From assembly GCF_013276795.1 (NCBI RefSeq), contig NZ_VMLR01000003.1:496001-560000 (forward strand): a DNA stretch of 64,000 nt, read 5' to 3'. The notes under the pieces were generated by a model. That model searched no databases. It saw only the letters and a list, made by a program, of their open reading frames with translations, and was not told the origin of the DNA. Shown here in pieces: positions 1 through 64,000 of this stretch (positions within the stretch are counted from its first letter, which is position 1; each line of letters opens with the position of its first letter). The stretch comes from Streptococcus sp. 2342. Its GTDB lineage: Bacteria; Bacillota; Bacilli; Lactobacillales; Streptococcaceae. The translations under genes and the position numbers were made by a program.

Positions 1-1135
1 TGTAAATACTGAAAAAAGTATTTTTGATAGAACGGCCTCGTGTATTAGAAATCTTGATTTGGATGATGTTCAATTAATTCTTCCTAGTATAGATTTTAAG
101 GTTGTAAATTTATATTTTAGAAACTATTCGTTTAGCAAAATAAAAGTTACTGATAAAGCGAAAGACTTCTTGTTGGAACGAATTATTCATCTGCAAAAAA
201 GAGCTGAGACGACGGAGACGATGGAGGTTGAGAGTCATAGAGAGCTTAGAAATATGCTAACTTTTCTTCCTCTTATTGATGATATAGAAGCACATAGAAT
301 AGTGGATATTTTAGATAGTCAAACATTGTATTATAGTTGGAGTCAAGAAATTGAAGGACTTATTAAAATTGTTCTTGATAATAAAGACGATATTAAGAGT
401 ACTTTATTGCAATCTAGGATAGTTAATATTGTTAATAAACATTTAAATGACATTTTGGAGAATGATTTATCATCATATAATTCAGCGTATCCATTATATT
501 CTCGGTTATTGGAATACTGTTCAACTGAAGAAGAAACTGCGAAAGTAGTGCTTGAAAAGCTAAATATAGATATTTTAAAAATTAAATATCAAAATAATGA
601 TGTTAAAGATATTATGGAGTATTCTGATTTGGTGTGTCATTTATTTAAAAATCTTGAAGAGGACATTAAACATGAAATTCTCGAACTTCTAAGCGCTTAT
701 GAGGATTCAGAAAACATAAATTACCACAAAGTAATCAAACTGATGCTTTATGAAGTGTATGATTTTCCTAAGATACAAAATCAAATATACCAGTACTTGA
801 TTAAAAGAATTAATGAAAATCAGGAGGATGGTGTAAAGAGTTTCCCAAATCCAAGAGAAAAATCAGTGGAAGATTTATATACTCTAAGTAGTGAAGGATA
901 TTTTTCTGATTTTGATATTTTAAAAGATATCAAAGTAGATATTAGAGGTCTTTATCCTGAAATAGATTGGACTTGGTACAGGGATAGAAGTGAGAATGTT
1001 ATTCATCGTTTGTTGGAGTATAGAACCCCAAATAATATTAAAAGTAATTTTTCAAAAAATGAAGAAGATAATAAATTAATCGATGAGTATATTATAAAAA
1101 GTCTTGATGAAGAAAAAATCATGTTTAATAAATGA
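1..1135 (+). CDS. Unknown AT-rich protein, C-terminal part (5' end outside window)
   Basis: The reading frame is open from the first base of the window to a TGA at 1133-1135, so this is the C-terminal ~377 residues of a longer protein; the TTG at 59 is only the first start-like codon. I do not recognise the family. The visible part is rich in Leu, Ile, Asn, Asp, Glu and Lys, looks all-helical, has no membrane segment and no NTPase or nuclease motif, so it may be a helical-repeat C-terminal region whose catalytic domain lies upstream. It is visibly more AT-rich than the housekeeping genes and ends 16 bases before an HsdR start, so the two are probably co-transcribed. The position suggests defence cargo in a type I RM locus, but the function is not shown. 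Confidence 0.6.
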   Translation, partial: VNTEKSIFDRTASCIRNLDLDDVQLILPSIDFKVVNLYFRNYSFSKIKVTDKAKDFLLERIIHLQKRAETTETMEVESHRELRNMLTFLPLIDDIEAHRIVDILDSQTLYYSWSQEIEGLIKIVLDNKDDIKSTLLQSRIVNIVNKHLNDILENDLSSYNSAYPLYSRLLEYCSTEEETAKVVLEKLNIDILKIKYQNNDVKDIMEYSDLVCHLFKNLEEDIKHEILELLSAYEDSENINYHKVIKLMLYEVYDFPKIQNQIYQYLIKRINENQEDGVKSFPNPREKSVEDLYTLSSEGYFSDFDILKDIKVDIRGLYPEIDWTWYRDRSENVIHRLLEYRTPNNIKSNFSKNEEDNKLIDEYIIKSLDEEKIMFNK

Positions 1136-1151
1136 TAGAAAGTGAGAAGCT

Positions 1152-4124
1152 ATGGCAAATTTGGGCTTGAAGGAGCGCTATGATTTCCAACAGTGGATTA
1201 TCAAAGATTTGAGAGATAAGAATGACTATATTCAGCGGGACGCTACTTGCTACGATCCTAGATTAGCCATGGATGTGGAACTCCTATGGAATTTTCTGAT
1301 GGAGACCCAAGAGGAGACCATGGACTATCTCCTTAAAAAGCTTAGCAAGGAGACAATCGTCAATCTGATTAATAAAGAAATCGTCAAGGGTGGCTTTTTA
1401 TTCGCCTTAAAAGAGGGTGTCTTTATTGAAAATAAACAACTTCGTCTTCTTTATCGTAAACCTGCGACTAGTTTTAATGAAAAGGCTGTTCAACAATACC
1501 AAGCCAATTGTCTATCTGTTATGGAAGAAGTGGTTTACGAGGAGAGCGACCGCATTGACCTTGTTATCTTTATCAATGGATTAGCACTATTTGCTATCGA
1601 ACTTAAGTTTAATCCCAGTGGTCAGTCTGTACAGGATGCTATCAGGCAGCTCAAGGGACGCAATCCTAAGAATCGTCTTTTCCGTTTTGAACAGGGAGTC
1701 TTGGCTTCCTTTGCAGTGGATACCCTAGAAGTCTATATGACGACGCAATTGAAAGGACAAGAAACCTATTTTCTACCTTTTAATGTGGGGAAAGGGGAAG
1801 GTATTGAGATGGGAAGTGGCAACCCTCACAACCCTGATGGTGTCGATACAGACTACTTGTGGCTTGATGTCTTGACCAAGGATAGTATTCTCCAGTTAAT
1901 AGAGAGTTTTATCTTTTTTGAGATGGATAAGCATAAAAAGAAGACCCTGATTTTCCCGAGATACCATCAGCGAAGAGCAGTTAGCCGTCTCCTAGAGGAC
2001 ATGAAAGTCAACCATACTGACAGTAATTATCTGATTCAGCATTCGGCTGGTTCTGGTAAAACCAATACCATAGCATGGTTGGCTCACAGCTTAGTTTCTC
2101 TTCATGATGATCAGAATCAAAACATCGTAGATACTGTATTAATCGTAACAGACCGTATCGTAGTTGACCGTCAATTGCAAGAAGCAGTCAAGGAAATCTC
2201 CCACAAGCCTGGAGTGGTCAAGGTAATGGGCGACAAAGAAACCTCCAGTGACTTAGCAGATGCGATTGCAGGAAATACAAAAATCATAGCTACGACGATT
2301 CATAAGTTTGCCCAAATCAACCAATCCAACTGGATGTCTGTAGGGAACACTGCGAAAAAGAAATTTGCCATCCTGATTGATGAAGCCCACAGTTCAACGA
2401 CAGGATCCTATATGAGTTCGGTTAGTCAAGTCTTGACAGAAACAGATACAGAAGATGGAACTATCGATGAGATTCAAGAAGTAAGTGTTGCGGATGCTAT
2501 CGAGCAGGAGATTGCTCGGACAGGTAAGCAGGACAATGTCTCAATCATTGCCTTCACCGCAACTCCCAAGGCGACAACTCTACAGCTATTTGGGACAACA
2601 CAAGCAGATGGTTCTAAAGCTCCTTTTGATGTTTATAGTATGAAGCAATCTATTGAGGAAGGTTTTATTCTAGATGTTTTAGATAACTATACGACTTATA
2701 AGACCTATTACAAGCTCAATAAAGCAGTTGAAGAAGATCCTGAGCTAAAAACGACTCTTGCTAAGCGTAAGATTGCAAAGTTTGTAGAATTATCTGATGA
2801 AAATATCAATCAAAAGGTTGAAATTATCATGGATCACTTTATCAGTCATGATATTATGGCTGAATTGGGTGGTCAAGGTAAGGCTATGATTGTGACTTCG
2901 GGTCGTGAGGCAGCAGTTAAGTATCAATTGGCCTTTCAAAAGTACTTCAAAGACCACAGTATCACTAGTATTGGATCCCTGATTGCCTTTTCTGGCAAGG
3001 TTGATTATCAAGGTAGTGAATATACTGAGTCGCAAATGAATCAGGTCAAGGAAGATTATTTGAAAGATCATTTTGATACGGAAGACTACCAAATCCTGAT
3101 TGTGGCAAATAAGTATCAGACAGGGTTTGACCAACCAAAACTGGTTGCTATGTATGTGGATAAAAAGTTGCGAAGTGTTGCTGCGGTGCAAACATTGTCT
3201 CGTTTGAATCGTATCTATAGAGGCTACAACAAGAAGACCTTTATCCTTGATTTTAAAAATACTTATGACGATATTCGCTCAGCTTTTTCTCCCTACTACC
3301 GTGAGACTATTTTAGCAGATACAGTCACACCTAGCGATGTCTTGACCTTGGATCGGAAAATTGATGAGTATGGTATCTTGGACAGTAATGTTGTTCATGA
3401 GTTTAATCAATTCTTATACCAAGAAAAGAGAAACAGCAGAGAAAAGCAAAAGATGGTTTCTCTGTTAAATCAAGGTTATGATAGAGTTAGACGGTTTGAT
3501 GAGAAAGAACTACTTTCTATTCGAAAGGTTATTCGAGGTTTTCTTAGAATGTATACTTTCTTGATTCAGGCAACTGCTTATCAAAATGAAGTTCTACACG
3601 AACGTTATAATTATCTGCAAAGTCTTGTCAAGATGATTGATGTTCGCATTGGAGGAGATGATTTTACAATCGCAGATAAGATCGTAGTGGACTATATGAA
3701 ACATAAGCAAACAGGTTCTTTCAGGTCAGTTTCTGAATTGGAATATCATCCAGAGTTAATACTTACCAAGCCAAGTACTGGAGGTGTTACGACTGACCAG
3801 GAGAAGCGTTTATCTGAAATCTTAGATGAAATTAACGAACAGTTGGATTTGGGTATTGATCACCAAGTCGGTCTAAGTGGAGCGGTATCCATTCGTGAAT
3901 TGATGAAAAAGAATCCGAGACTAAAGCAATCTGCTCGTGTCAACTCTAGAGAAGATTTCGTTTTTGCTTTTGAAGAAGAGATTGACAATGCTCTTATAGA
4001 AGGATACTCTCAGAGTCAAGATTTATTTGGTGCTCTATTAAATAATGATTCTTTCAAGAAGAGATTAGCAGATATATTTATTGATGATGTGTTCAAAAGT
4101 TTGAAGGGATCCGAAGAAGTGTAA
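1152..4124 (+). CDS. hsdR: Type I restriction enzyme, restriction/translocase subunit HsdR (first copy)
   Basis: 990 residues, a usual HsdR length. Domains in order: N-terminal PD-(D/E)xK nuclease with D136 and E150-L-K152 followed by a QSVQDAIRQL helix; SF2 translocase with Walker A GSGKT at 300-304, TDRIVVDRQL (motif Ia region), DEAH at 410-413, the TATP motif III, and QTLSRLNRIY near the arginine-finger motif VI; then a helical C-terminal region that docks on the methylase. In family terms it translocates DNA by ATP hydrolysis and cuts unmethylated DNA when bound to HsdM2-HsdS. A weak SD (AGTGAG) precedes the ATG. No hsdM or hsdS lies beside it inside the window, so its partners would be upstream of base 1 or it uses those at 34-37 kb. 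It is distinct in sequence from the HsdR at 25476. Confidence 0.93.
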   Translation: MANLGLKERYDFQQWIIKDLRDKNDYIQRDATCYDPRLAMDVELLWNFLMETQEETMDYLLKKLSKETIVNLINKEIVKGGFLFALKEGVFIENKQLRLLYRKPATSFNEKAVQQYQANCLSVMEEVVYEESDRIDLVIFINGLALFAIELKFNPSGQSVQDAIRQLKGRNPKNRLFRFEQGVLASFAVDTLEVYMTTQLKGQETYFLPFNVGKGEGIEMGSGNPHNPDGVDTDYLWLDVLTKDSILQLIESFIFFEMDKHKKKTLIFPRYHQRRAVSRLLEDMKVNHTDSNYLIQHSAGSGKTNTIAWLAHSLVSLHDDQNQNIVDTVLIVTDRIVVDRQLQEAVKEISHKPGVVKVMGDKETSSDLADAIAGNTKIIATTIHKFAQINQSNWMSVGNTAKKKFAILIDEAHSSTTGSYMSSVSQVLTETDTEDGTIDEIQEVSVADAIEQEIARTGKQDNVSIIAFTATPKATTLQLFGTTQADGSKAPFDVYSMKQSIEEGFILDVLDNYTTYKTYYKLNKAVEEDPELKTTLAKRKIAKFVELSDENINQKVEIIMDHFISHDIMAELGGQGKAMIVTSGREAAVKYQLAFQKYFKDHSITSIGSLIAFSGKVDYQGSEYTESQMNQVKEDYLKDHFDTEDYQILIVANKYQTGFDQPKLVAMYVDKKLRSVAAVQTLSRLNRIYRGYNKKTFILDFKNTYDDIRSAFSPYYRETILADTVTPSDVLTLDRKIDEYGILDSNVVHEFNQFLYQEKRNSREKQKMVSLLNQGYDRVRRFDEKELLSIRKVIRGFLRMYTFLIQATAYQNEVLHERYNYLQSLVKMIDVRIGGDDFTIADKIVVDYMKHKQTGSFRSVSELEYHPELILTKPSTGGVTTDQEKRLSEILDEINEQLDLGIDHQVGLSGAVSIRELMKKNPRLKQSARVNSREDFVFAFEEEIDNALIEGYSQSQDLFGALLNNDSFKKRLADIFIDDVFKSLKGSEEV

Positions 4125-4170
4125 TCTTAAAATTCACGCTAATTTCCCCAAAACATATTCTATTTTAGGT

Positions 4171-4199
4171 TTGTGAAAATCACTTTTTTATGGTAGAAT
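4171..4199 (+). promoter_or_regulatory. Probable rny promoter
   Basis: TTGTGA (4171-4176) and TAGAAT (4194-4199) are separated by 17 bases, about 50 bases before the rny start. This resembles a sigma-A promoter and separates rny from the accessory hsdR upstream. Confidence 0.6.
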
Positions 4200-4247
4200 G
4201 TAAAAGAATGTATGTCATTCGGAATAACAATAAAATGAGGTAAAAAC

Positions 4248-5861
4248 ATGGAAATCATGTCGCTTGCGATTGCTGTTTTTGCCGTCATCATTGGTTTAGT
4301 CATTGGATATGTCAGCATCTCAGCTAAGATGAAATCATCTCAGGAAGCTGCAGAGTTGATGCTTTTAAATGCTGAACAAGAAGCAACTAATTTACGTGGA
4401 CAAGCTGAGCGTGAAGCGGATTTACTTGTTAATGAAGCCAAACGTGAAAGCAAGTCTCTTAAAAAAGAAGCACTATTGGAGGCCAAAGAAGAAGCCAGAA
4501 AATACCGTGAAGAAGTGGACGCTGAATTCAAATCAGAACGTCAAGAACTCAAACAAATCGAAAGTCGTTTGACAGAGAGAGCTACTAGCCTTGACCGTAA
4601 GGACGACAATTTGACGAGTAAAGAACAAACACTTGAACAAAAAGAACAAAGTATTTCTGATAGAGCGAAAAACCTTGATGCGCGTGAAGAGCAATTAGAG
4701 GAAGTCGAAAGACAAAAAGAAGCAGAACTAGAGCGTATTGGTGCCCTGTCTCAGGCAGAAGCACGAGATATTATCTTGGCACAGACAGAGGAAAACTTGA
4801 CCAAGGAGATTGCTAGCCGCATTCGCGAAGCTGAGCAAGAGGTCAAGGAACGTTCTGACAAAATGGCCAAGGACATCCTGGTTCAAGCTATGCAACGTAT
4901 CGCTGGTGAATATGTAGCGGAGTCGACAAACTCAACAGTTCATCTGCCAGATGATACTATGAAGGGACGCATTATTGGTCGTGAAGGTCGTAACATTCGT
5001 ACCTTTGAAAGTTTGACAGGGGTCGATGTGATTATCGACGATACGCCAGAAGTGGTGACCTTGTCAGGATTTGACCCGATTCGTCGTGAGATTGCACGTA
5101 TGACTATGGAAATGTTGCTCAAAGATGGTCGTATCCACCCAGCTCGTATCGAAGAGTTGGTTGAGAAAAACCGTCAAGAGATTGACAATAAGATCCGTGA
5201 ATACGGTGAGGCAGCAGCCTATGAGATTGGTGCGCCAAACCTTCATCCAGACTTGATGAAGATTATGGGACGTTTGCAGTTCCGTACTTCTTATGGACAA
5301 AATGTCTTGCGTCATTCGATTGAGGTTGCTAAGTTGGCTGGTATCATGGCCAGCGAACTTGGTGAAAATGCGGCTCTTGCCCGTCGTGCTGGATTCCTTC
5401 ACGATATCGGAAAAGCTATTGACCGCGAGGTTGAAGGTAGCCACGTTGAAATCGGTATGGAATTGGCACGTAAGTACAAGGAACACCCAGTTGTGGTGAA
5501 TACGATCGCTAGCCACCACGGCGATGTCGAAGCAGAAAGTGTCATTGCAGTGATCGTTGCTGCGGCAGATGCCTTGAGTGCAGCCCGGCCAGGTGCTCGT
5601 AGTGAGTCTCTTGAAAGCTATATCAAGCGTCTCCATGATTTGGAAGAAATTGCTAACGGCTTTGAAGGGGTACAAAATAGCTTTGCCCTTCAAGCAGGTC
5701 GTGAAATCCGTATCATGGTCAATCCAGGACAAATCAAGGACGACAAAGTCACAATCTTAGCTCACAAAGTTCGTGAGAAAATTGAAAACAATCTCGATTA
5801 CCCAGGAAATATCAAGGTAACCGTGATTCGCGAGCTTCGTGCAGTAGATTATGCTAAATAA
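4248..5861 (+). CDS. rny: Ribonuclease Y
   Basis: 537 residues, the normal length. Layout: an N-terminal membrane helix at about residues 4-25; a long charged coiled coil to about 200; a KH RNA-binding domain with [10 protein letters not shown] (GxxG at 244-247); and an HD metal-dependent phosphodiesterase domain with H385-D386 in LHDIGKAID. RNase Y is the membrane-anchored endoribonuclease that starts mRNA decay in Firmicutes. The ATG at 4248 is preceded by GAGG; a second ATG four codons later is possible. Followed by a hairpin terminator, so it is monocistronic or the end of its own unit. An antisense open frame of ~220 codons (5064-5732) is a shadow of the regular codon pattern. Confidence 0.97.
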
Positions 5862-5870
5862 ATAAGAAAG

Positions 5871-5896
5871 AGCAGTTGAAAAATTACTGCTTTTTT
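5871..5896 (+). terminator. Rho-independent terminator after rny
   Basis: Stem AGCAGT / ACTGCT with a 9-base loop followed by six T. Confidence 0.8.
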
Positions 5897-5984
5897 GTTA
5901 CACTAGATAGAAAGACTGTAGAAGGATAGTTTGTGTAAAATGCTACTATCTGAAGGAAGATTTTATTTTATTTTTACAGACTGA

Positions 5985-6626
<642 letters not shown>

Positions 6627-6650
6627 AATTTAGAAAATAGGTACAAGCAA

Positions 6651-6965
6651 ATGATGTTAAAACCCTCTATTGATACCTTGCTCGACAAGGTTCCTTCAAA
6701 ATATTCACTCGTAATCTTGGAAGCAAAACGTGCCCACGAATTGGAAGCAGGTGCGCCAGCAACTCAAGGTTTCAAGTCTGAAAAATCAACTCTTCGCGCT
6801 CTAGAAGAAATCGAATCAGGCAACGTAACAATTCATCCAGACCCAGAAGGGAAACGTGAAGCAGTACGTCGCCGTATCGAAGAAGAAAAACGCCGCAAAG
6901 AAGAAGAAGAAAAGAAAATCAAAGAGCAAATCGCTAAAGAAAAAGAAGATGGTGAAAAAATTTAA
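6651..6965 (+). CDS. rpoZ: RNA polymerase omega subunit
   Basis: 104 residues (103 if the second of two adjacent ATG codons is used). The N-terminal half, [19 protein letters not shown], followed by the RAHEL segment, is the conserved omega fold that helps assemble beta-prime in RNA polymerase. The C-terminal third is a highly charged Glu/Lys/Arg helix (about 60-104) typical of streptococcal omega. Lies between gmk and priA in the same direction and probably in the same transcript. Confidence 0.95.
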
Positions 6966-7030
6966 GGTTGGGGGGACTCAATCTTATTTTTTCTATTGCA
7001 AGAATCTACTGACAAGGAGGAGGTGAGAAG

Positions 7031-9427
7031 ATGGCCATAGCTAAGATTATTGTAGATGTGCCCTTGATGCAGACAGACCAGCCCTATAGTTACAGAATTC
7101 CTGAGGAGTTTGAGGGAATGCTGGAAGTTGGGATGCGGGTTCATGTGCCCTTTGGTAAGGGCAATCGCCTGATTCAAGGGATTGTTCTTGGTTTGGAGTC
7201 CCAACCAGATGAAGAAGAGATGGAGCAATATTTAAAAGATATTGCAGAGGTGCTGGATTTTTCTCCTGTTCTCACGCAAGAACAACTCTGGCTGGCTGAG
7301 GAGTTACGCAAATCTGTCTTCTCCTATAAAATTTCCATCCTCAAGGCTATGTTGCCGGGATTTCTGAACTCCAGCTATGACAAAATTCTCTATCCTAAAG
7401 CAGGTCTGAGTCAGGAAGACCGAGAGCGCTTGTTTGGTTCAGAAGATTCGCTAGCCTTTTCTTCTCTGGATTTAGCTAAGCAAGCTGAAATGATGCGTTT
7501 GACTAGAAAAGGCTTGCTTGGTCTGGAATATCAGGCGGTCGATCAAAAGAAGGTCAAGACCCAGTCTTGGTATGAGGTTGACCTTGCTCAATTAGAAGGT
7601 GTAGAGATTTCTACACGTGCCAAGAAAAAGTTGGAATTGAGAGATTACTTGCTGTCTCATCCTGAGAGTGATTCCTTGGCTAGTTTGTTAGAGTCCTATT
7701 CGCGGGACCAAGTCAACTTCTTTGTGGAACAAGGTGCTGTTTCCATAGTCCAAAAGGAAGTTCAACGCTCGGCTGCTTATTTTGAAGGTATTGAGGCAAG
7801 TAGACCTTTGGAACTGAATCCAGAACAAAGACAGGCGCGTGATGCGGTTGTGGGTGCGATTGGCAGTCATCAGCCTCCCTTCCTCCTTCAAGGGATTACA
7901 GGGAGTGGGAAGACCGAGGTTTACTTGCAGATTATCCAAGGGGCCTTGGATAAGGGTAAAACAGCCATTTTGCTGGTGCCTGAGATTTCCTTGACTCCAC
8001 AAATGACGGAGCGTTTTATAGCACGTTTTGGAGGCAAGGTAGCCATTCTTCACTCAGGCTTGTCTAATGGTGAAAAGTATGATGAATGGCGCAAGGTGGA
8101 ACGCGGCGATGCCCAAGTTGTGGTTGGTGCTAGATCAGCCATCTTTGCTCCGCTGAAAAATCTAGGTGTCATGATTATCGATGAAGAGCATGAAGCGACT
8201 TATAAGCAGGACAGCAATCCCCGTTACCATGCCAGAGAAGTAGCCATTTTACGGTCTCAGTATAATCAAGCAGCTCTGGTACTTGGTTCAGCAACCCCTA
8301 GTCTGGAGAGCCGTGCTCGAGCTGGAAAAGGCGTTTATCAACATTTACGTCTGACCCAACGCGCCAATCCTTTAGCTACGATCCCTGAGGTTCAAGTGAT
8401 TGACTTTCGGGACTATATCGGACAAAATGAGACGTCAAACTTTACGCCACCTTTGTTAGAAGCTATTCAGGACCGTCTAGCTAAAAAAGAGCAGGTAGTT
8501 CTCATGCTCAATCGTCGTGGCTATTCTAGCTTTGTTATGTGTCGGGAGTGTGGAACTGTGGATACTTGTCCCAACTGTGACATTTCCTTGACCTTGCACA
8601 TGGATACCAAGACCATGAACTGCCATTATTGTGGCTTTTCGAAGGACATTCCTCAGATCTGTCCTAACTGTAAGAGTCGAAGTATTCGTTACTATGGGAC
8701 AGGAACTCAGAAGGCTTATGACGAGCTGGCAGAACTCTTTCCCCAGGCCCGCATTTTGCGGATGGATGTGGACACGACTCGTAAGAAAGGTAGTCACCAA
8801 GCTCTTCTTGACCAGTTTGGAAGAGGAGAAGCAGATATTTTGCTAGGTACTCAGATGATTGCAAAGGGCTTGGATTTTCCCAATGTAACCCTAGTCGGAG
8901 TGCTCAATGCGGATACGGCCTTAAATCTGCCTGATTTCCGTTCTTCTGAAAGAACCTTTCAACTCTTGACCCAGGTGGCAGGCCGAGCAGGTCGTGCTGA
9001 AAAAGCTGGTCAGGTCCTGATACAGTCCTACAATCCTCAGCACTACGCTATTCGATTTGCCAAGGATCAGGATTACGAGGGCTTTTATACCTATGAAATG
9101 GGTATCAGACGACAACTTGGTTATCCGCCTTACTATTTTACCATTGGCATTACCCTTTCTCACAAGAAAGAAGAAGAGGTGGTCAAACGTGCCTATGAAG
9201 TCATGAACATTTTGCGGTCAGGCTTGTCTGAAACCAGTAACATCCTTGGGCCGACGCCGAAACCGATTGCTCGTACCCACAACCTCTATCATTACCAGAT
9301 TTTAATTAAATACCGTTTAGAAGATGAGCTGGGGCCGACCCTCAACCAGGTCTTGGCCTTGACTCAAGAACGGGAAAATAGTGAGCTCCGTCTCAGCATT
9401 GACCATGAGCCGCAACAATTTTTATAA
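7031..9427 (+). CDS. priA: Primosomal replication helicase PriA (N')
   Basis: 798 residues. Superfamily 2 helicase that reloads the replicative helicase at stalled or repaired forks. Visible in order: N-terminal 3' DNA-binding domain; Walker A GITGSGKTEVYL; DEEH box in IIDEEHEATYK; TATP-like SATPSLES; a zinc-binding insertion with four Cys pairs beginning CRECGTVDTCPNC and ending CPNCKS; and motif VI QVAGRAGRAEK. A strong AAGGAGGAGGTGAG lies just before the ATG. It ends 12 bases before fmt, which starts the translation-initiation/rRNA part of the operon. Confidence 0.97.
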   Translation: MAIAKIIVDVPLMQTDQPYSYRIPEEFEGMLEVGMRVHVPFGKGNRLIQGIVLGLESQPDEEEMEQYLKDIAEVLDFSPVLTQEQLWLAEELRKSVFSYKISILKAMLPGFLNSSYDKILYPKAGLSQEDRERLFGSEDSLAFSSLDLAKQAEMMRLTRKGLLGLEYQAVDQKKVKTQSWYEVDLAQLEGVEISTRAKKKLELRDYLLSHPESDSLASLLESYSRDQVNFFVEQGAVSIVQKEVQRSAAYFEGIEASRPLELNPEQRQARDAVVGAIGSHQPPFLLQGITGSGKTEVYLQIIQGALDKGKTAILLVPEISLTPQMTERFIARFGGKVAILHSGLSNGEKYDEWRKVERGDAQVVVGARSAIFAPLKNLGVMIIDEEHEATYKQDSNPRYHAREVAILRSQYNQAALVLGSATPSLESRARAGKGVYQHLRLTQRANPLATIPEVQVIDFRDYIGQNETSNFTPPLLEAIQDRLAKKEQVVLMLNRRGYSSFVMCRECGTVDTCPNCDISLTLHMDTKTMNCHYCGFSKDIPQICPNCKSRSIRYYGTGTQKAYDELAELFPQARILRMDVDTTRKKGSHQALLDQFGRGEADILLGTQMIAKGLDFPNVTLVGVLNADTALNLPDFRSSERTFQLLTQVAGRAGRAEKAGQVLIQSYNPQHYAIRFAKDQDYEGFYTYEMGIRRQLGYPPYYFTIGITLSHKKEEEVVKRAYEVMNILRSGLSETSNILGPTPKPIARTHNLYHYQILIKYRLEDELGPTLNQVLALTQERENSELRLSIDHEPQQFL

Positions 9428-9439
9428 GAAGGAGAAGAT

Positions 9440-10375
9440 ATGACAAAATTAATCTTTATGGGGACACCCGATTTTTCAGCAACAGTCTTAAAAGGACTTT
9501 TGACAGATGACCGCTATGAGATTCTAGCCGTTGTGACCCAGCCTGACCGTGCTGTCGGCCGTAAAAAAGTGATTCAAGAAACCCCAGTCAAGCAGGCTGC
9601 CGAGGAAGCAGGTCTTCCTATCTACCAACCTGAAAAATTATCTGGAAGTCCAGAAATGGAAGCGATTATGAATTTGGGAGCGGATGGGATTATCACTGCT
9701 GCATTTGGGCAGTTTCTCCCAAGTAAACTCCTTGATAGCATGGACTTTGCGGTCAACGTTCATGCCTCCCTCCTTCCTAAACACCGTGGTGGTGCGCCTA
9801 TCCATTATGCCTTGATTCAAGGGGATGAGGAAGCTGGTGTGACCATTATGGAAATGGTTAAGGAAATGGATGCAGGGGATATGATTTCTCGTCGCAGCAT
9901 TCCGATCACAGATGGGGACAATGTCGGAACCTTGTTTGAGAAATTAGCGTTTGTTGGTCGTGATTTGCTTTTGGATACTCTACCTGCCTACATTGCTGGC
10001 GATATCAAACCTGAACCTCAGGATCCAAGTCAGGTTACTTTCTCTCCAAATATCAAGCCAGAAGAAGAAAAATTAGACTGGAACAAAGCCAATCGTCAAC
10101 TCTTTAACCAAATCCGTGGAATGAACCCCTGGCCTGTTGCCCATACTTTTCTCAAGGGCGACCGCTTTAAGATTTATGAAGCCCTACCAGTAGAAGGTCA
10201 GGGAAATCCAGGTGAGATCCTCTCTATCGGCAAGAAAGAATTGATTGTCGCAACGGCAGAAGGGGCTCTATCCCTCAAACAAGTGCAGCCAGCTGGTAAA
10301 CCTAAGATGGACATTGCTTCCTTCCTAAACGGAGTTGGACGTACATTGACTGTAGGAGAACGATTTGGTGACTAA
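9440..10375 (+). CDS. fmt: Methionyl-tRNA formyltransferase
   Basis: 311 residues. Transfers a formyl group from 10-formyl-THF to initiator Met-tRNA. The catalytic loop [19 protein letters not shown] contains the Asn-His...Asp arrangement of the family; a C-terminal OB-like domain follows from about residue 210. AGAAGGAGAAG precedes the ATG. Its last 8 bases overlap the start of rsmB, so the two are translationally coupled. Confidence 0.97.
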
Positions 10376-11681
10376 AGTAGAAACGGATAGAAGTTTAGCC
10401 CTATCAGTGCTAGAGGATGTCTTTATCAATCAAGCATACTCAAATATCGCCTTAAATAAGCATCTCAAGGGAAGTCAACTTTCGGCAGCAGACAAGGGCT
10501 TGGTTACCGAGCTGGTCTATGGAACGGTAGCCCGTAAACTGACTCTGGAATGGTACCTATCACACTTTATCGAAGACAGAGACCAGTTAGACAGTTGGCT
10601 CTATGTCCTTCTTCTCATGAGTGCCTACCAGCTTCGCTATTTGGACAAAATTCCAGACCATGCTGTGGTCAATGAAGCAGTAGAATTGGCCAAAGTCCGT
10701 AAAAAAGGCAGTGAAAAATTGGTCAATGCCCTCCTTCGTCGTATTCTGCGTGAAGGCTGGCCAGATATTGCCAGCATCAAACGAAAAAACAAGCGTGACT
10801 CCATTGCCTATTCCCTTCCTGTTTGGCTAGTTGCTAAGCTCAAGGAAGAATACGGAGAGGAGCGAGCACAGGCTATTTTTGAAAGTCTCTTGGTGCGAAA
10901 CAAGGCCAGTATTCGTGTAACAGACCTAAGTCGAAAAGAGGAAATCCAAACCTTGTTGGAGGCCAGTGATTCATCCTTGTCTCCTTCTGGATTGGTTAAG
11001 GAGCAGGGGCATTTTGCAGGCCATGATTTGTTTGCGGAGGGAGCCATTACCATCCAAGACGAGTCTAGTCAATTGGTTGCGCCAACTCTTGATTTACAAG
11101 GCAATGAGCAGGTTCTAGATGCCTGTGCGGCTCCAGGTGGGAAAACAGCCCATATAGCCTCTTATCTTACGACAGGTCAGGTTACGGCTTTGGACCTTTA
11201 CGATCACAAGTTGGACTTAATCCAAGAAAATGCTCAACGTTTAGGAGTTGCAGATCGGGTTCAAACGCAAAAATTGGATGCCAGAAAGGTGCATGAGTTT
11301 TTTGGTCAGGATTCATTTGATAAGATTTTGGTGGATGCTCCCTGTTCAGGAATCGGTCTTCTGCGTCGAAAACCAGACATCAAATACAATAAAGAAACGG
11401 CAGATTTCGCGTCCTTGCAGGAAATTCAGCTAGAAATATTAGGTAGTGTTTGTCAAACACTAGGCAAAGGTGGTATAATAACTTATAGTACCTGTACTAT
11501 TGTCTCAGAGGAGAATTTTCAAGTCGTTGAGGCGTTTTTAGAAAGTCATCCTGAGTTCGAGCAGGTAAAACTAGAACATGAATGTAAGGATATCATGAAA
11601 GACGGCTGTATCCTCATTACACCTGAATTGTATGGAAGTGATGGATTCTTCATCAGTCAATTTCGCAAGATATCGGATTAG
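10368..11681 (+). CDS. rsmB: 16S rRNA (cytosine-967-C5) methyltransferase RsmB/Sun
   Basis: 437 residues from a GTG at 10368 (an in-frame TTG one codon earlier is possible). The N-terminal half is a NusB-like RNA-binding domain ([20 protein letters not shown]). The C-terminal half is a SAM-dependent Rossmann methyltransferase with [15 protein letters not shown] (SAM loop) and the two motifs carrying the catalytic cysteines: [16 protein letters not shown] and YSTCTI. Overlaps the end of fmt by 8 bases and is followed 14 bases later by phpP. Confidence 0.95.
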
Positions 11682-11695
11682 GAAGGAACTGACAC

Positions 11696-12436
11696 ATGGA
11701 AATTTCATTATTAACAGATGTTGGTCAGAAACGAACAAATAACCAAGACTATGTCAACCACTATGTCAATAGAGCTGGACGTACTATGATTATTTTAGCT
11801 GATGGGATGGGAGGTCATCGCGCAGGGAATATCGCTAGTGAAATGGCGGTAACAGACCTAGGTATAGCTTGGGTTGATACCCAAATCGATACAGTCAATG
11901 AAGTGCGTGAATGGTTCGCCAATTACCTAGAAATTGAAAATCAAAAGATTCATCAACTTGGGCAAGATGATGCCTATAAAGGAATGGGAACAACTCTAGA
12001 AGCTGTTGCTATTATTGGCAATCAGGCTATCTATGCTCATATTGGTGATTCGCGTATCGGCTTGATTCGTGGAGAAGAATACCATCAGTTAACGAGCGAC
12101 CATTCTTTGGTCAATGAATTGCTCAAGGCTGGTCAATTGACACCAGAAGAGGCAGAAGCTCATCCGCAAAAAAATATTATCACCCAGTCTATTGGTCAAA
12201 AAGATGAAATTCAGCCTGATTTTGGGACAGTGATCCTTGAGTCAGGTGACTATCTCTTGCTCAATAGTGACGGCTTGACCAACATGATTTCAGGCAGTGA
12301 GATTCGTGATATTGTAACCAGTGATATTCCTTTAGCAGATAAAACGGAGACACTTGTTCGTTTTGCTAACAATGCAGGAGGTTTAGACAACATTACGGTT
12401 GCCCTTGTTTCTATGAACGAGGAGGATGCAGAATGA
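11696..12436 (+). CDS. phpP: PP2C-type Ser/Thr protein phosphatase
   Basis: 246 residues, a minimal bacterial PPM phosphatase. Metal-binding motifs are visible: [12 protein letters not shown] (Asp-Gly metal motif), [16 protein letters not shown] and DNITVAL. It dephosphorylates StkP and StkP targets in cell division and wall synthesis. It has no membrane segment, so it is cytoplasmic. The stop overlaps the stkP start in ATGA, the tight coupling expected of a kinase and its cognate phosphatase. Confidence 0.96.
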
Positions 12437-14412
12437 TCCAAATCGGCAAGATTTTTGCCGGACGCTATCGGATTGTCAAACAGATTGGTCGAGGAGGCAT
12501 GGCGGATGTCTACCTAGCCAAAGACTTAATCTTAGATGGGGAAGAAGTGGCAGTGAAGGTTCTGAGGACCAACTACCAGACGGACCCGATAGCTGTGGCT
12601 CGTTTTCAGCGTGAAGCGAGAGCTATGGCAGATTTAGACCATCCTCATATCGTTCGGATAACAGATATTGGCGAGGAAGACGGTCAACAGTACCTAGCTA
12701 TGGAATATGTGGCTGGACTTGACCTCAAACGCTATATCAAGGAACACTATCCTCTTTCTAATGAAGAGGCCGTCCGTATTATGGGACAAATCCTCCTAGC
12801 CATGCGTTTGGCCCATACCAGAGGAATTGTTCACCGGGACTTGAAACCTCAAAACATCCTCTTGACACCAGATGGGACTGTCAAGGTTACAGACTTTGGG
12901 ATTGCAGTAGCCTTTGCTGAGACGAGTCTGACTCAGACTAACTCGATGCTGGGTTCAGTTCATTACTTGTCACCAGAGCAGGCGCGTGGTTCGAAGGCGA
13001 CTGTACAAAGTGATATCTATGCCATGGGGATTATTTTCTATGAGATGCTGACAGGTCATATCCCTTATGATGGGGATAGTGCGGTGACCATCGCCCTCCA
13101 GCATTTCCAGAAACCACTGCCGTCAGTTATTGATGAAAATCCATCTGTACCTCAGGCTTTGGAGAATGTTGTTATCAAGGCAACTGCCAAGAAATTGACA
13201 GATCGTTATCAGTCAGTTGCAGAGATGTATGTGGACTTGTCTAGTAGCTTGTCTTACAATCGTCGCAATGAGCCTAAACTGGTATTTAATGATACTACTA
13301 AGGCGGACACCAAGACACTACCAAAAGTATCCCAGAGTACCTTGACTTCGATTCCTAAGGTGCAAACACAAAGTCCGAAGCCACAGACTGCGAAACCGAG
13401 TCAGCAGGTTTTGGAAGACAATTACGCAACCAAACCTGTTAAGAAACGGAAATTTAGAGTTCGCTATATGATTTTGTTGGCCAGCATTGTATTGGTGGCA
13501 GCTTCTCTTATTTGGATACTATCCAGAACTCCTGCAACCATTGCTATTCCAAATGTGGCAGGTCAGACAGTGGTGGAAGCCAAGGAAACCCTCAAGAAAG
13601 CCAATTTTGAGATTGGCGAGGAGAAATCAGAGGCTAGTGAAAAGGTGGAAGAAGGGCGGATTATTCGTACAGATCCTGACGCTGGAACTGGTCGAAAAGA
13701 AGGAACGAAAATCAATTTGGTTGTCTCATCAGGCAAGCAATCTTTCCAAATTAGTAATTATATCGGCCGTAAATCGACAGATGTTATCGCAGAACTCAAG
13801 CAGAAGAAGGTTCCTGAAAATCTCATTAAAATTGAGGAAGAGGAATCAAGTGAGAGCGAAGCAGGAACTGTTCTCAGACAGAGTCCAGCTGCCGGAACAA
13901 CCTATGATTTGAGCAAGGCAACTCAAATTGTTTTGACAGTAGCTAAAAAAGCTACGACGATTCAATTAGGGAACTATATTGGACGGAACTCTACAGAAGT
14001 AATCTCAGAGCTCAAGCAGAAGAAGGTTCCTGAGAATTTGATTAAGATAGAGGAAGAAGAGTCCAGCGAAAGCGAACCAGGAACGATTATGAAACAAAGT
14101 CCAGGTGCAGGTATCTCTTATGATTTGAGTAAACCTACTCAAATCGTCTTGACAGTAGCTAAAAAAGTTACAAGTGTTGCCATGCCGAGTTACATTGGTT
14201 CCAGCTTGGAGTTTACTAAGAACAATTTGATTCAAATTGTTGGGATTAAGGAAGCCAATATAGAAGTTGTAGAAGTGACGAAAGCGCCTGCAGATAGTGC
14301 AGAAGGCATGGTTGTTGAACAAAGTCCTAGAGCAGGTGAAAAGGTAGACCTCAATAAGACAAGGGTCAAGATTTCAATCTACAAACCTAAAACAAGTTCA
14401 GCTACTCCTTAA
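12433..14412 (+). CDS. stkP: PASTA-domain Ser/Thr protein kinase
   Basis: 659 residues. Eukaryote-like kinase domain at about 1-270 with Gly-rich loop, K42 in VAVKVLR, HRD at 134-136 and DFG at 154-156; a Pro/Lys/Gln juxtamembrane linker; one membrane helix at about 345-365; then four extracellular PASTA domains from about 370 to the end. PASTA domains bind peptidoglycan and tie septal wall synthesis to phosphorylation of division proteins. PASTA 2 and 3 share a nearly identical stretch ([19 protein letters not shown]) encoded around 13786-13860 and 14014-14083, which points to internal duplication or gene conversion. A terminator follows. Confidence 0.97.
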
Positions 14413-14441
14413 AATCAGATGGATAATCAAAATAAGTAATC

Positions 14442-14477
14442 AATCTTTGTCATGATTTCGTGGCAAAGATTTTTTTT
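14442..14477 (+). terminator. Rho-independent terminator after stkP
   Basis: Stem AATCTTTG...CAAAGATT followed by a run of T; ends the gmk-stkP run. Confidence 0.8.
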
Positions 14478-14526
14478 GAGTCCGGATTTGTGATAGAATA
14501 GAAGGAGTTGATAAAAGGAGGCAAGC

Positions 14527-15285
14527 ATGGAAGAATCAAAAGAATTAAATGCCGTCATTGATGTGATTATGCTAGCGGGGACTATTCTCCTTAAAAGTGG
14601 CTCAGAAATCCATCGTGTAGAAGATACTATGATTCGGATTGCGCATTCGCAGGGGATTGTGGATTGCAATGTTCTTGCTATGCCTGCTGCCATCTTTTTC
14701 TCCATTGAAAATACCAATATTTCGCGCATGAAGCGCGTGACCTCCTCTTCTTATAACATCGAAAAAGTCTGCGATGTCAACCAGATTTCTCGTCAGCTGG
14801 TTGGGGGGCAGATTGATTTAGAAACAGCCTTTAAGCAATTGACGGCCTTGCAAGCCCAACCCCTTCCCTATACCAAGTTGCAGGTAACTTTAGCTGCGAC
14901 CTTAAGTGCTCCTTTCTTTTCGGTTATGTTTAGTGGAAATATCTACGACGCACTTGGGGCAGGAGTGGCGACCTTATTTGGTTTTGCCTTTTCCCTCTAT
15001 GTGGAAAAATTTATCCGAATTCCCTTTGTGACAGCCTTTGCTGGAGCCTTTGTCTTTGGGATAATTGCCCAGTTTTGGGCTCGCTATACAGGCTTTCCTT
15101 CAACGGCAGATTTGATTATAGCTGGTGCGGTCATGCCGTTTGTACCAGGTATTGCCTTGACCAATGCGGTTCGGGATATCATGACCAACCACATAAACTC
15201 TGGTATGAGTAAGATGTTTGAATCCCTGCTCATTACCCTTGCTTTAGGGGCAGGAACTTCTGTCGCCTTGGTATTGATGAACTAA
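14527..15285 (+). CDS. ThrE-type amino acid exporter, large subunit (DUF1212)
   Basis: 252 residues. The N-terminal soluble half carries the family signature around LLKSGSEIHRVEDTMIRIA; the C-terminal half has about five membrane helices (from around residue 120). In actinobacteria ThrE is one protein exporting threonine/serine; in Firmicutes it is commonly split into this protein and a small membrane partner, as here. AAAGGAGG precedes the ATG. One base separates its stop from the partner's start. The substrate is inferred from the family only. Confidence 0.8.
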   Translation: MEESKELNAVIDVIMLAGTILLKSGSEIHRVEDTMIRIAHSQGIVDCNVLAMPAAIFFSIENTNISRMKRVTSSSYNIEKVCDVNQISRQLVGGQIDLETAFKQLTALQAQPLPYTKLQVTLAATLSAPFFSVMFSGNIYDALGAGVATLFGFAFSLYVEKFIRIPFVTAFAGAFVFGIIAQFWARYTGFPSTADLIIAGAVMPFVPGIALTNAVRDIMTNHINSGMSKMFESLLITLALGAGTSVALVLMN

Positions 15286-15286
15286 T

Positions 15287-15727
15287 ATGACACTAACAAC
15301 CTTTTTATTACAAGCAGTAGCAAGTCTTCTTGCCATTATCACTTTTCTAATCGTACTCAATGTGCAACGCTCTATGCTCTTACCAGGAGGAATTTTGGGC
15401 ATGGCTGTCTGGCTGATTTATCTCTTGCTCAAGGAACCGACCAATGTTATTGTGGCTACTTTTATTGCAGCCATTATCGGTTCTTGTGTCAGCCAGATTT
15501 TAAGTATTCTTTATAAGACCCCTGCTGTAGTCTTTATCTTGGCCATCTTGGCACCTCTGGTTCCGGGTTATCTCTCCTATCGGACAACTGCCTTTTTTGT
15601 GACGGGGGATTACAGTCATGCCATTGCTAGTGCAACCTTGGTTGTTATGTTGGCTTTGGTGATTTCCATTGGAATGGCTAGTGGAACAGTGATTCTCAGA
15701 CTGTATCATTATATAAAAACACATTGA
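15287..15727 (+). CDS. ThrE-type exporter, small membrane subunit
   Basis: 146 residues with about four or five hydrophobic helices across nearly the whole length. Matches the ThrE_2/DUF3815-like half of the exporter and starts one base after the large subunit, so the two are translationally coupled and probably form one transporter. Confidence 0.78.
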   Translation: MTLTTFLLQAVASLLAIITFLIVLNVQRSMLLPGGILGMAVWLIYLLLKEPTNVIVATFIAAIIGSCVSQILSILYKTPAVVFILAILAPLVPGYLSYRTTAFFVTGDYSHAIASATLVVMLALVISIGMASGTVILRLYHYIKTH

Positions 15728-15781
15728 GCATTGGGGAATTTACAGAAATAAAAGAATTTTCTGAAAAATGAAACAAATGCA

Positions 15782-15810
15782 TTGACAACGCTTTCTCTAT
15801 GTAGTATTCT
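15782..15810 (+). promoter_or_regulatory. Promoter with overlapping cre-like site
   Basis: TTGACA (15782-15787), 17-base spacer, TATTCT (15805-15810). TTGACAACGCTTTCT at 15782-15796 fits the CcpA cre consensus WTGNAANCGNWNNCW at all but one defined position and covers the -35, which would give catabolite repression of the small secreted protein downstream. Confidence 0.55.
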
Positions 15811-15833
15811 ATATATAGAAAGGAGGAAAAATC

Positions 15834-16145
15834 ATGAAAAAATTACTATTTTCCTTATTGTTTGTAAGTCTACTGACTTTGTTGTTTATCCCAGTCATGG
15901 TTTCTAGTTCGAGCTCAGAGTTTCAAAGTGGATTGCAAGAGAATCAGTTCATTGCCGAAAAGGTTAGTAAAACACTTGACAAGACATTTGATAAGGATAT
16001 CAGAGAAATTCCTACTAGTCAATTTTATCAAGAATTTGTAGATGAGATGGGAAGGACTTACTCAGGAAATTTAATCCTCCAGGAACTGATAACTGAGAAT
16101 GGGGCTTATAAAGCTACTTATGTTGGTGAACTCTCTAGCAACTGA
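15834..16145 (+). CDS. Small secreted protein of unknown function
   Basis: 103 residues. The N-terminal MKKLLFSLLFVSLLTLLFIP followed by a Ser-rich stretch looks like a signal peptide or membrane anchor; there is no Cys, so no lipobox. The rest is a short acidic/polar domain that I do not recognise. A perfect AAGGAGG lies 7 bases before the ATG and a good promoter with a cre-like site lies upstream, so the gene is probably real and expressed when carbon is poor. It has its own terminator and no obvious partner. Confidence 0.65.
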   Translation: MKKLLFSLLFVSLLTLLFIPVMVSSSSSEFQSGLQENQFIAEKVSKTLDKTFDKDIREIPTSQFYQEFVDEMGRTYSGNLILQELITENGAYKATYVGELSSN

Positions 16146-16172
16146 TCATTCTTTAAAATTATGACCAATAAG

Positions 16173-16203
16173 AGGCTTGATTTGGTGAATCAAGTCTTTT
16201 TTC
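16173..16203 (+). terminator. Rho-independent terminator after the small secreted protein
   Basis: Stem AGGCTTGATT / AATCAAGTCT (one G-T pair), 5-base loop, seven T. Confidence 0.8.
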
Positions 16204-16275
16204 TCTCTTTTACTACCATTTGTGATAAAATAGTACTGAACGATTTTTTACATGAATGATAAAACAGAGGTAAAT

Positions 16276-17448
16276 ATGACAATCGGTATTGATAAGATTG
16301 GTTTTGCGACCAGTCAATATGTCTTGAAGTTACAAGACTTAGCAGAAGCGAGGGGAATTGACCCTGAAAAATTAAGCAAAGGACTCTTACTCGAGGAATT
16401 GAGTATTGCACCCTTAACTGAGGATATCGTGACCTTGGCGGCCAGTGCTAGTGACTCTATTTTAACTGAGCAAGAAAGACAAGAAATCAATATGGTCATT
16501 GTGGCGACTGAGTCAGGAATTGACCAGAGTAAGGCTGCAGCTGTCTTTGTGCATGGCTTGCTGGGTATTCAGCCCTTTGCTCGTAGTTTCGAAATTAAAG
16601 AAGCCTGCTATGGAGCGACAGCTGCCCTTCATTATGCCAAATTGCATGTGGAAAATTCTCCAGAGTCCAAGGTCTTGGTCATTGCCAGTGATATTGCCAA
16701 ATACGGTATTGAAACTCCAGGAGAACCAACTCAAGGTGCCGGCAGTGTGGCTATGTTGATTACACAAAATCCACGCATGATGGCCTTTAATAATGACAAT
16801 GTAGCTCAAACCCGTGACATCATGGATTTTTGGCGTCCAAATTACTCGACAACTCCTTATGTAAATGGTGTCTATTCTACCCAACAATACTTGGATAGTT
16901 TGAAAACGACTTGGCTTGAATACCAAAAACGCTACCAGCTTACTTTGGATGATTTCGCGGCGGTTTGCTTCCACTTGCCTTACCCTAAATTAGCACTCAA
17001 AGGCTTAAAAAAAATCATGGATAAGAGCCTGCCTCAAGAGAAAAAGGACCTCTTGCAAAAGCACTTTGACCAGTCTATTCTCTACAGTCAAAAGGTGGGG
17101 AATATCTATACAGGTTCTCTCTTCCTTGGGCTTCTATCTCTCTTGGAAAATACAGATAGCTTGAAGGCTGGGGATAAAATTGCCCTTTATAGTTACGGAA
17201 GTGGAGCCGTAGCTGAGTTCTTTAGTGGTGAATTGGTTGAAGGATACGAAGCTTATCTGGATAAAGACCGTTTGAATAAGCTCAACCAACGAACTGCCCT
17301 GTCTGTTGCTGACTATGAAAAAGTCTTCTTTGAGGAAGTAGACTTAGATGAGACAAATTCTGCCCAGTTTGCTGGCTATGAAAATCAAGATTTTGCCTTG
17401 GTTGAAATTGTTGACCACCAACGCCGTTATAGCAAGGTTGAAAAATAA
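16276..17448 (+). CDS. mvaS: Hydroxymethylglutaryl-CoA synthase
   Basis: 390 residues from the ATG at 16276, chosen because AGAGG precedes it and the protein then begins MTIGIDKIGF as in the family. Condenses acetoacetyl-CoA and acetyl-CoA to HMG-CoA, the committed step to mevalonate and isoprenoids in streptococci. The nucleophile is C111 in EACYGATAAL; the His and Glu regions follow. An extended -10 (TGATAAAAT, 16223-16231) lies upstream. TAATG overlap with mvaA indicates a two-gene operon. Confidence 0.96.
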   Translation: MTIGIDKIGFATSQYVLKLQDLAEARGIDPEKLSKGLLLEELSIAPLTEDIVTLAASASDSILTEQERQEINMVIVATESGIDQSKAAAVFVHGLLGIQPFARSFEIKEACYGATAALHYAKLHVENSPESKVLVIASDIAKYGIETPGEPTQGAGSVAMLITQNPRMMAFNNDNVAQTRDIMDFWRPNYSTTPYVNGVYSTQQYLDSLKTTWLEYQKRYQLTLDDFAAVCFHLPYPKLALKGLKKIMDKSLPQEKKDLLQKHFDQSILYSQKVGNIYTGSLFLGLLSLLENTDSLKAGDKIALYSYGSGAVAEFFSGELVEGYEAYLDKDRLNKLNQRTALSVADYEKVFFEEVDLDETNSAQFAGYENQDFALVEIVDHQRRYSKVEK

Positions 17449-18722
17449 TGAAGATAAGTTGGAATGGATTTTCTAAAAAATCATACCATGAGCGCCTTGA
17501 GCTGTTAAAAGCTCAGGCGCTCCTTAGTCCTGAGAGACAAGCGAGTTTGGAGCAGGATGAACAGATGAGTGTGACTGTCGCAAACCAGCTGAGTGAGAAT
17601 GTAGTGGGAACTTTTTCTCTGCCTTATTCGTTGGTTCCAGAGGTTCTCGTTAACGGTCAGGAATACACAGTTCCCTATGTGACAGAAGAACCCTCAGTGG
17701 TTGCTGCGGCCAGCTATGCCAGTAAAATCATTAAGCGTGCAGGCGGTTTTACTGCGCAAGTCCATGAGCGTCAGATGATTGGGCAGGTAGCTCTTTATCA
17801 AGTTGCTGATCCTAAACAAGCGCAAGAGAAGATTGCCAGCAAGAAAGCAGAACTCTTAGAGCTTGCCAATCAAGCCTATTCTTCTATCGTTAAACGTGGA
17901 GGTGGGGCGCGTGATTTGCATGTAGAGCAGATAAAAGGCGAAACAGACTTTCTCGTTGTGTATCTCCATGTCGATACCCAGGAAGCCATGGGTGCTAATA
18001 TGCTCAACACCATGCTGGAGGCCTTGAAACCAGTCTTAGAAGAACTGAGTCAGGGACAAAGTCTTATGGGAATCCTGTCTAATTACGCGACTGATTCTCT
18101 GGTGACGGCAAGCTGTCGCATCGCCTTTCGCTACTTGAGCCGCCAAAAGGATCAAGGACGAGAAATTGCGGAGAAAATGGCTTTGGCTAGTCAGTTTGCA
18201 CAGGCTGATCCTTACCGAGCAGCTACTCACAATAAAGGGATTTTTAATGGTATTGATGCCATTTTAATTGCTACTGGTAATGACTGGCGTGCCATCGAGG
18301 CTGGAGCCCATGCCTTTGCTAGTCGAGATGGACACTATCAAGGTCTTAGTCAATGGACGCTGGACCTGGAAACAGAAGAATTGGTTGGTGAGATGACCCT
18401 ACCCATGCCTGTAGCGACCAAGGGTGGCTCTATCGGTCTCAACCCTCGTGTAGCCCTCAGTCATGAGCTACTGGGAAATCCTTCTGCCAAAGAATTAGCC
18501 CAGCTTATCGTGTCTATCGGGCTTGCCCAAAACTTTGCAGCCCTCAAAGCCTTGGTGAGTACAGGCATCCAGCAAGGCCACATGAAATTGCAGGCCAAAT
18601 CCTTAGCACTCCTCGCAGGTGCTAGTGAGTCTGAAGTTGCTCCCCTAGTCGAGCAGCTTATCGCAGATAAAACCTTTAACCTAGAGACTGCCCAGCGCTA
18701 TCTAGAAAATTTAAGATCATAA
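17448..18722 (+). CDS. mvaA: Hydroxymethylglutaryl-CoA reductase (class II, degradative-fold type)
   Basis: 424 residues. Reduces HMG-CoA to mevalonate. Typical segments are VPYVTEEPSVVAAAS near the N-terminus, the Asp/Asn-rich catalytic region IFNGIDAILIATGNDWRAIEA, and the Gly-rich KGGSIGLNP. Bacterial class II enzymes are soluble, and no membrane segments are present. Its start overlaps the mvaS stop by one base. A bidirectional terminator and then a BOX repeat separate it from the convergent scrR. Confidence 0.96.
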   Translation: MKISWNGFSKKSYHERLELLKAQALLSPERQASLEQDEQMSVTVANQLSENVVGTFSLPYSLVPEVLVNGQEYTVPYVTEEPSVVAAASYASKIIKRAGGFTAQVHERQMIGQVALYQVADPKQAQEKIASKKAELLELANQAYSSIVKRGGGARDLHVEQIKGETDFLVVYLHVDTQEAMGANMLNTMLEALKPVLEELSQGQSLMGILSNYATDSLVTASCRIAFRYLSRQKDQGREIAEKMALASQFAQADPYRAATHNKGIFNGIDAILIATGNDWRAIEAGAHAFASRDGHYQGLSQWTLDLETEELVGEMTLPMPVATKGGSIGLNPRVALSHELLGNPSAKELAQLIVSIGLAQNFAALKALVSTGIQQGHMKLQAKSLALLAGASESEVAPLVEQLIADKTFNLETAQRYLENLRS

Positions 18723-18723
18723 A

Positions 18724-18752
18724 AAAACTCAGACAGATTGTTCTGAGTTTTC
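18724..18752. terminator. Bidirectional terminator between mvaA and scrR
   Basis: Stem AAAACTCAGA / TCTGAGTTTT with A-runs on the left and T-runs on the right, so it can work for both convergent genes. Confidence 0.75.
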
Positions 18753-18760
18753 TTGTGCTT

Positions 18761-18864
18761 ATACTCTTCGAAAATCTCTTCAAACCACGTCAGCTTCGCC
18801 TTGCCGTACTCAAGTACAGCCTGTGGCTAGCTTCCTAGTTTGCTCTTTGATTTTCATTGAGTAT
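18761..18864 (+). repeat. BOX element, boxA-boxC type (no boxB)
   Basis: 104 bases with imperfect terminal inverted repeats ATACTCTTCGAAAATC and GATTTTCATTGAGTAT. The inner CGTCAGCTTCGCCTTGCCGTA is the boxA region recognised by the classic BOX-PCR primer; the right part CTAGTTTGCTCTTTGATTTT is boxC. BOX elements are non-autonomous mobile repeats of pneumococcus and relatives. The right end overlaps the first base of the scrR stop codon. Confidence 0.88.
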
Positions 18865-19829
18865 TAAATACTTTTTCCTGGTAATAATGTAACTGGTAAG
18901 AAGTAACCGGTTGTTGCGACTTCTTTGCCTTCAATCTTTTGCAAGAGGAGGTCAACAGTGAGGCAGGCAATCTCTTCCAAAGGTTGCTTAATAGTAGCCA
19001 GTTGAGGATAGTAATTCTCGATAAAGTAGGTCCCATCATAGCCGATGACCTTGAGCTCTTCAGGGACAGAAATGCCCAGCTCCTGAGCGATTTTAATGAC
19101 CAGAATAGCTGTTAAGTCATCCGAAGCGAAAATGGCATCTGGTTTTTGTCGAGTCAAGATATTCTTGATTTCCATTTCTTTTCTTACAGGAGAAAAGTCA
19201 CTGGAAACATTGATAATAGGAGCTTTTGGGAGAACAGATGCAAAGCCAGCGTGGCGCAGTCCGGTAGGCGAATTGGAATTGTCATTCCCTGTAATCATGA
19301 TGATAGATTGGGCGCCTGTCTTAACCAAGGTCTGGGCAGCAAGGACCCCACCAGCATAGTTGTCAGAGGAAACGACAGGAATGTCTGGTGACAGATTTCG
19401 GTCAAAGGAAATAATTGGTGCCGTCACACGATTGTAGTCTTCGATTCCCAAGTTGTGACTACCCGAAATGATGCCGTCCACCTGATTGGCTTCGAGCATT
19501 TCGATGTACTCGCGTTCCTTTTTAGAGTCATGCTCACTGTTGCAGATGATGGTCTTGTACCCATTTTTGAAGAGTTGGTGTTCCAGCTTATCAATCAATT
19601 CTGCATAGAAAACGTTGGAAATGTTGGGGAAAATCAAGCCGATTAACTTAGCCGATTTTCCTTGCAGACTACGAGCTAGGTTGTTGGGTTTATAGCCCAA
19701 TTCCCGCATGGCTTCATTGACTTTTTGAATAGTTTTCTCAGAGAGATACCCTTTTTTATTGATAACCCGAGAAACGGTAGTAGGACTGACGCCTGCAAGT
19801 TTGGCGACATCAGTTAATTTTGCGACCAT
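18864..19829 (-). CDS. scrR: Sucrose operon repressor, LacI family
   Basis: 321 residues. N-terminal LacI helix-turn-helix KLTDVAKLAGVSPTTVSRVI with hinge helix NLARSLQGK, then a periplasmic-binding-protein-like sensor domain (LIGLIFPNISNVFYAELI). Expected to repress scrA and scrB until a sucrose-derived effector binds. Its start lies inside the end of scrB (20-base overlap), so repressor and hydrolase are translated together. LacI-type palindromes lie in the scrB-scrA intergenic region. The stop codon TAA abuts a BOX element. Confidence 0.93.
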   Translation of the reverse strand: MVAKLTDVAKLAGVSPTTVSRVINKKGYLSEKTIQKVNEAMRELGYKPNNLARSLQGKSAKLIGLIFPNISNVFYAELIDKLEHQLFKNGYKTIICNSEHDSKKEREYIEMLEANQVDGIISGSHNLGIEDYNRVTAPIISFDRNLSPDIPVVSSDNYAGGVLAAQTLVKTGAQSIIMITGNDNSNSPTGLRHAGFASVLPKAPIINVSSDFSPVRKEMEIKNILTRQKPDAIFASDDLTAILVIKIAQELGISVPEELKVIGYDGTYFIENYYPQLATIKQPLEEIACLTVDLLLQKIEGKEVATTGYFLPVTLLPGKSI

Positions 19830-21264
19830 AATCTAATTCATAGTAAGTTCCAGTTGGGTTTCCAGATTTGATGAGGATACCATTTTGGTCCGCATGTGGG
19901 AAGACACGACCAGAAAATACTTTTTCTCCTTTATTGATGAAAATTTCAAAGACAGAGTTATCGATGAAGATTGTAGCAGTAGTAGCTTGATTGTCGATAG
20001 GGCAAGAACGTGTAGTTCCAAATTCTTGGGCATACTGTTCTCCAGCTTGGCTACGATCTACTGTCACTTGACCATTTACAAGGTCAAAGTTGATGGAAAG
20101 TCCCTTGCCTTCTTTATCAGCAAGTAAGACAATCTCACTCTGGCTATTGGCTTCTAATTTTAGTTCGAGTTCGTAAGTGTTCTTGGTTTGGGCGCGGTTA
20201 GAGAAAGGTTCTTCAGAAGCACGAAGGTCCTTGATAGCTGCGACTGGGTATTGGTAGAGTTTGCCGTCTTTGATAGTGAGTTCCTTGACCAAAGAGAAGG
20301 TTCCTTGGTGGTCAAAACGGTCAGAAGGGTAAGAAACATCTGGCAAGCCAAGCCAGCTAACAGCTAGAGCGCGTCCATCAGGAGCGTTGAAGGCTTGAGT
20401 TGCATAGGCTTCGAAACCATAGTCCATATTTTGAAGTTGAGACACATCTACCATTTTGGCATTTTCAGGGTCAAAGGAAGCCCCAATCTTAAACATATTT
20501 GGATAGATATTGTCGTAGTCTAGAACTTTCTTATCCAATCCTTGTGGGCAGTAGAGAAGGACAGGTTGCTCCCCGACAAAGACCAGATTTGGACATTCCA
20601 TCATGTAGGCAGTACGGTCGTTAGCAAAGTCAAGGTCACCAACCTCCTGCCAGTTTGTGTAATCGTTGTCTACAGCCTTATAAAGACGAACGAAGCCTTT
20701 TTTCTCTAAGTCCTGACCACCGACGATAGCATAGTATTGACCTTTAAAGTTAAAAATTTGTGGGTCACGGAAGTGGTCAGTAGAGTCTGCTGGCTGGTCA
20801 ATCAAGATCTTGTCAATCTTGGTAATCTTGCCATCCTTATCCATCAAAGCCCCAATCTGGTAAGGGTGACGGATCCAGTTTTCATCACGGACATTTCCTG
20901 TATAAAATAAGAACAAGTTATCCCCAAACTGCATGGCAGAACCAGAGTAGGCACCGTGGCTATCTAATGGAGTGTCAGGCAAAACTTTGACTCCAGTTTC
21001 TCTAAAGTGAACCAAATCCTCGCTTTCCAATTGAACCCAAGATTTCAAACCGTGGGCTGCACCAAAAGGAAAGTTCTGATAAAAAACAACCCACTTCCCA
21101 TCAAAGTAAGAAAAGCCATTTGGATCGTTGAGAAGTCCTGTTTTTGGCTCAACATGGTAATGAGTATGCCATGGAGATTGTGCCATATTTTTCTTAATAT
21201 TTTGAATTTCTTCTTGCGTCCAATCTTGATAAAGTCTGTAACGACGTTCAGTTGTCCATTCCAT
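19810..21264 (-). CDS. scrB: Sucrose-6-phosphate hydrolase (GH32)
   Basis: 484 residues. Cleaves sucrose-6-phosphate, made by the ScrA transporter, to glucose-6-phosphate and fructose. GH32 signatures are visible: LLNDPNGF (nucleophile Asp), FRDPQIF (transition-state Asp), and MMECPNL (acid/base Glu); a C-terminal beta-sandwich follows. GGAGG lies 8 bases before the chosen ATG, the only one of three nearby ATGs in this frame. First gene of the scrBR unit, divergent from scrA. Confidence 0.96.
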   Translation of the reverse strand: MEWTTERRYRLYQDWTQEEIQNIKKNMAQSPWHTHYHVEPKTGLLNDPNGFSYFDGKWVVFYQNFPFGAAHGLKSWVQLESEDLVHFRETGVKVLPDTPLDSHGAYSGSAMQFGDNLFLFYTGNVRDENWIRHPYQIGALMDKDGKITKIDKILIDQPADSTDHFRDPQIFNFKGQYYAIVGGQDLEKKGFVRLYKAVDNDYTNWQEVGDLDFANDRTAYMMECPNLVFVGEQPVLLYCPQGLDKKVLDYDNIYPNMFKIGASFDPENAKMVDVSQLQNMDYGFEAYATQAFNAPDGRALAVSWLGLPDVSYPSDRFDHQGTFSLVKELTIKDGKLYQYPVAAIKDLRASEEPFSNRAQTKNTYELELKLEANSQSEIVLLADKEGKGLSINFDLVNGQVTVDRSQAGEQYAQEFGTTRSCPIDNQATTATIFIDNSVFEIFINKGEKVFSGRVFPHADQNGILIKSGNPTGTYYELDYGRKIN

Positions 21265-21300
21265 TCATTCATTCCTCCAATAATCTTATCACTTTTAATA

Positions 21301-21342
21301 GTAACCGTTTTCGGTAAAAAATGCAAGCCATTTATGTTAAAA
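21301..21342 (-). promoter_or_regulatory. scrB promoter with operator-like palindrome in the spacer
   Basis: On the minus strand TTGCAT, 17 bases, TACTAT. The spacer holds ACCGAAAACGGT, a 12-base palindrome of LacI-family style (ScrR or CcpA), placed to block polymerase. No reading frame in the 375-base scrB-scrA gap looks coding; the gap is regulatory and AT-rich. Confidence 0.5.
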
Positions 21343-21353
21343 AAGAGAAAAAC

Positions 21354-21371
21354 CTATCAAACGTTTATCAT
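21354..21371. promoter_or_regulatory. Candidate ScrR operator
   Basis: TATCAAACGTTTATCA contains a perfect AAACGTTT core with near-symmetric flanks, as expected for a LacI-family dimer. It lies about 90 bases before scrB and 190 bases before the scrA promoter. Confidence 0.5.
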
Positions 21372-21535
21372 AAAAAGAAACCAGAAAATCAATCATCTAT
21401 CTACATAAAATTGAAAGAAAGTGAAACAAAACCCTTTTTAACTCACATTTTAAACTATTTTTTTAAAGAATCTCTTAAGAAACCCTCAAAATCTATCAAA
21501 AAAAGACCTTACTCTAAGAAACAAATATTTTTTCT

Positions 21536-21606
21536 GCAAAACGCTTGACATATTTTTGAAAGATGATAAAATAATACTCGTAGGGCGAGTAAAATCGCTT
21601 TCATAC
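21536..21606 (+). promoter_or_regulatory. scrA promoter with two LacI/CcpA-like sites
   Basis: TTGACA (21545-21550), 16 bases, TAAAAT (21567-21572). GCAAAACGCTTGACA (21536-21550) covers the -35. Downstream of the -10 the complement of 21591-21605 reads ATGAAAGCGATTTTA, one mismatch from the cre consensus. A small palindrome, ACTCG...CGAGT (21576-21590), lies between. Together these suggest ScrR and CcpA control. Confidence 0.5.
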
Positions 21607-21639
21607 AAGAATAAATTTTTTATAAGGAGATTTTTGCAA

Positions 21640-23526
21640 ATGAACAATCAGGAAATTGCAAAAAAAGTCATCGATGCCTTGGGCGGACGTGAGAATGTTA
21701 ACAGTGTAGCTCACTGTGCAACTCGCCTCCGTGTTATGGTAAAAGATGAAGGAAAAATCAATAAAGAAGTGATTGAGAACTTGGAAAAAGTTCAAGGTGC
21801 TTTCTTTAACTCAGGTCAATACCAAATCATCTTTGGTACTGGTACAGTTAACAAAATGTACGATGAAGTTGTTGCGCTTGGTTTGCCAACATCATCTAAA
21901 GATGACATGAAAGCAGAAGCTGCCAAACAAGGGAACTGGTTCCAACGTGCTATCCGTACTTTCGGTGACGTTTTCGTTCCAATCATCCCAGTTATCGTAG
22001 CGACAGGTCTTTTCATGGGTGTGCGTGGTCTTTTCAACGCTCTTGAAATGCCACTTCCAGGTGACTTTGCAACTTACACACAAATCTTGACAGATACAGC
22101 CTTCATCATCTTGCCAGGTTTGGTTGTGTGGTCAACCTTCCGTGTATTTGGTGGAAATCCAGCTGTTGGTATCGTTCTTGGTATGATGCTTGTTTCTGGC
22201 TCACTTCCAAACGCTTGGGCAGTTGCTTCAGGTGGTGAAGTGACTGCTATGAACTTCTTCGGATTTATCCCAGTTGTTGGTTTGCAAGGATCTGTTCTTC
22301 CAGCCTTCATCATCGGGGTTGTCGGAGCTAAATTTGAAAAAGCTGTCCGCAAGGTTGTTCCAGATGTGATTGACCTCTTGGTAACACCATTCGTGACACT
22401 TTTGGTCATGTCTATCCTTGGACTCTTTGTCATCGGACCAGTCTTCCACGTTGTTGAAAACTATATTCTTGTCGGTACAAAAGCAATTCTTGGCTTGCCA
22501 TTTGGTCTCGGTGGTTTCTTGATTGGTGGGGTTCACCAATTGATCGTCGTGTCAGGTGTGCACCACATCTTCAATTTGCTTGAAGTTCAATTGCTTGCTG
22601 CTGACCATGCTAACCCATTCAACGCTATCATCACTGCGGCTATGACAGCTCAAGGTGCTGCGACTGTTGCGGTTGGTGTCAAAACTAAAAATCCAAAACT
22701 AAAAACACTTGCTTTCCCAGCTGCTCTTTCTGCCTTCCTCGGTATTACAGAGCCTGCTATCTTCGGGGTGAACTTGCGCTTCCGTAAACCATTCTTCCTT
22801 TCATTGATTGCTGGTGCAATCGGTGGTGGATTGGCTTCAATCCTTGGGCTTGCTGGTACTGGTAGTGGTATCACTATCATCCCTGGTACAATGCTTTATG
22901 CAGGTAATGGACAACTTCCACTATACCTTCTTATGGTAGCTGTATCATTTGCCCTTGGTTTTGCTCTTACTTACATGTTTGGTTATGAGGATGAAAAAGA
23001 AGTTGCTACTGAAGTAGAGACAGAACGTTTGGTCCAAGAAGAAACAACTGGTAACATTCCAGCAGCTCTTCAAAATGAAACACTTGTAACTCCTATCGTC
23101 GGTGACGTTGTAGCTCTTGCTGATGTCAATGACCCAGTCTTCTCAAGTGGAGCTATGGGACAAGGTATCGCTGTGAAACCTAGCCAAGGTGTGGTCTATG
23201 CACCTGCTGATGCTGAAGTTTCAATTGCATTTCCAACAGGACACGCTTTTGGTTTGAAAACAACTGATGGTGCTGAAGTTTTGATCCACGTTGGTATTGA
23301 CACTGTATCTATGAATGGTGAAGGTTTTGAAGCAAAAGTTGCTCAAGGTGACAAGGTTAAAGCGGGCGATGTTCTTGGAACATTTGACTCAAACAAAATC
23401 GCTGCAGCTGGACTTGATGATACAACAATGGTTATCGTTACAAATACAGCTGACTACGCTTCAGTAGCTCCAGTCGCAACAGGTTCAGTTGCTAAGGGGG
23501 ATGCTGTGATCGAAGTGAAAATCTAA
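21640..23526 (+). CDS. scrA: Sucrose PTS transporter EIIBCA
   Basis: 628 residues from the ATG at 21640, preceded by AAGGAGA; the longer open frame upstream runs through the promoter. Domain order B-C-A: IIB at about 1-85 with the phosphorylated Cys in AHCATRLRV; the membrane IIC domain at about 100-450 with ten or so helices and GITEPAIFGVNLR; and a C-terminal IIA of the glucose type with the active His in EVLIHVGIDTVSM. Imports sucrose as sucrose-6-phosphate at the expense of PEP via HPr. Divergent from scrBR; a BOX element abuts the TAA stop. Confidence 0.96.
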   Translation: MNNQEIAKKVIDALGGRENVNSVAHCATRLRVMVKDEGKINKEVIENLEKVQGAFFNSGQYQIIFGTGTVNKMYDEVVALGLPTSSKDDMKAEAAKQGNWFQRAIRTFGDVFVPIIPVIVATGLFMGVRGLFNALEMPLPGDFATYTQILTDTAFIILPGLVVWSTFRVFGGNPAVGIVLGMMLVSGSLPNAWAVASGGEVTAMNFFGFIPVVGLQGSVLPAFIIGVVGAKFEKAVRKVVPDVIDLLVTPFVTLLVMSILGLFVIGPVFHVVENYILVGTKAILGLPFGLGGFLIGGVHQLIVVSGVHHIFNLLEVQLLAADHANPFNAIITAAMTAQGAATVAVGVKTKNPKLKTLAFPAALSAFLGITEPAIFGVNLRFRKPFFLSLIAGAIGGGLASILGLAGTGSGITIIPGTMLYAGNGQLPLYLLMVAVSFALGFALTYMFGYEDEKEVATEVETERLVQEETTGNIPAALQNETLVTPIVGDVVALADVNDPVFSSGAMGQGIAVKPSQGVVYAPADAEVSIAFPTGHAFGLKTTDGAEVLIHVGIDTVSMNGEGFEAKVAQGDKVKAGDVLGTFDSNKIAAAGLDDTTMVIVTNTADYASVAPVATGSVAKGDAVIEVKI

Positions 23527-23629
23527 TACTCTTCGAAAATCAAATTCAAACCATGTCAGCTTCGCCTTGCCGTACTCAAGTACAGCCTTCGGCTAGCTTC
23601 CTAGTTTGCTCTTTGATTTTCATTGAGTA
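23526..23629 (+). repeat. BOX element, boxA-boxC type, second copy
   Basis: 104 bases, closely similar to the copy at 18761, with ATACTCTTCGAAAATC at the left and GATTTTCATTGAGTA at the right. It begins on the last base of the scrA stop codon and ends about 20 bases before the scrA terminator. Confidence 0.88.
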
Positions 23630-23649
23630 CAATATTCCCTCTCACAATG

Positions 23650-23681
23650 AAAACGAACAAATGACATGTTTGTTCGTTTTT
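23650..23681 (+). terminator. Rho-independent terminator after scrA
   Basis: Perfect 12-pair stem AAAACGAACAAA / TTTGTTCGTTTT with a 7-base loop and T-run. Confidence 0.85.
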
Positions 23682-23744
23682 GCTTGAATGGTAAGATTTA
23701 CAGAGGAAAATCTAAAAAATAGAGAAATTTAGACTTTCGAAATA

Positions 23745-23753
23745 TGCTATAAT
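23745..23753 (+). promoter_or_regulatory. Extended -10 promoter of scrK
   Basis: TG-C-TATAAT, 28 bases before the scrK start, with no good -35. Confidence 0.5.
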
Positions 23754-23780
23754 AAAGAAAATAAAAACAAGAGGTTTATC

Positions 23781-24668
23781 ATGACAAAATTATATGGAAG
23801 CTTGGAAGCGGGCGGTACAAAGTTTGTTTGTGCTGTCGGTGATGAAAACTTTAACGTTGTAGAAAAAACACAATTTCCAACAACAACTCCAATCGAAACA
23901 ATCGATAAAACCATTGAGTTCTTCTCAAAATTTGACAACCTTGCTGGTCTTGCAGTCGGTTCGTTTGGTCCGATTGATATTGATAAAAACTCAAAAACTT
24001 ATGGCTTTATCACAACGACTCCAAAACCAAACTGGGCAAATGTGGACTTACTTGGTGCCCTTCGTCGCGCCCTCAACGTGCCAATGTACTTCACTACAGA
24101 CGTAAACAGCTCTGCTTATGGTGAAGTGGTTGCCCGTAATAATGCTGGTGGCCGTATCGAAAACTTGGTTTACTACACAATCGGTACAGGTATCGGTGCA
24201 GGTGTCATCCAACGTGGTGAGTTTATCGGTGGTGTGGGTCACCCTGAAATGGGTCATTATTATGTTGCTAGACACCCAATGGATATTGAAAAAGAATTCA
24301 ACGGTGTTTGTCCTTTCCATAAGGGATGTCTGGAAGGCTATGCAGCTGGTCCAAGTTTGGAAGCTCGTACAGGTGTACGTGGGGAAAACATTGAACTCAA
24401 CAACCCTGTTTGGGATGTTCAAGCCTACTATATCGCTCAAGCTGCGGTTAATGCAACAGTGACTTTCCGCCCAGACGTGATTGTCTTTGGTGGAGGGGTC
24501 ATGGCTCAACAACACATGTTGGACCGTGTCCGTGAGAAATTTACATCTCTTCTTAATGGCTACCTACCAGTACCAGATGTGCGTGACTACATCGTCACTC
24601 CAGCAGTCGCAGGAAATGGTTCTGCTACTCTTGGAAACTTTGTCCTTGCAAAAGAAGTTTCAAAATAA
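23781..24668 (+). CDS. scrK: Fructokinase (ROK family)
   Basis: 295 residues. Phosphorylates the fructose released by ScrB to fructose-6-phosphate. The ROK N-terminal phosphate loop is GSLEAGGTKFVCAVG; the sugar-binding HPEMGHYYV and the zinc site CPFHKGCLEGYAAGPSLEAR are present. It has its own extended -10 promoter and a terminator, and completes the sucrose regulon next to scrA. Confidence 0.94.
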   Translation: MTKLYGSLEAGGTKFVCAVGDENFNVVEKTQFPTTTPIETIDKTIEFFSKFDNLAGLAVGSFGPIDIDKNSKTYGFITTTPKPNWANVDLLGALRRALNVPMYFTTDVNSSAYGEVVARNNAGGRIENLVYYTIGTGIGAGVIQRGEFIGGVGHPEMGHYYVARHPMDIEKEFNGVCPFHKGCLEGYAAGPSLEARTGVRGENIELNNPVWDVQAYYIAQAAVNATVTFRPDVIVFGGGVMAQQHMLDRVREKFTSLLNGYLPVPDVRDYIVTPAVAGNGSATLGNFVLAKEVSK

Positions 24669-24675
24669 AGCACAA

Positions 24676-24705
24676 AATCCGCTTGGGAAACCAAACGGAT
24701 TTTTT
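24676..24705. terminator. Terminator between scrK and the convergent membrane gene
   Basis: ATCCG-C-TTGG / CCAA-A-CGGAT around a GAAA tetraloop, then TTTTTT. Confidence 0.8.
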
Positions 24706-24710
24706 ATGTG

Positions 24711-25328
24711 TCAAAGCATTTGCCAGAAGAAGTCGATAATATAGGTCAGACCGTAGGTATAAACCACGAGGGTAAAGGGTTTGGTCAGAATGATGATGGT
24801 CATATAGCGCTTGAAGCTCATCTTGGTTAAGGCAGCCAGCATACAGAGAAAGTCAGCTGGACTAATGGGCCAAATCATCATAAAAATAAAGAAACGGTCA
24901 AAACGATTGCCCTTATCCAACCAGCCGATATACTTGTCATAGGTGCGCTTGCTGACGACGGACTGGACAAAGGCAGCTCCATAGAGGCGCACCAGATAAA
25001 AGATAATGGCACAGCCAATCACAATCCCGATATAGTTGTAGATAGTCCCGATGATGTGGCCGTAGATAAAGACCCCAGCCACCGAGGTCAAGGCTCCTGG
25101 AATGATAGGGACGACCGTTTGTAAAATCTGTAAAAAGATAAAGAGGGGTGGCCCCCAGATACCTGCCTGCTGGATAAAGGCAGAGAGGGTTTCCTTAGAC
25201 TGTAAAATCCCAGCCTGATAAGCCCAAATACAGAAAATCAAACTCCCAACCCCACCGACAATCGATGAGATATTGATAACTTGCTGCAGAAGGGGAGAAA
25301 CAGCTTTCATTTGTTTATCCTGTGACAT
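24711..25328 (-). CDS. TVP38/TMEM64 (DedA-superfamily, VTT domain) membrane protein
   Basis: 205 residues with about five membrane helices. The VTT region is visible as a Pro/Gly-rich re-entrant segment (LQTVVPIIPGALTSVAGVFI) and a later charged segment (YIGWLDKGNRFDRFFIFMMI). DedA-superfamily proteins are linked to lipid-carrier or phospholipid movement across the membrane; the substrate is not shown here. GAGGAG lies before the ATG. It faces scrK and diverges from hsdR. Confidence 0.82.
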   Translation of the reverse strand: MSQDKQMKAVSPLLQQVINISSIVGGVGSLIFCIWAYQAGILQSKETLSAFIQQAGIWGPPLFIFLQILQTVVPIIPGALTSVAGVFIYGHIIGTIYNYIGIVIGCAIIFYLVRLYGAAFVQSVVSKRTYDKYIGWLDKGNRFDRFFIFMMIWPISPADFLCMLAALTKMSFKRYMTIIILTKPFTLVVYTYGLTYIIDFFWQML

Positions 25329-25434
25329 GTAAACTCCTCATAGATAGTATAACTCTACTATACCATATTTTGGAGGAGAAAGGGGGAATGAGTCTTTTTG
25401 ATATGGGAAGAGTGATGGAATTTGAGCTTAAACA

Positions 25435-25443
25435 TGCTATAAT
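25435..25443 (+). promoter_or_regulatory. Extended -10 promoter of the second hsdR
   Basis: TG-C-TATAAT, about 33 bases before the hsdR start; AAAGGAGAG is the ribosome site. Confidence 0.5.
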
Positions 25444-25475
25444 AAAGGAAGCAGACAAGTAGCAAAGGAGAGAGT

Positions 25476-28466
25476 ATGATGCAGGTAAAACCAGAACTGG
25501 AGATAGAAAAACAACTGATCAACCAACTGGTAACTGGGGAAAGTCAATGGACTTACAGAGATGACCTTAAAACTGAAGAACAATTATGGGAAAACTTCTT
25601 TGAAAAGCTAGCCCAGAACAACGTGACTCTATTGGCAGATTATCCTCTAACAGAACAGGAAAAACGCCAGATAAAGAATCAACTGAACTTTGTTAGCTAC
25701 TATGATGCGGCCAAGTGGTTGGTCGGCGAAAATGGCATTGCCAAGGTTGAGGTTCAGAGAGAAGATGCTAGTTTGGGGACTATCCGTTTATCTGTCATTT
25801 GGCGAGACAATATCGCAGCTGGTAAGTCCAGTTATGAGGTTGTCAACCAAGTCGAGAGAGATAAGATAAATCCTCAGGATCAAGACCGCAGGCTAGATGT
25901 GACCCTCTTGATCAATGGCCTTCCAATGGTTCAGATCGAGCTTAAAAGTCCCAGAGTTGCTTTTCTAGATGCCTTTCATCAAATCAAAAAGTATGACCGT
26001 GAAGGCAAGTTCCGTGGCATCTACTCTAGCTTACAGATGTTTGTTGTGACTAATAAGGTAGATACACGCTATATCGCTGCAGCTAGGGAAAATAAACTCA
26101 ACAAGCAATTTCTAACCAAGTGGGTGGATAAGGACAACCAACCTATAACGAGCTTGACCAGTTTTGCCCACGAAGTCCTTTCCATCCCTCGTGCTCATCA
26201 GATGGTCATGCAGTATTCTGTCCTTGATGATAGCAAGAAGACTCTCATCCTCCTGCGTCCCTACCAGATTCACGCCATCGAAGCAGTGCAAGAAGCCTCT
26301 CGCCAGCAAGCATCAGGCTATGTCTGGCATACGACAGGTTCAGGGAAGACCCTGACCTCCTATAAGGTAGCTCGGAATCTCCTCCAGATTCCATCTATCC
26401 AAAAGACGATTTTTGTCGTTGACCGCAGGGACTTGGACCAACAGACCACTTCATCTTTTCTCTCTTATGCGACCAATGATGTCATTGATATTGATGAGAC
26501 GGATAATACCCATGATTTGGTCAAGCGACTAGGAAGCAATGATAAGCGTGTGGTGGTAACGACCATCCAGAAAATCACCACCATGATGCGCAAGTTTGAA
26601 CAAGGTCTTTACCAAAGAGATGCGGACAAAATCAAGGATCTTCGAGTGGCCTTTGTCGTGGATGAATGCCACCGTGCCGTAACACCTCAAACACAAAAAG
26701 ACATTAAGGCCTTTTTCCCACAGTCTCTCTGGTATGGTTTTACAGGCACACCTATCTTTAAGGAAAATAAACGCCAGCAGGTCGGTGACCTAGCTCAAAC
26801 CACCCAGCAACAGTACGGTGACCGTCTCCATGAGTATACAGTCAAGGAAGCCATCCATGATGGAGCAGTTTTAGGTTTTAAGGTAGATTATCGCAATACC
26901 CTCATCACGGATAAATCTGAAAATGACATACCAGATACTGTCTACGAAGATGAAGAGCATATGCTGGAAGTCTTGGATGCCATTATCAATAAATCCCGTC
27001 AACAGCTAGGATTCCAAAAAGGAGTTGGTAAGACCTACAATGCCATCCTAACCGTTAAATCCATCCCTCAAGCCCAAGCCTACTATGACCTCCTCAAACG
27101 AGTCAAGGCTGGGGAGACGAGGGTTAAGGTATCGGAAAGGGTCAAGCAGGTCCTTCCTGACTTTCCAAAGGCGACCATCACCTACTCGGTCACAGAAAAT
27201 GAAGAAGACTCAAGAGCCAATCAAGACCACATGAAGCAGGTCTTAGAGGACTATAACCAAGAGTTTGATACCCATTTTACCATGGCGGATCTGCGTGGTT
27301 TTAATACGGATGTCAATAACCGTCTAGCTCGAAAGCATGACAAATACCTCTATCGAAATGAACAGTTGGACTTAGTCATCGTAGTCAATCGTCTCCTAAC
27401 GGGATTTGATGCCCCTTGTCTATCAACTCTCTTTATTGACCGCAAGCCCATGCAACCGCAGGACTTGATCCAAGCCTTTAGCCGAACCAATCGTATCTTT
27501 GATTCTAGTAAGACCTACGGTCATATCATCACCTTCCAAAAGCCCCTAGCCTTTAAGGAAGCAGTGGATAATGCCCTCAAGCTCTACTCAAATGGTGGTG
27601 AAAACGAGGTCCTAGCCCCTAGCTGGGAAGAGGAAAAGAGGAACTTTTTACGGAGTTGCAGTGATTTCCAAAATCTCATCACCGATGATCCTGAGGAAGG
27701 ACTCCAAATCGAGCAAATCTCTACACCTGAGTTGAGGAAACTAGCTAAAACCTATCAAGCCTTTGATAAATATTTAGCCTCTATCCGAGTGTACAAAGAG
27801 TATGATGAGGAAGAACTTTACAGTCAGACGGGACTTGATGGAGAGAAGTTGGAAAGGTATCTGGGACTTTATCGAAATGTCCTTGCAGAATTAAAAAGCC
27901 GAGTAGAGGATGATGACGATGGAGAGCCACTTGATATCCACTATGAACTGGAGTCTATCCAAGTGGACGAAATTAACTATGCCTATATCTTGACCTTAAT
28001 CCAAAGCCTGATTGAACAAGGTCAGAGTCAAGAAAAGAACCTAAGCGCTCAAGATAGGGAAGCCGTGGATAACTATATTCAGAGTCTTGAGAAGACCAAT
28101 CCCAATCTTGCTCAGATCATCACTGAACTTTGGAGAGAGGTACAAGAACATCCGAAAAGCTATCGTGGTCAGTCTATCGCAAATATTTTGGATCAGATGA
28201 TTGAGGCTGTCATCCAGCAACATATCAAAGTCTTTAGCAAGCGCTGGTATGTCGGTGAGGATGAACTCCGTTACTATGTCGAACACTACCGTAAGGGAGC
28301 GAAAAAACAACTAGGAGAAAGTCAGCTGACCAAGAGCCAGCGCTATCAGGACTATAAGCTAGAGGTGGCGGATGCCCTCAATCCTCTCCTCTATAAAAAA
28401 CAAATCAAGGAAGCCTATACCCAACTAGTGGAGGAAGTCATTGAGCCATTGAGGGTTGGAAGATAG
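25476..28466 (+). CDS. hsdR: Type I restriction enzyme subunit HsdR (second copy)
   Basis: 996 residues, a full-length subunit. N-terminal nuclease with D141 and E155-L-K157 in [10 protein letters not shown]2 translocase with Walker A TTGSGKT (286-292), a DECH box at 396-399, GFTGTP motif III and [11 protein letters not shown] motif VI; helical C-terminal part. It resembles the EcoR124/type IC branch and is clearly different in sequence from the HsdR at 1152. Base composition is like the core genes, unlike the AT-rich cargo downstream. Its partners are the hsdS relic at 34086 and hsdM at 35954, about 6-7 kb downstream, so the RM operon is split by inserted genes. Confidence 0.95.
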
Positions 28467-28469
28467 CTC

Positions 28470-28650
28470 TTCGAGACTTAGAATAGGCCTACTTCCTAAA
28501 GTTTACATGTATTCTAAGCCTCGAATGATTGCAATTACATAAATTTACAAGTATTCTACGTTTCGAATTACTTATCTACAAAAGTTTTGAGGTCTTCGAG
28601 CTTTCGAATAGTCATATTTACTAAATTTTATATGTATTCTAAAACTCGAA
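28470..28650. repeat. Two 56-base palindromic elements in a degenerate ~42-base tandem repeat
   Basis: 28470-28525 and 28595-28650 are direct copies about 80% identical. Each has arms TTCGAGACTTAGAATA and TATTCTAAGCCTCGAA (first copy) around a 24-base AT-rich loop. Seen another way, blocks ending in TCGAA at 28525, 28567, 28608 and 28650 form four tandem units of 42, 42, 41 and 42 bases; units one and four match at 34 of 42 positions. The block starts 3 bases after the hsdR stop and fills most of the 400-base gap before the next gene; no coding frame is present in it. Confidence 0.75.
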
Positions 28651-28679
28651 AAGGTAAAATCTAAAAATAGTAAGAGTCT

Positions 28680-28723
28680 CTATCTGATGGACGGAGTGTA
28701 TGTCCATCAGATAGGGGTTTTTT
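28680..28723 (+). terminator. Strong rho-independent terminator
   Basis: Perfect 13-pair stem CTATCTGATGGAC / GTCCATCAGATAG, 9-base loop, GGG then T-run. Ends hsdR transcription and separates it from the cargo genes. Confidence 0.9.
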
Positions 28724-28866
28724 AATTTGAAAATGTCTGATTTGTCCTGAAAAGTACGTTTTAGATGGAAATAATGACAGTTGAGCGGAAGCGGAATAAA
28801 TCTTTTAAAGTAACTGTTAGAATTATTTTAAAAGTTTACATAATGAAAAATAGAAAGAATATCATC

Positions 28867-29628
28867 ATGACAAAAACATACGCTATTCGTCCACTTAGTT
28901 ATAGTAACTTTACCAATCGTGAGTTTGAAAGCCTGATGATGGATACTCATCAAAGTTTGACCACTTTTTCTAAGGCAAACAAGGACGAGGGCATGTATGC
29001 CAAGCATTTGGAGCCCTTCAAGACCAAGCTAGATGATTTTCAAGCTCAACTTGCGGCGGTGGAAACGAAAGAGTCTAGTAATCTGACAGAAGTTGATCGC
29101 AATCGTGATAGTGCTTTGGTCGGTCTCTTTACCCTTCATAGAGGATTTGCTAAGATTAAGGACGCCAAGCTCAAAGAAGCTCATGAAACTCTGAAACCAG
29201 TCTTTGCTAAGTATAAGGACATCACCAAGCACAGCAATGATGTGGAGACGGCAGAAATCAAGAGTCTTCTCAAAACGCTTAGTGAAACACCCTATCATGA
29301 GGCAGTGACCAGTCTAGGACTGACACCTATGCTGACGGCTGTGGTCAATGCTCAAGAGGAATATGACCAAGTGGAAAGTAAGGCGCGTGCTTCTAAGTCT
29401 GCCAAGGAAGTTGGCAAGACCAGACAACTCCGTACTGAACTTTCAACCAGCTACGACCTCTTTATGCGCTATACCGCAGCCAGTGCAGAAGCCTATCCTG
29501 AAAAGGAACACCTGACTCAACTCCTCAAGGAACTCAATAGCATCCGAGATAGCAAACGCCGTCTTATCACTAGTAGCAAGAAAGATAAAAAGACCAAACC
29601 AGCAGAACCAGCCCAAGCAGCAGGATAA
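28867..29628 (+). CDS. DUF6261-like protein of unknown function
   Basis: 253 residues from the ATG at 28867, where the protein begins MTKTYAIRPLSYSNFTNREF; the frame is open further upstream but has no better start. Almost entirely helical and charged, with a Lys/Pro/Ala-rich tail (about 235-253); no membrane segment, no recognisable catalytic motif. I associate it with the DUF6261 family, moderately sure. Codon use is like the core genes, unlike the AT-rich genes that follow. It has terminators on both sides, so it is a stand-alone unit inside the split RM locus. Confidence 0.65.
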   Translation: MTKTYAIRPLSYSNFTNREFESLMMDTHQSLTTFSKANKDEGMYAKHLEPFKTKLDDFQAQLAAVETKESSNLTEVDRNRDSALVGLFTLHRGFAKIKDAKLKEAHETLKPVFAKYKDITKHSNDVETAEIKSLLKTLSETPYHEAVTSLGLTPMLTAVVNAQEEYDQVESKARASKSAKEVGKTRQLRTELSTSYDLFMRYTAASAEAYPEKEHLTQLLKELNSIRDSKRRLITSSKKDKKTKPAEPAQAAG

Positions 29629-29634
29629 AGACAA

Positions 29635-29667
29635 CCCCTTAGAAGCGGATTTCTAAGGGGATTTTTG
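29635..29667 (+). terminator. Rho-independent terminator after the DUF6261-like gene
   Basis: CCCCTTAGAA / TTCTAAGGGG, 6-base loop, then ATTTTTG. The AT-rich region begins just after it. Confidence 0.85.
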
Positions 29668-29770
29668 TAGTTTCGTGGTATAATTTTAATAGAAAGTAAT
29701 ATTAGACTACATTTTGCATTGAAAATGGATATTTATATTTTATCATCAGCTAATAAAAGGAAAAATTATT

Positions 29771-30844
29771 ATGGAGAATTTAAATTTTAAAGTGGAACAA
29801 TTCAAAAAGAATATACTTACTAAGAAACTGAATATTTTAATTGGCTCGGGTGTATCTTATCCATCAATACCTTTAATGAGTCACTTTGCTAAGGATGAAA
29901 ATGGTATAATTGTCTCTAAAGATATAGCGAATAAAAATTTAGAAAAACATATATTGAAAGTTAGTTCTTTTTTACCTTTTAATCATAATGATAGAATTAA
30001 GTATTTTGTTGAAAAAATGGATAAACAGATTTTGTATTCTGCGAAATATTTTACTAAACTAAAGAATTTTACCACTTTTGAGATTAGTATTGATTTTGTA
30101 TTAGAACGATATGTAAGGTTCTTAGAAAAAGTAATTACATTGCTTTACATTTCAAATTCCAGAACGGTTTCAAAGAGTGTTAATGTTTTTACAACAAATT
30201 ATGATTTGTTTATTGAAAGAGCCTTGGATTTATTAATGAAAAACGATAACTTCATATTTAATGATGGTTCCAATGGTTATTTCTATAAAGTGTTAGATAG
30301 TTCTAATTATAATAAAAGTGTGGCGTATAGAGGATTAAATGAAAATTATTTAAATGAGCTTCCTTCAGTTTCCTTAATTAAACCTCACGGATCTATGAAT
30401 TGGGAAAGAGGCGAAAATAATCAGATTCTAATAAGAACGTGTACTGTTAATCACCCAGTTGTTGTTAGACCTACTGGACTTGAAGGACAAGAAACATATC
30501 TTAACAATCATTTTCATGATATGTTAAGAATATTCCAACTCGAGTTAGATAAACCTCAATCAGTGTTAATTGTTATAGGATTTTCTTTTCAAGATGATCA
30601 TATTGCCAAGATGATAAGGAGATCCTTAAAGAATCCAGAGTTAATGATTTATATATTTTGCTATGCTGATAGCGATTTTGATGTTATTAAGAAGAACTTA
30701 TCTCTTGATAATATTCCTAGGAATCTTCAGATAGTGTTACCATGTGATTTGGAAGTCGAAAATAAGAACATTTTGAGTACAAGTGGGAATTTTGATATAA
30801 GTAGTCTGACAAAGTTATTTATCATTGAGGATGATGAAGTATAA
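29771..30844 (+). CDS. SIR2-like NADase/deacetylase-fold protein, first of two
   Basis: 357 residues. SIR2-like motifs: Gly loop ILIGSGVSY (GSG at 25-27), TTNYD at 141-145 (catalytic Asn region), HGS with H206, and GFSFQDDHI at 270-278. In defence systems proteins of this type degrade NAD+ when phage is sensed, killing or arresting the cell. AAAGGA precedes the ATG. The stop overlaps the HerA start in TAATG. Strongly AT-rich compared with flanking genes, which suggests transfer. It has no membrane segment and is not closely similar to the second SIR2 protein downstream. Confidence 0.85.
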   Translation: MENLNFKVEQFKKNILTKKLNILIGSGVSYPSIPLMSHFAKDENGIIVSKDIANKNLEKHILKVSSFLPFNHNDRIKYFVEKMDKQILYSAKYFTKLKNFTTFEISIDFVLERYVRFLEKVITLLYISNSRTVSKSVNVFTTNYDLFIERALDLLMKNDNFIFNDGSNGYFYKVLDSSNYNKSVAYRGLNENYLNELPSVSLIKPHGSMNWERGENNQILIRTCTVNHPVVVRPTGLEGQETYLNNHFHDMLRIFQLELDKPQSVLIVIGFSFQDDHIAKMIRRSLKNPELMIYIFCYADSDFDVIKKNLSLDNIPRNLQIVLPCDLEVENKNILSTSGNFDISSLTKLFIIEDDEV

Positions 30845-32706
30845 TGAATCGAGTTGTGAAAAAATTAGGTGTAATCGTAGGTGTTGATGGCGATATTTCT
30901 CAAGTTGGAATGTATCATTTATCTAATGATGCTGAATATCTATGGTATGGTGATGTGTTACAAGGTGCAAAAATCGGAGCATATCTGACAATTTTGCAGA
31001 ATAATGTAAAAATTATCGCTTCTGTTGTTACTGAAAAAGTTGCTGATCAACAAAATACAATTCGAAGTACAGAATTTGACAATCGATTTTCAAAGAATTC
31101 TATAAATCGAATTGTTCATTTGAAAACTAAAGGTGTTATTGAAAAAGGTGAATTTCAAGTAACAAGTCAATATGTACCTATGATTGGTAATGAAGTATGT
31201 ATTACTTCAAAAAAAGACTTAGAATTAATATATGGGATTAATACGTCTGAGCCGACAATTTCTATTGGAAAATCAATCTTAGAAGGTCAAGTTATCCCTT
31301 TATCAATTAATAAGATTTTTGCCTCCCATATTGGTGTTTTTGGGAATACTGGTAGCGGTAAATCAAATACATTGCATAAGTTATTTTTAGAATTATTTCG
31401 GTCTGACTATAGAGAAAAAATTTTAGAGCTTTCAAAATTCTATGTTATTGATTTTAATGGTGAATATACAAAAGATGATAGTTTTGATGTCATAGAAAAT
31501 AAGAAGGTGTTTGATATAGATACTAGAAATCAAACCAATAATAAAATTCCAATCACTTCAGATTATTTATTTGATCCTGATATTTTGTCAATCCTATTTG
31601 GAGCAACAATAGCTACACAAGTGCCATTTTTGAGAAAAGCGCTTAAAATATGGGAGGAGAATAAATTTGATGGTACTAGTATTGCAAGATTTGTTGTGGG
31701 AACATTGAAAAAGATTTTAACTACTGGGAATTCTGCGAGTTTGGATTCTAAAGATAATTGGACATCGATTGCAGAGAAATACATTAACAGTGATTTATTT
31801 ACTGTCTTAAAAAATAATTTGTATTACAATTCTGCACGTGAATCCTATTTTACAAAGAGGAACGGTGATACTTGCTATATAATTAATGCGAATACTCCAA
31901 TAGAAAACTCCGAAATACATTATCTACGAATTAATGAAATTGAAGAAGCTTTATGTAATAAATTTGACGCACTCCCAGAAATTGACAAATTGAAGTTTCA
32001 TCTTGATTTTCAAAAAGTACATCAATCAGCTTGGAAATCAACAAACATTGAGCATATTAATCCTTTATTTCATAGAATTGATACAGCTCTAAATAGTTTG
32101 AAAAAAGTTGTTGAAGTTAAAGAGAGTATTGATGGAGATTTTTCCAGTCTAAATATTATTAATCTCGTACATGCTAATCAGGAGATTACCAGACTAATTC
32201 CAATGCTTATTTCAAAAATGGTTTATGATAAACAGAAAGAGAATATAAATCGAGAAGATGTTACATGTACTAGTCATTTAATTATTGATGAAGCACATAA
32301 TATTTTAAATGCTCAAAATCATTCTGTAGGAGATACTTGGCAGGACTACAGATTGAGTATTTTTGAGGAAATCATTAAGGAAGGGCGAAAATTTGGTTTC
32401 TACTTAACGTTATCTAGTCAACGACCGGCAGATATTTCACCGACTATTCTTTCACAAGTTCATAATTATTTCATCCATAGATTGGTTAATGATAATGATT
32501 TACGAATGTTGGTGAATACTATGCCTACGCTGGATAAAACTTCCTTTAATAAAATTCCTAGTTTAGGTAAAGGAGAGGCTATAATTACTGGTAATGCTAT
32601 TCAAGTTCCAGTATTTGTGAAAGTAGATAAAGAAGAAATAATTAGACCGAATAGTGATGATGTTATTTTAACAGAATTATGGAGTAGAAATGATGGTAAA
32701 AGTTAA
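30844..32706 (+). CDS. herA: HerA/FtsK-type hexameric ATPase (DUF87)
   Basis: 620 residues. Layout: an N-terminal beta-rich HAS-barrel-like domain (about 1-150), then the RecA/HerA ATPase with Walker A GNTGSGKS at 167-174, Walker B LIIDEAH (D482, E483), and SSQRPADISPT (R527) as the HerA-type motif near the subunit interface. In known Sir2-HerA systems HerA forms a hexamer that assembles with SIR2 subunits and controls NAD+ or DNA attack. Its start overlaps the stop of the first SIR2 gene by one base and its end overlaps the second SIR2 gene by 17 bases, so all three are one operon. Confidence 0.9.
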   Translation: MNRVVKKLGVIVGVDGDISQVGMYHLSNDAEYLWYGDVLQGAKIGAYLTILQNNVKIIASVVTEKVADQQNTIRSTEFDNRFSKNSINRIVHLKTKGVIEKGEFQVTSQYVPMIGNEVCITSKKDLELIYGINTSEPTISIGKSILEGQVIPLSINKIFASHIGVFGNTGSGKSNTLHKLFLELFRSDYREKILELSKFYVIDFNGEYTKDDSFDVIENKKVFDIDTRNQTNNKIPITSDYLFDPDILSILFGATIATQVPFLRKALKIWEENKFDGTSIARFVVGTLKKILTTGNSASLDSKDNWTSIAEKYINSDLFTVLKNNLYYNSARESYFTKRNGDTCYIINANTPIENSEIHYLRINEIEEALCNKFDALPEIDKLKFHLDFQKVHQSAWKSTNIEHINPLFHRIDTALNSLKKVVEVKESIDGDFSSLNIINLVHANQEITRLIPMLISKMVYDKQKENINREDVTCTSHLIIDEAHNILNAQNHSVGDTWQDYRLSIFEEIIKEGRKFGFYLTLSSQRPADISPTILSQVHNYFIHRLVNDNDLRMLVNTMPTLDKTSFNKIPSLGKGEAIITGNAIQVPVFVKVDKEEIIRPNSDDVILTELWSRNDGKS

Positions 32707-34063
32707 AGGAAAACTTATTGAAGGGGGCAGAGAATCTGACAATGAGAATGGTTTTACATTGCCTGAAGATGTCATTCAAGCAACAATTAACGGAGATTTA
32801 GTATTGTTCTGTGGTGCAGGTGTAAGTACAGAGTCAAAAAAAGTTATGCCTACTTCATTTTATACGGATATAAAAGATGAGTTGGAATATAAAAATCATA
32901 TTGAAGTAGATGATAATCTATCCTTTTCTAAGTTGATGAGTTTGTTTTGTGAAAATGTCGTAAATGGTAGAAAAGAACTATTTAAAAGGATAAATAGAAG
33001 ATTTCAAATGATCGATAATTTTCCGGAACTATATGGTATTGCTTCAGAATTTCACAAAGAAGTTGCTAAAATTCCACAGGTTGGCACTGTGATAACAACT
33101 AATTGGGATACTTTGTTTGAAGACAATTGTGATATGTTTCCAATTATTTATAATGAAGATGTTGCTTTGTGGGATACATTTGATAAAAGGGTTTTTAAAA
33201 TTCATGGTTCTATTAAAAATATAGGTTCAATTATTGCAACTGAGAATGACTATGAAAATTGCTATAAAAAATTGTCAACAAAACCTATTGGGGATAGGTT
33301 AAAAACTATCTTATCAACAAAAACAGTAGTATTTGTAGGTTTTTCTTTCGGTGACGAAGATTTGAATAAAATTATTGAAATTCTTTCAGATGATTTGGGA
33401 CAGTTTGCAAATCAATTTTATTTAGTGACAATTGATGAAAAGTGGTTGGAGAAGCACCCTAAAAATATAATCCCGATTATTACTGATGGAACATTTTTTG
33501 TTAAGTCTTTGAAAAATGAACTTATTCAGCAAGGAACTCTGATTGACAGTATGGTATATCGTTTTGCAGAAGATACAAATGAAATTTTGATAAATGCACA
33601 TTTAAGTTGGATGAATGATGAAAAGTTTCATGAAATTTTGCAAGAGTATCCTGAACTATTATTGACAATTGCCTACCAAGATGGTTTAATACATGCTTTT
33701 CAAAGATGCATAGCAGATAAAAAATCAGGGAAAATATTAATTCCAAATTATACTCATGAGGTTATTCATAGTTATTTATATTTATCTAACCTAAGGATGA
33801 GTGAAGATGAATATTTACGAGCCTACTATGACATAGGCTATTCTGATGGTTTTTTGGCCTTAGAATTGTTTGCTCGTGGAAAAAATGAAGATGCTTTATT
33901 ACCACCTATATTTTATTTTAATGGTAAAAATTTTGATGATTTAGAAACATTATTATCCTACTTAAATGATAATAGAATTCCAAAACTTTACCATTATTGT
34001 AAAGAGAATGTTATCCCCTATAAGAATGGGGGAATCCCTCATTGTATGCCATGGTATTGTTAG
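32690..34063 (+). CDS. SIR2-like protein, second of two, with extra C-terminal domain
   Basis: 457 residues. SIR2 motifs: LFCGAGVSTE (GAG at 42-44), TTNWD at 136-140, HGS with H172, and GFSFGDEDL at 217-225. After the SIR2 domain (about 1-270) comes a ~185-residue region rich in helix-forming and aromatic residues that I do not recognise and that the first SIR2 protein lacks. GGAG sits about 6 bases before the paired ATGs, inside the herA end. AT-rich like its two neighbours. Ends 22 bases before the broken hsdS. Confidence 0.85.
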   Translation: MMVKVKGKLIEGGRESDNENGFTLPEDVIQATINGDLVLFCGAGVSTESKKVMPTSFYTDIKDELEYKNHIEVDDNLSFSKLMSLFCENVVNGRKELFKRINRRFQMIDNFPELYGIASEFHKEVAKIPQVGTVITTNWDTLFEDNCDMFPIIYNEDVALWDTFDKRVFKIHGSIKNIGSIIATENDYENCYKKLSTKPIGDRLKTILSTKTVVFVGFSFGDEDLNKIIEILSDDLGQFANQFYLVTIDEKWLEKHPKNIIPIITDGTFFVKSLKNELIQQGTLIDSMVYRFAEDTNEILINAHLSWMNDEKFHEILQEYPELLLTIAYQDGLIHAFQRCIADKKSGKILIPNYTHEVIHSYLYLSNLRMSEDEYLRAYYDIGYSDGFLALELFARGKNEDALLPPIFYFNGKNFDDLETLLSYLNDNRIPKLYHYCKENVIPYKNGGIPHCMPWYC

Positions 34064-34085
34064 ATATATTTTAGTGGAGATTTAA

Positions 34086-35315
34086 ATGATGAAACAGAGT
34101 AATCCCAGAATAAGATTTGAAAAGTTTAGTAACAAGTAGGATAATTACAAATTAGGTCAGCTGGGAAGTTTTAAATCAGGTATAGGCTTTCCAGATAGTC
34201 AACAAGGTGGTACAGAAGGAATTCCATTTTTTAAGGTTTCTGATATGAATAATATTGGAAATGAAACTGAGATGAGAAATGCAAACAATTATGTTACACA
34301 GGAGCAAATTGCGAAAAATAGCTGGAATGTTGTTAAAGACACCCCAGCTATCATCTTTGCCAAAGTCGGTGCTGCATTGATGTTAAATAGAAAACGGTTA
34401 GTTACTAAAACTTTTCTGATTGACAATAATACTATGAGTTATTCTCTTAATAAATCATGGGATAAAGATTTTGGTTTGACATTATTTCAAACGATATATT
34501 TGCCCAAGTATGCACAAATCGGTGCCCTTCCTTCATACAATGCTAGTGATATAGCGACGATAAAGGTTAATGTGCCTAATATTCAAGAACAAACTGCTAT
34601 CGGCTCTCTTTTCCGCACCCTCGACGACCTTCTTGCAAGCTACAAGGATAATCTGACCAACTACCAATCTCTCAAGGCGACCATGCTCTCCAAGATGTTT
34701 CCCAAGATTGGACAGACAGTCCCTGAGATTCGTTTGGATGGATTTGAAGGTGAGTGGGAGCTTTGTGAAATTAATGATTTAGCTGATGACTTTCAAAGTG
34801 GTGGCACTCCAAAAACAAATGTTCAGGAATATTGGGATGGGGATATTCCTTGGATTCAGTCATCTGACTTAGGGATAAATTGTCTATTTGAGATTAAAGT
34901 TCAAAAAAGTATTTCTGAGAAAGGTTTGGAAAATTCATCAGCCAAAATAATACCAAAGGATTCAATTGCGGTTGTTACGAGAGTTGGAGTTGGGAAGTTA
35001 GCGGTTTTGCGTCATGAATACGCAACAAGTCAGGATTTTTTATCACTCTCAAATCTTAAATCAAATATAGAGTTCACAGCATATTTGCTTTATAGATTAC
35101 TTCAAAAGGAGGTTACCCAACTTCAAGGAACATCAATAAAGGGTATTACTAAAGGGGAATTACTATCGAAAAAAGTATTTATCCCATCTCTCCCTGAACA
35201 ACAAGCCATCGGTGCCTACTTCTCAAACCTCGATAACCTCATCAACTCTCACCAAGAAAAAATTTCTCAATTGGAAACACTCAAAAAGAAGCTCTTGCAA
35301 GATATGTTTATTTAA
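34086..35315 (+). pseudogene. hsdS: Type I RM specificity subunit HsdS with in-frame amber stop
   Basis: The natural start is the ATG pair at 34086, behind GTGGAGA. Codon 18 (34137-34139) is TAG where HsdS proteins normally have Trp in the F..xW(D/E)xxKLG motif, so one G-to-A change explains it; the frame is intact afterwards to the TAA at 35313-35315. Two target-recognition domains are visible, separated by the conserved spacer EQTAIGSLFRTLDDLLASY and closed by EQQAIGAYFSNLDNLINSH. The first downstream ATG (34245) would drop the first 53 codons and damage the first recognition domain. Recognition domains are AT-rich and conserved spacers are not, the usual shuffled mosaic. HsdM plus HsdR would be inactive unless another hsdS is present. 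Confidence 0.85.
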
Positions 35316-35322
35316 GGAGGAA

Positions 35323-35916
35323 ATGAATTTGAATGATTTATTTCAGCACTTTGAGTTTACTTTGTTAGTTTATTCTGCTTTATTTTCGCTCATAGGTTCT
35401 TTTATAGGATTTCTATTGCAAGTAATCGTTTCAACTAGTTTATCCAATAGAGGAAAAGTTAAGATTTATATTAAGTCGACTTCCCATAAACTAATAAGCA
35501 GAGTTTGGGGATTTGATAATTCAGTAAATGGAATGGTCTTTGGAGTTCCTTTGTCAATTGAGCTTCATAATACAAAGTCTAGAAAGCAAATTATTAGAAA
35601 TATGAATCTTGTTCTGTACGATAGAGGCGAACAGGTTAGAAAGATGAGACAAGTTACTTTTTCTGAAAAAGCAAATGAGAAATTCTTTTATGGTGAGAAT
35701 GGAGCGTATTCATTTCTAATTGATGCTTATGAAATAAAAAGATTTGATCTATATTTTGCTATTTCTCAAAAAGAATTTAATAGTGATTTTGATGAGGTTA
35801 GAATATCATATTTTGATTCTAAAGATAAATACCATGAGTTTAAAATTTTTGAGATTAGTGAACCATGGATTATATCCAAGAACAAGACCGATGATGATTG
35901 GAGAGCTATAAACTAA
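35323..35916 (+). CDS. Membrane-anchored protein of unknown function
   Basis: About 197 residues. One N-terminal membrane helix (about residues 12-38: LLVYSALFSLIGSFIGFLL), then a soluble domain of alternating beta-type segments (KVKIYIKS, GVPLSIELHN, MNLVLYDRG, FDLYFAISQ, VRISYFDS) suggesting a beta-sandwich. I do not recognise the family. AAGGAGG is only 2 bases before the ATG at 35323 but 8 bases before an in-frame TTG at 35329, so TTG may be the true start. AT-rich, placed between hsdS and hsdM as a second cargo slot. Confidence 0.65.
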   Translation: MNLNDLFQHFEFTLLVYSALFSLIGSFIGFLLQVIVSTSLSNRGKVKIYIKSTSHKLISRVWGFDNSVNGMVFGVPLSIELHNTKSRKQIIRNMNLVLYDRGEQVRKMRQVTFSEKANEKFFYGENGAYSFLIDAYEIKRFDLYFAISQKEFNSDFDEVRISYFDSKDKYHEFKIFEISEPWIISKNKTDDDWRAIN

Positions 35917-35953
35917 TATCAATCTCCTTGGAAAAAACTTAGAAAGAAACATT

Positions 35954-37555
35954 ATGGAAACAACACAAACGTCCCAGTCGCTCTACCAAGCTCTGTGGAA
36001 CTCAGCGGATGTTCTCCGCTCTAAGATGGATGCTAATGACTACAAGTCCTATCTTTTGGGCATGGTCTTTTATAAGTATCTGTCAGACAAGATGCTCTTT
36101 TTCGTGGCGGAGACTATGGAGGAGGGGAGTGAGAGTCTAGAGGCTGCCCTTGAGGTCTATCGTAACTACTATGAGGATGCGGACACCCACGAGGATCTTC
36201 TTGCAGTGATGAAGGACGAACTCAACTATAGTATCAAGCCTGAGTTGACCTTTACGGCTCTAGTAGCACGTGTCAATGAGGGGACTTTCCAGTTGGAAGA
36301 TTTGGCTCAGGGTTTTCGTGATATTGAGCAGAGTGATGAACTCTATGAAAACCTCTTTGAAGATATTGACCTCTATTCCAAAAAGCTAGGGGCGACTCCG
36401 CAAAAGCAAAACCAAACGGTGGCGGCAGTCATGAAAGAATTGGCTGTGCTAGACGTGGCTGGTCATGCTGGTGATATGCAGGGGGATGCTTATGAGTATC
36501 TGATCGGTCAGTTTGCGACTGACTCGGGTAAGAAGGCTGGTGAGTTCTATACCCCTCAACCAGTTGCCAAACTCATGACTCAGATTGCCTTTTTGGGTCG
36601 TGAGGACCAGCTAGGCTTTACCATCTATGATGCGACTATGGGCTCTGGCTCTCTCTTGCTTAACGCCAAGAAATATTCTCATAAACCGCAAACCGTTGTC
36701 TATTTTGGGCAGGAGCTCAATACCTCAACCTATAACTTGGCCCGGATGAACATGATTCTACACGGTGTTCCTGTTGAAAATCAATTTCTCCACAATGCTG
36801 ATACACTAGACGAAGACTGGCCGACTCAAGAACCGACTAACTTTGATGGTGTTCTGATGAACCCTCCCTACTCTGCCAAGTGGTCAGCAAATTCTGGCTT
36901 TATGGCGGATCCTCGTTTCTCTCCATTTGGGAAACTGGCGCCCCAATCCAAGGCTGATTTTGCCTTTCTCTTACATGGTTATTACCATCTTAAGCAGGAT
37001 AATGGGGTTATGGCTATCGTCCTTCCCCACGGTGTTCTTTTCCGTGGAAATGCAGAGGGAACTATTCGTAAGGCCTTGTTAGAAGAAGGGGCCATTGACA
37101 CGGTTATCGGTCTACCTGCTAACATTTTCTTTAATACCAGCATTCCGACCACGGTTATCATTCTCAAAAAGAACTGTACCAATCGTGATGTCTACTTTAT
37201 CGATGCTTCTAAGGAGTTTGATAAGGGCAAAAATCAGAATATCATAACAGATACTCATATCGAGAAGATTCTGGAAGCCTACAAGTCACGTGAGGAGATT
37301 GACAAGTTTGCCCATCTGGCAAGTTATGAAGAAATTGTCGAAAATGACTATAACCTCAATATCCCTCGCTATGTAGATACCTTTGAGGAAGAAGAAGTCG
37401 AACAACTAACAGATATCGTCAGCAAAATTAACGACACAAATAAAGCTATCGAAAGTCAAACAGCTTCATTGCTTGAAATGCTCGGTCAACTCCACGGAAC
37501 CACACCAGAAGCCGATGCTGAACTCGAAGAGTTTTTGAAAGAGTTTCAAGGGTAA
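35954..37555 (+). CDS. hsdM: Type I RM DNA (adenine-N6) methyltransferase HsdM
   Basis: 533 residues, full length. N-terminal helical domain, then the SAM-dependent methylase with GEFYTPQPVAKLM, the SAM loop YDATMGSGSLL, and the catalytic NPPY at 303-306 (FDGVLMNPPYSAKW); a C-terminal helical tail contacts HsdS. It methylates adenine in the sequence chosen by HsdS and also forms the core of the restriction complex. Composition is like core genes. It lies last in the split operon, after hsdS and a cargo gene, an order (R...S-M) unlike the common R-M-S or M-S-R. Confidence 0.95.
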   Translation: METTQTSQSLYQALWNSADVLRSKMDANDYKSYLLGMVFYKYLSDKMLFFVAETMEEGSESLEAALEVYRNYYEDADTHEDLLAVMKDELNYSIKPELTFTALVARVNEGTFQLEDLAQGFRDIEQSDELYENLFEDIDLYSKKLGATPQKQNQTVAAVMKELAVLDVAGHAGDMQGDAYEYLIGQFATDSGKKAGEFYTPQPVAKLMTQIAFLGREDQLGFTIYDATMGSGSLLLNAKKYSHKPQTVVYFGQELNTSTYNLARMNMILHGVPVENQFLHNADTLDEDWPTQEPTNFDGVLMNPPYSAKWSANSGFMADPRFSPFGKLAPQSKADFAFLLHGYYHLKQDNGVMAIVLPHGVLFRGNAEGTIRKALLEEGAIDTVIGLPANIFFNTSIPTTVIILKKNCTNRDVYFIDASKEFDKGKNQNIITDTHIEKILEAYKSREEIDKFAHLASYEEIVENDYNLNIPRYVDTFEEEEVEQLTDIVSKINDTNKAIESQTASLLEMLGQLHGTTPEADAELEEFLKEFQG

Positions 37556-37649
37556 GATGTAGTTGATTTATTCGCTCATATTCCACTCATTTTTAAGATA
37601 CAACTTTGTTTCTATATTTCCGGGGAACTAGTAGAAAGTAAGGAGAAAT

Positions 37650-38054
37650 ATGGAAAATAACAACAAACGTGCCCTTTGCCAGCAACTCTGGGCGAGAAAC
37701 AAATACCTCGTTTTGAGTCATTCTAGCAATATTTACAATGAGATTCGTCAGTATCTCAAGAATAAAGAGGTGGAGGCGAGTCTAGTTCAGGAGATGATTG
37801 ACCGTGCCTGTCAAATCCCAGAACACAGGGGTCAGGTTTGCAATGCCTTTCATCATATTTGGGGCTATTTTAAAAAGAAAGCGACAGATGCCGATCGCAA
37901 GGACTATATGCTCTTGCTGGATCGCTACCGCTTTGGTCAGGCTTCTCAGGAAGACTTGATTGCTAAGACTCGAGACTTGCTTGATCGCTATCCCAATACC
38001 TATTTGCAACATTCGACATTACTGAAAGGAGACTCCCATGAGACTTTGGTATGA
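37650..38054 (+). CDS. YbgA/DUF1722 family protein
   Basis: 134 residues, the size of the DUF1722 domain alone. The segment LWARNKYLVLSHSSNIYNEIRQYL matches the start of YbgA-type proteins (K-Y-L-x-x-x-H-S), and the pattern IPEHRGQVCNAFHHIWGYFKK is the second conserved block. YbgA is found beside DNA photolyase in enterobacteria, and its exact activity is unknown. AAGGAGA lies before the ATG. Its last 17 bases overlap the next gene, another presumed DNA-repair protein. Confidence 0.75.
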   Translation: MENNNKRALCQQLWARNKYLVLSHSSNIYNEIRQYLKNKEVEASLVQEMIDRACQIPEHRGQVCNAFHHIWGYFKKKATDADRKDYMLLLDRYRFGQASQEDLIAKTRDLLDRYPNTYLQHSTLLKGDSHETLV

Positions 38055-38400
38055 GGCTTTGATTTCACAACTTCCCCGTCCTCAGCTCTTGGGGCAACAT
38101 CGAGAGTGCTGCGCCCTCCGTGGCAATGGCTGGGGCAGAAAGCATGCGACGGTGGACTATGTCTTTACCCACTCGCCCTATCGTCTCTATGCCTATCATG
38201 ACTTGATTATGGAAGAGATGGTTAAACGAGGCTTTAAGGTCAGTCCAGAGTGGTTGGATAAAAACTATCGTGGCAAGACCTGCCCTCCTTATCAAGATTT
38301 AGCTGAGGAGAAGCTGACCAGTCCAATCTACAGCGAACATGACGATGCCTACTATGAGGAGTGTCTGGACAATCTCCGAGAGAAGGGGATCAACCTATAG
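38038..38400 (+). CDS. Pyrimidine-dimer DNA glycosylase-like protein (TIGR02328 type)
   Basis: 120 residues. The N-terminal block RLWYEALISQLPRPQLLGQH and RECCALRGNGWGRKH match the T4 endonuclease V-like family that removes UV-induced pyrimidine dimers; family members of this subtype are short and mostly untested. AAAGGAGA lies 7 bases before the ATG, inside the end of the DUF1722 gene, so the pair is translationally coupled. A weak terminator follows before metE. Confidence 0.8.
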   Translation: MRLWYEALISQLPRPQLLGQHRECCALRGNGWGRKHATVDYVFTHSPYRLYAYHDLIMEEMVKRGFKVSPEWLDKNYRGKTCPPYQDLAEEKLTSPIYSEHDDAYYEECLDNLREKGINL

Positions 38401-38497
38401 TCTTTTCTAATAACAAGCCATAGTCACTTATAAGAATTACTAATAACACGTTTGAAGAGCCTAACTGCAATAGAGCTATAAAACAAGATATACAAAG

Positions 38498-38526
38498 GAT
38501 TTGAGGCATTTGTCTCAGGTCTTTTT
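38498..38526 (+). terminator. Weak terminator before metE
   Basis: GAT-T-TGAG / CTCA-G-GTC with 8-base loop and five T. Confidence 0.5.
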
Positions 38527-38543
38527 CTGTTGTCTAAAATAGA

Positions 38544-38564
38544 GATATAGTTTCAAACTATATC
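38544..38564. promoter_or_regulatory. MET-box (MtaR/MetR-type LysR site) before metE
   Basis: TATAGTTTCAAACTATA is a perfect palindrome (21 bases with flanks) and matches the MET-box consensus known for the streptococcal methionine regulator MtaR. An extended -10 (TG-T-TAAGAT, 38605-38613) gives a start near 38620, putting the box centre near -66, the usual LysR activation site. Confidence 0.8.
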
Positions 38565-38644
38565 AAAGCCTAATTTTTTACAATTATACAGATGATTTCT
38601 TTTCTGTTAAGATAGTTTCAACAACAAATTTTGGAGGACACATC

Positions 38645-40894
38645 ATGTCAACTACAATCATCGGTTTCCCTCGTTTGGGCGAATTCCGCGAATTAAAATT
38701 TACAACTGAAAAATACTTTAGAAAAGAAATCTCAGAAGAAGAACTCTTGGCAGCCGCAAAAGAATTGCGTGCTAAACACTGGAACATCGTCAAAGAAAAA
38801 GGCATCACTGAAATTCCATCAAATGACTTTTCTCACTATGACAACTTCCTAGATGCAGCTTTCCTTTTCAACGTGGTACCTGCTTCAGTTCAAAACTTGG
38901 ACTTGTCTGACCTTGAGCGCTACTTCGCTTTGGGTCGTGGTTACCAAGGAGAAAAAGGGGACGTTCGCGCCCTTCCAATGAAGAAATGGTTCAACACTAA
39001 CTACCACTACATCGTTCCTAAATTTGAAAAAGATACTCAAGTTAAACTTGCAGGTCACAAGATCTTTGATGAGTTCCAAGAAGCCAAAGAACTTGGATTG
39101 AACACTCGTCCTGTCCTTGTAGGTCCATTCACTTTCCTTCAATTGTCAGACTTTGAAGAAGGTGTGAAAGCAGAAGACTTCGTAGACAGCTTAGTGGCTG
39201 CTTACCAAGAAGTTTTTGCTAAATTGGCAGAACTTGGTGCGACTCGTATCCAACTCGACGAAGCTGCTCTTGTAAAAGATTTGACATCTGAAGAAAAAGC
39301 TCTCTTCTTGAACCTCTACAATAAACTTTTGGCTGACAAAAAAGGTCTTGAAGTCTTGCTTCAAACTTACTTCGGAGACGTTCGTGACGTTTACGCTGAC
39401 CTTGTAAACTTGCCAGTAGATGCTATCGGTCTTGACTTCGTTGAAGGTAAGAAAACTCTTGAATTGGTTAAAGGTGGTTTCCCAGCTGACAAGACTCTCT
39501 ACGCAGGTATTGTCAATGGTAAAAACATCTGGCGTAACAACTACGAAAAGAGCTTGGCTGTTCTTGATCAAATTACAGCTGAAAACATTGTCTTGACAAG
39601 CTCATGCTCACTTCTTCATGTGCCATTTACAACTGCTAATGAAGAATTTGAACCAGCTATCTTGAACCACTTTGCCTTTGCAGTTGAAAAATTAGATGAG
39701 ATCCGTGATTTGGATGCTATCCGCAATGGTCAAGGTGCAGAAGCACTTGCTGCTAACAAAGAACTCTTTGCGACTGAACGTGTTGGTGAAAATGCTGAAC
39801 TTCGTGCGCGTATCGCTGGCTTGACAGACGCAGACTACACTCGTTTGCCAGCCTTTGCAGAACGTGAAGCTATCCAAGAAGAAGCTTTCAAACTTCCAGC
39901 TCTTCCAACAACAACTATCGGTTCATTCCCTCAAACAAAAGAAGTTCGTGCTAAACGTTTGGCTTACCGTAAAGGTGAATTGTCTCAAGAAGAGTACGAC
40001 GCTTTCCTTGCTGAAACAATTGACGAATGGATCAAATGGCAAGAAGATATCGACTTTGATGTCCTTGTTCACGGTGAATTTGAGCGTAATGACATGGTTG
40101 AGTACTTTGGTCAAAACTTGTCAGGTTACCTCTTCTCTAAAAATGGTTGGGTACAATCATACGGTATGCGTGGGGTGAAACCACCAATCATCTGGGGTGA
40201 TGTAACTCGTCTTAACCCTATCACTGTTAAATGGTCTAGCTATGCACAAAGCCGTACAAACAAACCTGTTAAAGGTATGTTGACTGGACCTGTTACCATC
40301 CTCAACTGGTCATTCCCACGTGAAGACATCTCTATCAAGGATTCTACTCTTCAAATCGCCCTTGCTATCAAGGATGAAGTGCTTGACCTTGAAGCTGCTG
40401 GTGTGAAAATCATCCAAATCGACGAGGCTGCTCTTCGTGAGAAATTGCCACTCCGTCGTAGCGACTGGTACGAAGACTACCTTGACTGGGCTATTCCTGC
40501 CTTCCGTTTGGTACACTCAACAGTAGCGCCAGATACACAAATCCACACTCACATGTGTTACTCAGAATTTACAGATATCATCCCAGCTATCGATAACATG
40601 GATGCGGACGTTATTTCCTTTGAAGCTAGCCGTTCAAACCTCGAAATCTTGGACGAACTTAAAGCGAAAAACTTCCAAACTGAAGTGGGACCTGGGGTTT
40701 ACGATATCCACTCACCTCGTGTGCCAAATGAAGGCGAAATCGACCATACAATCGAAGCTATCCTTGCTAAAGTGCCAAGCAAGAAAGTTTGGATCAACCC
40801 TGACTGTGGTTTGAAAACACGTGGTATTCCAGAAACAAAAGAAAGCTTGATCCGCCTAGTTGAAGCAGCTAAAGCTGCGCGTGAGAAATTGTAA
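38645..40894 (+). CDS. metE: Cobalamin-independent methionine synthase
   Basis: 749 residues, full length. Transfers the methyl group of methyl-tetrahydropteroyl-triglutamate to homocysteine. Two related (beta-alpha)8 halves: N-terminal ([17 protein letters not shown]) and catalytic C-terminal ([19 protein letters not shown]), with zinc-ligand regions THMCYSEF and [16 protein letters not shown] precedes the ATG. Likely co-transcribed with metF, which supplies the methyl donor, and controlled by the MET-box upstream. Codon use is strongly biased, as in highly expressed genes. Confidence 0.97.
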
Positions 40895-40955
40895 GATTAG
40901 ATTTCTCCCTACAACGGTTGTTCAAAATGAAATCAAAAAGAAAAGGATAAGGACT

Positions 40956-41822
40956 ATGTCACGCCAAACACCGTCACTCTCATTTGAAGTGTTCCCTCCA
41001 AACCCAGCAGTGGGTAATGATAAAATTATTTCATCCTTGCAGGACATGCAGGAGTTGGCTCCTCACTTTATCAGTGTGACTGCCAGCAATAATAAATTTA
41101 ATATCAAGGAAACGACGGTCCGTTTGGCCGACTTTATCCAAAATGACTTGGCGATTCCGACTATTGCTCACTTGCCAGCTATCTATTTGACTAAGGACAA
41201 GGTGGCTGAAACGATTGCTGACTTGGACAAGGTTGGAGTGCAGAAAATCTTGGCTCTTCGTGGGGATATTATTCCAGATGTGGAGCCGCAAAAGGATTTT
41301 CGCTACGCAACCGACTTGATTGAGTTCATCAAGGAACAAGCCCCTCACTTTGATATTGTTGGCGCTTGTTATCCGGAAGGACATCCAGATTCACCAAATC
41401 AGATTTCAGATATTCAAAATCTTAAGAAGAAAGTGGATGCAGGCTGTTCGAGCCTCGTGACTCAGCTTTTCTTTGACAATGAGCGCTTCTATGATTTCCA
41501 AGACAAGTGTATCTTGGCTGGGATTGATGTTCCTATTCATGCAGGAATTATGCCAATTCTGAACCGAAATCAGGCTCTCCGTCTCTTGAAGACTTGTGAG
41601 AATATCCATCTTCCACGCAAATTTAAAGCCATTTTAGACAAGTATGAGCATGACCCTGAGTCGCTCAGAGCAGCAGGACTTGCCTATGCAGTGGACCAAA
41701 TCGTGGACTTGGTAACTCAGGATGTTGCCGGTGTGCATCTCTACACTATGAACAATGCGGATACAGCAAAATACATCCACCAAGCAACCCATGCCTTGTT
41801 TAATCACCAGTCTCTAGGATAA
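40956..41822 (+). CDS. metF: Methylenetetrahydrofolate reductase
   Basis: 288 residues from the ATG at 40956, preceded by AAAGGATAAGG; the open frame reaches back into metE but only the part from here matches the family (SFEVFPPNPAVGNDKI, FAD-barrel segments HLPAIYLTKDK and LALRGDI). Reduces 5,10-methylene-THF to 5-methyl-THF, the donor for MetE. Lies 61 bases after metE with no terminator between, and is followed by one. Confidence 0.95.
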   Translation: MSRQTPSLSFEVFPPNPAVGNDKIISSLQDMQELAPHFISVTASNNKFNIKETTVRLADFIQNDLAIPTIAHLPAIYLTKDKVAETIADLDKVGVQKILALRGDIIPDVEPQKDFRYATDLIEFIKEQAPHFDIVGACYPEGHPDSPNQISDIQNLKKKVDAGCSSLVTQLFFDNERFYDFQDKCILAGIDVPIHAGIMPILNRNQALRLLKTCENIHLPRKFKAILDKYEHDPESLRAAGLAYAVDQIVDLVTQDVAGVHLYTMNNADTAKYIHQATHALFNHQSLG

Positions 41823-41831
41823 TAAAAAGCA

Positions 41832-41867
41832 AACCATTCTTCTCAAGTGAGGGGAATGGTTCCTTTT
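41832..41867 (+). terminator. Rho-independent terminator after metF
   Basis: AACCATTC-TT-CTCA / TGAG-GG-GAATGGTT followed by CCTTTTT. Confidence 0.8.
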
Positions 41868-41898
41868 TAATGGTAAAGACCGCACTTTTTAAGAAAAA

Positions 41899-42250
41899 TA
41901 TGATAAAATAGACTCTGTACGTACTTGATACAAAGATGAGGGTATAAACAGATTTTTAACTATTCAAATCTGCTATAAAAAGGCAAAATACTAAAGAATA
42001 ATATTTTTAAACTTTTCAAAGTATCTAATAGTTGAACACGGGCTAAATCCCTATTTTCACACGGGATTCTTCACGCCCTTAGTATCTTGTGTAATTGAAC
42101 TCGCCTACAACTCTGTGGAAAAAGATAAATCTGCCTAGGAGCAGTCGCTCCGTCGTTCGATTTCCTATTTTCCTTTGGGTTGCTTGACGGCTTAGTATCT
42201 TGATCTTTGTAGGCAAGGCGTATAATTTCATCAATCCAAAGGGGATTAAA
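41899..42250 (+). promoter_or_regulatory. Long structured leader before pnp
   Basis: The 428-base gap between metF and pnp holds no convincing gene. A -10-like TATGATAAAAT lies at 41899-41909. Two related hairpin units follow: 42040-42078 (GGGC and AATCCC stems) and 42150-42190 (CCGTC / GACGG), each containing CCTATTTT and each followed by the direct repeat TTAGTATCTTG (42079-42089 and 42192-42202). A small hairpin GGAGC-AGTC-GCTCC (42138-42151) lies between. GCCTACA (42103-42109) can pair with TGTAGGC (42208-42214), enclosing the second unit just before the ribosome site. Probably a leader controlling pnp. Confidence 0.5.
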
Positions 42251-44464
42251 ATGACAAAACAAGTGTTTCAAACGACTTTTGCAGGTCGTGAGTTAATTGT
42301 AGAGACTGGTCAGGTTGCTAAGCAGGCAAATGGCTCTGTTGTCGTGCGTTACGGTGAGTCAACTGTCTTGACTGCAGCCGTTATGTCTAAGAAAATGGCA
42401 ACTGGGGATTTCTTCCCTCTCCAAGTCAACTATGAAGAAAAAATGTATGCAGCTGGGAAGTTTCCTGGTGGCTTTATGAAACGTGAAGGACGTCCTTCAA
42501 CGGATGCGACTTTGACAGCGCGTTTGATTGACCGTCCAATCCGTCCTATGTTTGCGGAAGGTTTCCGTAATGAAGTGCAAGTTATCAACACCGTGCTTTC
42601 TTATGATGAGAATGCCTCTGCACCAATGGCAGCTATGTTTGGTTCATCCTTGTCACTTTCCATTTCAGATATTCCATTTGATGGACCAATCGCTGGGGTG
42701 CAAGTGGGCTATGTGGATGGTCAAATCATCATCAACCCTAGCCAAGAACAAGCAGAGCAATCTCTCCTTGAATTGACAGTAGCTGGTACCAAACACGCCA
42801 TCAACATGGTCGAGTCAGGCGCCAAGGAATTGTCAGAAGAAATCATGCTGGAAGCTCTCCTTAAAGGGCACGAAGCAGTCAAAGAATTGATTGCCTTCCA
42901 AGAAGAAATCGTTGCAGCAGTTGGTAAGGAAAAAGCAGAAGTGGAATTGCTTCATGTTGATGCTGACTTGCAAGCTGAAATTATCGCAGCCTACAACAGT
43001 GACCTTCAAAAGGCAGTTCAAGTAGAAGAAAAATTGGCACGTGAAGCTGCAACTCAAGCAGTCAAAGACCAAGTAACTGCTGTTTACGAAGAAAAGTATG
43101 CAGACCACGAAGAATTTGACCGTATCATGCGTGATGTGGCTGAAATCTTGGAACAGATGGAACACGCTGAAGTGCGCCGTTTGATCACAGAAGACAAGGT
43201 ACGTCCTGATGGTCGTAAGGTTGATGAAATCCGTCCTTTGGATGCGGTTGTTGACTTCCTTCCTCGTGTGCACGGTTCAGGTCTCTTTACTCGTGGACAA
43301 ACTCAGGCCCTTTCAGTCTTGACCTTGGCTCCGATGGGTGAAACTCAAATCATTGATGGTTTGGATCCAGAGTACAAGAAACGCTTTATGCACCACTATA
43401 ACTTCCCTCAATATTCTGTAGGGGAAACTGGCCGCTACGGTGCGCCAGGTCGTCGTGAAATCGGTCACGGGGCTCTCGGTGAGCGTGCTCTTGCTCAAGT
43501 TTTGCCAAGCTTGGAAGAATTCCCATACGCTATCCGTCTAGTAGCAGAAGTCTTGGAATCAAATGGTTCTTCTTCTCAAGCTTCTATCTGTGCGGGAACG
43601 CTTGCCCTTATGGCTGGTGGTGTGCCAATCAAGGCGCCAGTAGCAGGGATTGCTATGGGTCTCATCTCAGATGGAAATAACTACACAGTCTTGACAGATA
43701 TCCAAGGTTTGGAAGATCACTTTGGAGACATGGACTTTAAGGTTGCAGGTACTCGTGATGGGATTACAGCCCTTCAAATGGATATCAAGATTCAAGGGAT
43801 TACTGTAGAAATCTTGACTGAGGCCCTTGCTCAAGCCAAGAAAGCGCGTTTTGAAATCCTTGATGTGATTGAAGCAACGATTCCAGAAGTTCGTCCAGAA
43901 TTGGCTCCAACTGCTCCGAAAATTGATACCATCAAGATTGATGTGGACAAGATTAAGATTGTCATCGGTAAGGGTGGAGAAACCATCGACAAGATTATCG
44001 CTGAAACAGGCGTTAAGATTGATATCGACGAAGAAGGAAATGTGTCTATCTACTCTAGCGACCAAGATGCTATTAACCGTGCTAAAGAAATTATTGCTGG
44101 TTTGGTCCGTGAAGCCAAAGTGGATGAAGTTTACCGTGCTAAAGTCGTTCGTATCGAGAAATTTGGTGCCTTTGTCAACCTCTTTGACAAGACGGATGCC
44201 CTCGTTCATATCTCTGAGATGGCTTGGACACGTACCAATAATGTCGAAGACTTGGTAGCAATCGGGGATGAAGTTGATGTTAAGGTTATCAAGATTGATG
44301 AAAAAGGACGTGTGGATGCTTCTATGAAAGCCCTTCTTCCTCGTCCTCCAAAACCTGAACGTGATGAAAAAGGTGAAAAATCAGAGCGTCCTCACCGCCC
44401 ACGTCATCACAAGGATCACAAACCTAAGAAAGAAATTACAGAAACACCAAAAGATTCAGAATAA
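42251..44464 (+). CDS. pnp: Polynucleotide phosphorylase
   Basis: 737 residues from the ATG at 42251, after GGGG; the longer frame starts inside the leader. Two RNase PH domains (N-terminal, and the active second one from about residue 300 with [12 protein letters not shown]), KH domain with [13 protein letters not shown] (about 565-580), S1 domain with [18 protein letters not shown], and a charged His/Lys tail. Degrades RNA 3' to 5' using phosphate and acts with RNase Y and RNase J in mRNA turnover. cysE follows 15 bases later. Confidence 0.97.
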
Positions 44465-44479
44465 GAAAAGGAGAAATGT

Positions 44480-45097
44480 ATGGGATGGTGGCGCGAAACC
44501 ATTGATATCGTAAAAGAAAATGATCCAGCGGCCCGCACCACTTTGGAGGTTTTGCTGACTTATCCAGGTGTCAAGGCCTTGGCGGCCCACCGTCTTTCGC
44601 ATTTTCTCTGGAAGCATGGCTTCAAACTTCTGGCTCGTATGCACAGTCAGTTTTGGCGCTTTTGGACTCAGATTGAGATTCATCCAGGTGCCCAGATTGA
44701 TTCAGGTGTCTTTATCGACCACGGTTCTGGTCTGGTGATTGGGGAAACAGCGATCGTTGAGACGGGAGTTCTCCTCTATCATGGGGTGACTCTTGGGGGA
44801 ACAGGGAAAGACTGTGGTAAACGCCATCCTACTGTACGTAAGGGAGCTCTCATATCAGCCCATGCCCAAGTTATCGGACCAGTGGAAATCGGTGAAAATG
44901 CTAAGGTCGGTGCTGCAGCAGTTGTCGTGGCAGACGTCCCTAGTGATGTGACGGTTGTCGGTATTCCTGCCAAGATTGTCCGCCTTCATGGTAAGAAGGA
45001 TGAGCCGGTCATTCACGAAGTCGAAGAAAAACGAGAGTACTACGTTAATAAACTCGAGCAGGCTAAAGAAGCCAGTCACAGATCGTCTGGGTTATAG
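44480..45097 (+). CDS. cysE: Serine O-acetyltransferase
   Basis: 205 residues. Makes O-acetylserine for cysteine synthesis. Short N-terminal helical part, then a left-handed beta-helix of hexapeptide repeats (IHPGAQIDSGVFIDHGSG, VVIGETAIVETGVLLYHGVT type) and the active-site loop GGTGKDCGKRHP. Length fits the short Gram-positive form. AAAGGAGAAA precedes the ATG. In the run pnp-cysE-GNAT-cysS-mrnC, which I recall as conserved in streptococci. Confidence 0.94.
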   Translation: MGWWRETIDIVKENDPAARTTLEVLLTYPGVKALAAHRLSHFLWKHGFKLLARMHSQFWRFWTQIEIHPGAQIDSGVFIDHGSGLVIGETAIVETGVLLYHGVTLGGTGKDCGKRHPTVRKGALISAHAQVIGPVEIGENAKVGAAAVVVADVPSDVTVVGIPAKIVRLHGKKDEPVIHEVEEKREYYVNKLEQAKEASHRSSGL

Positions 45098-45108
45098 AGG
45101 ATACCTAT

Positions 45109-45993
45109 ATGATTCAAGCAAGAAACAAGTTAAGCCAAGAGGAGCTATCTGAGGCGAAAAAACTAATTAACTATTGCCAAAACTATGACGGTACCTATCG
45201 TGATCCCTATCTCTCTAACATGCTTAATTTTGACCCAAACATGCCCGCTTTTTTCCTTTATTATGAAAAAGGCGAACTTGTTGGTTTATTAACCGTCTCT
45301 GCAGATGACCAAGATGTAGAAGTGACGATACTGGTTCATCCAGGTCATCGACGTCAGGGGATTGCGCGTGCATTGTTTACTAGTTTTGAGAGAGAAACAG
45401 CTTATTTCTCTATTCGTTCAGTCACTTTTCAGACAGAGCGTGTTTTTCTAGACCGCCATCCTGATTTTGTTAGCAACTGGGGATTGGTCGAGGATGAAGA
45501 GACAGAAACTTGGTTAGGTAAGGATAGAAAACCTTATCCGTTAGCAAATATTTCCAATCTTGAAGTTTTGTTAGCAGATAGTTCGTATCAGGATCAAATT
45601 AGTCAGTTAAAATTTCAGGCATTCTCAGAGGAACATGAGTCTAGAGAGATTGTGGATAGATATGTCGCTGAAGCTCTGAAGGATCCAGAAAGTCGCTTAT
45701 ATATTTTATTAAAAGACGGTCAGGTTATTGGAACGTGCACGGTAGATTTATCGACTAATACGAATTACTTCTACGGTTTAGCAATATCTGAACCTGAACG
45801 TGGGAAAGGCTATGGAAGCTACTTAGCAAAATTCCTTGTCAACCAACTGATTGAGCAAAATGATAAGGAGTTCCAAATTGCAGTAGAGGATAGCAATGTA
45901 GGTGCCAAACATTTGTATGAAAAAATTGGCTTTGTCAAACAGACTCAGGTGGTTTATCTGAATGAGAAAGGAGCAAGGGATTCCGAAGTGTAG
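45109..45993 (+). CDS. Tandem GNAT-fold acetyltransferase
   Basis: 294 residues with two GNAT domains. The first has an acetyl-CoA loop of type HPGHRRQGIARALF (residues ~77-90); the second, from about 150, has EPERGKGYGSYLAKFLV and a typical C-terminal strand/helix (VEDSNVGAKHLYEKIGF). The substrate is unknown. Lies 11 bases after cysE and before cysS. No catalytic specificity can be read from the sequence. Confidence 0.85.
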   Translation: MIQARNKLSQEELSEAKKLINYCQNYDGTYRDPYLSNMLNFDPNMPAFFLYYEKGELVGLLTVSADDQDVEVTILVHPGHRRQGIARALFTSFERETAYFSIRSVTFQTERVFLDRHPDFVSNWGLVEDEETETWLGKDRKPYPLANISNLEVLLADSSYQDQISQLKFQAFSEEHESREIVDRYVAEALKDPESRLYILLKDGQVIGTCTVDLSTNTNYFYGLAISEPERGKGYGSYLAKFLVNQLIEQNDKEFQIAVEDSNVGAKHLYEKIGFVKQTQVVYLNEKGARDSEV

Positions 45994-46074
45994 AGAGATT
46001 CGGACTGAAATTCAATTGAACTCTCAGTGATGAGACTAACTGTTCTTGGATTTTAGCTTTCCTGATTATAATTT

Positions 46075-47418
46075 ATGATTAAAATCTACGACACCATGTC
46101 TCGTGATTTGCGAGAATTTGTCCCGATTGAGGACGGCAAAGTAAAGATGTATGTTTGTGGGCCAACGGTGTATAACTATATCCACGTGGGGAATGCCCGT
46201 TCGACGGTAGCTTTTGATACCATTCGTCGTTATTTTGAGTACCGTGGGTACGAGGTTGCCTATATTTCCAATTTTACGGACGTGGATGATAAGATTATCA
46301 ACCGTGCCAAGGAAGAGGGTATCACACCTCAGGAGGTTGCGGACAAGTATATCGCTGCCTTTCGTGAGGATGTGACGGCCTTAGGTGTCAAGCCTGCGAC
46401 TCGCCATCCGCGTGTGGTGGAGTTTATGGCGGACATCATTCGTTTTGTGGAAGATTTGATTGAAAAAGGCTTTGCCTATGAGAGCCAAGGGGATGTTTAC
46501 TTCCGTGTGGAAAAATCCCACAACTATGCTAAATTAGCCAATAAAACCTTGGAAGATTTGGAGCTAGGTGCTTCAGGTCGTACCGATGAAGAAACGGCAC
46601 GTAAGGAAAATCCTGTAGACTTTGCCCTCTGGAAAGCTGCCAAGCTAGGCGAGATTTCTTGGGATAGTCCCTGGGGACCTGGTCGTCCGGGATGGCACAT
46701 CGAGTGTTCAGTCATGTCGACAGAGATTTTAGGTGATACCATTGATATTCATGGTGGTGGAGCCGATCTGGAGTTTCCTCATCATACCAATGAAATTGCC
46801 CAGTCGGAAGCCAAGACAGGTAAGACCTTTGCCAACTACTGGATGCACAATGGCTTTGTCAATATCGACAATGTCAAGATGTCTAAGTCCTTGGGCAACT
46901 TTATAACCGTACACGATGCCCTTAAAACTCTTGATGGACAAGTGCTTCGTTTCTTCTTTGCGACACAACATTACCGTAAGCCTATCAACTTTACGGAAAA
47001 GGCAGTGCGAGACGCTGAGACCAATCTCAAGTATTTGAAGAACACTTATGAGCAACCATTTACAGGAAAAGTGGATGTTAAAGAGTTACAAACCTTTAAA
47101 GATAAGTTTGTAGCAGCTATGGATGAAGATTTTAACGCTGCCAACGGTATCACAGTTGTTTTTGAAATGGCTAAATGGATCAATTCTGGCAACTATGATG
47201 CATGTGTTAAGGAAGCTCTTGCGGCTATGTTAGAAGTCTTTGGAATTGTCTTTATTGAGGAAGTTTTGGATGCAGAGATTGAAGACTTGATTCAAAAACG
47301 CCAAGAGGCGCGTGCCAATCGTGACTTTGCGACAGCGGACCAGATCCGTGACCAATTGGCTGCTCAAGGGATTAAGCTCCTTGACACCAAGGATGGAGTG
47401 AGGTGGACACGTGATTGA
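46075..47418 (+). CDS. cysS: Cysteinyl-tRNA synthetase
   Basis: 447 residues, class I synthetase. Visible: zinc Cys in [19 protein letters not shown], which includes the HIGH-like HVGN; zinc ligands CSVMSTEI and [10 protein letters not shown]; and KMSKS in [10 protein letters not shown]. No clear SD before the ATG, so the start is by homology. Its end overlaps mrnC by 8 bases. It follows the Cys biosynthesis gene cysE, giving a cysteine-themed cluster. Confidence 0.97.
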
Positions 47419-47797
47419 TGTCAATCTCATTAACGGGATTGCGTTAGCTTTTGAAGGGGATGCGGTGTATTCTATGTATATTCGCCGTCACCTCATCCTC
47501 AAAGGCATGACCAAACCCAATAAACTCCATCAAGAAGCGACTAAGTATGTATCGGCTAAAGCTCAGGCCAGCCTGATTTCCCTCATGTTAGAGGAGCAAG
47601 TCCTAACGGAAAAAGAAGAAGAAATCTACAAACGTGGCCGCAATACCAATAGCCACACAAAGGCTAAAAATGCCGATGTGGTGACCTACCGTATGTCCAC
47701 AGGTTTTGAAGCAGTGATGGGCTATCTCCATATGACTGAAAATCTGGAACGTCTTGAGAGCTTGATTTCGTGGTGCATCCAAAAAGTGGAGGGATAG
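47411..47797 (+). CDS. mrnC: Mini-ribonuclease III
   Basis: 128 residues, a stand-alone RNase III catalytic domain without a dsRNA-binding domain. The signature is [21 protein letters not shown], with acidic catalytic residues there and near the second helix pair ([29 protein letters not shown]). Mini-III matures 23S rRNA in B. subtilis. Start overlaps cysS by 8 bases, a linkage widespread in Firmicutes. Confidence 0.93.
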
Positions 47798-47800
47798 GAC

Positions 47801-48670
47801 ATGATGGCAAAAGAACTACAAGACTGGTTTCCTGAGGCTCAGATTTCAGACCAACCAGTAGCGAAAGAGGGTTACTTAACTCTTCCTTTAGCTTCTCAGC
47901 AGTGGATTTTGCTGGAGGAAGCTGGGCTCAGTGAGCGTGAAAAGCAGTTGATTTCGCTTTTGACCCAGCAGGAGCAGGCTCGTTCGCTCAATCCTTGGTA
48001 TTCTTTTTTGATTGAGGGGAAGGGACAGGCACCACAAGCTTTTAAAAAGATTCAGCTGGTTTATTGTCATCTTTCCTATTTTCAGCAGGAAAATCTAGCT
48101 TCTTGGCTGGATATGATGCGGACCCTTTTTCCTAACTGTCAGACAGTGCTTCAGGTTGGAGCTCAGGATTATGTTTTCGTGCTTCAGCAAGACAAATACA
48201 CCTCTGTACGAGCTATTTTAAGTGATACGATTGAAGCGGTTGAGTATGACTTTGGACTTCGTCTGTCAATCATGTTGGGTCAGGTTTGGTCTCAGACAGG
48301 CTATCAAGCCCTATCAGACTTGATTAAAGCAGAGCGAGATTTGTTTAAGACTTGGTGGCGTCAGGGTCACCAAGGTGTTCATACCTTTTCACAACTCTAT
48401 CTTTGGAGTATGGGAGAAAGAATTGTGGACCTGAGAGTCATTAAAGAATGCTTGCACCAGATGATTTTGGATCAAGATCAGATTCAGGAAATCATTCTCT
48501 CCCTTTGGGAAAATAGTGCTGTCCTAACAAAAACAGCCCAGCAACTCTATCTGCACCGCAATTCTCTCCAATACAAGATTGATAAGTGGGAAGAATTGAC
48601 AGGGCTACAGTTGAAGGAGTTGACCGACCTGACCTTGTGTTATCAGTTGATTTTACCAGATATTCTATAA
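47801..48670 (+). CDS. PucR/CdaR-type helix-turn-helix regulator
   Basis: 289 residues. The C-terminal ~55 residues are a PucR-type HTH (VLTKTAQQLYLHRNSLQYKIDKWEE followed by LTGL). The N-terminal 230 residues are a sensor-like region without a motif I can name. It starts 3 bases after mrnC and ends in a terminator before msmK. Regulators of this type often sense sugar acids or purines, but the ligand cannot be read here; control of msmK is only suggested by position. Confidence 0.75.
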   Translation: MMAKELQDWFPEAQISDQPVAKEGYLTLPLASQQWILLEEAGLSEREKQLISLLTQQEQARSLNPWYSFLIEGKGQAPQAFKKIQLVYCHLSYFQQENLASWLDMMRTLFPNCQTVLQVGAQDYVFVLQQDKYTSVRAILSDTIEAVEYDFGLRLSIMLGQVWSQTGYQALSDLIKAERDLFKTWWRQGHQGVHTFSQLYLWSMGERIVDLRVIKECLHQMILDQDQIQEIILSLWENSAVLTKTAQQLYLHRNSLQYKIDKWEELTGLQLKELTDLTLCYQLILPDIL

Positions 48671-48703
48671 AGTTTTGTGCAAGTTGCACAGAACTTTTTT
48701 GTT
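48671..48703 (+). terminator. Rho-independent terminator
   Basis: AGTT-T-TGTGC / GCACA-G-AACT with T-run. Confidence 0.75.
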
Positions 48704-48727
48704 TTTTTGGTCATCTTGCCATAGAAA

Positions 48728-48750
48728 TGTAAAGCGTTTTCATTTATAAT
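48728..48750 (+). promoter_or_regulatory. msmK promoter region with cre-like site
   Basis: GTAAAGCGTTTTCA (core AAAGCGTTTTCA, two mismatches to the cre consensus) is directly followed by TATAAT (48745-48750). A CcpA site here would repress msmK on glucose. No good -35 is seen. Confidence 0.5.
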
Positions 48751-48782
48751 AAAACTATCAAAAGACAAAAGGAGTTCACCTC

Positions 48783-49913
48783 ATGGTAGAATTAAATCTT
48801 AAAAATATTTACAAAAAATATCCAAACAGCGAACACTATTCAGTTGAAGATTTCAACTTGAACATCAAAGACAAAGAGTTCATCGTTTTCGTAGGACCTT
48901 CAGGATGTGGTAAATCAACTACTCTCCGTATGATTGCTGGTCTTGAAGACATCACAGAAGGAACTGCATCTATCGATGGCGTGGTTGTCAACGACGTAGC
49001 TCCAAAAGACCGCGACATCGCCATGGTATTCCAAAACTACGCTCTTTACCCACACATGACTGTTTATGACAACATGGCTTTCGGTTTGAAATTGCGTAAA
49101 TACAGCAAGGAAGACATCGACAAACGTGTGCAAGAAGCAGCTGAAATCCTTGGATTGAAAGAATTTTTGGAACGTAAACCAGCTGACCTTTCAGGTGGTC
49201 AACGTCAACGTGTTGCCATGGGGCGTGCCATCGTCCGTGATGCAAAAGTATTCTTGATGGACGAACCTTTGTCAAACTTGGATGCTAAACTTCGTGTATC
49301 AATGCGTGCTGAAATCGCTAAAATCCACCGTCGTATCGGGGCTACAACTATCTATGTAACTCACGACCAAACAGAAGCGATGACACTTGCAGACCGTATC
49401 GTTATCATGTCAGCAACTAAGAACCCTGCTGGTACAGGTACTATCGGACGTGTGGAACAAATCGGTACTCCTCAAGAAGTTTACAAAAAACCAGTTAATA
49501 AATTCGTAGCAGGATTCATCGGAAGCCCAGCAATGAACTTCATCAATGTGAAATTAGTTGGTAGCGAAATTATTTCTGATGGTTTCCGTTTGAAAGTGCC
49601 AGAAGGAGCATTGAAAGTTCTTCGTGAAAAAGGCTACGAAGGTAAAGAATTGATCTTCGGTATTCGTCCAGAAGATGTGAATGCAGAACCTGCCTTCCTT
49701 GAAACATTCCCAGACTGTGTTGTAAAAGCGACTATCTCTGTATCAGAATTGCTTGGTTCAGAATCTCACCTTTACTGCCAAGTTGGTAAAGATGAATTTG
49801 TTGCTAAAGTTGATGCTCGTGACTACTTGCAAACAGGTGCAACAGTTGAACTTGGATTTGACTTGAACAAAGCCCACTTCTTTGATGTAGAAACTGAAAA
49901 AACAATCTATTAA
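48783..49913 (+). CDS. msmK: Multi-sugar ABC transporter ATPase
   Basis: 376 residues, MalK/MsmK type. ABC domain with Walker [19 protein letters not shown] signature, Walker [13 protein letters not shown] and H-loop VTHDQTEA; C-terminal TOBE/regulatory domain (about 235-376, [19 protein letters not shown]). In streptococci one MsmK energises several sugar importers that lack their own ATPase, which fits its solitary position here. AAAGGAG precedes the ATG; a cre-like site overlaps the promoter; terminator follows. Confidence 0.95.
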
Positions 49914-49930
49914 AATAAATAAAATTCAAA

Positions 49931-49959
49931 GCACTGCTAGAAATCTGGCAGTGTTTTTT
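49931..49959 (+). terminator. Terminator of msmK
   Basis: CACTGC / GCAGTG stem, T-run of six. Confidence 0.8.
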
Positions 49960-49971
49960 GCGGTTGTGTAG

Positions 49972-49998
49972 AAAAAACTCCTGGGAAATTCCCAGGAG
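49972..49998 (-). terminator. Terminator of the flavoprotein gene
   Basis: CTCCTGGGA / TCCCAGGAG with 3-base loop; on the minus strand it is followed by six T. Confidence 0.85.
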
Positions 49999-50009
49999 AG
50001 TATGAGTGG

Positions 50010-51212
50010 TTATTTGAACTTGAATCCTTCGTAAATAAGCTCTGTTTTTGGATTTTGTTTCTTAATCTGTTTGGCAAGTGACTTCATCATAGAAAGAGGA
50101 CCACACATATAGACGCTTGCATGTTCGGGCACTTCTTCTTGCTCAAAATTAAGATAGCCGTCTTTCCTACTGTCTACTAGATGGAGTTCAAAATTAGGAT
50201 TTTTCTGAGCATAGTCACGGAGCAAATCAAGGTAGACTGCATTTTCTTCTCCACGGAAGCTATAGTAGAAGTGAACCTGTTTATCTAAAATAGGATGTTC
50301 GCGGATGTAAGAGATGAAGGGGGTGATCCCAATACCTCCAGCAATCCAAACCTGATTTTCTCGTCCTTCTTCTATGATCATGTGTCCGTAAGCTCTGTCT
50401 ACGCTTACTTTGCTGCCGACTTGAAGATTGTCATAGATATTCTTGGTATGATCGCCTGAATTTTTGACAGTAAAGTAAAGAGTTTGACCATGACCTCCTG
50501 AGATAGAAAAGGGATGCGGAGCACTTTCAAAACCTTCTTGGGAAATCTTTAGGAAGGCAAATTGTCCTGCTTGATAATTGAAAGGTCTGCTAAGATGGAT
50601 TTGAATTTCTCGCGTATCGTGGTTTAAGCGTTTGAGATTGGTAATTCTCCCTAGATAGGGGAAGCCAATCTTTTGATATAGAAAAATGATATAAAAACCA
50701 GCTAGTAAGCCTAAAAGGGCATAGCTACCAACAAGAAAACTTAGAAGATTAAATGTGAGGAGACGATTGCCCATCATCATATAGACGTGAAAGAGTCCAA
50801 AAATATAGGCTAGGTAAACCAGACGGTGAATCCATCGCCAAGCTTCGTATTGGATGTATTTGCCTAAATAGGCGACAAGGATGATACTGGCAAAGATATA
50901 GATGGCAAGATTGCCAAACTGAGCAGCTAAGCGAGAGCCCCACAAACCGCCCATACTTAAGTTATGAAAGATTAGTAGGATGATGGAGAGAAAGGCTGTG
51001 AATTTGTGGACAGTATAGACCTTCTCCAAACCGTGAAACCAGCTTTCTAGTAGGGGGAGACGAGTGGCTAGGATAAAAGTCAGAGATAGGCTTGTTAAAG
51101 CTAGTCCTGGAATCATGAATTGGGGAGAAGTGTTCATCCAAGTCAAAATAGTCAAGATAAAACTAGCTATGATAAAGAGTAGTCCTTTGATTGATTTCAT
51201 AGAAAATTTCAT
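50010..51212 (-). CDS. Membrane ferric-reductase-like flavoprotein (NOX/FRE family)
   Basis: 400 residues from the ATG at 51212. N-terminal half: six hydrophobic helices with His pairs (VHKFTAFLSIILLIFHN, WRWIHRLVYLAYIFGLFHVY) that fit haem coordination in the ferric-reductase-like domain. C-terminal half: FAD-binding barrel (HPFSISGGHGQTLYFTVKN) and NAD(P) domain (AGGIGITPFISYI, YMCGPLSMM). Expected to pass electrons from NAD(P)H across the membrane, perhaps to iron or quinone. The upstream TTG at 51242 lies only about 10 bases below the -10 element, so it is unlikely to be translated. Confidence 0.85.
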   Translation of the reverse strand: MKFSMKSIKGLLFIIASFILTILTWMNTSPQFMIPGLALTSLSLTFILATRLPLLESWFHGLEKVYTVHKFTAFLSIILLIFHNLSMGGLWGSRLAAQFGNLAIYIFASIILVAYLGKYIQYEAWRWIHRLVYLAYIFGLFHVYMMMGNRLLTFNLLSFLVGSYALLGLLAGFYIIFLYQKIGFPYLGRITNLKRLNHDTREIQIHLSRPFNYQAGQFAFLKISQEGFESAPHPFSISGGHGQTLYFTVKNSGDHTKNIYDNLQVGSKVSVDRAYGHMIIEEGRENQVWIAGGIGITPFISYIREHPILDKQVHFYYSFRGEENAVYLDLLRDYAQKNPNFELHLVDSRKDGYLNFEQEEVPEHASVYMCGPLSMMKSLAKQIKKQNPKTELIYEGFKFK

Positions 51213-51233
51213 TTCATTTAGATTTTGATTTGT

Positions 51234-51280
51234 TGTAAACAAATTTGTTACATTTTATCATAGAAAAAGTATGGTGTCAA
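51234..51280 (-). promoter_or_regulatory. Promoter and operator-like palindrome of the flavoprotein gene
   Basis: On the minus strand TTGACA (51275-51280), 17 bases, TAAAAT (51252-51257). Immediately downstream, 51234-51252 reads TGTAAACAAATTTGTTACA on the plus strand, a palindrome broken by one extra A. Its place at the transcription start suggests a repressor site. Confidence 0.65.
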
Positions 51281-51308
51281 ATTGAGGTCTATAAATATCT
51301 ACTCTCAT

Positions 51309-51336
51309 CAAAAAACTCTCCAATTGAACTGGAGAG
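51309..51336 (-). terminator. Terminator of the amino acid ABC operon
   Basis: CTCTCCA / TGGAGAG with 7-base loop; T-run on the minus strand. Confidence 0.8.
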
Positions 51337-51345
51337 TGGCTGTTT

Positions 51346-51495
51346 ATACTCAATGAAAATCAAAGAGCAAACTAGGAAGCTAGCCGCAGGCTGCTCAAAA
51401 CACCGTTTTGAGGTTGTGGATAGAACTGACGAAGTCAGTAACATATATACGGCAAGGTGAAGCTGACGTGGTTTGAAGAGATTTTCGAAGAGTAT
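51346..51495 (-). repeat. BOX element, boxA-boxB-boxC type, third copy
   Basis: 150 bases, on the minus strand from ATACTCTTCGAAAATC to GATTTTCATTGAGTAT. Unlike the two shorter copies it keeps boxB, with the CTGACTTCGTCAG hairpin and the CTCAAAACGGTGTTTTGAG hairpin. The boxA end overlaps the stop codon of the permease gene and the boxC end lies next to the operon terminator. Confidence 0.9.
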
Positions 51496-52154
51496 TATTC
51501 TGCAGCTTGTTGCCAACGTTTGGCTAGCATATGAGACAGGCTAGAAATGGCTAGGTTAAAGCTGAAGTAGATGAGGGCAATCAGGATATAAAGACTGAAG
51601 ACCTGCTCTGGTTCGAAATAACGGCCCATGAGAATTTGGCTGGCTCCAAAGAGTTCTTGTAGGGCGATAACAGAGTAGAGAAGACTGGTATCCTTAATCA
51701 CGGTTACAAACTGAGAAATGATGGCTGGCAGCATTTTACGGATTGCTTGTGGGAGAATGATGTGGTAGAGGATTTGGGCTGAGGTAAATCCTTGCGACAT
51801 TCCTGCTTCGTACTGTCCCTTGTCTACGGCATTGAGACCACCTCGGATAATCTCAGCTAGGGCTGCTGAGGTAAAGAGAGTAAAGGCAGTGATTCCTGCT
51901 GGAGTGGACTTCATCTTGAAAACCAAAAAGATAGTAAAAATCCAGAGGAGGTTGGGAACGTTACGCACAAATTCGATATAAATGCTGGAAATAATGCGCA
52001 AGATAGGATTTTTGCCATTTCTCATGACGGCTAGCACTGTACCGATAAGGGTAGAGAGGACGATAGCGATCAGAGAAATATAGAGGGTCAAGCCAAATCC
52101 TTTAAAGATAAAGACTAGGTTATCTGGGGTCAAAACTTCTAAAATGGATTCCAT
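51495..52154 (-). CDS. Polar amino acid ABC transporter permease (second)
   Basis: 219 residues, about five membrane helices. The EAA loop that contacts the ATPase reads EAGMSQGFTSAQILYHIILP. HisM/GlnP-type fold (IEFVRNVPNLLWIF, GGLNAVDKGQYEAG). Last gene of a four-gene operon with an ATPase, a binding protein and another permease; 9 bases separate it from the previous gene. A BOX element begins in its stop codon. Substrate is not readable; the family takes up Gln, Glu, Arg, His or Cys. Confidence 0.92.
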   Translation of the reverse strand: MESILEVLTPDNLVFIFKGFGLTLYISLIAIVLSTLIGTVLAVMRNGKNPILRIISSIYIEFVRNVPNLLWIFTIFLVFKMKSTPAGITAFTLFTSAALAEIIRGGLNAVDKGQYEAGMSQGFTSAQILYHIILPQAIRKMLPAIISQFVTVIKDTSLLYSVIALQELFGASQILMGRYFEPEQVFSLYILIALIYFSFNLAISSLSHMLAKRWQQAAE

Positions 52155-52163
52155 AGTAACCTC

Positions 52164-52841
52164 CTAAAGTGAATAGGCTTTTTTGTTTGCTTGCTCCATC
52201 TTGCGACCAAACTGGGCAACAGGGAAGCAGAGAGAAAAGTAGAGAAGGGCAGCGCCTAAAAAGGATGGAATGTAGTTTCCGTTAAGTGCTGACCAAGACT
52301 TGGTCACAAACATCAAGTCTACTCCAGAGATGATAGCAACTGTCGAGGTATTCTTGATGAGGTTGACGATTTGATTGGTCAAAGGAGGGAGAATGATACG
52401 GAAGGCTTGAGGTAAGATAATCAAGCGCATGGCGCTGATATAGGTAAAACCTTGCGACAAGGCGGCCTCCATCTGACCACTAGGAATAGACTGAATCCCT
52501 GAGCGAATCACCTCAGCGATATAGGCGCCATGATAGAGTCCCACGCAGAGAACAGCCGTCCAATAAATCGGAATCATGATGATATGGTCACTGATAAGAG
52601 GTAGGCCATAAAAAACGATAACAAACTGCACCAAGAGGGGAGTGTTTTGGTAAAATTCCACAAATATACGAGCTAAGATTCGCAAAATTGGACGTTTGCT
52701 GGTTGACATGGCTCCGAAGAAGATGCCTAAAACCATGGCTAGGATAAAGGATCCGATAGCTAGGGCAAGAGTGAAGAGGAATCCATTGAAAAATTGTCCA
52801 AAATCCTGAAAATAGGCTGTCCAAGATGATAAATCTGTCAT
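52164..52841 (-). CDS. Polar amino acid ABC transporter permease (first)
   Basis: 225 residues with about five helices and the EAA loop EAALSQGFTYISAMRLIILP. The N-terminal motif FVEFYQNTPLLVQFVIVFYG is typical of HisQ/GlnP permeases. AGGAGGATACCC precedes the ATG. Forms a heterodimer with the next permease, as in other polar amino acid importers. Confidence 0.92.
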   Translation of the reverse strand: MTDLSSWTAYFQDFGQFFNGFLFTLALAIGSFILAMVLGIFFGAMSTSKRPILRILARIFVEFYQNTPLLVQFVIVFYGLPLISDHIIMIPIYWTAVLCVGLYHGAYIAEVIRSGIQSIPSGQMEAALSQGFTYISAMRLIILPQAFRIILPPLTNQIVNLIKNTSTVAIISGVDLMFVTKSWSALNGNYIPSFLGAALLYFSLCFPVAQFGRKMEQANKKAYSL

Positions 52842-52853
52842 AGGGTATCCTCC

Positions 52854-53648
52854 TTAATCTGCGGTATGGCTAGATGGTTTGAGCTTGTAACGGTCATAAA
52901 GTTTCTGCAAACTACCATCCTTGCTCCATTTAGTAACCAAGTTATCAAGATAATTGTTTAGCTCTGTATTTGATTTCTTGGTAACGATACCGTAGTCAGA
53001 TGGCTTGAAACTATCATCTAGTAGTACTGTGCGTTTACTGATGTAGCCAGACAGAATCGAGCGGTCAACGGAAAAGGCATCAATACGGTGGGCGTGTAGA
53101 GAAGTAATCAATTCTGGGTAGGAACCAAGTTCGACGAATTTAAAGGTTAGACCTTTCTTTTTACCCAGTTCAGTAATCAGGCGTTGGGTGATGGAACCTT
53201 GGGCAACTCCGATGGTTTTGCCGTTTAGGTCCTCAATCTTTTTGATTTTGGAAGACTTATTGACCAAAAATCCAGATGCGTCCGTGTAGTAGGGACTGGT
53301 AAAGTTGTAGAGTTTTTTGCGTTCGTCTGTGATGGTAAAGGTCGCGATATCCATATCGACCTGTTCATTGTCTAGAAGGGGACCACGGGTTTGTGCGGTA
53401 ACAGGCACATAGCGAACCTTGACCTTGAGCTCATCAGCTACCATCTTGGCCAAGTCCGTTTCGATACCAGAATAGGTCCCTGTCTTGGGATCCTTGTAAC
53501 CGAAATTGGGAACGTCTTGTTTGACACCGACAACCAGTTCGCCTCTTTTTTGAATATCTGCGACGCTGGTATCAGCCTGAACGGGTTTTGCAGCAGCAAG
53601 GCCGAAAAGGCTAATCAATAATGCGGATAAAAAGAATTTCTTTTTCAT
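52854..53648 (-). CDS. Amino acid ABC transporter substrate-binding protein
   Basis: 264 residues from the ATG at 53648, which follows AAGGAGGCGCC; the longer open frame upstream lies inside the ATPase gene. Signal peptide at about 1-25 (MKKKFFLSALLISLFGLAAA, Ala-x-Ala-like PVQA|D). There is no Cys near the cleavage site, so it is not a lipoprotein, which is unusual for a Gram-positive binding protein. Solute-binding domain family 3: RGELVVGVKQDVPNFGY, GIETDLAKMVADEL, DLNGKTIGVAQGSI. Family cysteine/glutamine/arginine binders. Confidence 0.92.
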   Translation of the reverse strand: MKKKFFLSALLISLFGLAAAKPVQADTSVADIQKRGELVVGVKQDVPNFGYKDPKTGTYSGIETDLAKMVADELKVKVRYVPVTAQTRGPLLDNEQVDMDIATFTITDERKKLYNFTSPYYTDASGFLVNKSSKIKKIEDLNGKTIGVAQGSITQRLITELGKKKGLTFKFVELGSYPELITSLHAHRIDAFSVDRSILSGYISKRTVLLDDSFKPSDYGIVTKKSNTELNNYLDNLVTKWSKDGSLQKLYDRYKLKPSSHTAD

Positions 53649-53658
53649 AGGCGCCTCC

Positions 53659-54417
53659 TTATTTGACTTTGTCACTTTCGTGGTTGATGATTTTGCTGAG
53701 GAATTGTTGGGCACGAGGTTCGCTTGGATTGTCGAAAAAGTCATCAACATCTGTCGTATCCACCAAAACTTCTCCGTCAGCCATAAAGATGATGCGGTCG
53801 GCAACTTCACGGGCAAAGCCCATTTCATGGGTGACGACAATCATATTCATACCATCGTGGACCAATTTTTGCATAACTGCCAGAACATCACCGATGGTTT
53901 CAGGGTCAAGGGCAGATGTTGGTTCATCAAAGAGGAGGAGTTCAGGATGCATAGCGAGTCCACGTGCGATGGCAATCCGTTGCTTTTGTCCACCAGAAAG
54001 CATGGCTGGATAAGAATCTTTCTTGTCCCACATATTTACAAATTCCAGATATTTTTGGGCTATTTTTTCAGCTTCTTTTTTATCAATTCCTAGAACTTTT
54101 ATGGGTGCGAGTGTTACGTTTTCTAACACTGTTTTGTGAGGGTAGAGGTTAAAATGCTGGAAAACCATGCCGACTTCCTTGCGAAGAGGTACCAAATCTT
54201 TCTGGCTGGCACCAGCAACTTGGTGACCATTTACTAGAAGACTTCCTTTGTCTACAGCCTCCAAACCATTGATGGTGCGGATAAGAGTTGATTTTCCAGA
54301 ACCAGAAGGGCCTAGGAGGACAACGACTTGCCCTTTTTCAAAACGGAGATTGATGTCGTGGAGTGCATGGTAGTCTCCGTAATATTTTTCGACGTGTTCA
54401 AATTCTACTAAAGCCAT
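53659..54417 (-). CDS. Polar amino acid ABC transporter ATP-binding protein
   Basis: 252 residues. Walker A GPSGSGKSTLIRTI, Q-loop VFQHFNLYPH, signature LSGGQKQRIAIARG, Walker B LLLFDEPTSALDPE, H-loop VTHEMGFA: a GlnQ/HisP-type ATPase. First gene of the operon, behind a consensus promoter with a palindrome at the transcription start. The binding-protein gene follows within 10 bases. Confidence 0.95.
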   Translation of the reverse strand: MALVEFEHVEKYYGDYHALHDINLRFEKGQVVVLLGPSGSGKSTLIRTINGLEAVDKGSLLVNGHQVAGASQKDLVPLRKEVGMVFQHFNLYPHKTVLENVTLAPIKVLGIDKKEAEKIAQKYLEFVNMWDKKDSYPAMLSGGQKQRIAIARGLAMHPELLLFDEPTSALDPETIGDVLAVMQKLVHDGMNMIVVTHEMGFAREVADRIIFMADGEVLVDTTDVDDFFDNPSEPRAQQFLSKIINHESDKVK

Positions 54418-54431
54418 AAGGAATCTCCTTT

Positions 54432-54480
54432 GTGTTATATTTTATAACACGATTCTACACCAAAAGAATTGCCTTGTCAA
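54432..54480 (-). promoter_or_regulatory. Promoter and operator-like palindrome of the amino acid ABC operon
   Basis: On the minus strand TTGACA (54475-54480), 17 bases, TAGAAT (54452-54457). GTGTTATA-TTT-TATAACAC (54432-54450) is a perfect inverted repeat just downstream of the -10, covering the likely start site; AAAGGAG follows. This fits a repressor operator. Confidence 0.75.
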
Positions 54481-54580
54481 ATCATATCTTAAAAATTCAC
54501 TAAAATTTTATAAAAAAGCAATCTGGATAGAGAAAAAGCCTAAATCATGTTATAATGAAGCAATAGAATTCTTAGAAAGA

Positions 54581-56815
54581 GTGGATGTCTTTTTGATAAC
54601 ACCTACTTATGAATGGCAGTTTGCCCCGCAGGTTGAAGATGCGGATTTTACAAAGATAGCCAAGAAGGCTGGACTGGGTCCTGAGGTGGCTCGGTTATTA
54701 TTTGAAAGAGGGATTCAGAACCAAGAAAGTCTGAAGAAGTTTTTAGAACCTTCCTTGGAGAATTTGCATGACCCTTATCTGCTCCATGATATGGACAAGG
54801 CAGTGGCTCGTATTCGTCAGGCCATTGAAGAAGGGGAAAATATTCTCATCTATGGAGACTATGATGCGGATGGTATGACTTCGGCTTCGATTGTGAAGGA
54901 AAGTTTGGAACAGCTTGGCGCCGAATGCCGTGTTTACTTGCCTAATCGTTTTACCGATGGCTATGGACCTAATGCAAGTGTCTATAAATACTTTATCGAG
55001 CAAGAAGGGATTTCCTTGATTGTGACGGTGGATAATGGGGTTGCCGGTCATGAGGCTATTGAATTGGCCCAGTCTATGGGAGTGGATGTCATTGTGACTG
55101 ACCATCATTCCATGCCTGAAACCTTACCAGATGCCTATGCTATTGTCCATCCTGAACATCCGGATGCGAACTATCCTTTCAAATATTTGGCTGGTTGTGG
55201 AGTTGCTTTCAAGCTGGCTTGTGCCCTTTTAGAAGAAGTACAAGTGGAATTGCTTGATTTGGTCGCTATTGGTACCATTGCTGATATGGTTAGTTTGACA
55301 GATGAGAACCGTATCTTGGTTCAGTATGGTCTGGAAATGTTGGGACACACTCAGCGTATTGGTCTACAAGAAATGCTAGACATGGCTGGGATTGCTGCCA
55401 ACGAAGTAACAGAAGAAACGGTTGGTTTCCAGATTGCCCCTCGTTTGAATGCCTTGGGCCGCTTGGATGATCCTAATCCAGCCATTGATTTGTTGACTGG
55501 CTTTGATGATGAGGAGGCTCACGAGATTGCCCTTATGATTCATCAGAAAAATGAAGAGCGCAAGGAAATCGTCCAGTCTATCTATGAAGAAGCTAAGACC
55601 ATGGTGGACCCTGAGAAGAAGGTTCAAGTCTTGGCCAAGGAAGGCTGGAATCCTGGGGTTCTAGGAATCGTGGCTGGTCGTTTGCTGGAAAAACTAGGAC
55701 AGACAGTCATCGTTCTCAATATAGAAGACGGTCGTGCCAAGGGTAGTGCTCGTAGTGTGGAAGCGGTCGATATTTTTGAGGCTCTGGATCCTCATCGAGA
55801 CCTCTTCATCGCCTTTGGCGGTCATGCTGGTGCGGCTGGCATGACGCTGGAAGTTGAGAAACTCTCAGATTTATCTCAGGTCTTGGAAGATTATGTCCGT
55901 GAAAAAGGCGCAGATGCTGCTGGCAAGAACAAGTTAAATTTAGATGAAGAACTGGATTTGGAGACTTTGAGTCTTGAAACAGTCAAGAACTTTGAACGTT
56001 TGGCACCTTTTGGAATGGATAATCAGAAACCTGTCTTTTATATCAAGGATTTTCAGGTCGAAAGTGCTCGTACTATGGGAGCAGGCAATGCCCATCTCAA
56101 GCTGAAAATTTCCAAGGGTGAGGCGAGTTTTGAAGTGGTAGCCTTTGGACAAGGCAGATGGGCAACAGAATTTGCTCAAACCAAGAATCTAGAGCTGGCA
56201 GTCAAATTGTCTGTCAACCAATGGAATGGCCAAACTGCTCTCCAGTTGATGATGGTGGATGCGCGTGTGGAAGGTGTTCAACTTTTTAACATTCGTGGGA
56301 AGAATGCAGCCTTGCCAGAAGGAGTTCCAGTCTTGGATTTTTCTGGAGAACTGCCAAATCTTGCGGATAGTGAAGCTATTGTCGTGAAAACCATACCTGA
56401 GGATATTACTCTGTTGAAGACCATTTTTCAGAAACAGAATTTTTCCGCTGTCTATTTCAAAAATGATATTGACAAGGCCTACTATCTGACAGGCTATGGG
56501 ACTAGAGAGCAGTTTGCCAAATTGTACAAGACTATCTACCAGTTTCCAGAGTTTGATATTCGCTACAAGCTCAAGGATTTGGCTGCTTATCTCAATATCC
56601 AACAAATCTTGCTGGTTAAGATGATTCAAGTCTTTAAAGAACTAGGCTTTGTGACGATCAAAGATGGGGTTATGACAGTCAATAAAGAAGCGCCAAAGAG
56701 AGAAATCGGAGAAAGTCAGATTTACCAAAATCTCAAACAAACCGTCAAAGACCAAGAAATGATGGCGCTGGGTACCGTGCAAGAAATTTATGACTTTTTA
56801 ATGGAAAAAGAGTAG
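54581..56815 (+). CDS. recJ: Single-stranded-DNA exonuclease RecJ
   Basis: 744 residues if the GTG at 54581 is used; a TTG at 54593 (LITPTYEW) is an alternative start. DHH phosphoesterase core with IYGDYDADGMTSASI and VTDHHSMPETLPDA, DHHA1 part with GGHAGAAGM, an OB-fold, and a C-terminal extension usual in Firmicutes RecJ. 5'-3' ssDNA exonuclease for recombination and mismatch repair. Followed by a terminator. Confidence 0.95.
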   Translation: MDVFLITPTYEWQFAPQVEDADFTKIAKKAGLGPEVARLLFERGIQNQESLKKFLEPSLENLHDPYLLHDMDKAVARIRQAIEEGENILIYGDYDADGMTSASIVKESLEQLGAECRVYLPNRFTDGYGPNASVYKYFIEQEGISLIVTVDNGVAGHEAIELAQSMGVDVIVTDHHSMPETLPDAYAIVHPEHPDANYPFKYLAGCGVAFKLACALLEEVQVELLDLVAIGTIADMVSLTDENRILVQYGLEMLGHTQRIGLQEMLDMAGIAANEVTEETVGFQIAPRLNALGRLDDPNPAIDLLTGFDDEEAHEIALMIHQKNEERKEIVQSIYEEAKTMVDPEKKVQVLAKEGWNPGVLGIVAGRLLEKLGQTVIVLNIEDGRAKGSARSVEAVDIFEALDPHRDLFIAFGGHAGAAGMTLEVEKLSDLSQVLEDYVREKGADAAGKNKLNLDEELDLETLSLETVKNFERLAPFGMDNQKPVFYIKDFQVESARTMGAGNAHLKLKISKGEASFEVVAFGQGRWATEFAQTKNLELAVKLSVNQWNGQTALQLMMVDARVEGVQLFNIRGKNAALPEGVPVLDFSGELPNLADSEAIVVKTIPEDITLLKTIFQKQNFSAVYFKNDIDKAYYLTGYGTREQFAKLYKTIYQFPEFDIRYKLKDLAAYLNIQQILLVKMIQVFKELGFVTIKDGVMTVNKEAPKREIGESQIYQNLKQTVKDQEMMALGTVQEIYDFLMEKE

Positions 56816-56825
56816 ATCATAGGAA

Positions 56826-56850
56826 AGAGTTGGGAAACCAGCTCTTTTTT
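56826..56850 (+). terminator. Terminator of recJ
   Basis: AGAGTTGG / CCAGCTCT around GAAA, then T-run. Confidence 0.85.
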
Positions 56851-56988
56851 GAAAACAAATCTTCATTTTGAAAATCATCAAAAAAATGGTATAATGGTAG
56901 GAAAAGATTCGGCTAACAGTAATAGTGCTTTTAGAATAAGAGGGTAAGCAACCCTATAATCAAGATAAACTAAGATTTTGGAGGAAAA

Positions 56989-58650
56989 ATGAGTAATATT
57001 AGTTTAACAACACTTGGTGGTGTACGTGAAAATGGGAAAAATATGTACATTGCTGAAATTGGAGAGTCCATTTTTGTTTTGAATGCAGGGTTAAAATATC
57101 CCGAAAATGAACAATTAGGGGTCGATGTGGTGATTCCAAAGATGGACTACCTTTTTGAAAATAAAGATCGAATTGCTGGGGTATTTTTAACTCACGGACA
57201 TGCAGATGCTATTGGTGCTCTGCCTTATCTCTTGGCTGAAGCCAAGGTACCTGTATTTGGCTCTGAGTTGACCATTGAGTTGGCAAAACTCTTTGTCAAA
57301 GGAAATGACGCAGTCAAGAAATTTAATGATTTTCATGTTATTGATGAAGATACGGAGATTGATTTTGGTGGGACAGTGGTTTCCTTCTTCCCTACGACTT
57401 ACTCCGTTCCAGAGAGCCTGGGAATTGTCTTGAAGACAGCTGAAGGGAGCATCGTTTATACAGGTGACTTCAAATTTGACCAGACAGCTAGTGAATCCTA
57501 TGCGACAGACTTCGCTCGTTTGGCAGAAATCGGTCGTGACGGCGTCCTGGCTCTCCTCAGTGATTCGGCCAATGCGGACAGCAATATTCAGGTGGCTAGT
57601 GAAAGTGAAGTTAGAGATGAAATTACCCAAACCATTGCTGACTGGGAAGGTCGTATCATCGTTGCAGCTGTTTCCAGTAACCTTTCTCGTATCCAGCAGA
57701 TTTTTGACGCTGCGGATAAAACAGGTCGACGTATCGTCTTGACAGGATTTGATATTGAAAATATCGTCCGCACAGCGATTCGTCTCAAGAAGTTGTCTTT
57801 AGCCAACGAAATTCTCTTGATTAAGCCGAAAGATATGTCTCGCTTTGAAGACCATGAGTTGATTATTCTTGAGACAGGTCGTATGGGTGAACCTATCAAT
57901 GGACTTCGTAAGATGTCGATTGGTCGCCATCGTTATGTAGAAATCAAGGATGGGGACCTGGTCTATATTGCTACGGCTCCGTCTATTGCTAAAGAAGCCT
58001 TCGTTGCGCGTGTGGAAAATATGATTTATCAGGCAGGAGGGGTTGTCAAATTGATTACCCAAAGTTTACATGTATCAGGGCACGGAAATGCGCGTGATTT
58101 GCAGTTGATGATCAATCTCTTGCAACCCAAGTATCTCTTCCCAATTCAAGGGGAATACCGTGAGTTGGATGCCCATGCTAAGGCAGCTATGGCAGTTGGG
58201 ATGTTGCCAGAACGCATTTTCATCCCTAAAAAGGGAACCAGCATGGCTTATGAGAATGGGGACTTTGTCCCAGCTGGCGCAGTTTCAGCAGGCGATGTCT
58301 TGATTGACGGAAATGCTATTGGTGATGTTGGAAATGTGGTTCTTCGTGACCGTAAGGTCTTGTCAGAGGACGGTATTTTCATCGTAGCAATCACAGTTAA
58401 CCGTCGTGAGAAGAAAATTGTGGCCAAGGCTCGTGTGCACACGCGTGGATTCGTTTATCTCAAGAAGAGCCGTGATATTCTCCGTGAAAGTTCAGAATTG
58501 ATTAATCAGACGGTAGAAGACTATCTTCAAGGAGATGACTTTGACTGGGCAGATCTTAAAGGGAAGGTTCGTGATAATCTGACCAAGTACCTCTTTGATC
58601 AAACTAAGCGTCGTCCAGCTATTTTACCAGTAGTCATGGAAGCAAAATAA
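56989..58650 (+). CDS. rnjB: Ribonuclease J2 (metallo-beta-lactamase/beta-CASP)
   Basis: 553 residues. Beta-lactamase core with HGHADAI at 69-75; RNase J1 has the full HxHxDH there, so the second metal-binding His position is Ala (A74), which points to the J2 paralogue rather than J1. Then YTGDFKFD, the beta-CASP part (AVSSNLSRIQQIFDAA), and motif SGHGNARDLQLMI; C-terminal RNA-binding domain. J2 pairs with J1 in RNA decay. A promoter-like TGGTATAATGG lies at about 56887-56896; GGAGG precedes the ATG. Confidence 0.9.
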   Translation: MSNISLTTLGGVRENGKNMYIAEIGESIFVLNAGLKYPENEQLGVDVVIPKMDYLFENKDRIAGVFLTHGHADAIGALPYLLAEAKVPVFGSELTIELAKLFVKGNDAVKKFNDFHVIDEDTEIDFGGTVVSFFPTTYSVPESLGIVLKTAEGSIVYTGDFKFDQTASESYATDFARLAEIGRDGVLALLSDSANADSNIQVASESEVRDEITQTIADWEGRIIVAAVSSNLSRIQQIFDAADKTGRRIVLTGFDIENIVRTAIRLKKLSLANEILLIKPKDMSRFEDHELIILETGRMGEPINGLRKMSIGRHRYVEIKDGDLVYIATAPSIAKEAFVARVENMIYQAGGVVKLITQSLHVSGHGNARDLQLMINLLQPKYLFPIQGEYRELDAHAKAAMAVGMLPERIFIPKKGTSMAYENGDFVPAGAVSAGDVLIDGNAIGDVGNVVLRDRKVLSEDGIFIVAITVNRREKKIVAKARVHTRGFVYLKKSRDILRESSELINQTVEDYLQGDDFDWADLKGKVRDNLTKYLFDQTKRRPAILPVVMEAK

Positions 58651-58680
58651 TCGTTGAAATAGTTGAAATAAACAGAGAGA

Positions 58681-58701
58681 AAGTCGAATTTCGGCTTTTT
58701 C
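58681..58701 (+). terminator. Terminator of rnjB
   Basis: AAGTCGA / TCGGCTT (one G-T pair), 3-base loop, T-run. Confidence 0.7.
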
Positions 58702-58715
58702 TTATCGGAAAATAG

Positions 58716-59507
<792 letters not shown>

Positions 59508-59618
59508 TTTGAACTCCAGCATAGGGGTAGTAGAACTAAAATAAAATATGTTTTCACTAGACTTTTCAAACGAAAGTAGTAGAATAGTAATAAGATACTG
59601 GAGGAAAGAGAGTAGGAA

Positions 59619-60839
59619 ATGTACCGTTATCAAATTGGCATTCCCACATTAGAATATGATCAGTTTGTCAAAGAACATGAATTAGCTAATGTATTACAAA
59701 GTAGTGCTTGGGAAGAAGTTAAGTCTGATTGGCAACATGAGAGGTTTGGTGTCTACAGGGAAGAAAAATTACTGGCTACAGCTAGTATTTTGATTAGAAC
59801 TCTTCCGCTAGGCTATAAAATGTTTTACGTCCCAAGAGGACCCATATTGGATTATGGGGATACGGAACTCTTGAGTTTTGTCATTCAGTCCATTAAGTCT
59901 TATGCTCGTAGTAAGAGAGCTATTTTTGTGACTTTTGATCCAAGTATTTGCCTGTCTCAAAGTTTAATCAATCAGGAAAAGACAGAATTTCCTGAAAATC
60001 TGGCTATTATTGATAGTTTGCAACAAATGGGAGTAAGGTGGTCAGGAAAAACAGAGGAAATGGGAGACACCATTCAACCTCGTATTCAGGCGAAAATATA
60101 CAAGGAAAATTTTGAAGAAGATAAACTTTCTAAGTCAACGAGGCAAGCTATCCGAACAGCACGGAATAAGGGGGTAGAGATTCAATTTGGTGGAACTGAA
60201 TTATTGGAGTCTTTTTCCTTTTTGATGAAAAAAACCGAGAAGCGGAAAGAGATTCATTTGAGGAATGAAGCCTATTATAAAAAGTTGTTAGATAATTTTA
60301 AGGACAAGGCCTATATCACCTTGGCCACCTTGGATGTCTCTAAACGTTCGCAAGAATTAGAAGAACAGTTAGCGAAAAATAGAGCCTTGGAAGAGACCTT
60401 TACTGAGTCGACTCGCACTTCAAAAGTAGAAGCGCAGAAGAAGGAAAAAGAACGTTTGTTAGAGGAATTGACTTTCCTGCAGGAATATATGGATGCAGGT
60501 CAAGCGAGAGTTCCTTTAGCGGCTACTTTGAGTTTGGAATTTGGTACTACCTCTGTCAATCTATATGCTGGTATGGATGATGATTTTAAACGTTACAATG
60601 CACCAATTTTAACTTGGTATGAAACGGCTCGCTATGCCTTTGAGCGAGGTATGTTGTGGCAAAATTTAGGTGGTGTTGAAAACTCTCTCAATGGTGGACT
60701 TTATCATTTTAAGGAAAAATTTAATCCAACGATTGAAGAATATTTGGGTGAATTTACAATGCCTACCCATCCTCTCTATCCTCTGTTAAGACTTGCTCTT
60801 GATTTCCGTAAAACATTAAGAAAAAAACATAGAAAGTAA
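59619..60839 (+). CDS. murM: Peptidoglycan branched-peptide aminoacyltransferase MurM (FemXAB family)
   Basis: 406 residues. FemABX fold: two GNAT-like domains (QSSAWEEVKSDWQHERFGVY; YYKKLLDNFKDKAYITLATL) and a coiled-coil arm at about 245-295 that holds aminoacyl-tRNA. MurM adds the first residue (Ser or Ala) of the cross-bridge to lipid II Lys; alleles affect beta-lactam resistance, and mosaicism between mitis-group species is known. Ends 4 bases before murN. Confidence 0.93.
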   Translation: MYRYQIGIPTLEYDQFVKEHELANVLQSSAWEEVKSDWQHERFGVYREEKLLATASILIRTLPLGYKMFYVPRGPILDYGDTELLSFVIQSIKSYARSKRAIFVTFDPSICLSQSLINQEKTEFPENLAIIDSLQQMGVRWSGKTEEMGDTIQPRIQAKIYKENFEEDKLSKSTRQAIRTARNKGVEIQFGGTELLESFSFLMKKTEKRKEIHLRNEAYYKKLLDNFKDKAYITLATLDVSKRSQELEEQLAKNRALEETFTESTRTSKVEAQKKEKERLLEELTFLQEYMDAGQARVPLAATLSLEFGTTSVNLYAGMDDDFKRYNAPILTWYETARYAFERGMLWQNLGGVENSLNGGLYHFKEKFNPTIEEYLGEFTMPTHPLYPLLRLALDFRKTLRKKHRK

Positions 60840-60843
60840 GTAT

Positions 60844-62076
60844 ATGGCACTAATTACACTCACGAAAGAAGAGTTTCAGGCTTATTCTGGTCAGGTTTCT
60901 TCTCGTTCCTTTATGCAGTCGGTCCAGATGGGGGACTTATTAGAAAAAAGAGGGGCTCGAATTGTTTATCTTGCTTTGAAACAAGAAGGAGAAATTCAAG
61001 TTGCAGCTCTGGTTTATAGCTTGCCCATGCTAGGTGGTCTGCATATGGAGCTCAATTCGGGGCCGATTTATACCCAACAAGATGCTCTTCCAGTTTTTTA
61101 TGCGGAGTTAAAAGAATATGCTAAGCAAAATGGTGTATTAGAGTTGCTTGTAAAACCTTATGAAACTTATCAAACTTTTGATAGTGAAGGTAATCCGATA
61201 AATGCTGAGAAAAAAAGTATTATTCAAGGTTTAACTGATTTAGGTTATCAATTTGATGGATTGACGACAGGGTATCCAGGTGGAGAACCAGATTGGTTAT
61301 ACTATAAGGATTTGACTGAATTAACTGAAAAGAATTTGCTTAAAAGTTTTAGCAAAAAAGGGAAACCCTTGGTTAAAAAGGCTGAAACCTTTGGCATTCG
61401 GTTGAAAAAGTTAAAACGTGAAGAACTATCGATTTTTAAGAATATCACAAAAGAAACCTCTGAACGTAGAGAATATAGTGATAAAACTTTAGAATACTAT
61501 GAGCATTTTTATGATGCTTTTGGAGAACAAGCGGAGTTTCTCATAGCAAGCTTAAATTTTTCGGACTATATGAGCAAATTGCAAGGTGAACAAAGTAAAC
61601 TAGAAGAAATCTTGGACAAGTTGCGACTTGATTTGAGTAAAAAGCCTCATTCTGAGAAAAAACAAAATCAACTGAGAGAATATTCTAGTCAATTTGAAAC
61701 GTTTGAAGTTCGAAAAGCAGAAGCGCGAGACTTGATTGAAAAATATGGGGAAGAAGATATTGTTTTAGCTGGGAGTTTATTTGTTTATATGCCTCAGGAA
61801 ACGACTTATCTCTTTAGTGGTTCCTACACTGAGTTTAATAAATTCTATGCCCCTGCGCTACTTCAAAAATATATTATGTTGGAAAGTATAAAACGTGGAA
61901 TACCTAAATACAACTTCCTAGGGATTCAAGGGATTTTTGATGGAAGTGATGGTGTTTTGCGTTTTAAACAGAATTTTAATGGCTATATTGTACGCAAAGC
62001 AGGTACTTTCCGGTACCATCCATCGCCTTTAAAATACAAAGCTATCCAGTTACTCAAAAAAATAGTAGGACGTTAA
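60844..62076 (+). CDS. murN: Peptidoglycan branched-peptide aminoacyltransferase MurN (FemXAB family)
   Basis: 410 residues, a paralogue of MurM. GNAT-like domains and a charged coiled coil at about 245-300 are visible; conserved LGIQGIFDGSDGVLRFKQNFNG near the end. MurN adds the second residue (Ala) to the branch begun by MurM. Starts 4 bases after murM with only weak ribosome signals, so coupling is likely. Confidence 0.93.
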   Translation: MALITLTKEEFQAYSGQVSSRSFMQSVQMGDLLEKRGARIVYLALKQEGEIQVAALVYSLPMLGGLHMELNSGPIYTQQDALPVFYAELKEYAKQNGVLELLVKPYETYQTFDSEGNPINAEKKSIIQGLTDLGYQFDGLTTGYPGGEPDWLYYKDLTELTEKNLLKSFSKKGKPLVKKAETFGIRLKKLKREELSIFKNITKETSERREYSDKTLEYYEHFYDAFGEQAEFLIASLNFSDYMSKLQGEQSKLEEILDKLRLDLSKKPHSEKKQNQLREYSSQFETFEVRKAEARDLIEKYGEEDIVLAGSLFVYMPQETTYLFSGSYTEFNKFYAPALLQKYIMLESIKRGIPKYNFLGIQGIFDGSDGVLRFKQNFNGYIVRKAGTFRYHPSPLKYKAIQLLKKIVGR

Positions 62077-62154
62077 GATGAAAAAGTCAGTATTTAGCTT
62101 TCTTTCAGCTTCTTTTAGTAAAATAGACTTTATTTACTAGAAAGGTGGAAGGAT

Positions 62155-62856
62155 ATGCGCTGGCTTTTTCGTTTGATAGGGGCTTTCTTTTCTTTTGTTT
62201 GGCGTTTGTTTTGGCGTCTGGTTTGGATAGTTGTACTCTTATGTGCTCTTGCTTTTGGATTTCTCTGGTATCTGAACGGGGATTTTCAAGGAGCACTAAA
62301 GCAAGTAGAGCGGTCGGTAAAAATTGGTCAACAAAGTATTGACCAATGGGGAAAAACAGGGCAACTGCCTAAGTTAAGTCAGACAGATAGTCACCAGCAT
62401 TCTGAAGGAAGGTGGCCACAGGCCTCTGCTCGTATTTACTTGGATCCGCAAATGGATTCACGTTTTCAAGAGGCATATTTAGAAGCGATTCAGAACTGGA
62501 ATCAAACAGGTGCTTTTAACTTTGAACTCGTGACTGAGGCCGGCAAGGCAGATATTATGGCTACGGAGATGAACGATGGAAGCACTCCTGTGGCAGGAGA
62601 GGCGGAAAGTCAGACCAATCTCTTAACGGGACAATTCTTGTCTGTAACGGTGCGGTTGAATCATTATTATTTGTCCAATCCAGACTATGGCTATTCCTAT
62701 GAGCGTATTGTCCATACGGCAGAACATGAGTTGGGGCATGCGATTGGCTTAGACCATACAGATGAGAAGTCTGTCATGCAACCAGCAGGTTCTTTTTATG
62801 GTATCCAGGAAGAGGATGTTGAAAGACTTCGAAAATTATATGAGACTAATGAGTAG
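62155..62856 (+). CDS. Membrane-anchored matrixin-like zinc metalloprotease
   Basis: 233 residues. An N-terminal membrane helix (about 20-40, preceded by Arg) followed by a short Gln/Ser linker and a metzincin domain with [11 protein letters not shown] at 191-201 (zinc ligands H191, H195, H201; base E192) and Met-turn M208 in SVMQP. No pro-domain Cys switch is seen. It would face the outside and act on wall or secreted substrates, which are unknown. GAAAGGTGGA lies before the ATG. The stop codon is part of a terminator stem. Confidence 0.85.
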
Positions 62857-62880
62857 GGGACTATCTTTCCCTACTTTTTT
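62852..62880 (+). terminator. Terminator overlapping the metalloprotease stop codon
   Basis: GTAGGG / CCCTAC stem, T-run; the TAG stop (62854-62856) is in its left arm. A TGC-TATAAT extended -10 for uvrC begins at once after the T-run. Confidence 0.75.
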
Positions 62881-62894
62881 GCTATAATGGAATT

Positions 62895-64000
62895 ATGAAC
62901 AACTTGATTAAATCAAAACTAGAGCTTTTGCCGACCAGCCCTGGTTGTTACATTCACAAGGATAAAAACGGCACCATTATCTATGTAGGAAAGGCAAAAA
63001 ATCTGCGTAACCGCGTGCGGTCCTATTTCCGTGGAAGTCATGATACTAAAACAGAGGCCTTGGTGTCTGAAATTGTGGATTTTGAATTTATTGTTACGGA
63101 GTCTAATATTGAGGCACTTCTCCTAGAAATCAACCTGATTAAGGAAAACAAGCCCAAGTACAATATCATGCTCAAGGATGATAAGTCTTATCCTTTCATC
63201 AAAATCACCAATGAACGCTATCCTCGTTTGATTATCACTCGTCAGGTCAAAAAAGATGGAGGTCTTTATTTCGGACCTTATCCAGATGTGGGGGCGGCCA
63301 ATGAAATCAAGCGGTTGCTAGATCGGATTTTCCCTTTTCGTAAGTGTACCAATCCACCGTCTAAGGTCTGTTTTTACTACCATATCGGTCAATGTATGGC
63401 CCATACCATCTGTAAGAAGGATGAGGTCTACTTCAAGTCTATGGCTCAGGAGGTTTCTGATTTTCTGAAAGGGCAAGATGACAAAATCATTGATGACCTA
63501 AAGGGCAAGATGGCAACGGCAGCCCAGACTATGGAATTTGAACGTGCAGCGGAATATCGTGACCTGATTCAGGCCATTGGAACGCTTCGAACCAAGCAAC
63601 GGGTTATGGCCAAGGATCTCCAAAATCGCGATGTCTTCGGCTACTATGTGGACAAGGGCTGGATGTGTGTTCAGGTTTTCTTTGTTCGTCAGGGCAAGCT
63701 TATTGAGCGCGATGTCAATCTTTTTCCCTACTACAACGATCCGGATGAGGACTTCTTGACTTATGTGGGACAATTTTATCAAGAAAAATCTCACCTGGTT
63801 CCCAATGAGGTACTGATTCCGCAGGATGTCGATGAAGAAGCAGTCAAGGCCTTGGTGAATACCAAGATTCTCAAACCCCAGCGTGGAGAGAAAAAGCAGC
63901 TGGTCAATCTGGCTATAAAGAATGCTCGAGTTAGTCTGGAGCAGAAGTTCAATCTGCTAGAGAAATCTGTCGAAAAGACCCAAGGGGCTATTGAAAATCT
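62895..64000 (+). CDS. uvrC: Excinuclease ABC subunit C, N-terminal part (3' end outside window)
   Basis: Open from the ATG at 62895 to the window edge, 368 codons of a protein usually about 600 long. GIY-YIG nuclease at the N-terminus ([20 protein letters not shown]), the Cys cluster typical of many UvrC ([19 protein letters not shown], with CKK following), and a UVR helix-pair domain ([19 protein letters not shown]). Nucleotide excision repair: makes the 3' cut (GIY-YIG) and 5' cut (C-terminal half, not in window). Promoter is the extended -10 just upstream. Confidence 0.97.

Follow-up and report, generated by a model that had tools for sequence, protein, structure and literature searches.

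In Streptococcus sp. 2342, three overlapping genes within a type I restriction locus are best explained, with a probability that we put at about 55%, as a SIR2-HerA pair of known type followed by an exchangeable third gene, which in this strain encodes a second SIR2 protein that is likely a self-contained, NAD+-destroying effector and not a subunit of the HerA ring. The genes lie in a stretch of 64,000 nucleotides that was analysed as a whole and is referred to here as the window. If effectors are indeed swappable, SIR2-HerA would be a modular platform instead of a closed two-gene machine, and this could account for differences in phage range among close relatives.

A SIR2-HerA pair followed by a third gene

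The genes sir2A (29771..30844, plus strand, 357 aa), herA (30844..32706, plus strand, 620 aa) and sir2B, the third gene (32690..34063, plus strand, 457 aa), are open reading frames whose coordinates confirm the overlaps of 1 nt (sir2A/herA) and 17 nt (herA/sir2B) given in a preliminary description of this DNA. The trio is also AT-rich compared to its neighbours, as described there, with a GC content of 27.8% (sir2A), 30.0% (herA) and 29.9% (sir2B) against 44.6% for hsdR, 42.7% for a DUF6261 gene, 45.1% for hsdM and 41.2% for the whole window. Pfam matches above cut-off (SIR2_2 in SIR2A and SIR2B, DUF87 in HerA), together with the motifs and PADLOC matches given below, bear out that two SIR2 frames flank a HerA ATPase with Walker A and B motifs. 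The trio is more than a chance pattern, as its proteins match known families over nearly their whole length and have many relatives in which they are conserved. The restriction locus that houses them comprises an hsdR-like gene (25476..28466, plus strand) and an hsdM-like gene (35954..37555, plus strand), both named by reading, and, directly 3' of the trio, an hsdS remainder (34245..35315, plus strand; Methylase_S in Pfam, Specificity_I in PADLOC) whose 5' end is removed by an in-frame stop.

SIR2A and HerA form what is, by motifs and profile matches, a canonical SIR2-HerA pair of the Gao19/Nezha type, for which a role in phage defence is predicted. SIR2A matches the PADLOC SIR2 model PDLC04089 over residues 1-354 (495.8 bits), carries the motifs GSG at 25, TTNYD at 141, KPHGS at 204 and GFSFQDD at 270, in which N143 and H206 correspond to the Asn and His of the NADase motif, and has 8yhx, 8w9l and 8j4u as nearest solved chains. 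The adjoining HerA matches the PADLOC HerA model PDLC04097 over residues 1-618 (986.8 bits), with Walker A at residue 167 and Walker B at 478, and also matches solved HerA chains. Scores against the NCBIfam SIR2_antiphage and HerA_antiphage equivalogs stayed below the cut-offs (57.8 against 500; 135 against 800 and 133.3 against 850 bits). The sir2A-herA order, the near full-length PADLOC matches and the motifs are thus shared with SIR2-HerA (Gao19, Nezha), from which the window's locus differs by the third gene behind herA. In PMC11559045 and PMC11514479, SIR2-HerA homologues are described as forming complexes, hydrolysing NAD+ and protecting against phages, and S. thermophilus pairs, which also adjoin restriction systems, as being protective when cloned (PMC11514479). 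By analogy, SIR2A would sit on a HerA hexamer and, once a phage is sensed, hydrolyse NAD+, by which the infected cell would halt phage growth.

SIR2B is predicted to resemble ThsA and DSR2 more than HerA-associated SIR2 proteins

SIR2B carries its own set of motifs (GAG at 42, TTNWD at 136 with N138, KIHGS at 170 with H172, GFSFGDE at 217) and matches Pfam SIR2_2 with 77.7 bits. In the search against PADLOC defence models, which the preliminary description had put forward as a check, SIR2A and HerA matched the SIR2-HerA models and SIR2B gave only partial matches to ThsA (71.6 bits) and PDC-S25 (71.1 bits); its best score against PADLOC models named SIR2 was 18.4 bits, compared to 495.8 for SIR2A, which sets it apart from the HerA-associated SIR2 proteins. 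Its AlphaFold2 model (pLDDT 89.8) has a predicted fold nearer to ThsA, KomC and DSR2 than to the SIR2 proteins of HerA complexes. A duplication of SIR2A was considered as the origin of SIR2B and rejected, as both PADLOC profiles and fold class differ.

Although the SIR2 domain is ThsA-like, the PADLOC ThsA match spans only the SIR2 part of SIR2B and ends at 247. ThsA carries a C-terminal SLOG domain, from which the C-terminal domain of SIR2B, predicted to be all-helical, may differ. No TIR (ThsB) gene was found in the 8 proteins scanned with Pfam (28765-29625, 29771-34060, 34245-35913 and 37650-38397). From DSR1 and DSR2, SIR2B differs in length (457 aa versus chains of ~1000 aa) and in NCBIfam scores of 28.8 and 25.9 bits, far from the cut-off of 1400. 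SIR2B is a second predicted NADase, one that likely acts on its own.

The extra C-terminal domain of SIR2B noted earlier (residues 283-457; 33536..34060, plus strand; model pLDDT 93.1) is present and predicted to be all-helical with two short strands, its length being ~175 residues and not ~185. A YQDG..HA motif at 329 is conserved in an alignment of 56 relatives. The window's copy of the domain gave no Pfam match and no Foldseek match at E<=0.001, and it is likely regulatory or sensing. In the proposed mechanism, the helical domain would keep the ThsA/DSR2-like NADase inactive as long as no phage signal is bound, so that activation of SIR2B would be a second kill, triggered separately. The presence of such a domain in a protein coupled to herA would also fit another role, that of a guard or a housekeeping enzyme that is no direct anti-phage effector and is released, for example, when the pair is inhibited; no measurement made here speaks against it. 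We regard this as very improbable, because the patchy spread of SIR2B (5 of 284 streptococci, yet many phyla) and the integrases or recombinases near some of its loci are unlike those of a housekeeping gene, and nothing directly favours guarding.

The gene behind herA differs among streptococci

The earlier picture of a SIR2-HerA locus that also carries a distinct SIR2 gene coupled to herA is supported, and the intact trio is present in 4 of 284 streptococcal genomes; one fixed three-subunit system is not supported. In all nine close pairs (streptococcal pairs whose HerA identity is 72% or more) a gene or gene remnant stands directly behind HerA: intact SIR2B in four, decayed SIR2B in one, an intact alternative gene, X, in three and a probable short X remnant in one (G183; 25 of 31 nt). 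The expectation that both SIR2 genes are kept with HerA, the preliminary description's own test, was contradicted by the five close pairs, and by the four close plasmid pairs read, in which an intact SIR2B is missing. Nor are all three genes kept together, since no HerA lies near the SIR2B of G215, which occupies the equivalent hsdR-hsdS position, or near SIR2B in 76 of 80 loci. An obligate trio was rejected on both grounds.

Close copies of X were found behind herA only (3/284 genomes). X keeps the RGH, QTxWSN and Q...E positions of EndA-like DNA/RNA non-specific endonucleases and shares 29% identity with a chromosomal protein assigned to Endonuclease_NS by Pfam (67.8 bits); X itself reached no Pfam nuclease model, Endonuclease_NS included, up to E 5. 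With these key residues kept, X may work like an Endonuclease_NS enzyme and is likely a DNA-cutting enzyme. As the third gene differs among relatives (SIR2B or a likely nuclease), the set probably takes exchangeable extras instead of being a fixed three-part machine. Recombination could exchange the third gene, and the EndA-like gene at the equivalent position in related strains would mean that this position supplies a second killing chemistry.

SIR2B and X each pair with both main SIR2A types, and SIR2A types that are only ~60% identical occur with near-identical SIR2B. In G144, a HerA 98% identical to that of the window is followed by X; this genome resembles G225 in SIR2A and X, and the middle of its herA is 96-100% identical to the window's, making it a mosaic, for which reason it was dropped as a clean third-gene swap and the swap argument rests on the window, G201 and G114. 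Several loci are related and share one restriction hotspot, so the nine genomes represent fewer independent events.

These observations bear on the model proposed earlier, a mixed complex of SIR2A, HerA and SIR2B in which one SIR2 would sense and the other would be the effector. The start of sir2B inside the 3' end of herA, kept as a 17-nt overlap in all four intact trios, makes it probable that SIR2B is co-translated with the pair, and would equally suit a stoichiometric partner; four of the five intact streptococcal SIR2B genes sit behind HerA. We nevertheless consider a mixed complex improbable, given the predicted fold class of SIR2B, the interchangeable SIR2A types, the X gene behind the mosaic herA of G144 and the many SIR2B loci without HerA. 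Some contact of SIR2B with HerA may still occur.

The main rival to an exchangeable third gene is that a complete SIR2-HerA pair and a complete, self-standing SIR2B gene were gathered as mere neighbours at one restriction-locus hotspot, sharing transcription at most. This reading, which we hold to be unlikely although a serious contender, is favoured by the solitary SIR2B of G215, by the other cargo in such positions (a PDC-S50 gene in G183, a GmrSD-like fragment in G215) and again by the 76 loci without HerA. It is opposed by the tight placement of the third gene, which in 8 of the nine close pairs is always SIR2B or X and starts no further from the HerA stop than 17 nt on its 5' side or 24 nt on its 3' side (elsewhere probable remnants were seen), and by an Anaerococcus locus that repeats the pair-then-SIR2B order with a gap of 498 nt. 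The cases of SIR2B behind HerA, in Streptococcus and Anaerococcus, exceed what simple independence would suggest, which counts against our preferred explanation of a self-acting, exchangeable SIR2B.

Spread of the SIR2B family and surroundings of the trio

The SIR2B family comprises 939 proteins at E<=0.001, with loci in bacteria and archaea. Its compact proteins join a predicted NADase part to an uncharacterised domain, which makes the family a candidate one-gene defence. In a bolder version, offered tentatively and rather unlikely in our estimate, the position at the end of herA would be a "plug-in socket" reserved in streptococcal SIR2-HerA systems for a swappable second killing enzyme (a ThsA/DSR2-like NADase whose sensor domain is new, or an EndA-like nuclease) that HerA recruits or arms, so that a single ring-shaped sensor would drive exchangeable weapons. 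SIR2B would also belong to a widespread family, so far undescribed, of small sirtuin defences that consist of one protein. Closely related cores whose third gene encodes an NADase, encodes a nuclease or has decayed form a natural comparison set for asking whether two suicide chemistries in one operon block each other's escape routes.

Among 50,697 phage records, HerA had no match at E<=1e-20 and SIR2B none at E<=1e-10, and viral contigs yielded a single HerA fragment, at 32%, and a single SIR2B relative, at 37%; a phage origin of the trio was rejected on this basis. Finally, a terminator-like hairpin 5' of the trio (29635..29660, plus strand), a weak signal in a consensus scan that found 2 against 1.4 expected, suggests that the transcript of the trio may start after it.

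Genomic setting of the three genes

Three overlapping reading frames on the plus strand, sir2A (29771-30844, Pfam SIR2_2), herA (30844-32706, Pfam DUF87, the HerA central domain) and sir2B (32690-34063, Pfam SIR2_2), share 1 nt (sir2A/herA) and 17 nt (herA/sir2B) and have a GC content of 28-30% compared to 41.2% for the window. They are hosted by a type I restriction-modification locus with the order hsdR, a DUF6261 gene, the trio, hsdS, a 234-aa ORF and hsdM (hsdR and hsdM identified by reading). The hsdS gene directly behind sir2B has a broken 5' end, with an in-frame stop soon after the start (34087-34245) and an ORF restarting at 34245, unlike the uninterrupted 412-aa hsdS of streptococcal genome G102 (L111). 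The DUF6261 gene (28765-29628), between hsdR and the trio, has a similar counterpart at the same place in genome G128. Streptococcus mitis strain 850_SMIT (L024) carries a SIR2B identical to that of the window, which probably places the genome in the mitis group.

A known SIR2-HerA pair

SIR2A and HerA match the PADLOC SIR2 and HerA models over nearly their full length (495.8 and 986.8 bits, respectively), while scoring far under the cut-off of the NCBIfam equivalogs for the SIR2-HerA system. The closest solved chains come from 8yhx, 8w9l and 8j4u for SIR2A and from HerA entries, e.g. 8yho, for HerA. The two genes are an ordinary, already known SIR2-HerA pair. Published work reports that sir2/herA pairs of S. 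thermophilus give phage protection when cloned and are located downstream of restriction systems or in between them (PMC11514479; see also PMC12322248), and that in V. cholerae immunity is abolished or lowered by replacement of the SIR2 active-site Asn/His or by herA deletion (PMC11559045). Within the interval bounded by the Walker A and B motifs, HerA residues ~301-380 are strongly variable (10-25% invariant positions among eight streptococcal HerAs, compared to 75-100% around the motifs) and could be a specificity region.

SIR2B and HerA often occur apart

SIR2B of the window reached no full-length PADLOC, Pfam or NCBIfam model and is a member of a wider SIR2 defence class. Its family profile retrieved 92 relatives from a one-genome-per-species collection; among the best 80, HerA was present at four loci (three streptococci and Anaerococcus L031, the latter with a HerA-SIR2B gap of 498 nt), or at 3 of the 57 loci flanked on each side by 3 kb or more, and no other widespread partner was found. 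Across the order (395 genomes), 13 genomes have HerA, 8 have SIR2B and 2 have both. Plasmid records gave 80 HerA matches (E<=1e-40) and two SIR2B matches (E<=1e-15), both from Corynebacterium glutamicum, with no HerA annotated in the one region inspected. Four plasmid regions, from Lactiplantibacillus, Pediococcus, Enterococcus and Leuconostoc, carry close pairs that lack SIR2B. Pairs from which one SIR2 gene is absent, named in the preliminary description as what would refute it, thus exist, and an obligate SIR2-HerA-SIR2 trio does not hold, SIR2B occurring mostly without HerA and HerA often without SIR2B. Three plasmids have FRG-domain or Fic genes immediately before the pair (L012 and L013, 3894-4862; L015, 1405-2058).

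Among 284 streptococcal genomes, 11 carry HerA (E<=1e-60; nine at least 72% identical) and five SIR2B (E<=1e-20), four times behind HerA and once, in G215, without HerA at the same hsdR-hsdS position. Within this genus the two co-occur more often than their rarity suggests, which counts against the reading favoured below.

A probably exchangeable third gene behind herA

At the nine close streptococcal pairs (HerA at least 72% identical), herA is followed by an intact SIR2B gene with 17-nt overlap (G000, G102, G128, G201) or by an intact 236-aa gene for a putative EndA-like nuclease, X, starting 3 nt past the HerA stop (G144, G225, G114). G177 retains about the first 100 codons of a decayed SIR2B, in two frames, followed by an hsdS fragment, and G183 a stretch like the first codons of X (25/31 nt, reached by 1 in 20,000 random positions in the same locus), followed by a PDC-S50 gene. 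Neither SIR2B nor X matched at the close non-streptococcal pairs L012-L015 and L143. The pair is known, but for this exchangeable gene no description was found in the portion of the literature surveyed.

The third gene mixes with two main SIR2A types, ~60% identical in protein (type 1: window, G128, G144, G225; type 2: G114, G183, G201; G177 stands apart from both), SIR2B and X each being found with both. Window and G201 share 96.1% nucleotide identity in SIR2B and 76.6% in SIR2A, and G201 and G114 have 98.0% identical SIR2A but different third genes, SIR2B in G201 and X in G114. In G144, HerA (L104, 8420-10264) is a mosaic whose middle is 96-100% identical to the window, flanked by SIR2A and X ~99% identical to G225. 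Given this free pairing, a SIR2B obliged to bind a particular SIR2A is not expected, and a single complex of SIR2A, HerA and SIR2B, the mixed ring proposed in the preliminary description, is less favoured, although SIR2B may bind conserved parts of HerA.

Identity of X to three aligned proteins is 35, 33 and 29%; the last is a chromosomal protein with Pfam Endonuclease_NS (E 1.5e-18), and all four keep the RGH, QT.WSN and Q...E residues, but X itself reached no Pfam nuclease model. At 78% identity or more it occurs in 3 of the 284 genomes, behind HerA each time, while weaker matches, which mainly cover the catalytic part, occur in nearly all. A longer 38% relative is present in G088 and G141, two genomes without a listed HerA (E<=1e-60). 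In two genomes, the gene of an X-like HRGH protein (241-244 aa) adjoins that of a 395-aa protein that probably contains membrane segments (L134, 1477-3500; L135, 87-2127), possibly forming a two-gene system.

Proposed working

The best supported reading is that the pair would work in defence as the known two-gene Gao19/Nezha system, with SIR2B as an additional predicted NADase, probably co-translated through its overlap with herA and restrained by its own C-terminal domain, a putative sensor. Replacement of SIR2B by a putative nuclease gene in relatives points to a second killing chemistry supplied by the third-gene position. Gene order, families, predicted fold class, distribution and mixing are observed, whereas NADase activity of both SIR2 proteins, co-translation, a sensing role of the C-terminal domain, a part in defence and the nuclease activity of X are inferred. 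The main rival of this reading holds that pair and SIR2B are merely neighbours in a restriction-locus hotspot: hsdR lies just upstream and hsdS downstream in six of the nine pairs (by reading), but not in G128; G102 starts at a contig end and G177 has an hsdS fragment only. The streptococcal hsdR-hsdS gap looks like a defence cargo site. In G215, a fragment resembling the GmrSD C-terminal part and a 384-aa gene that no Pfam model matches precede SIR2B (L112, 5569-7402).
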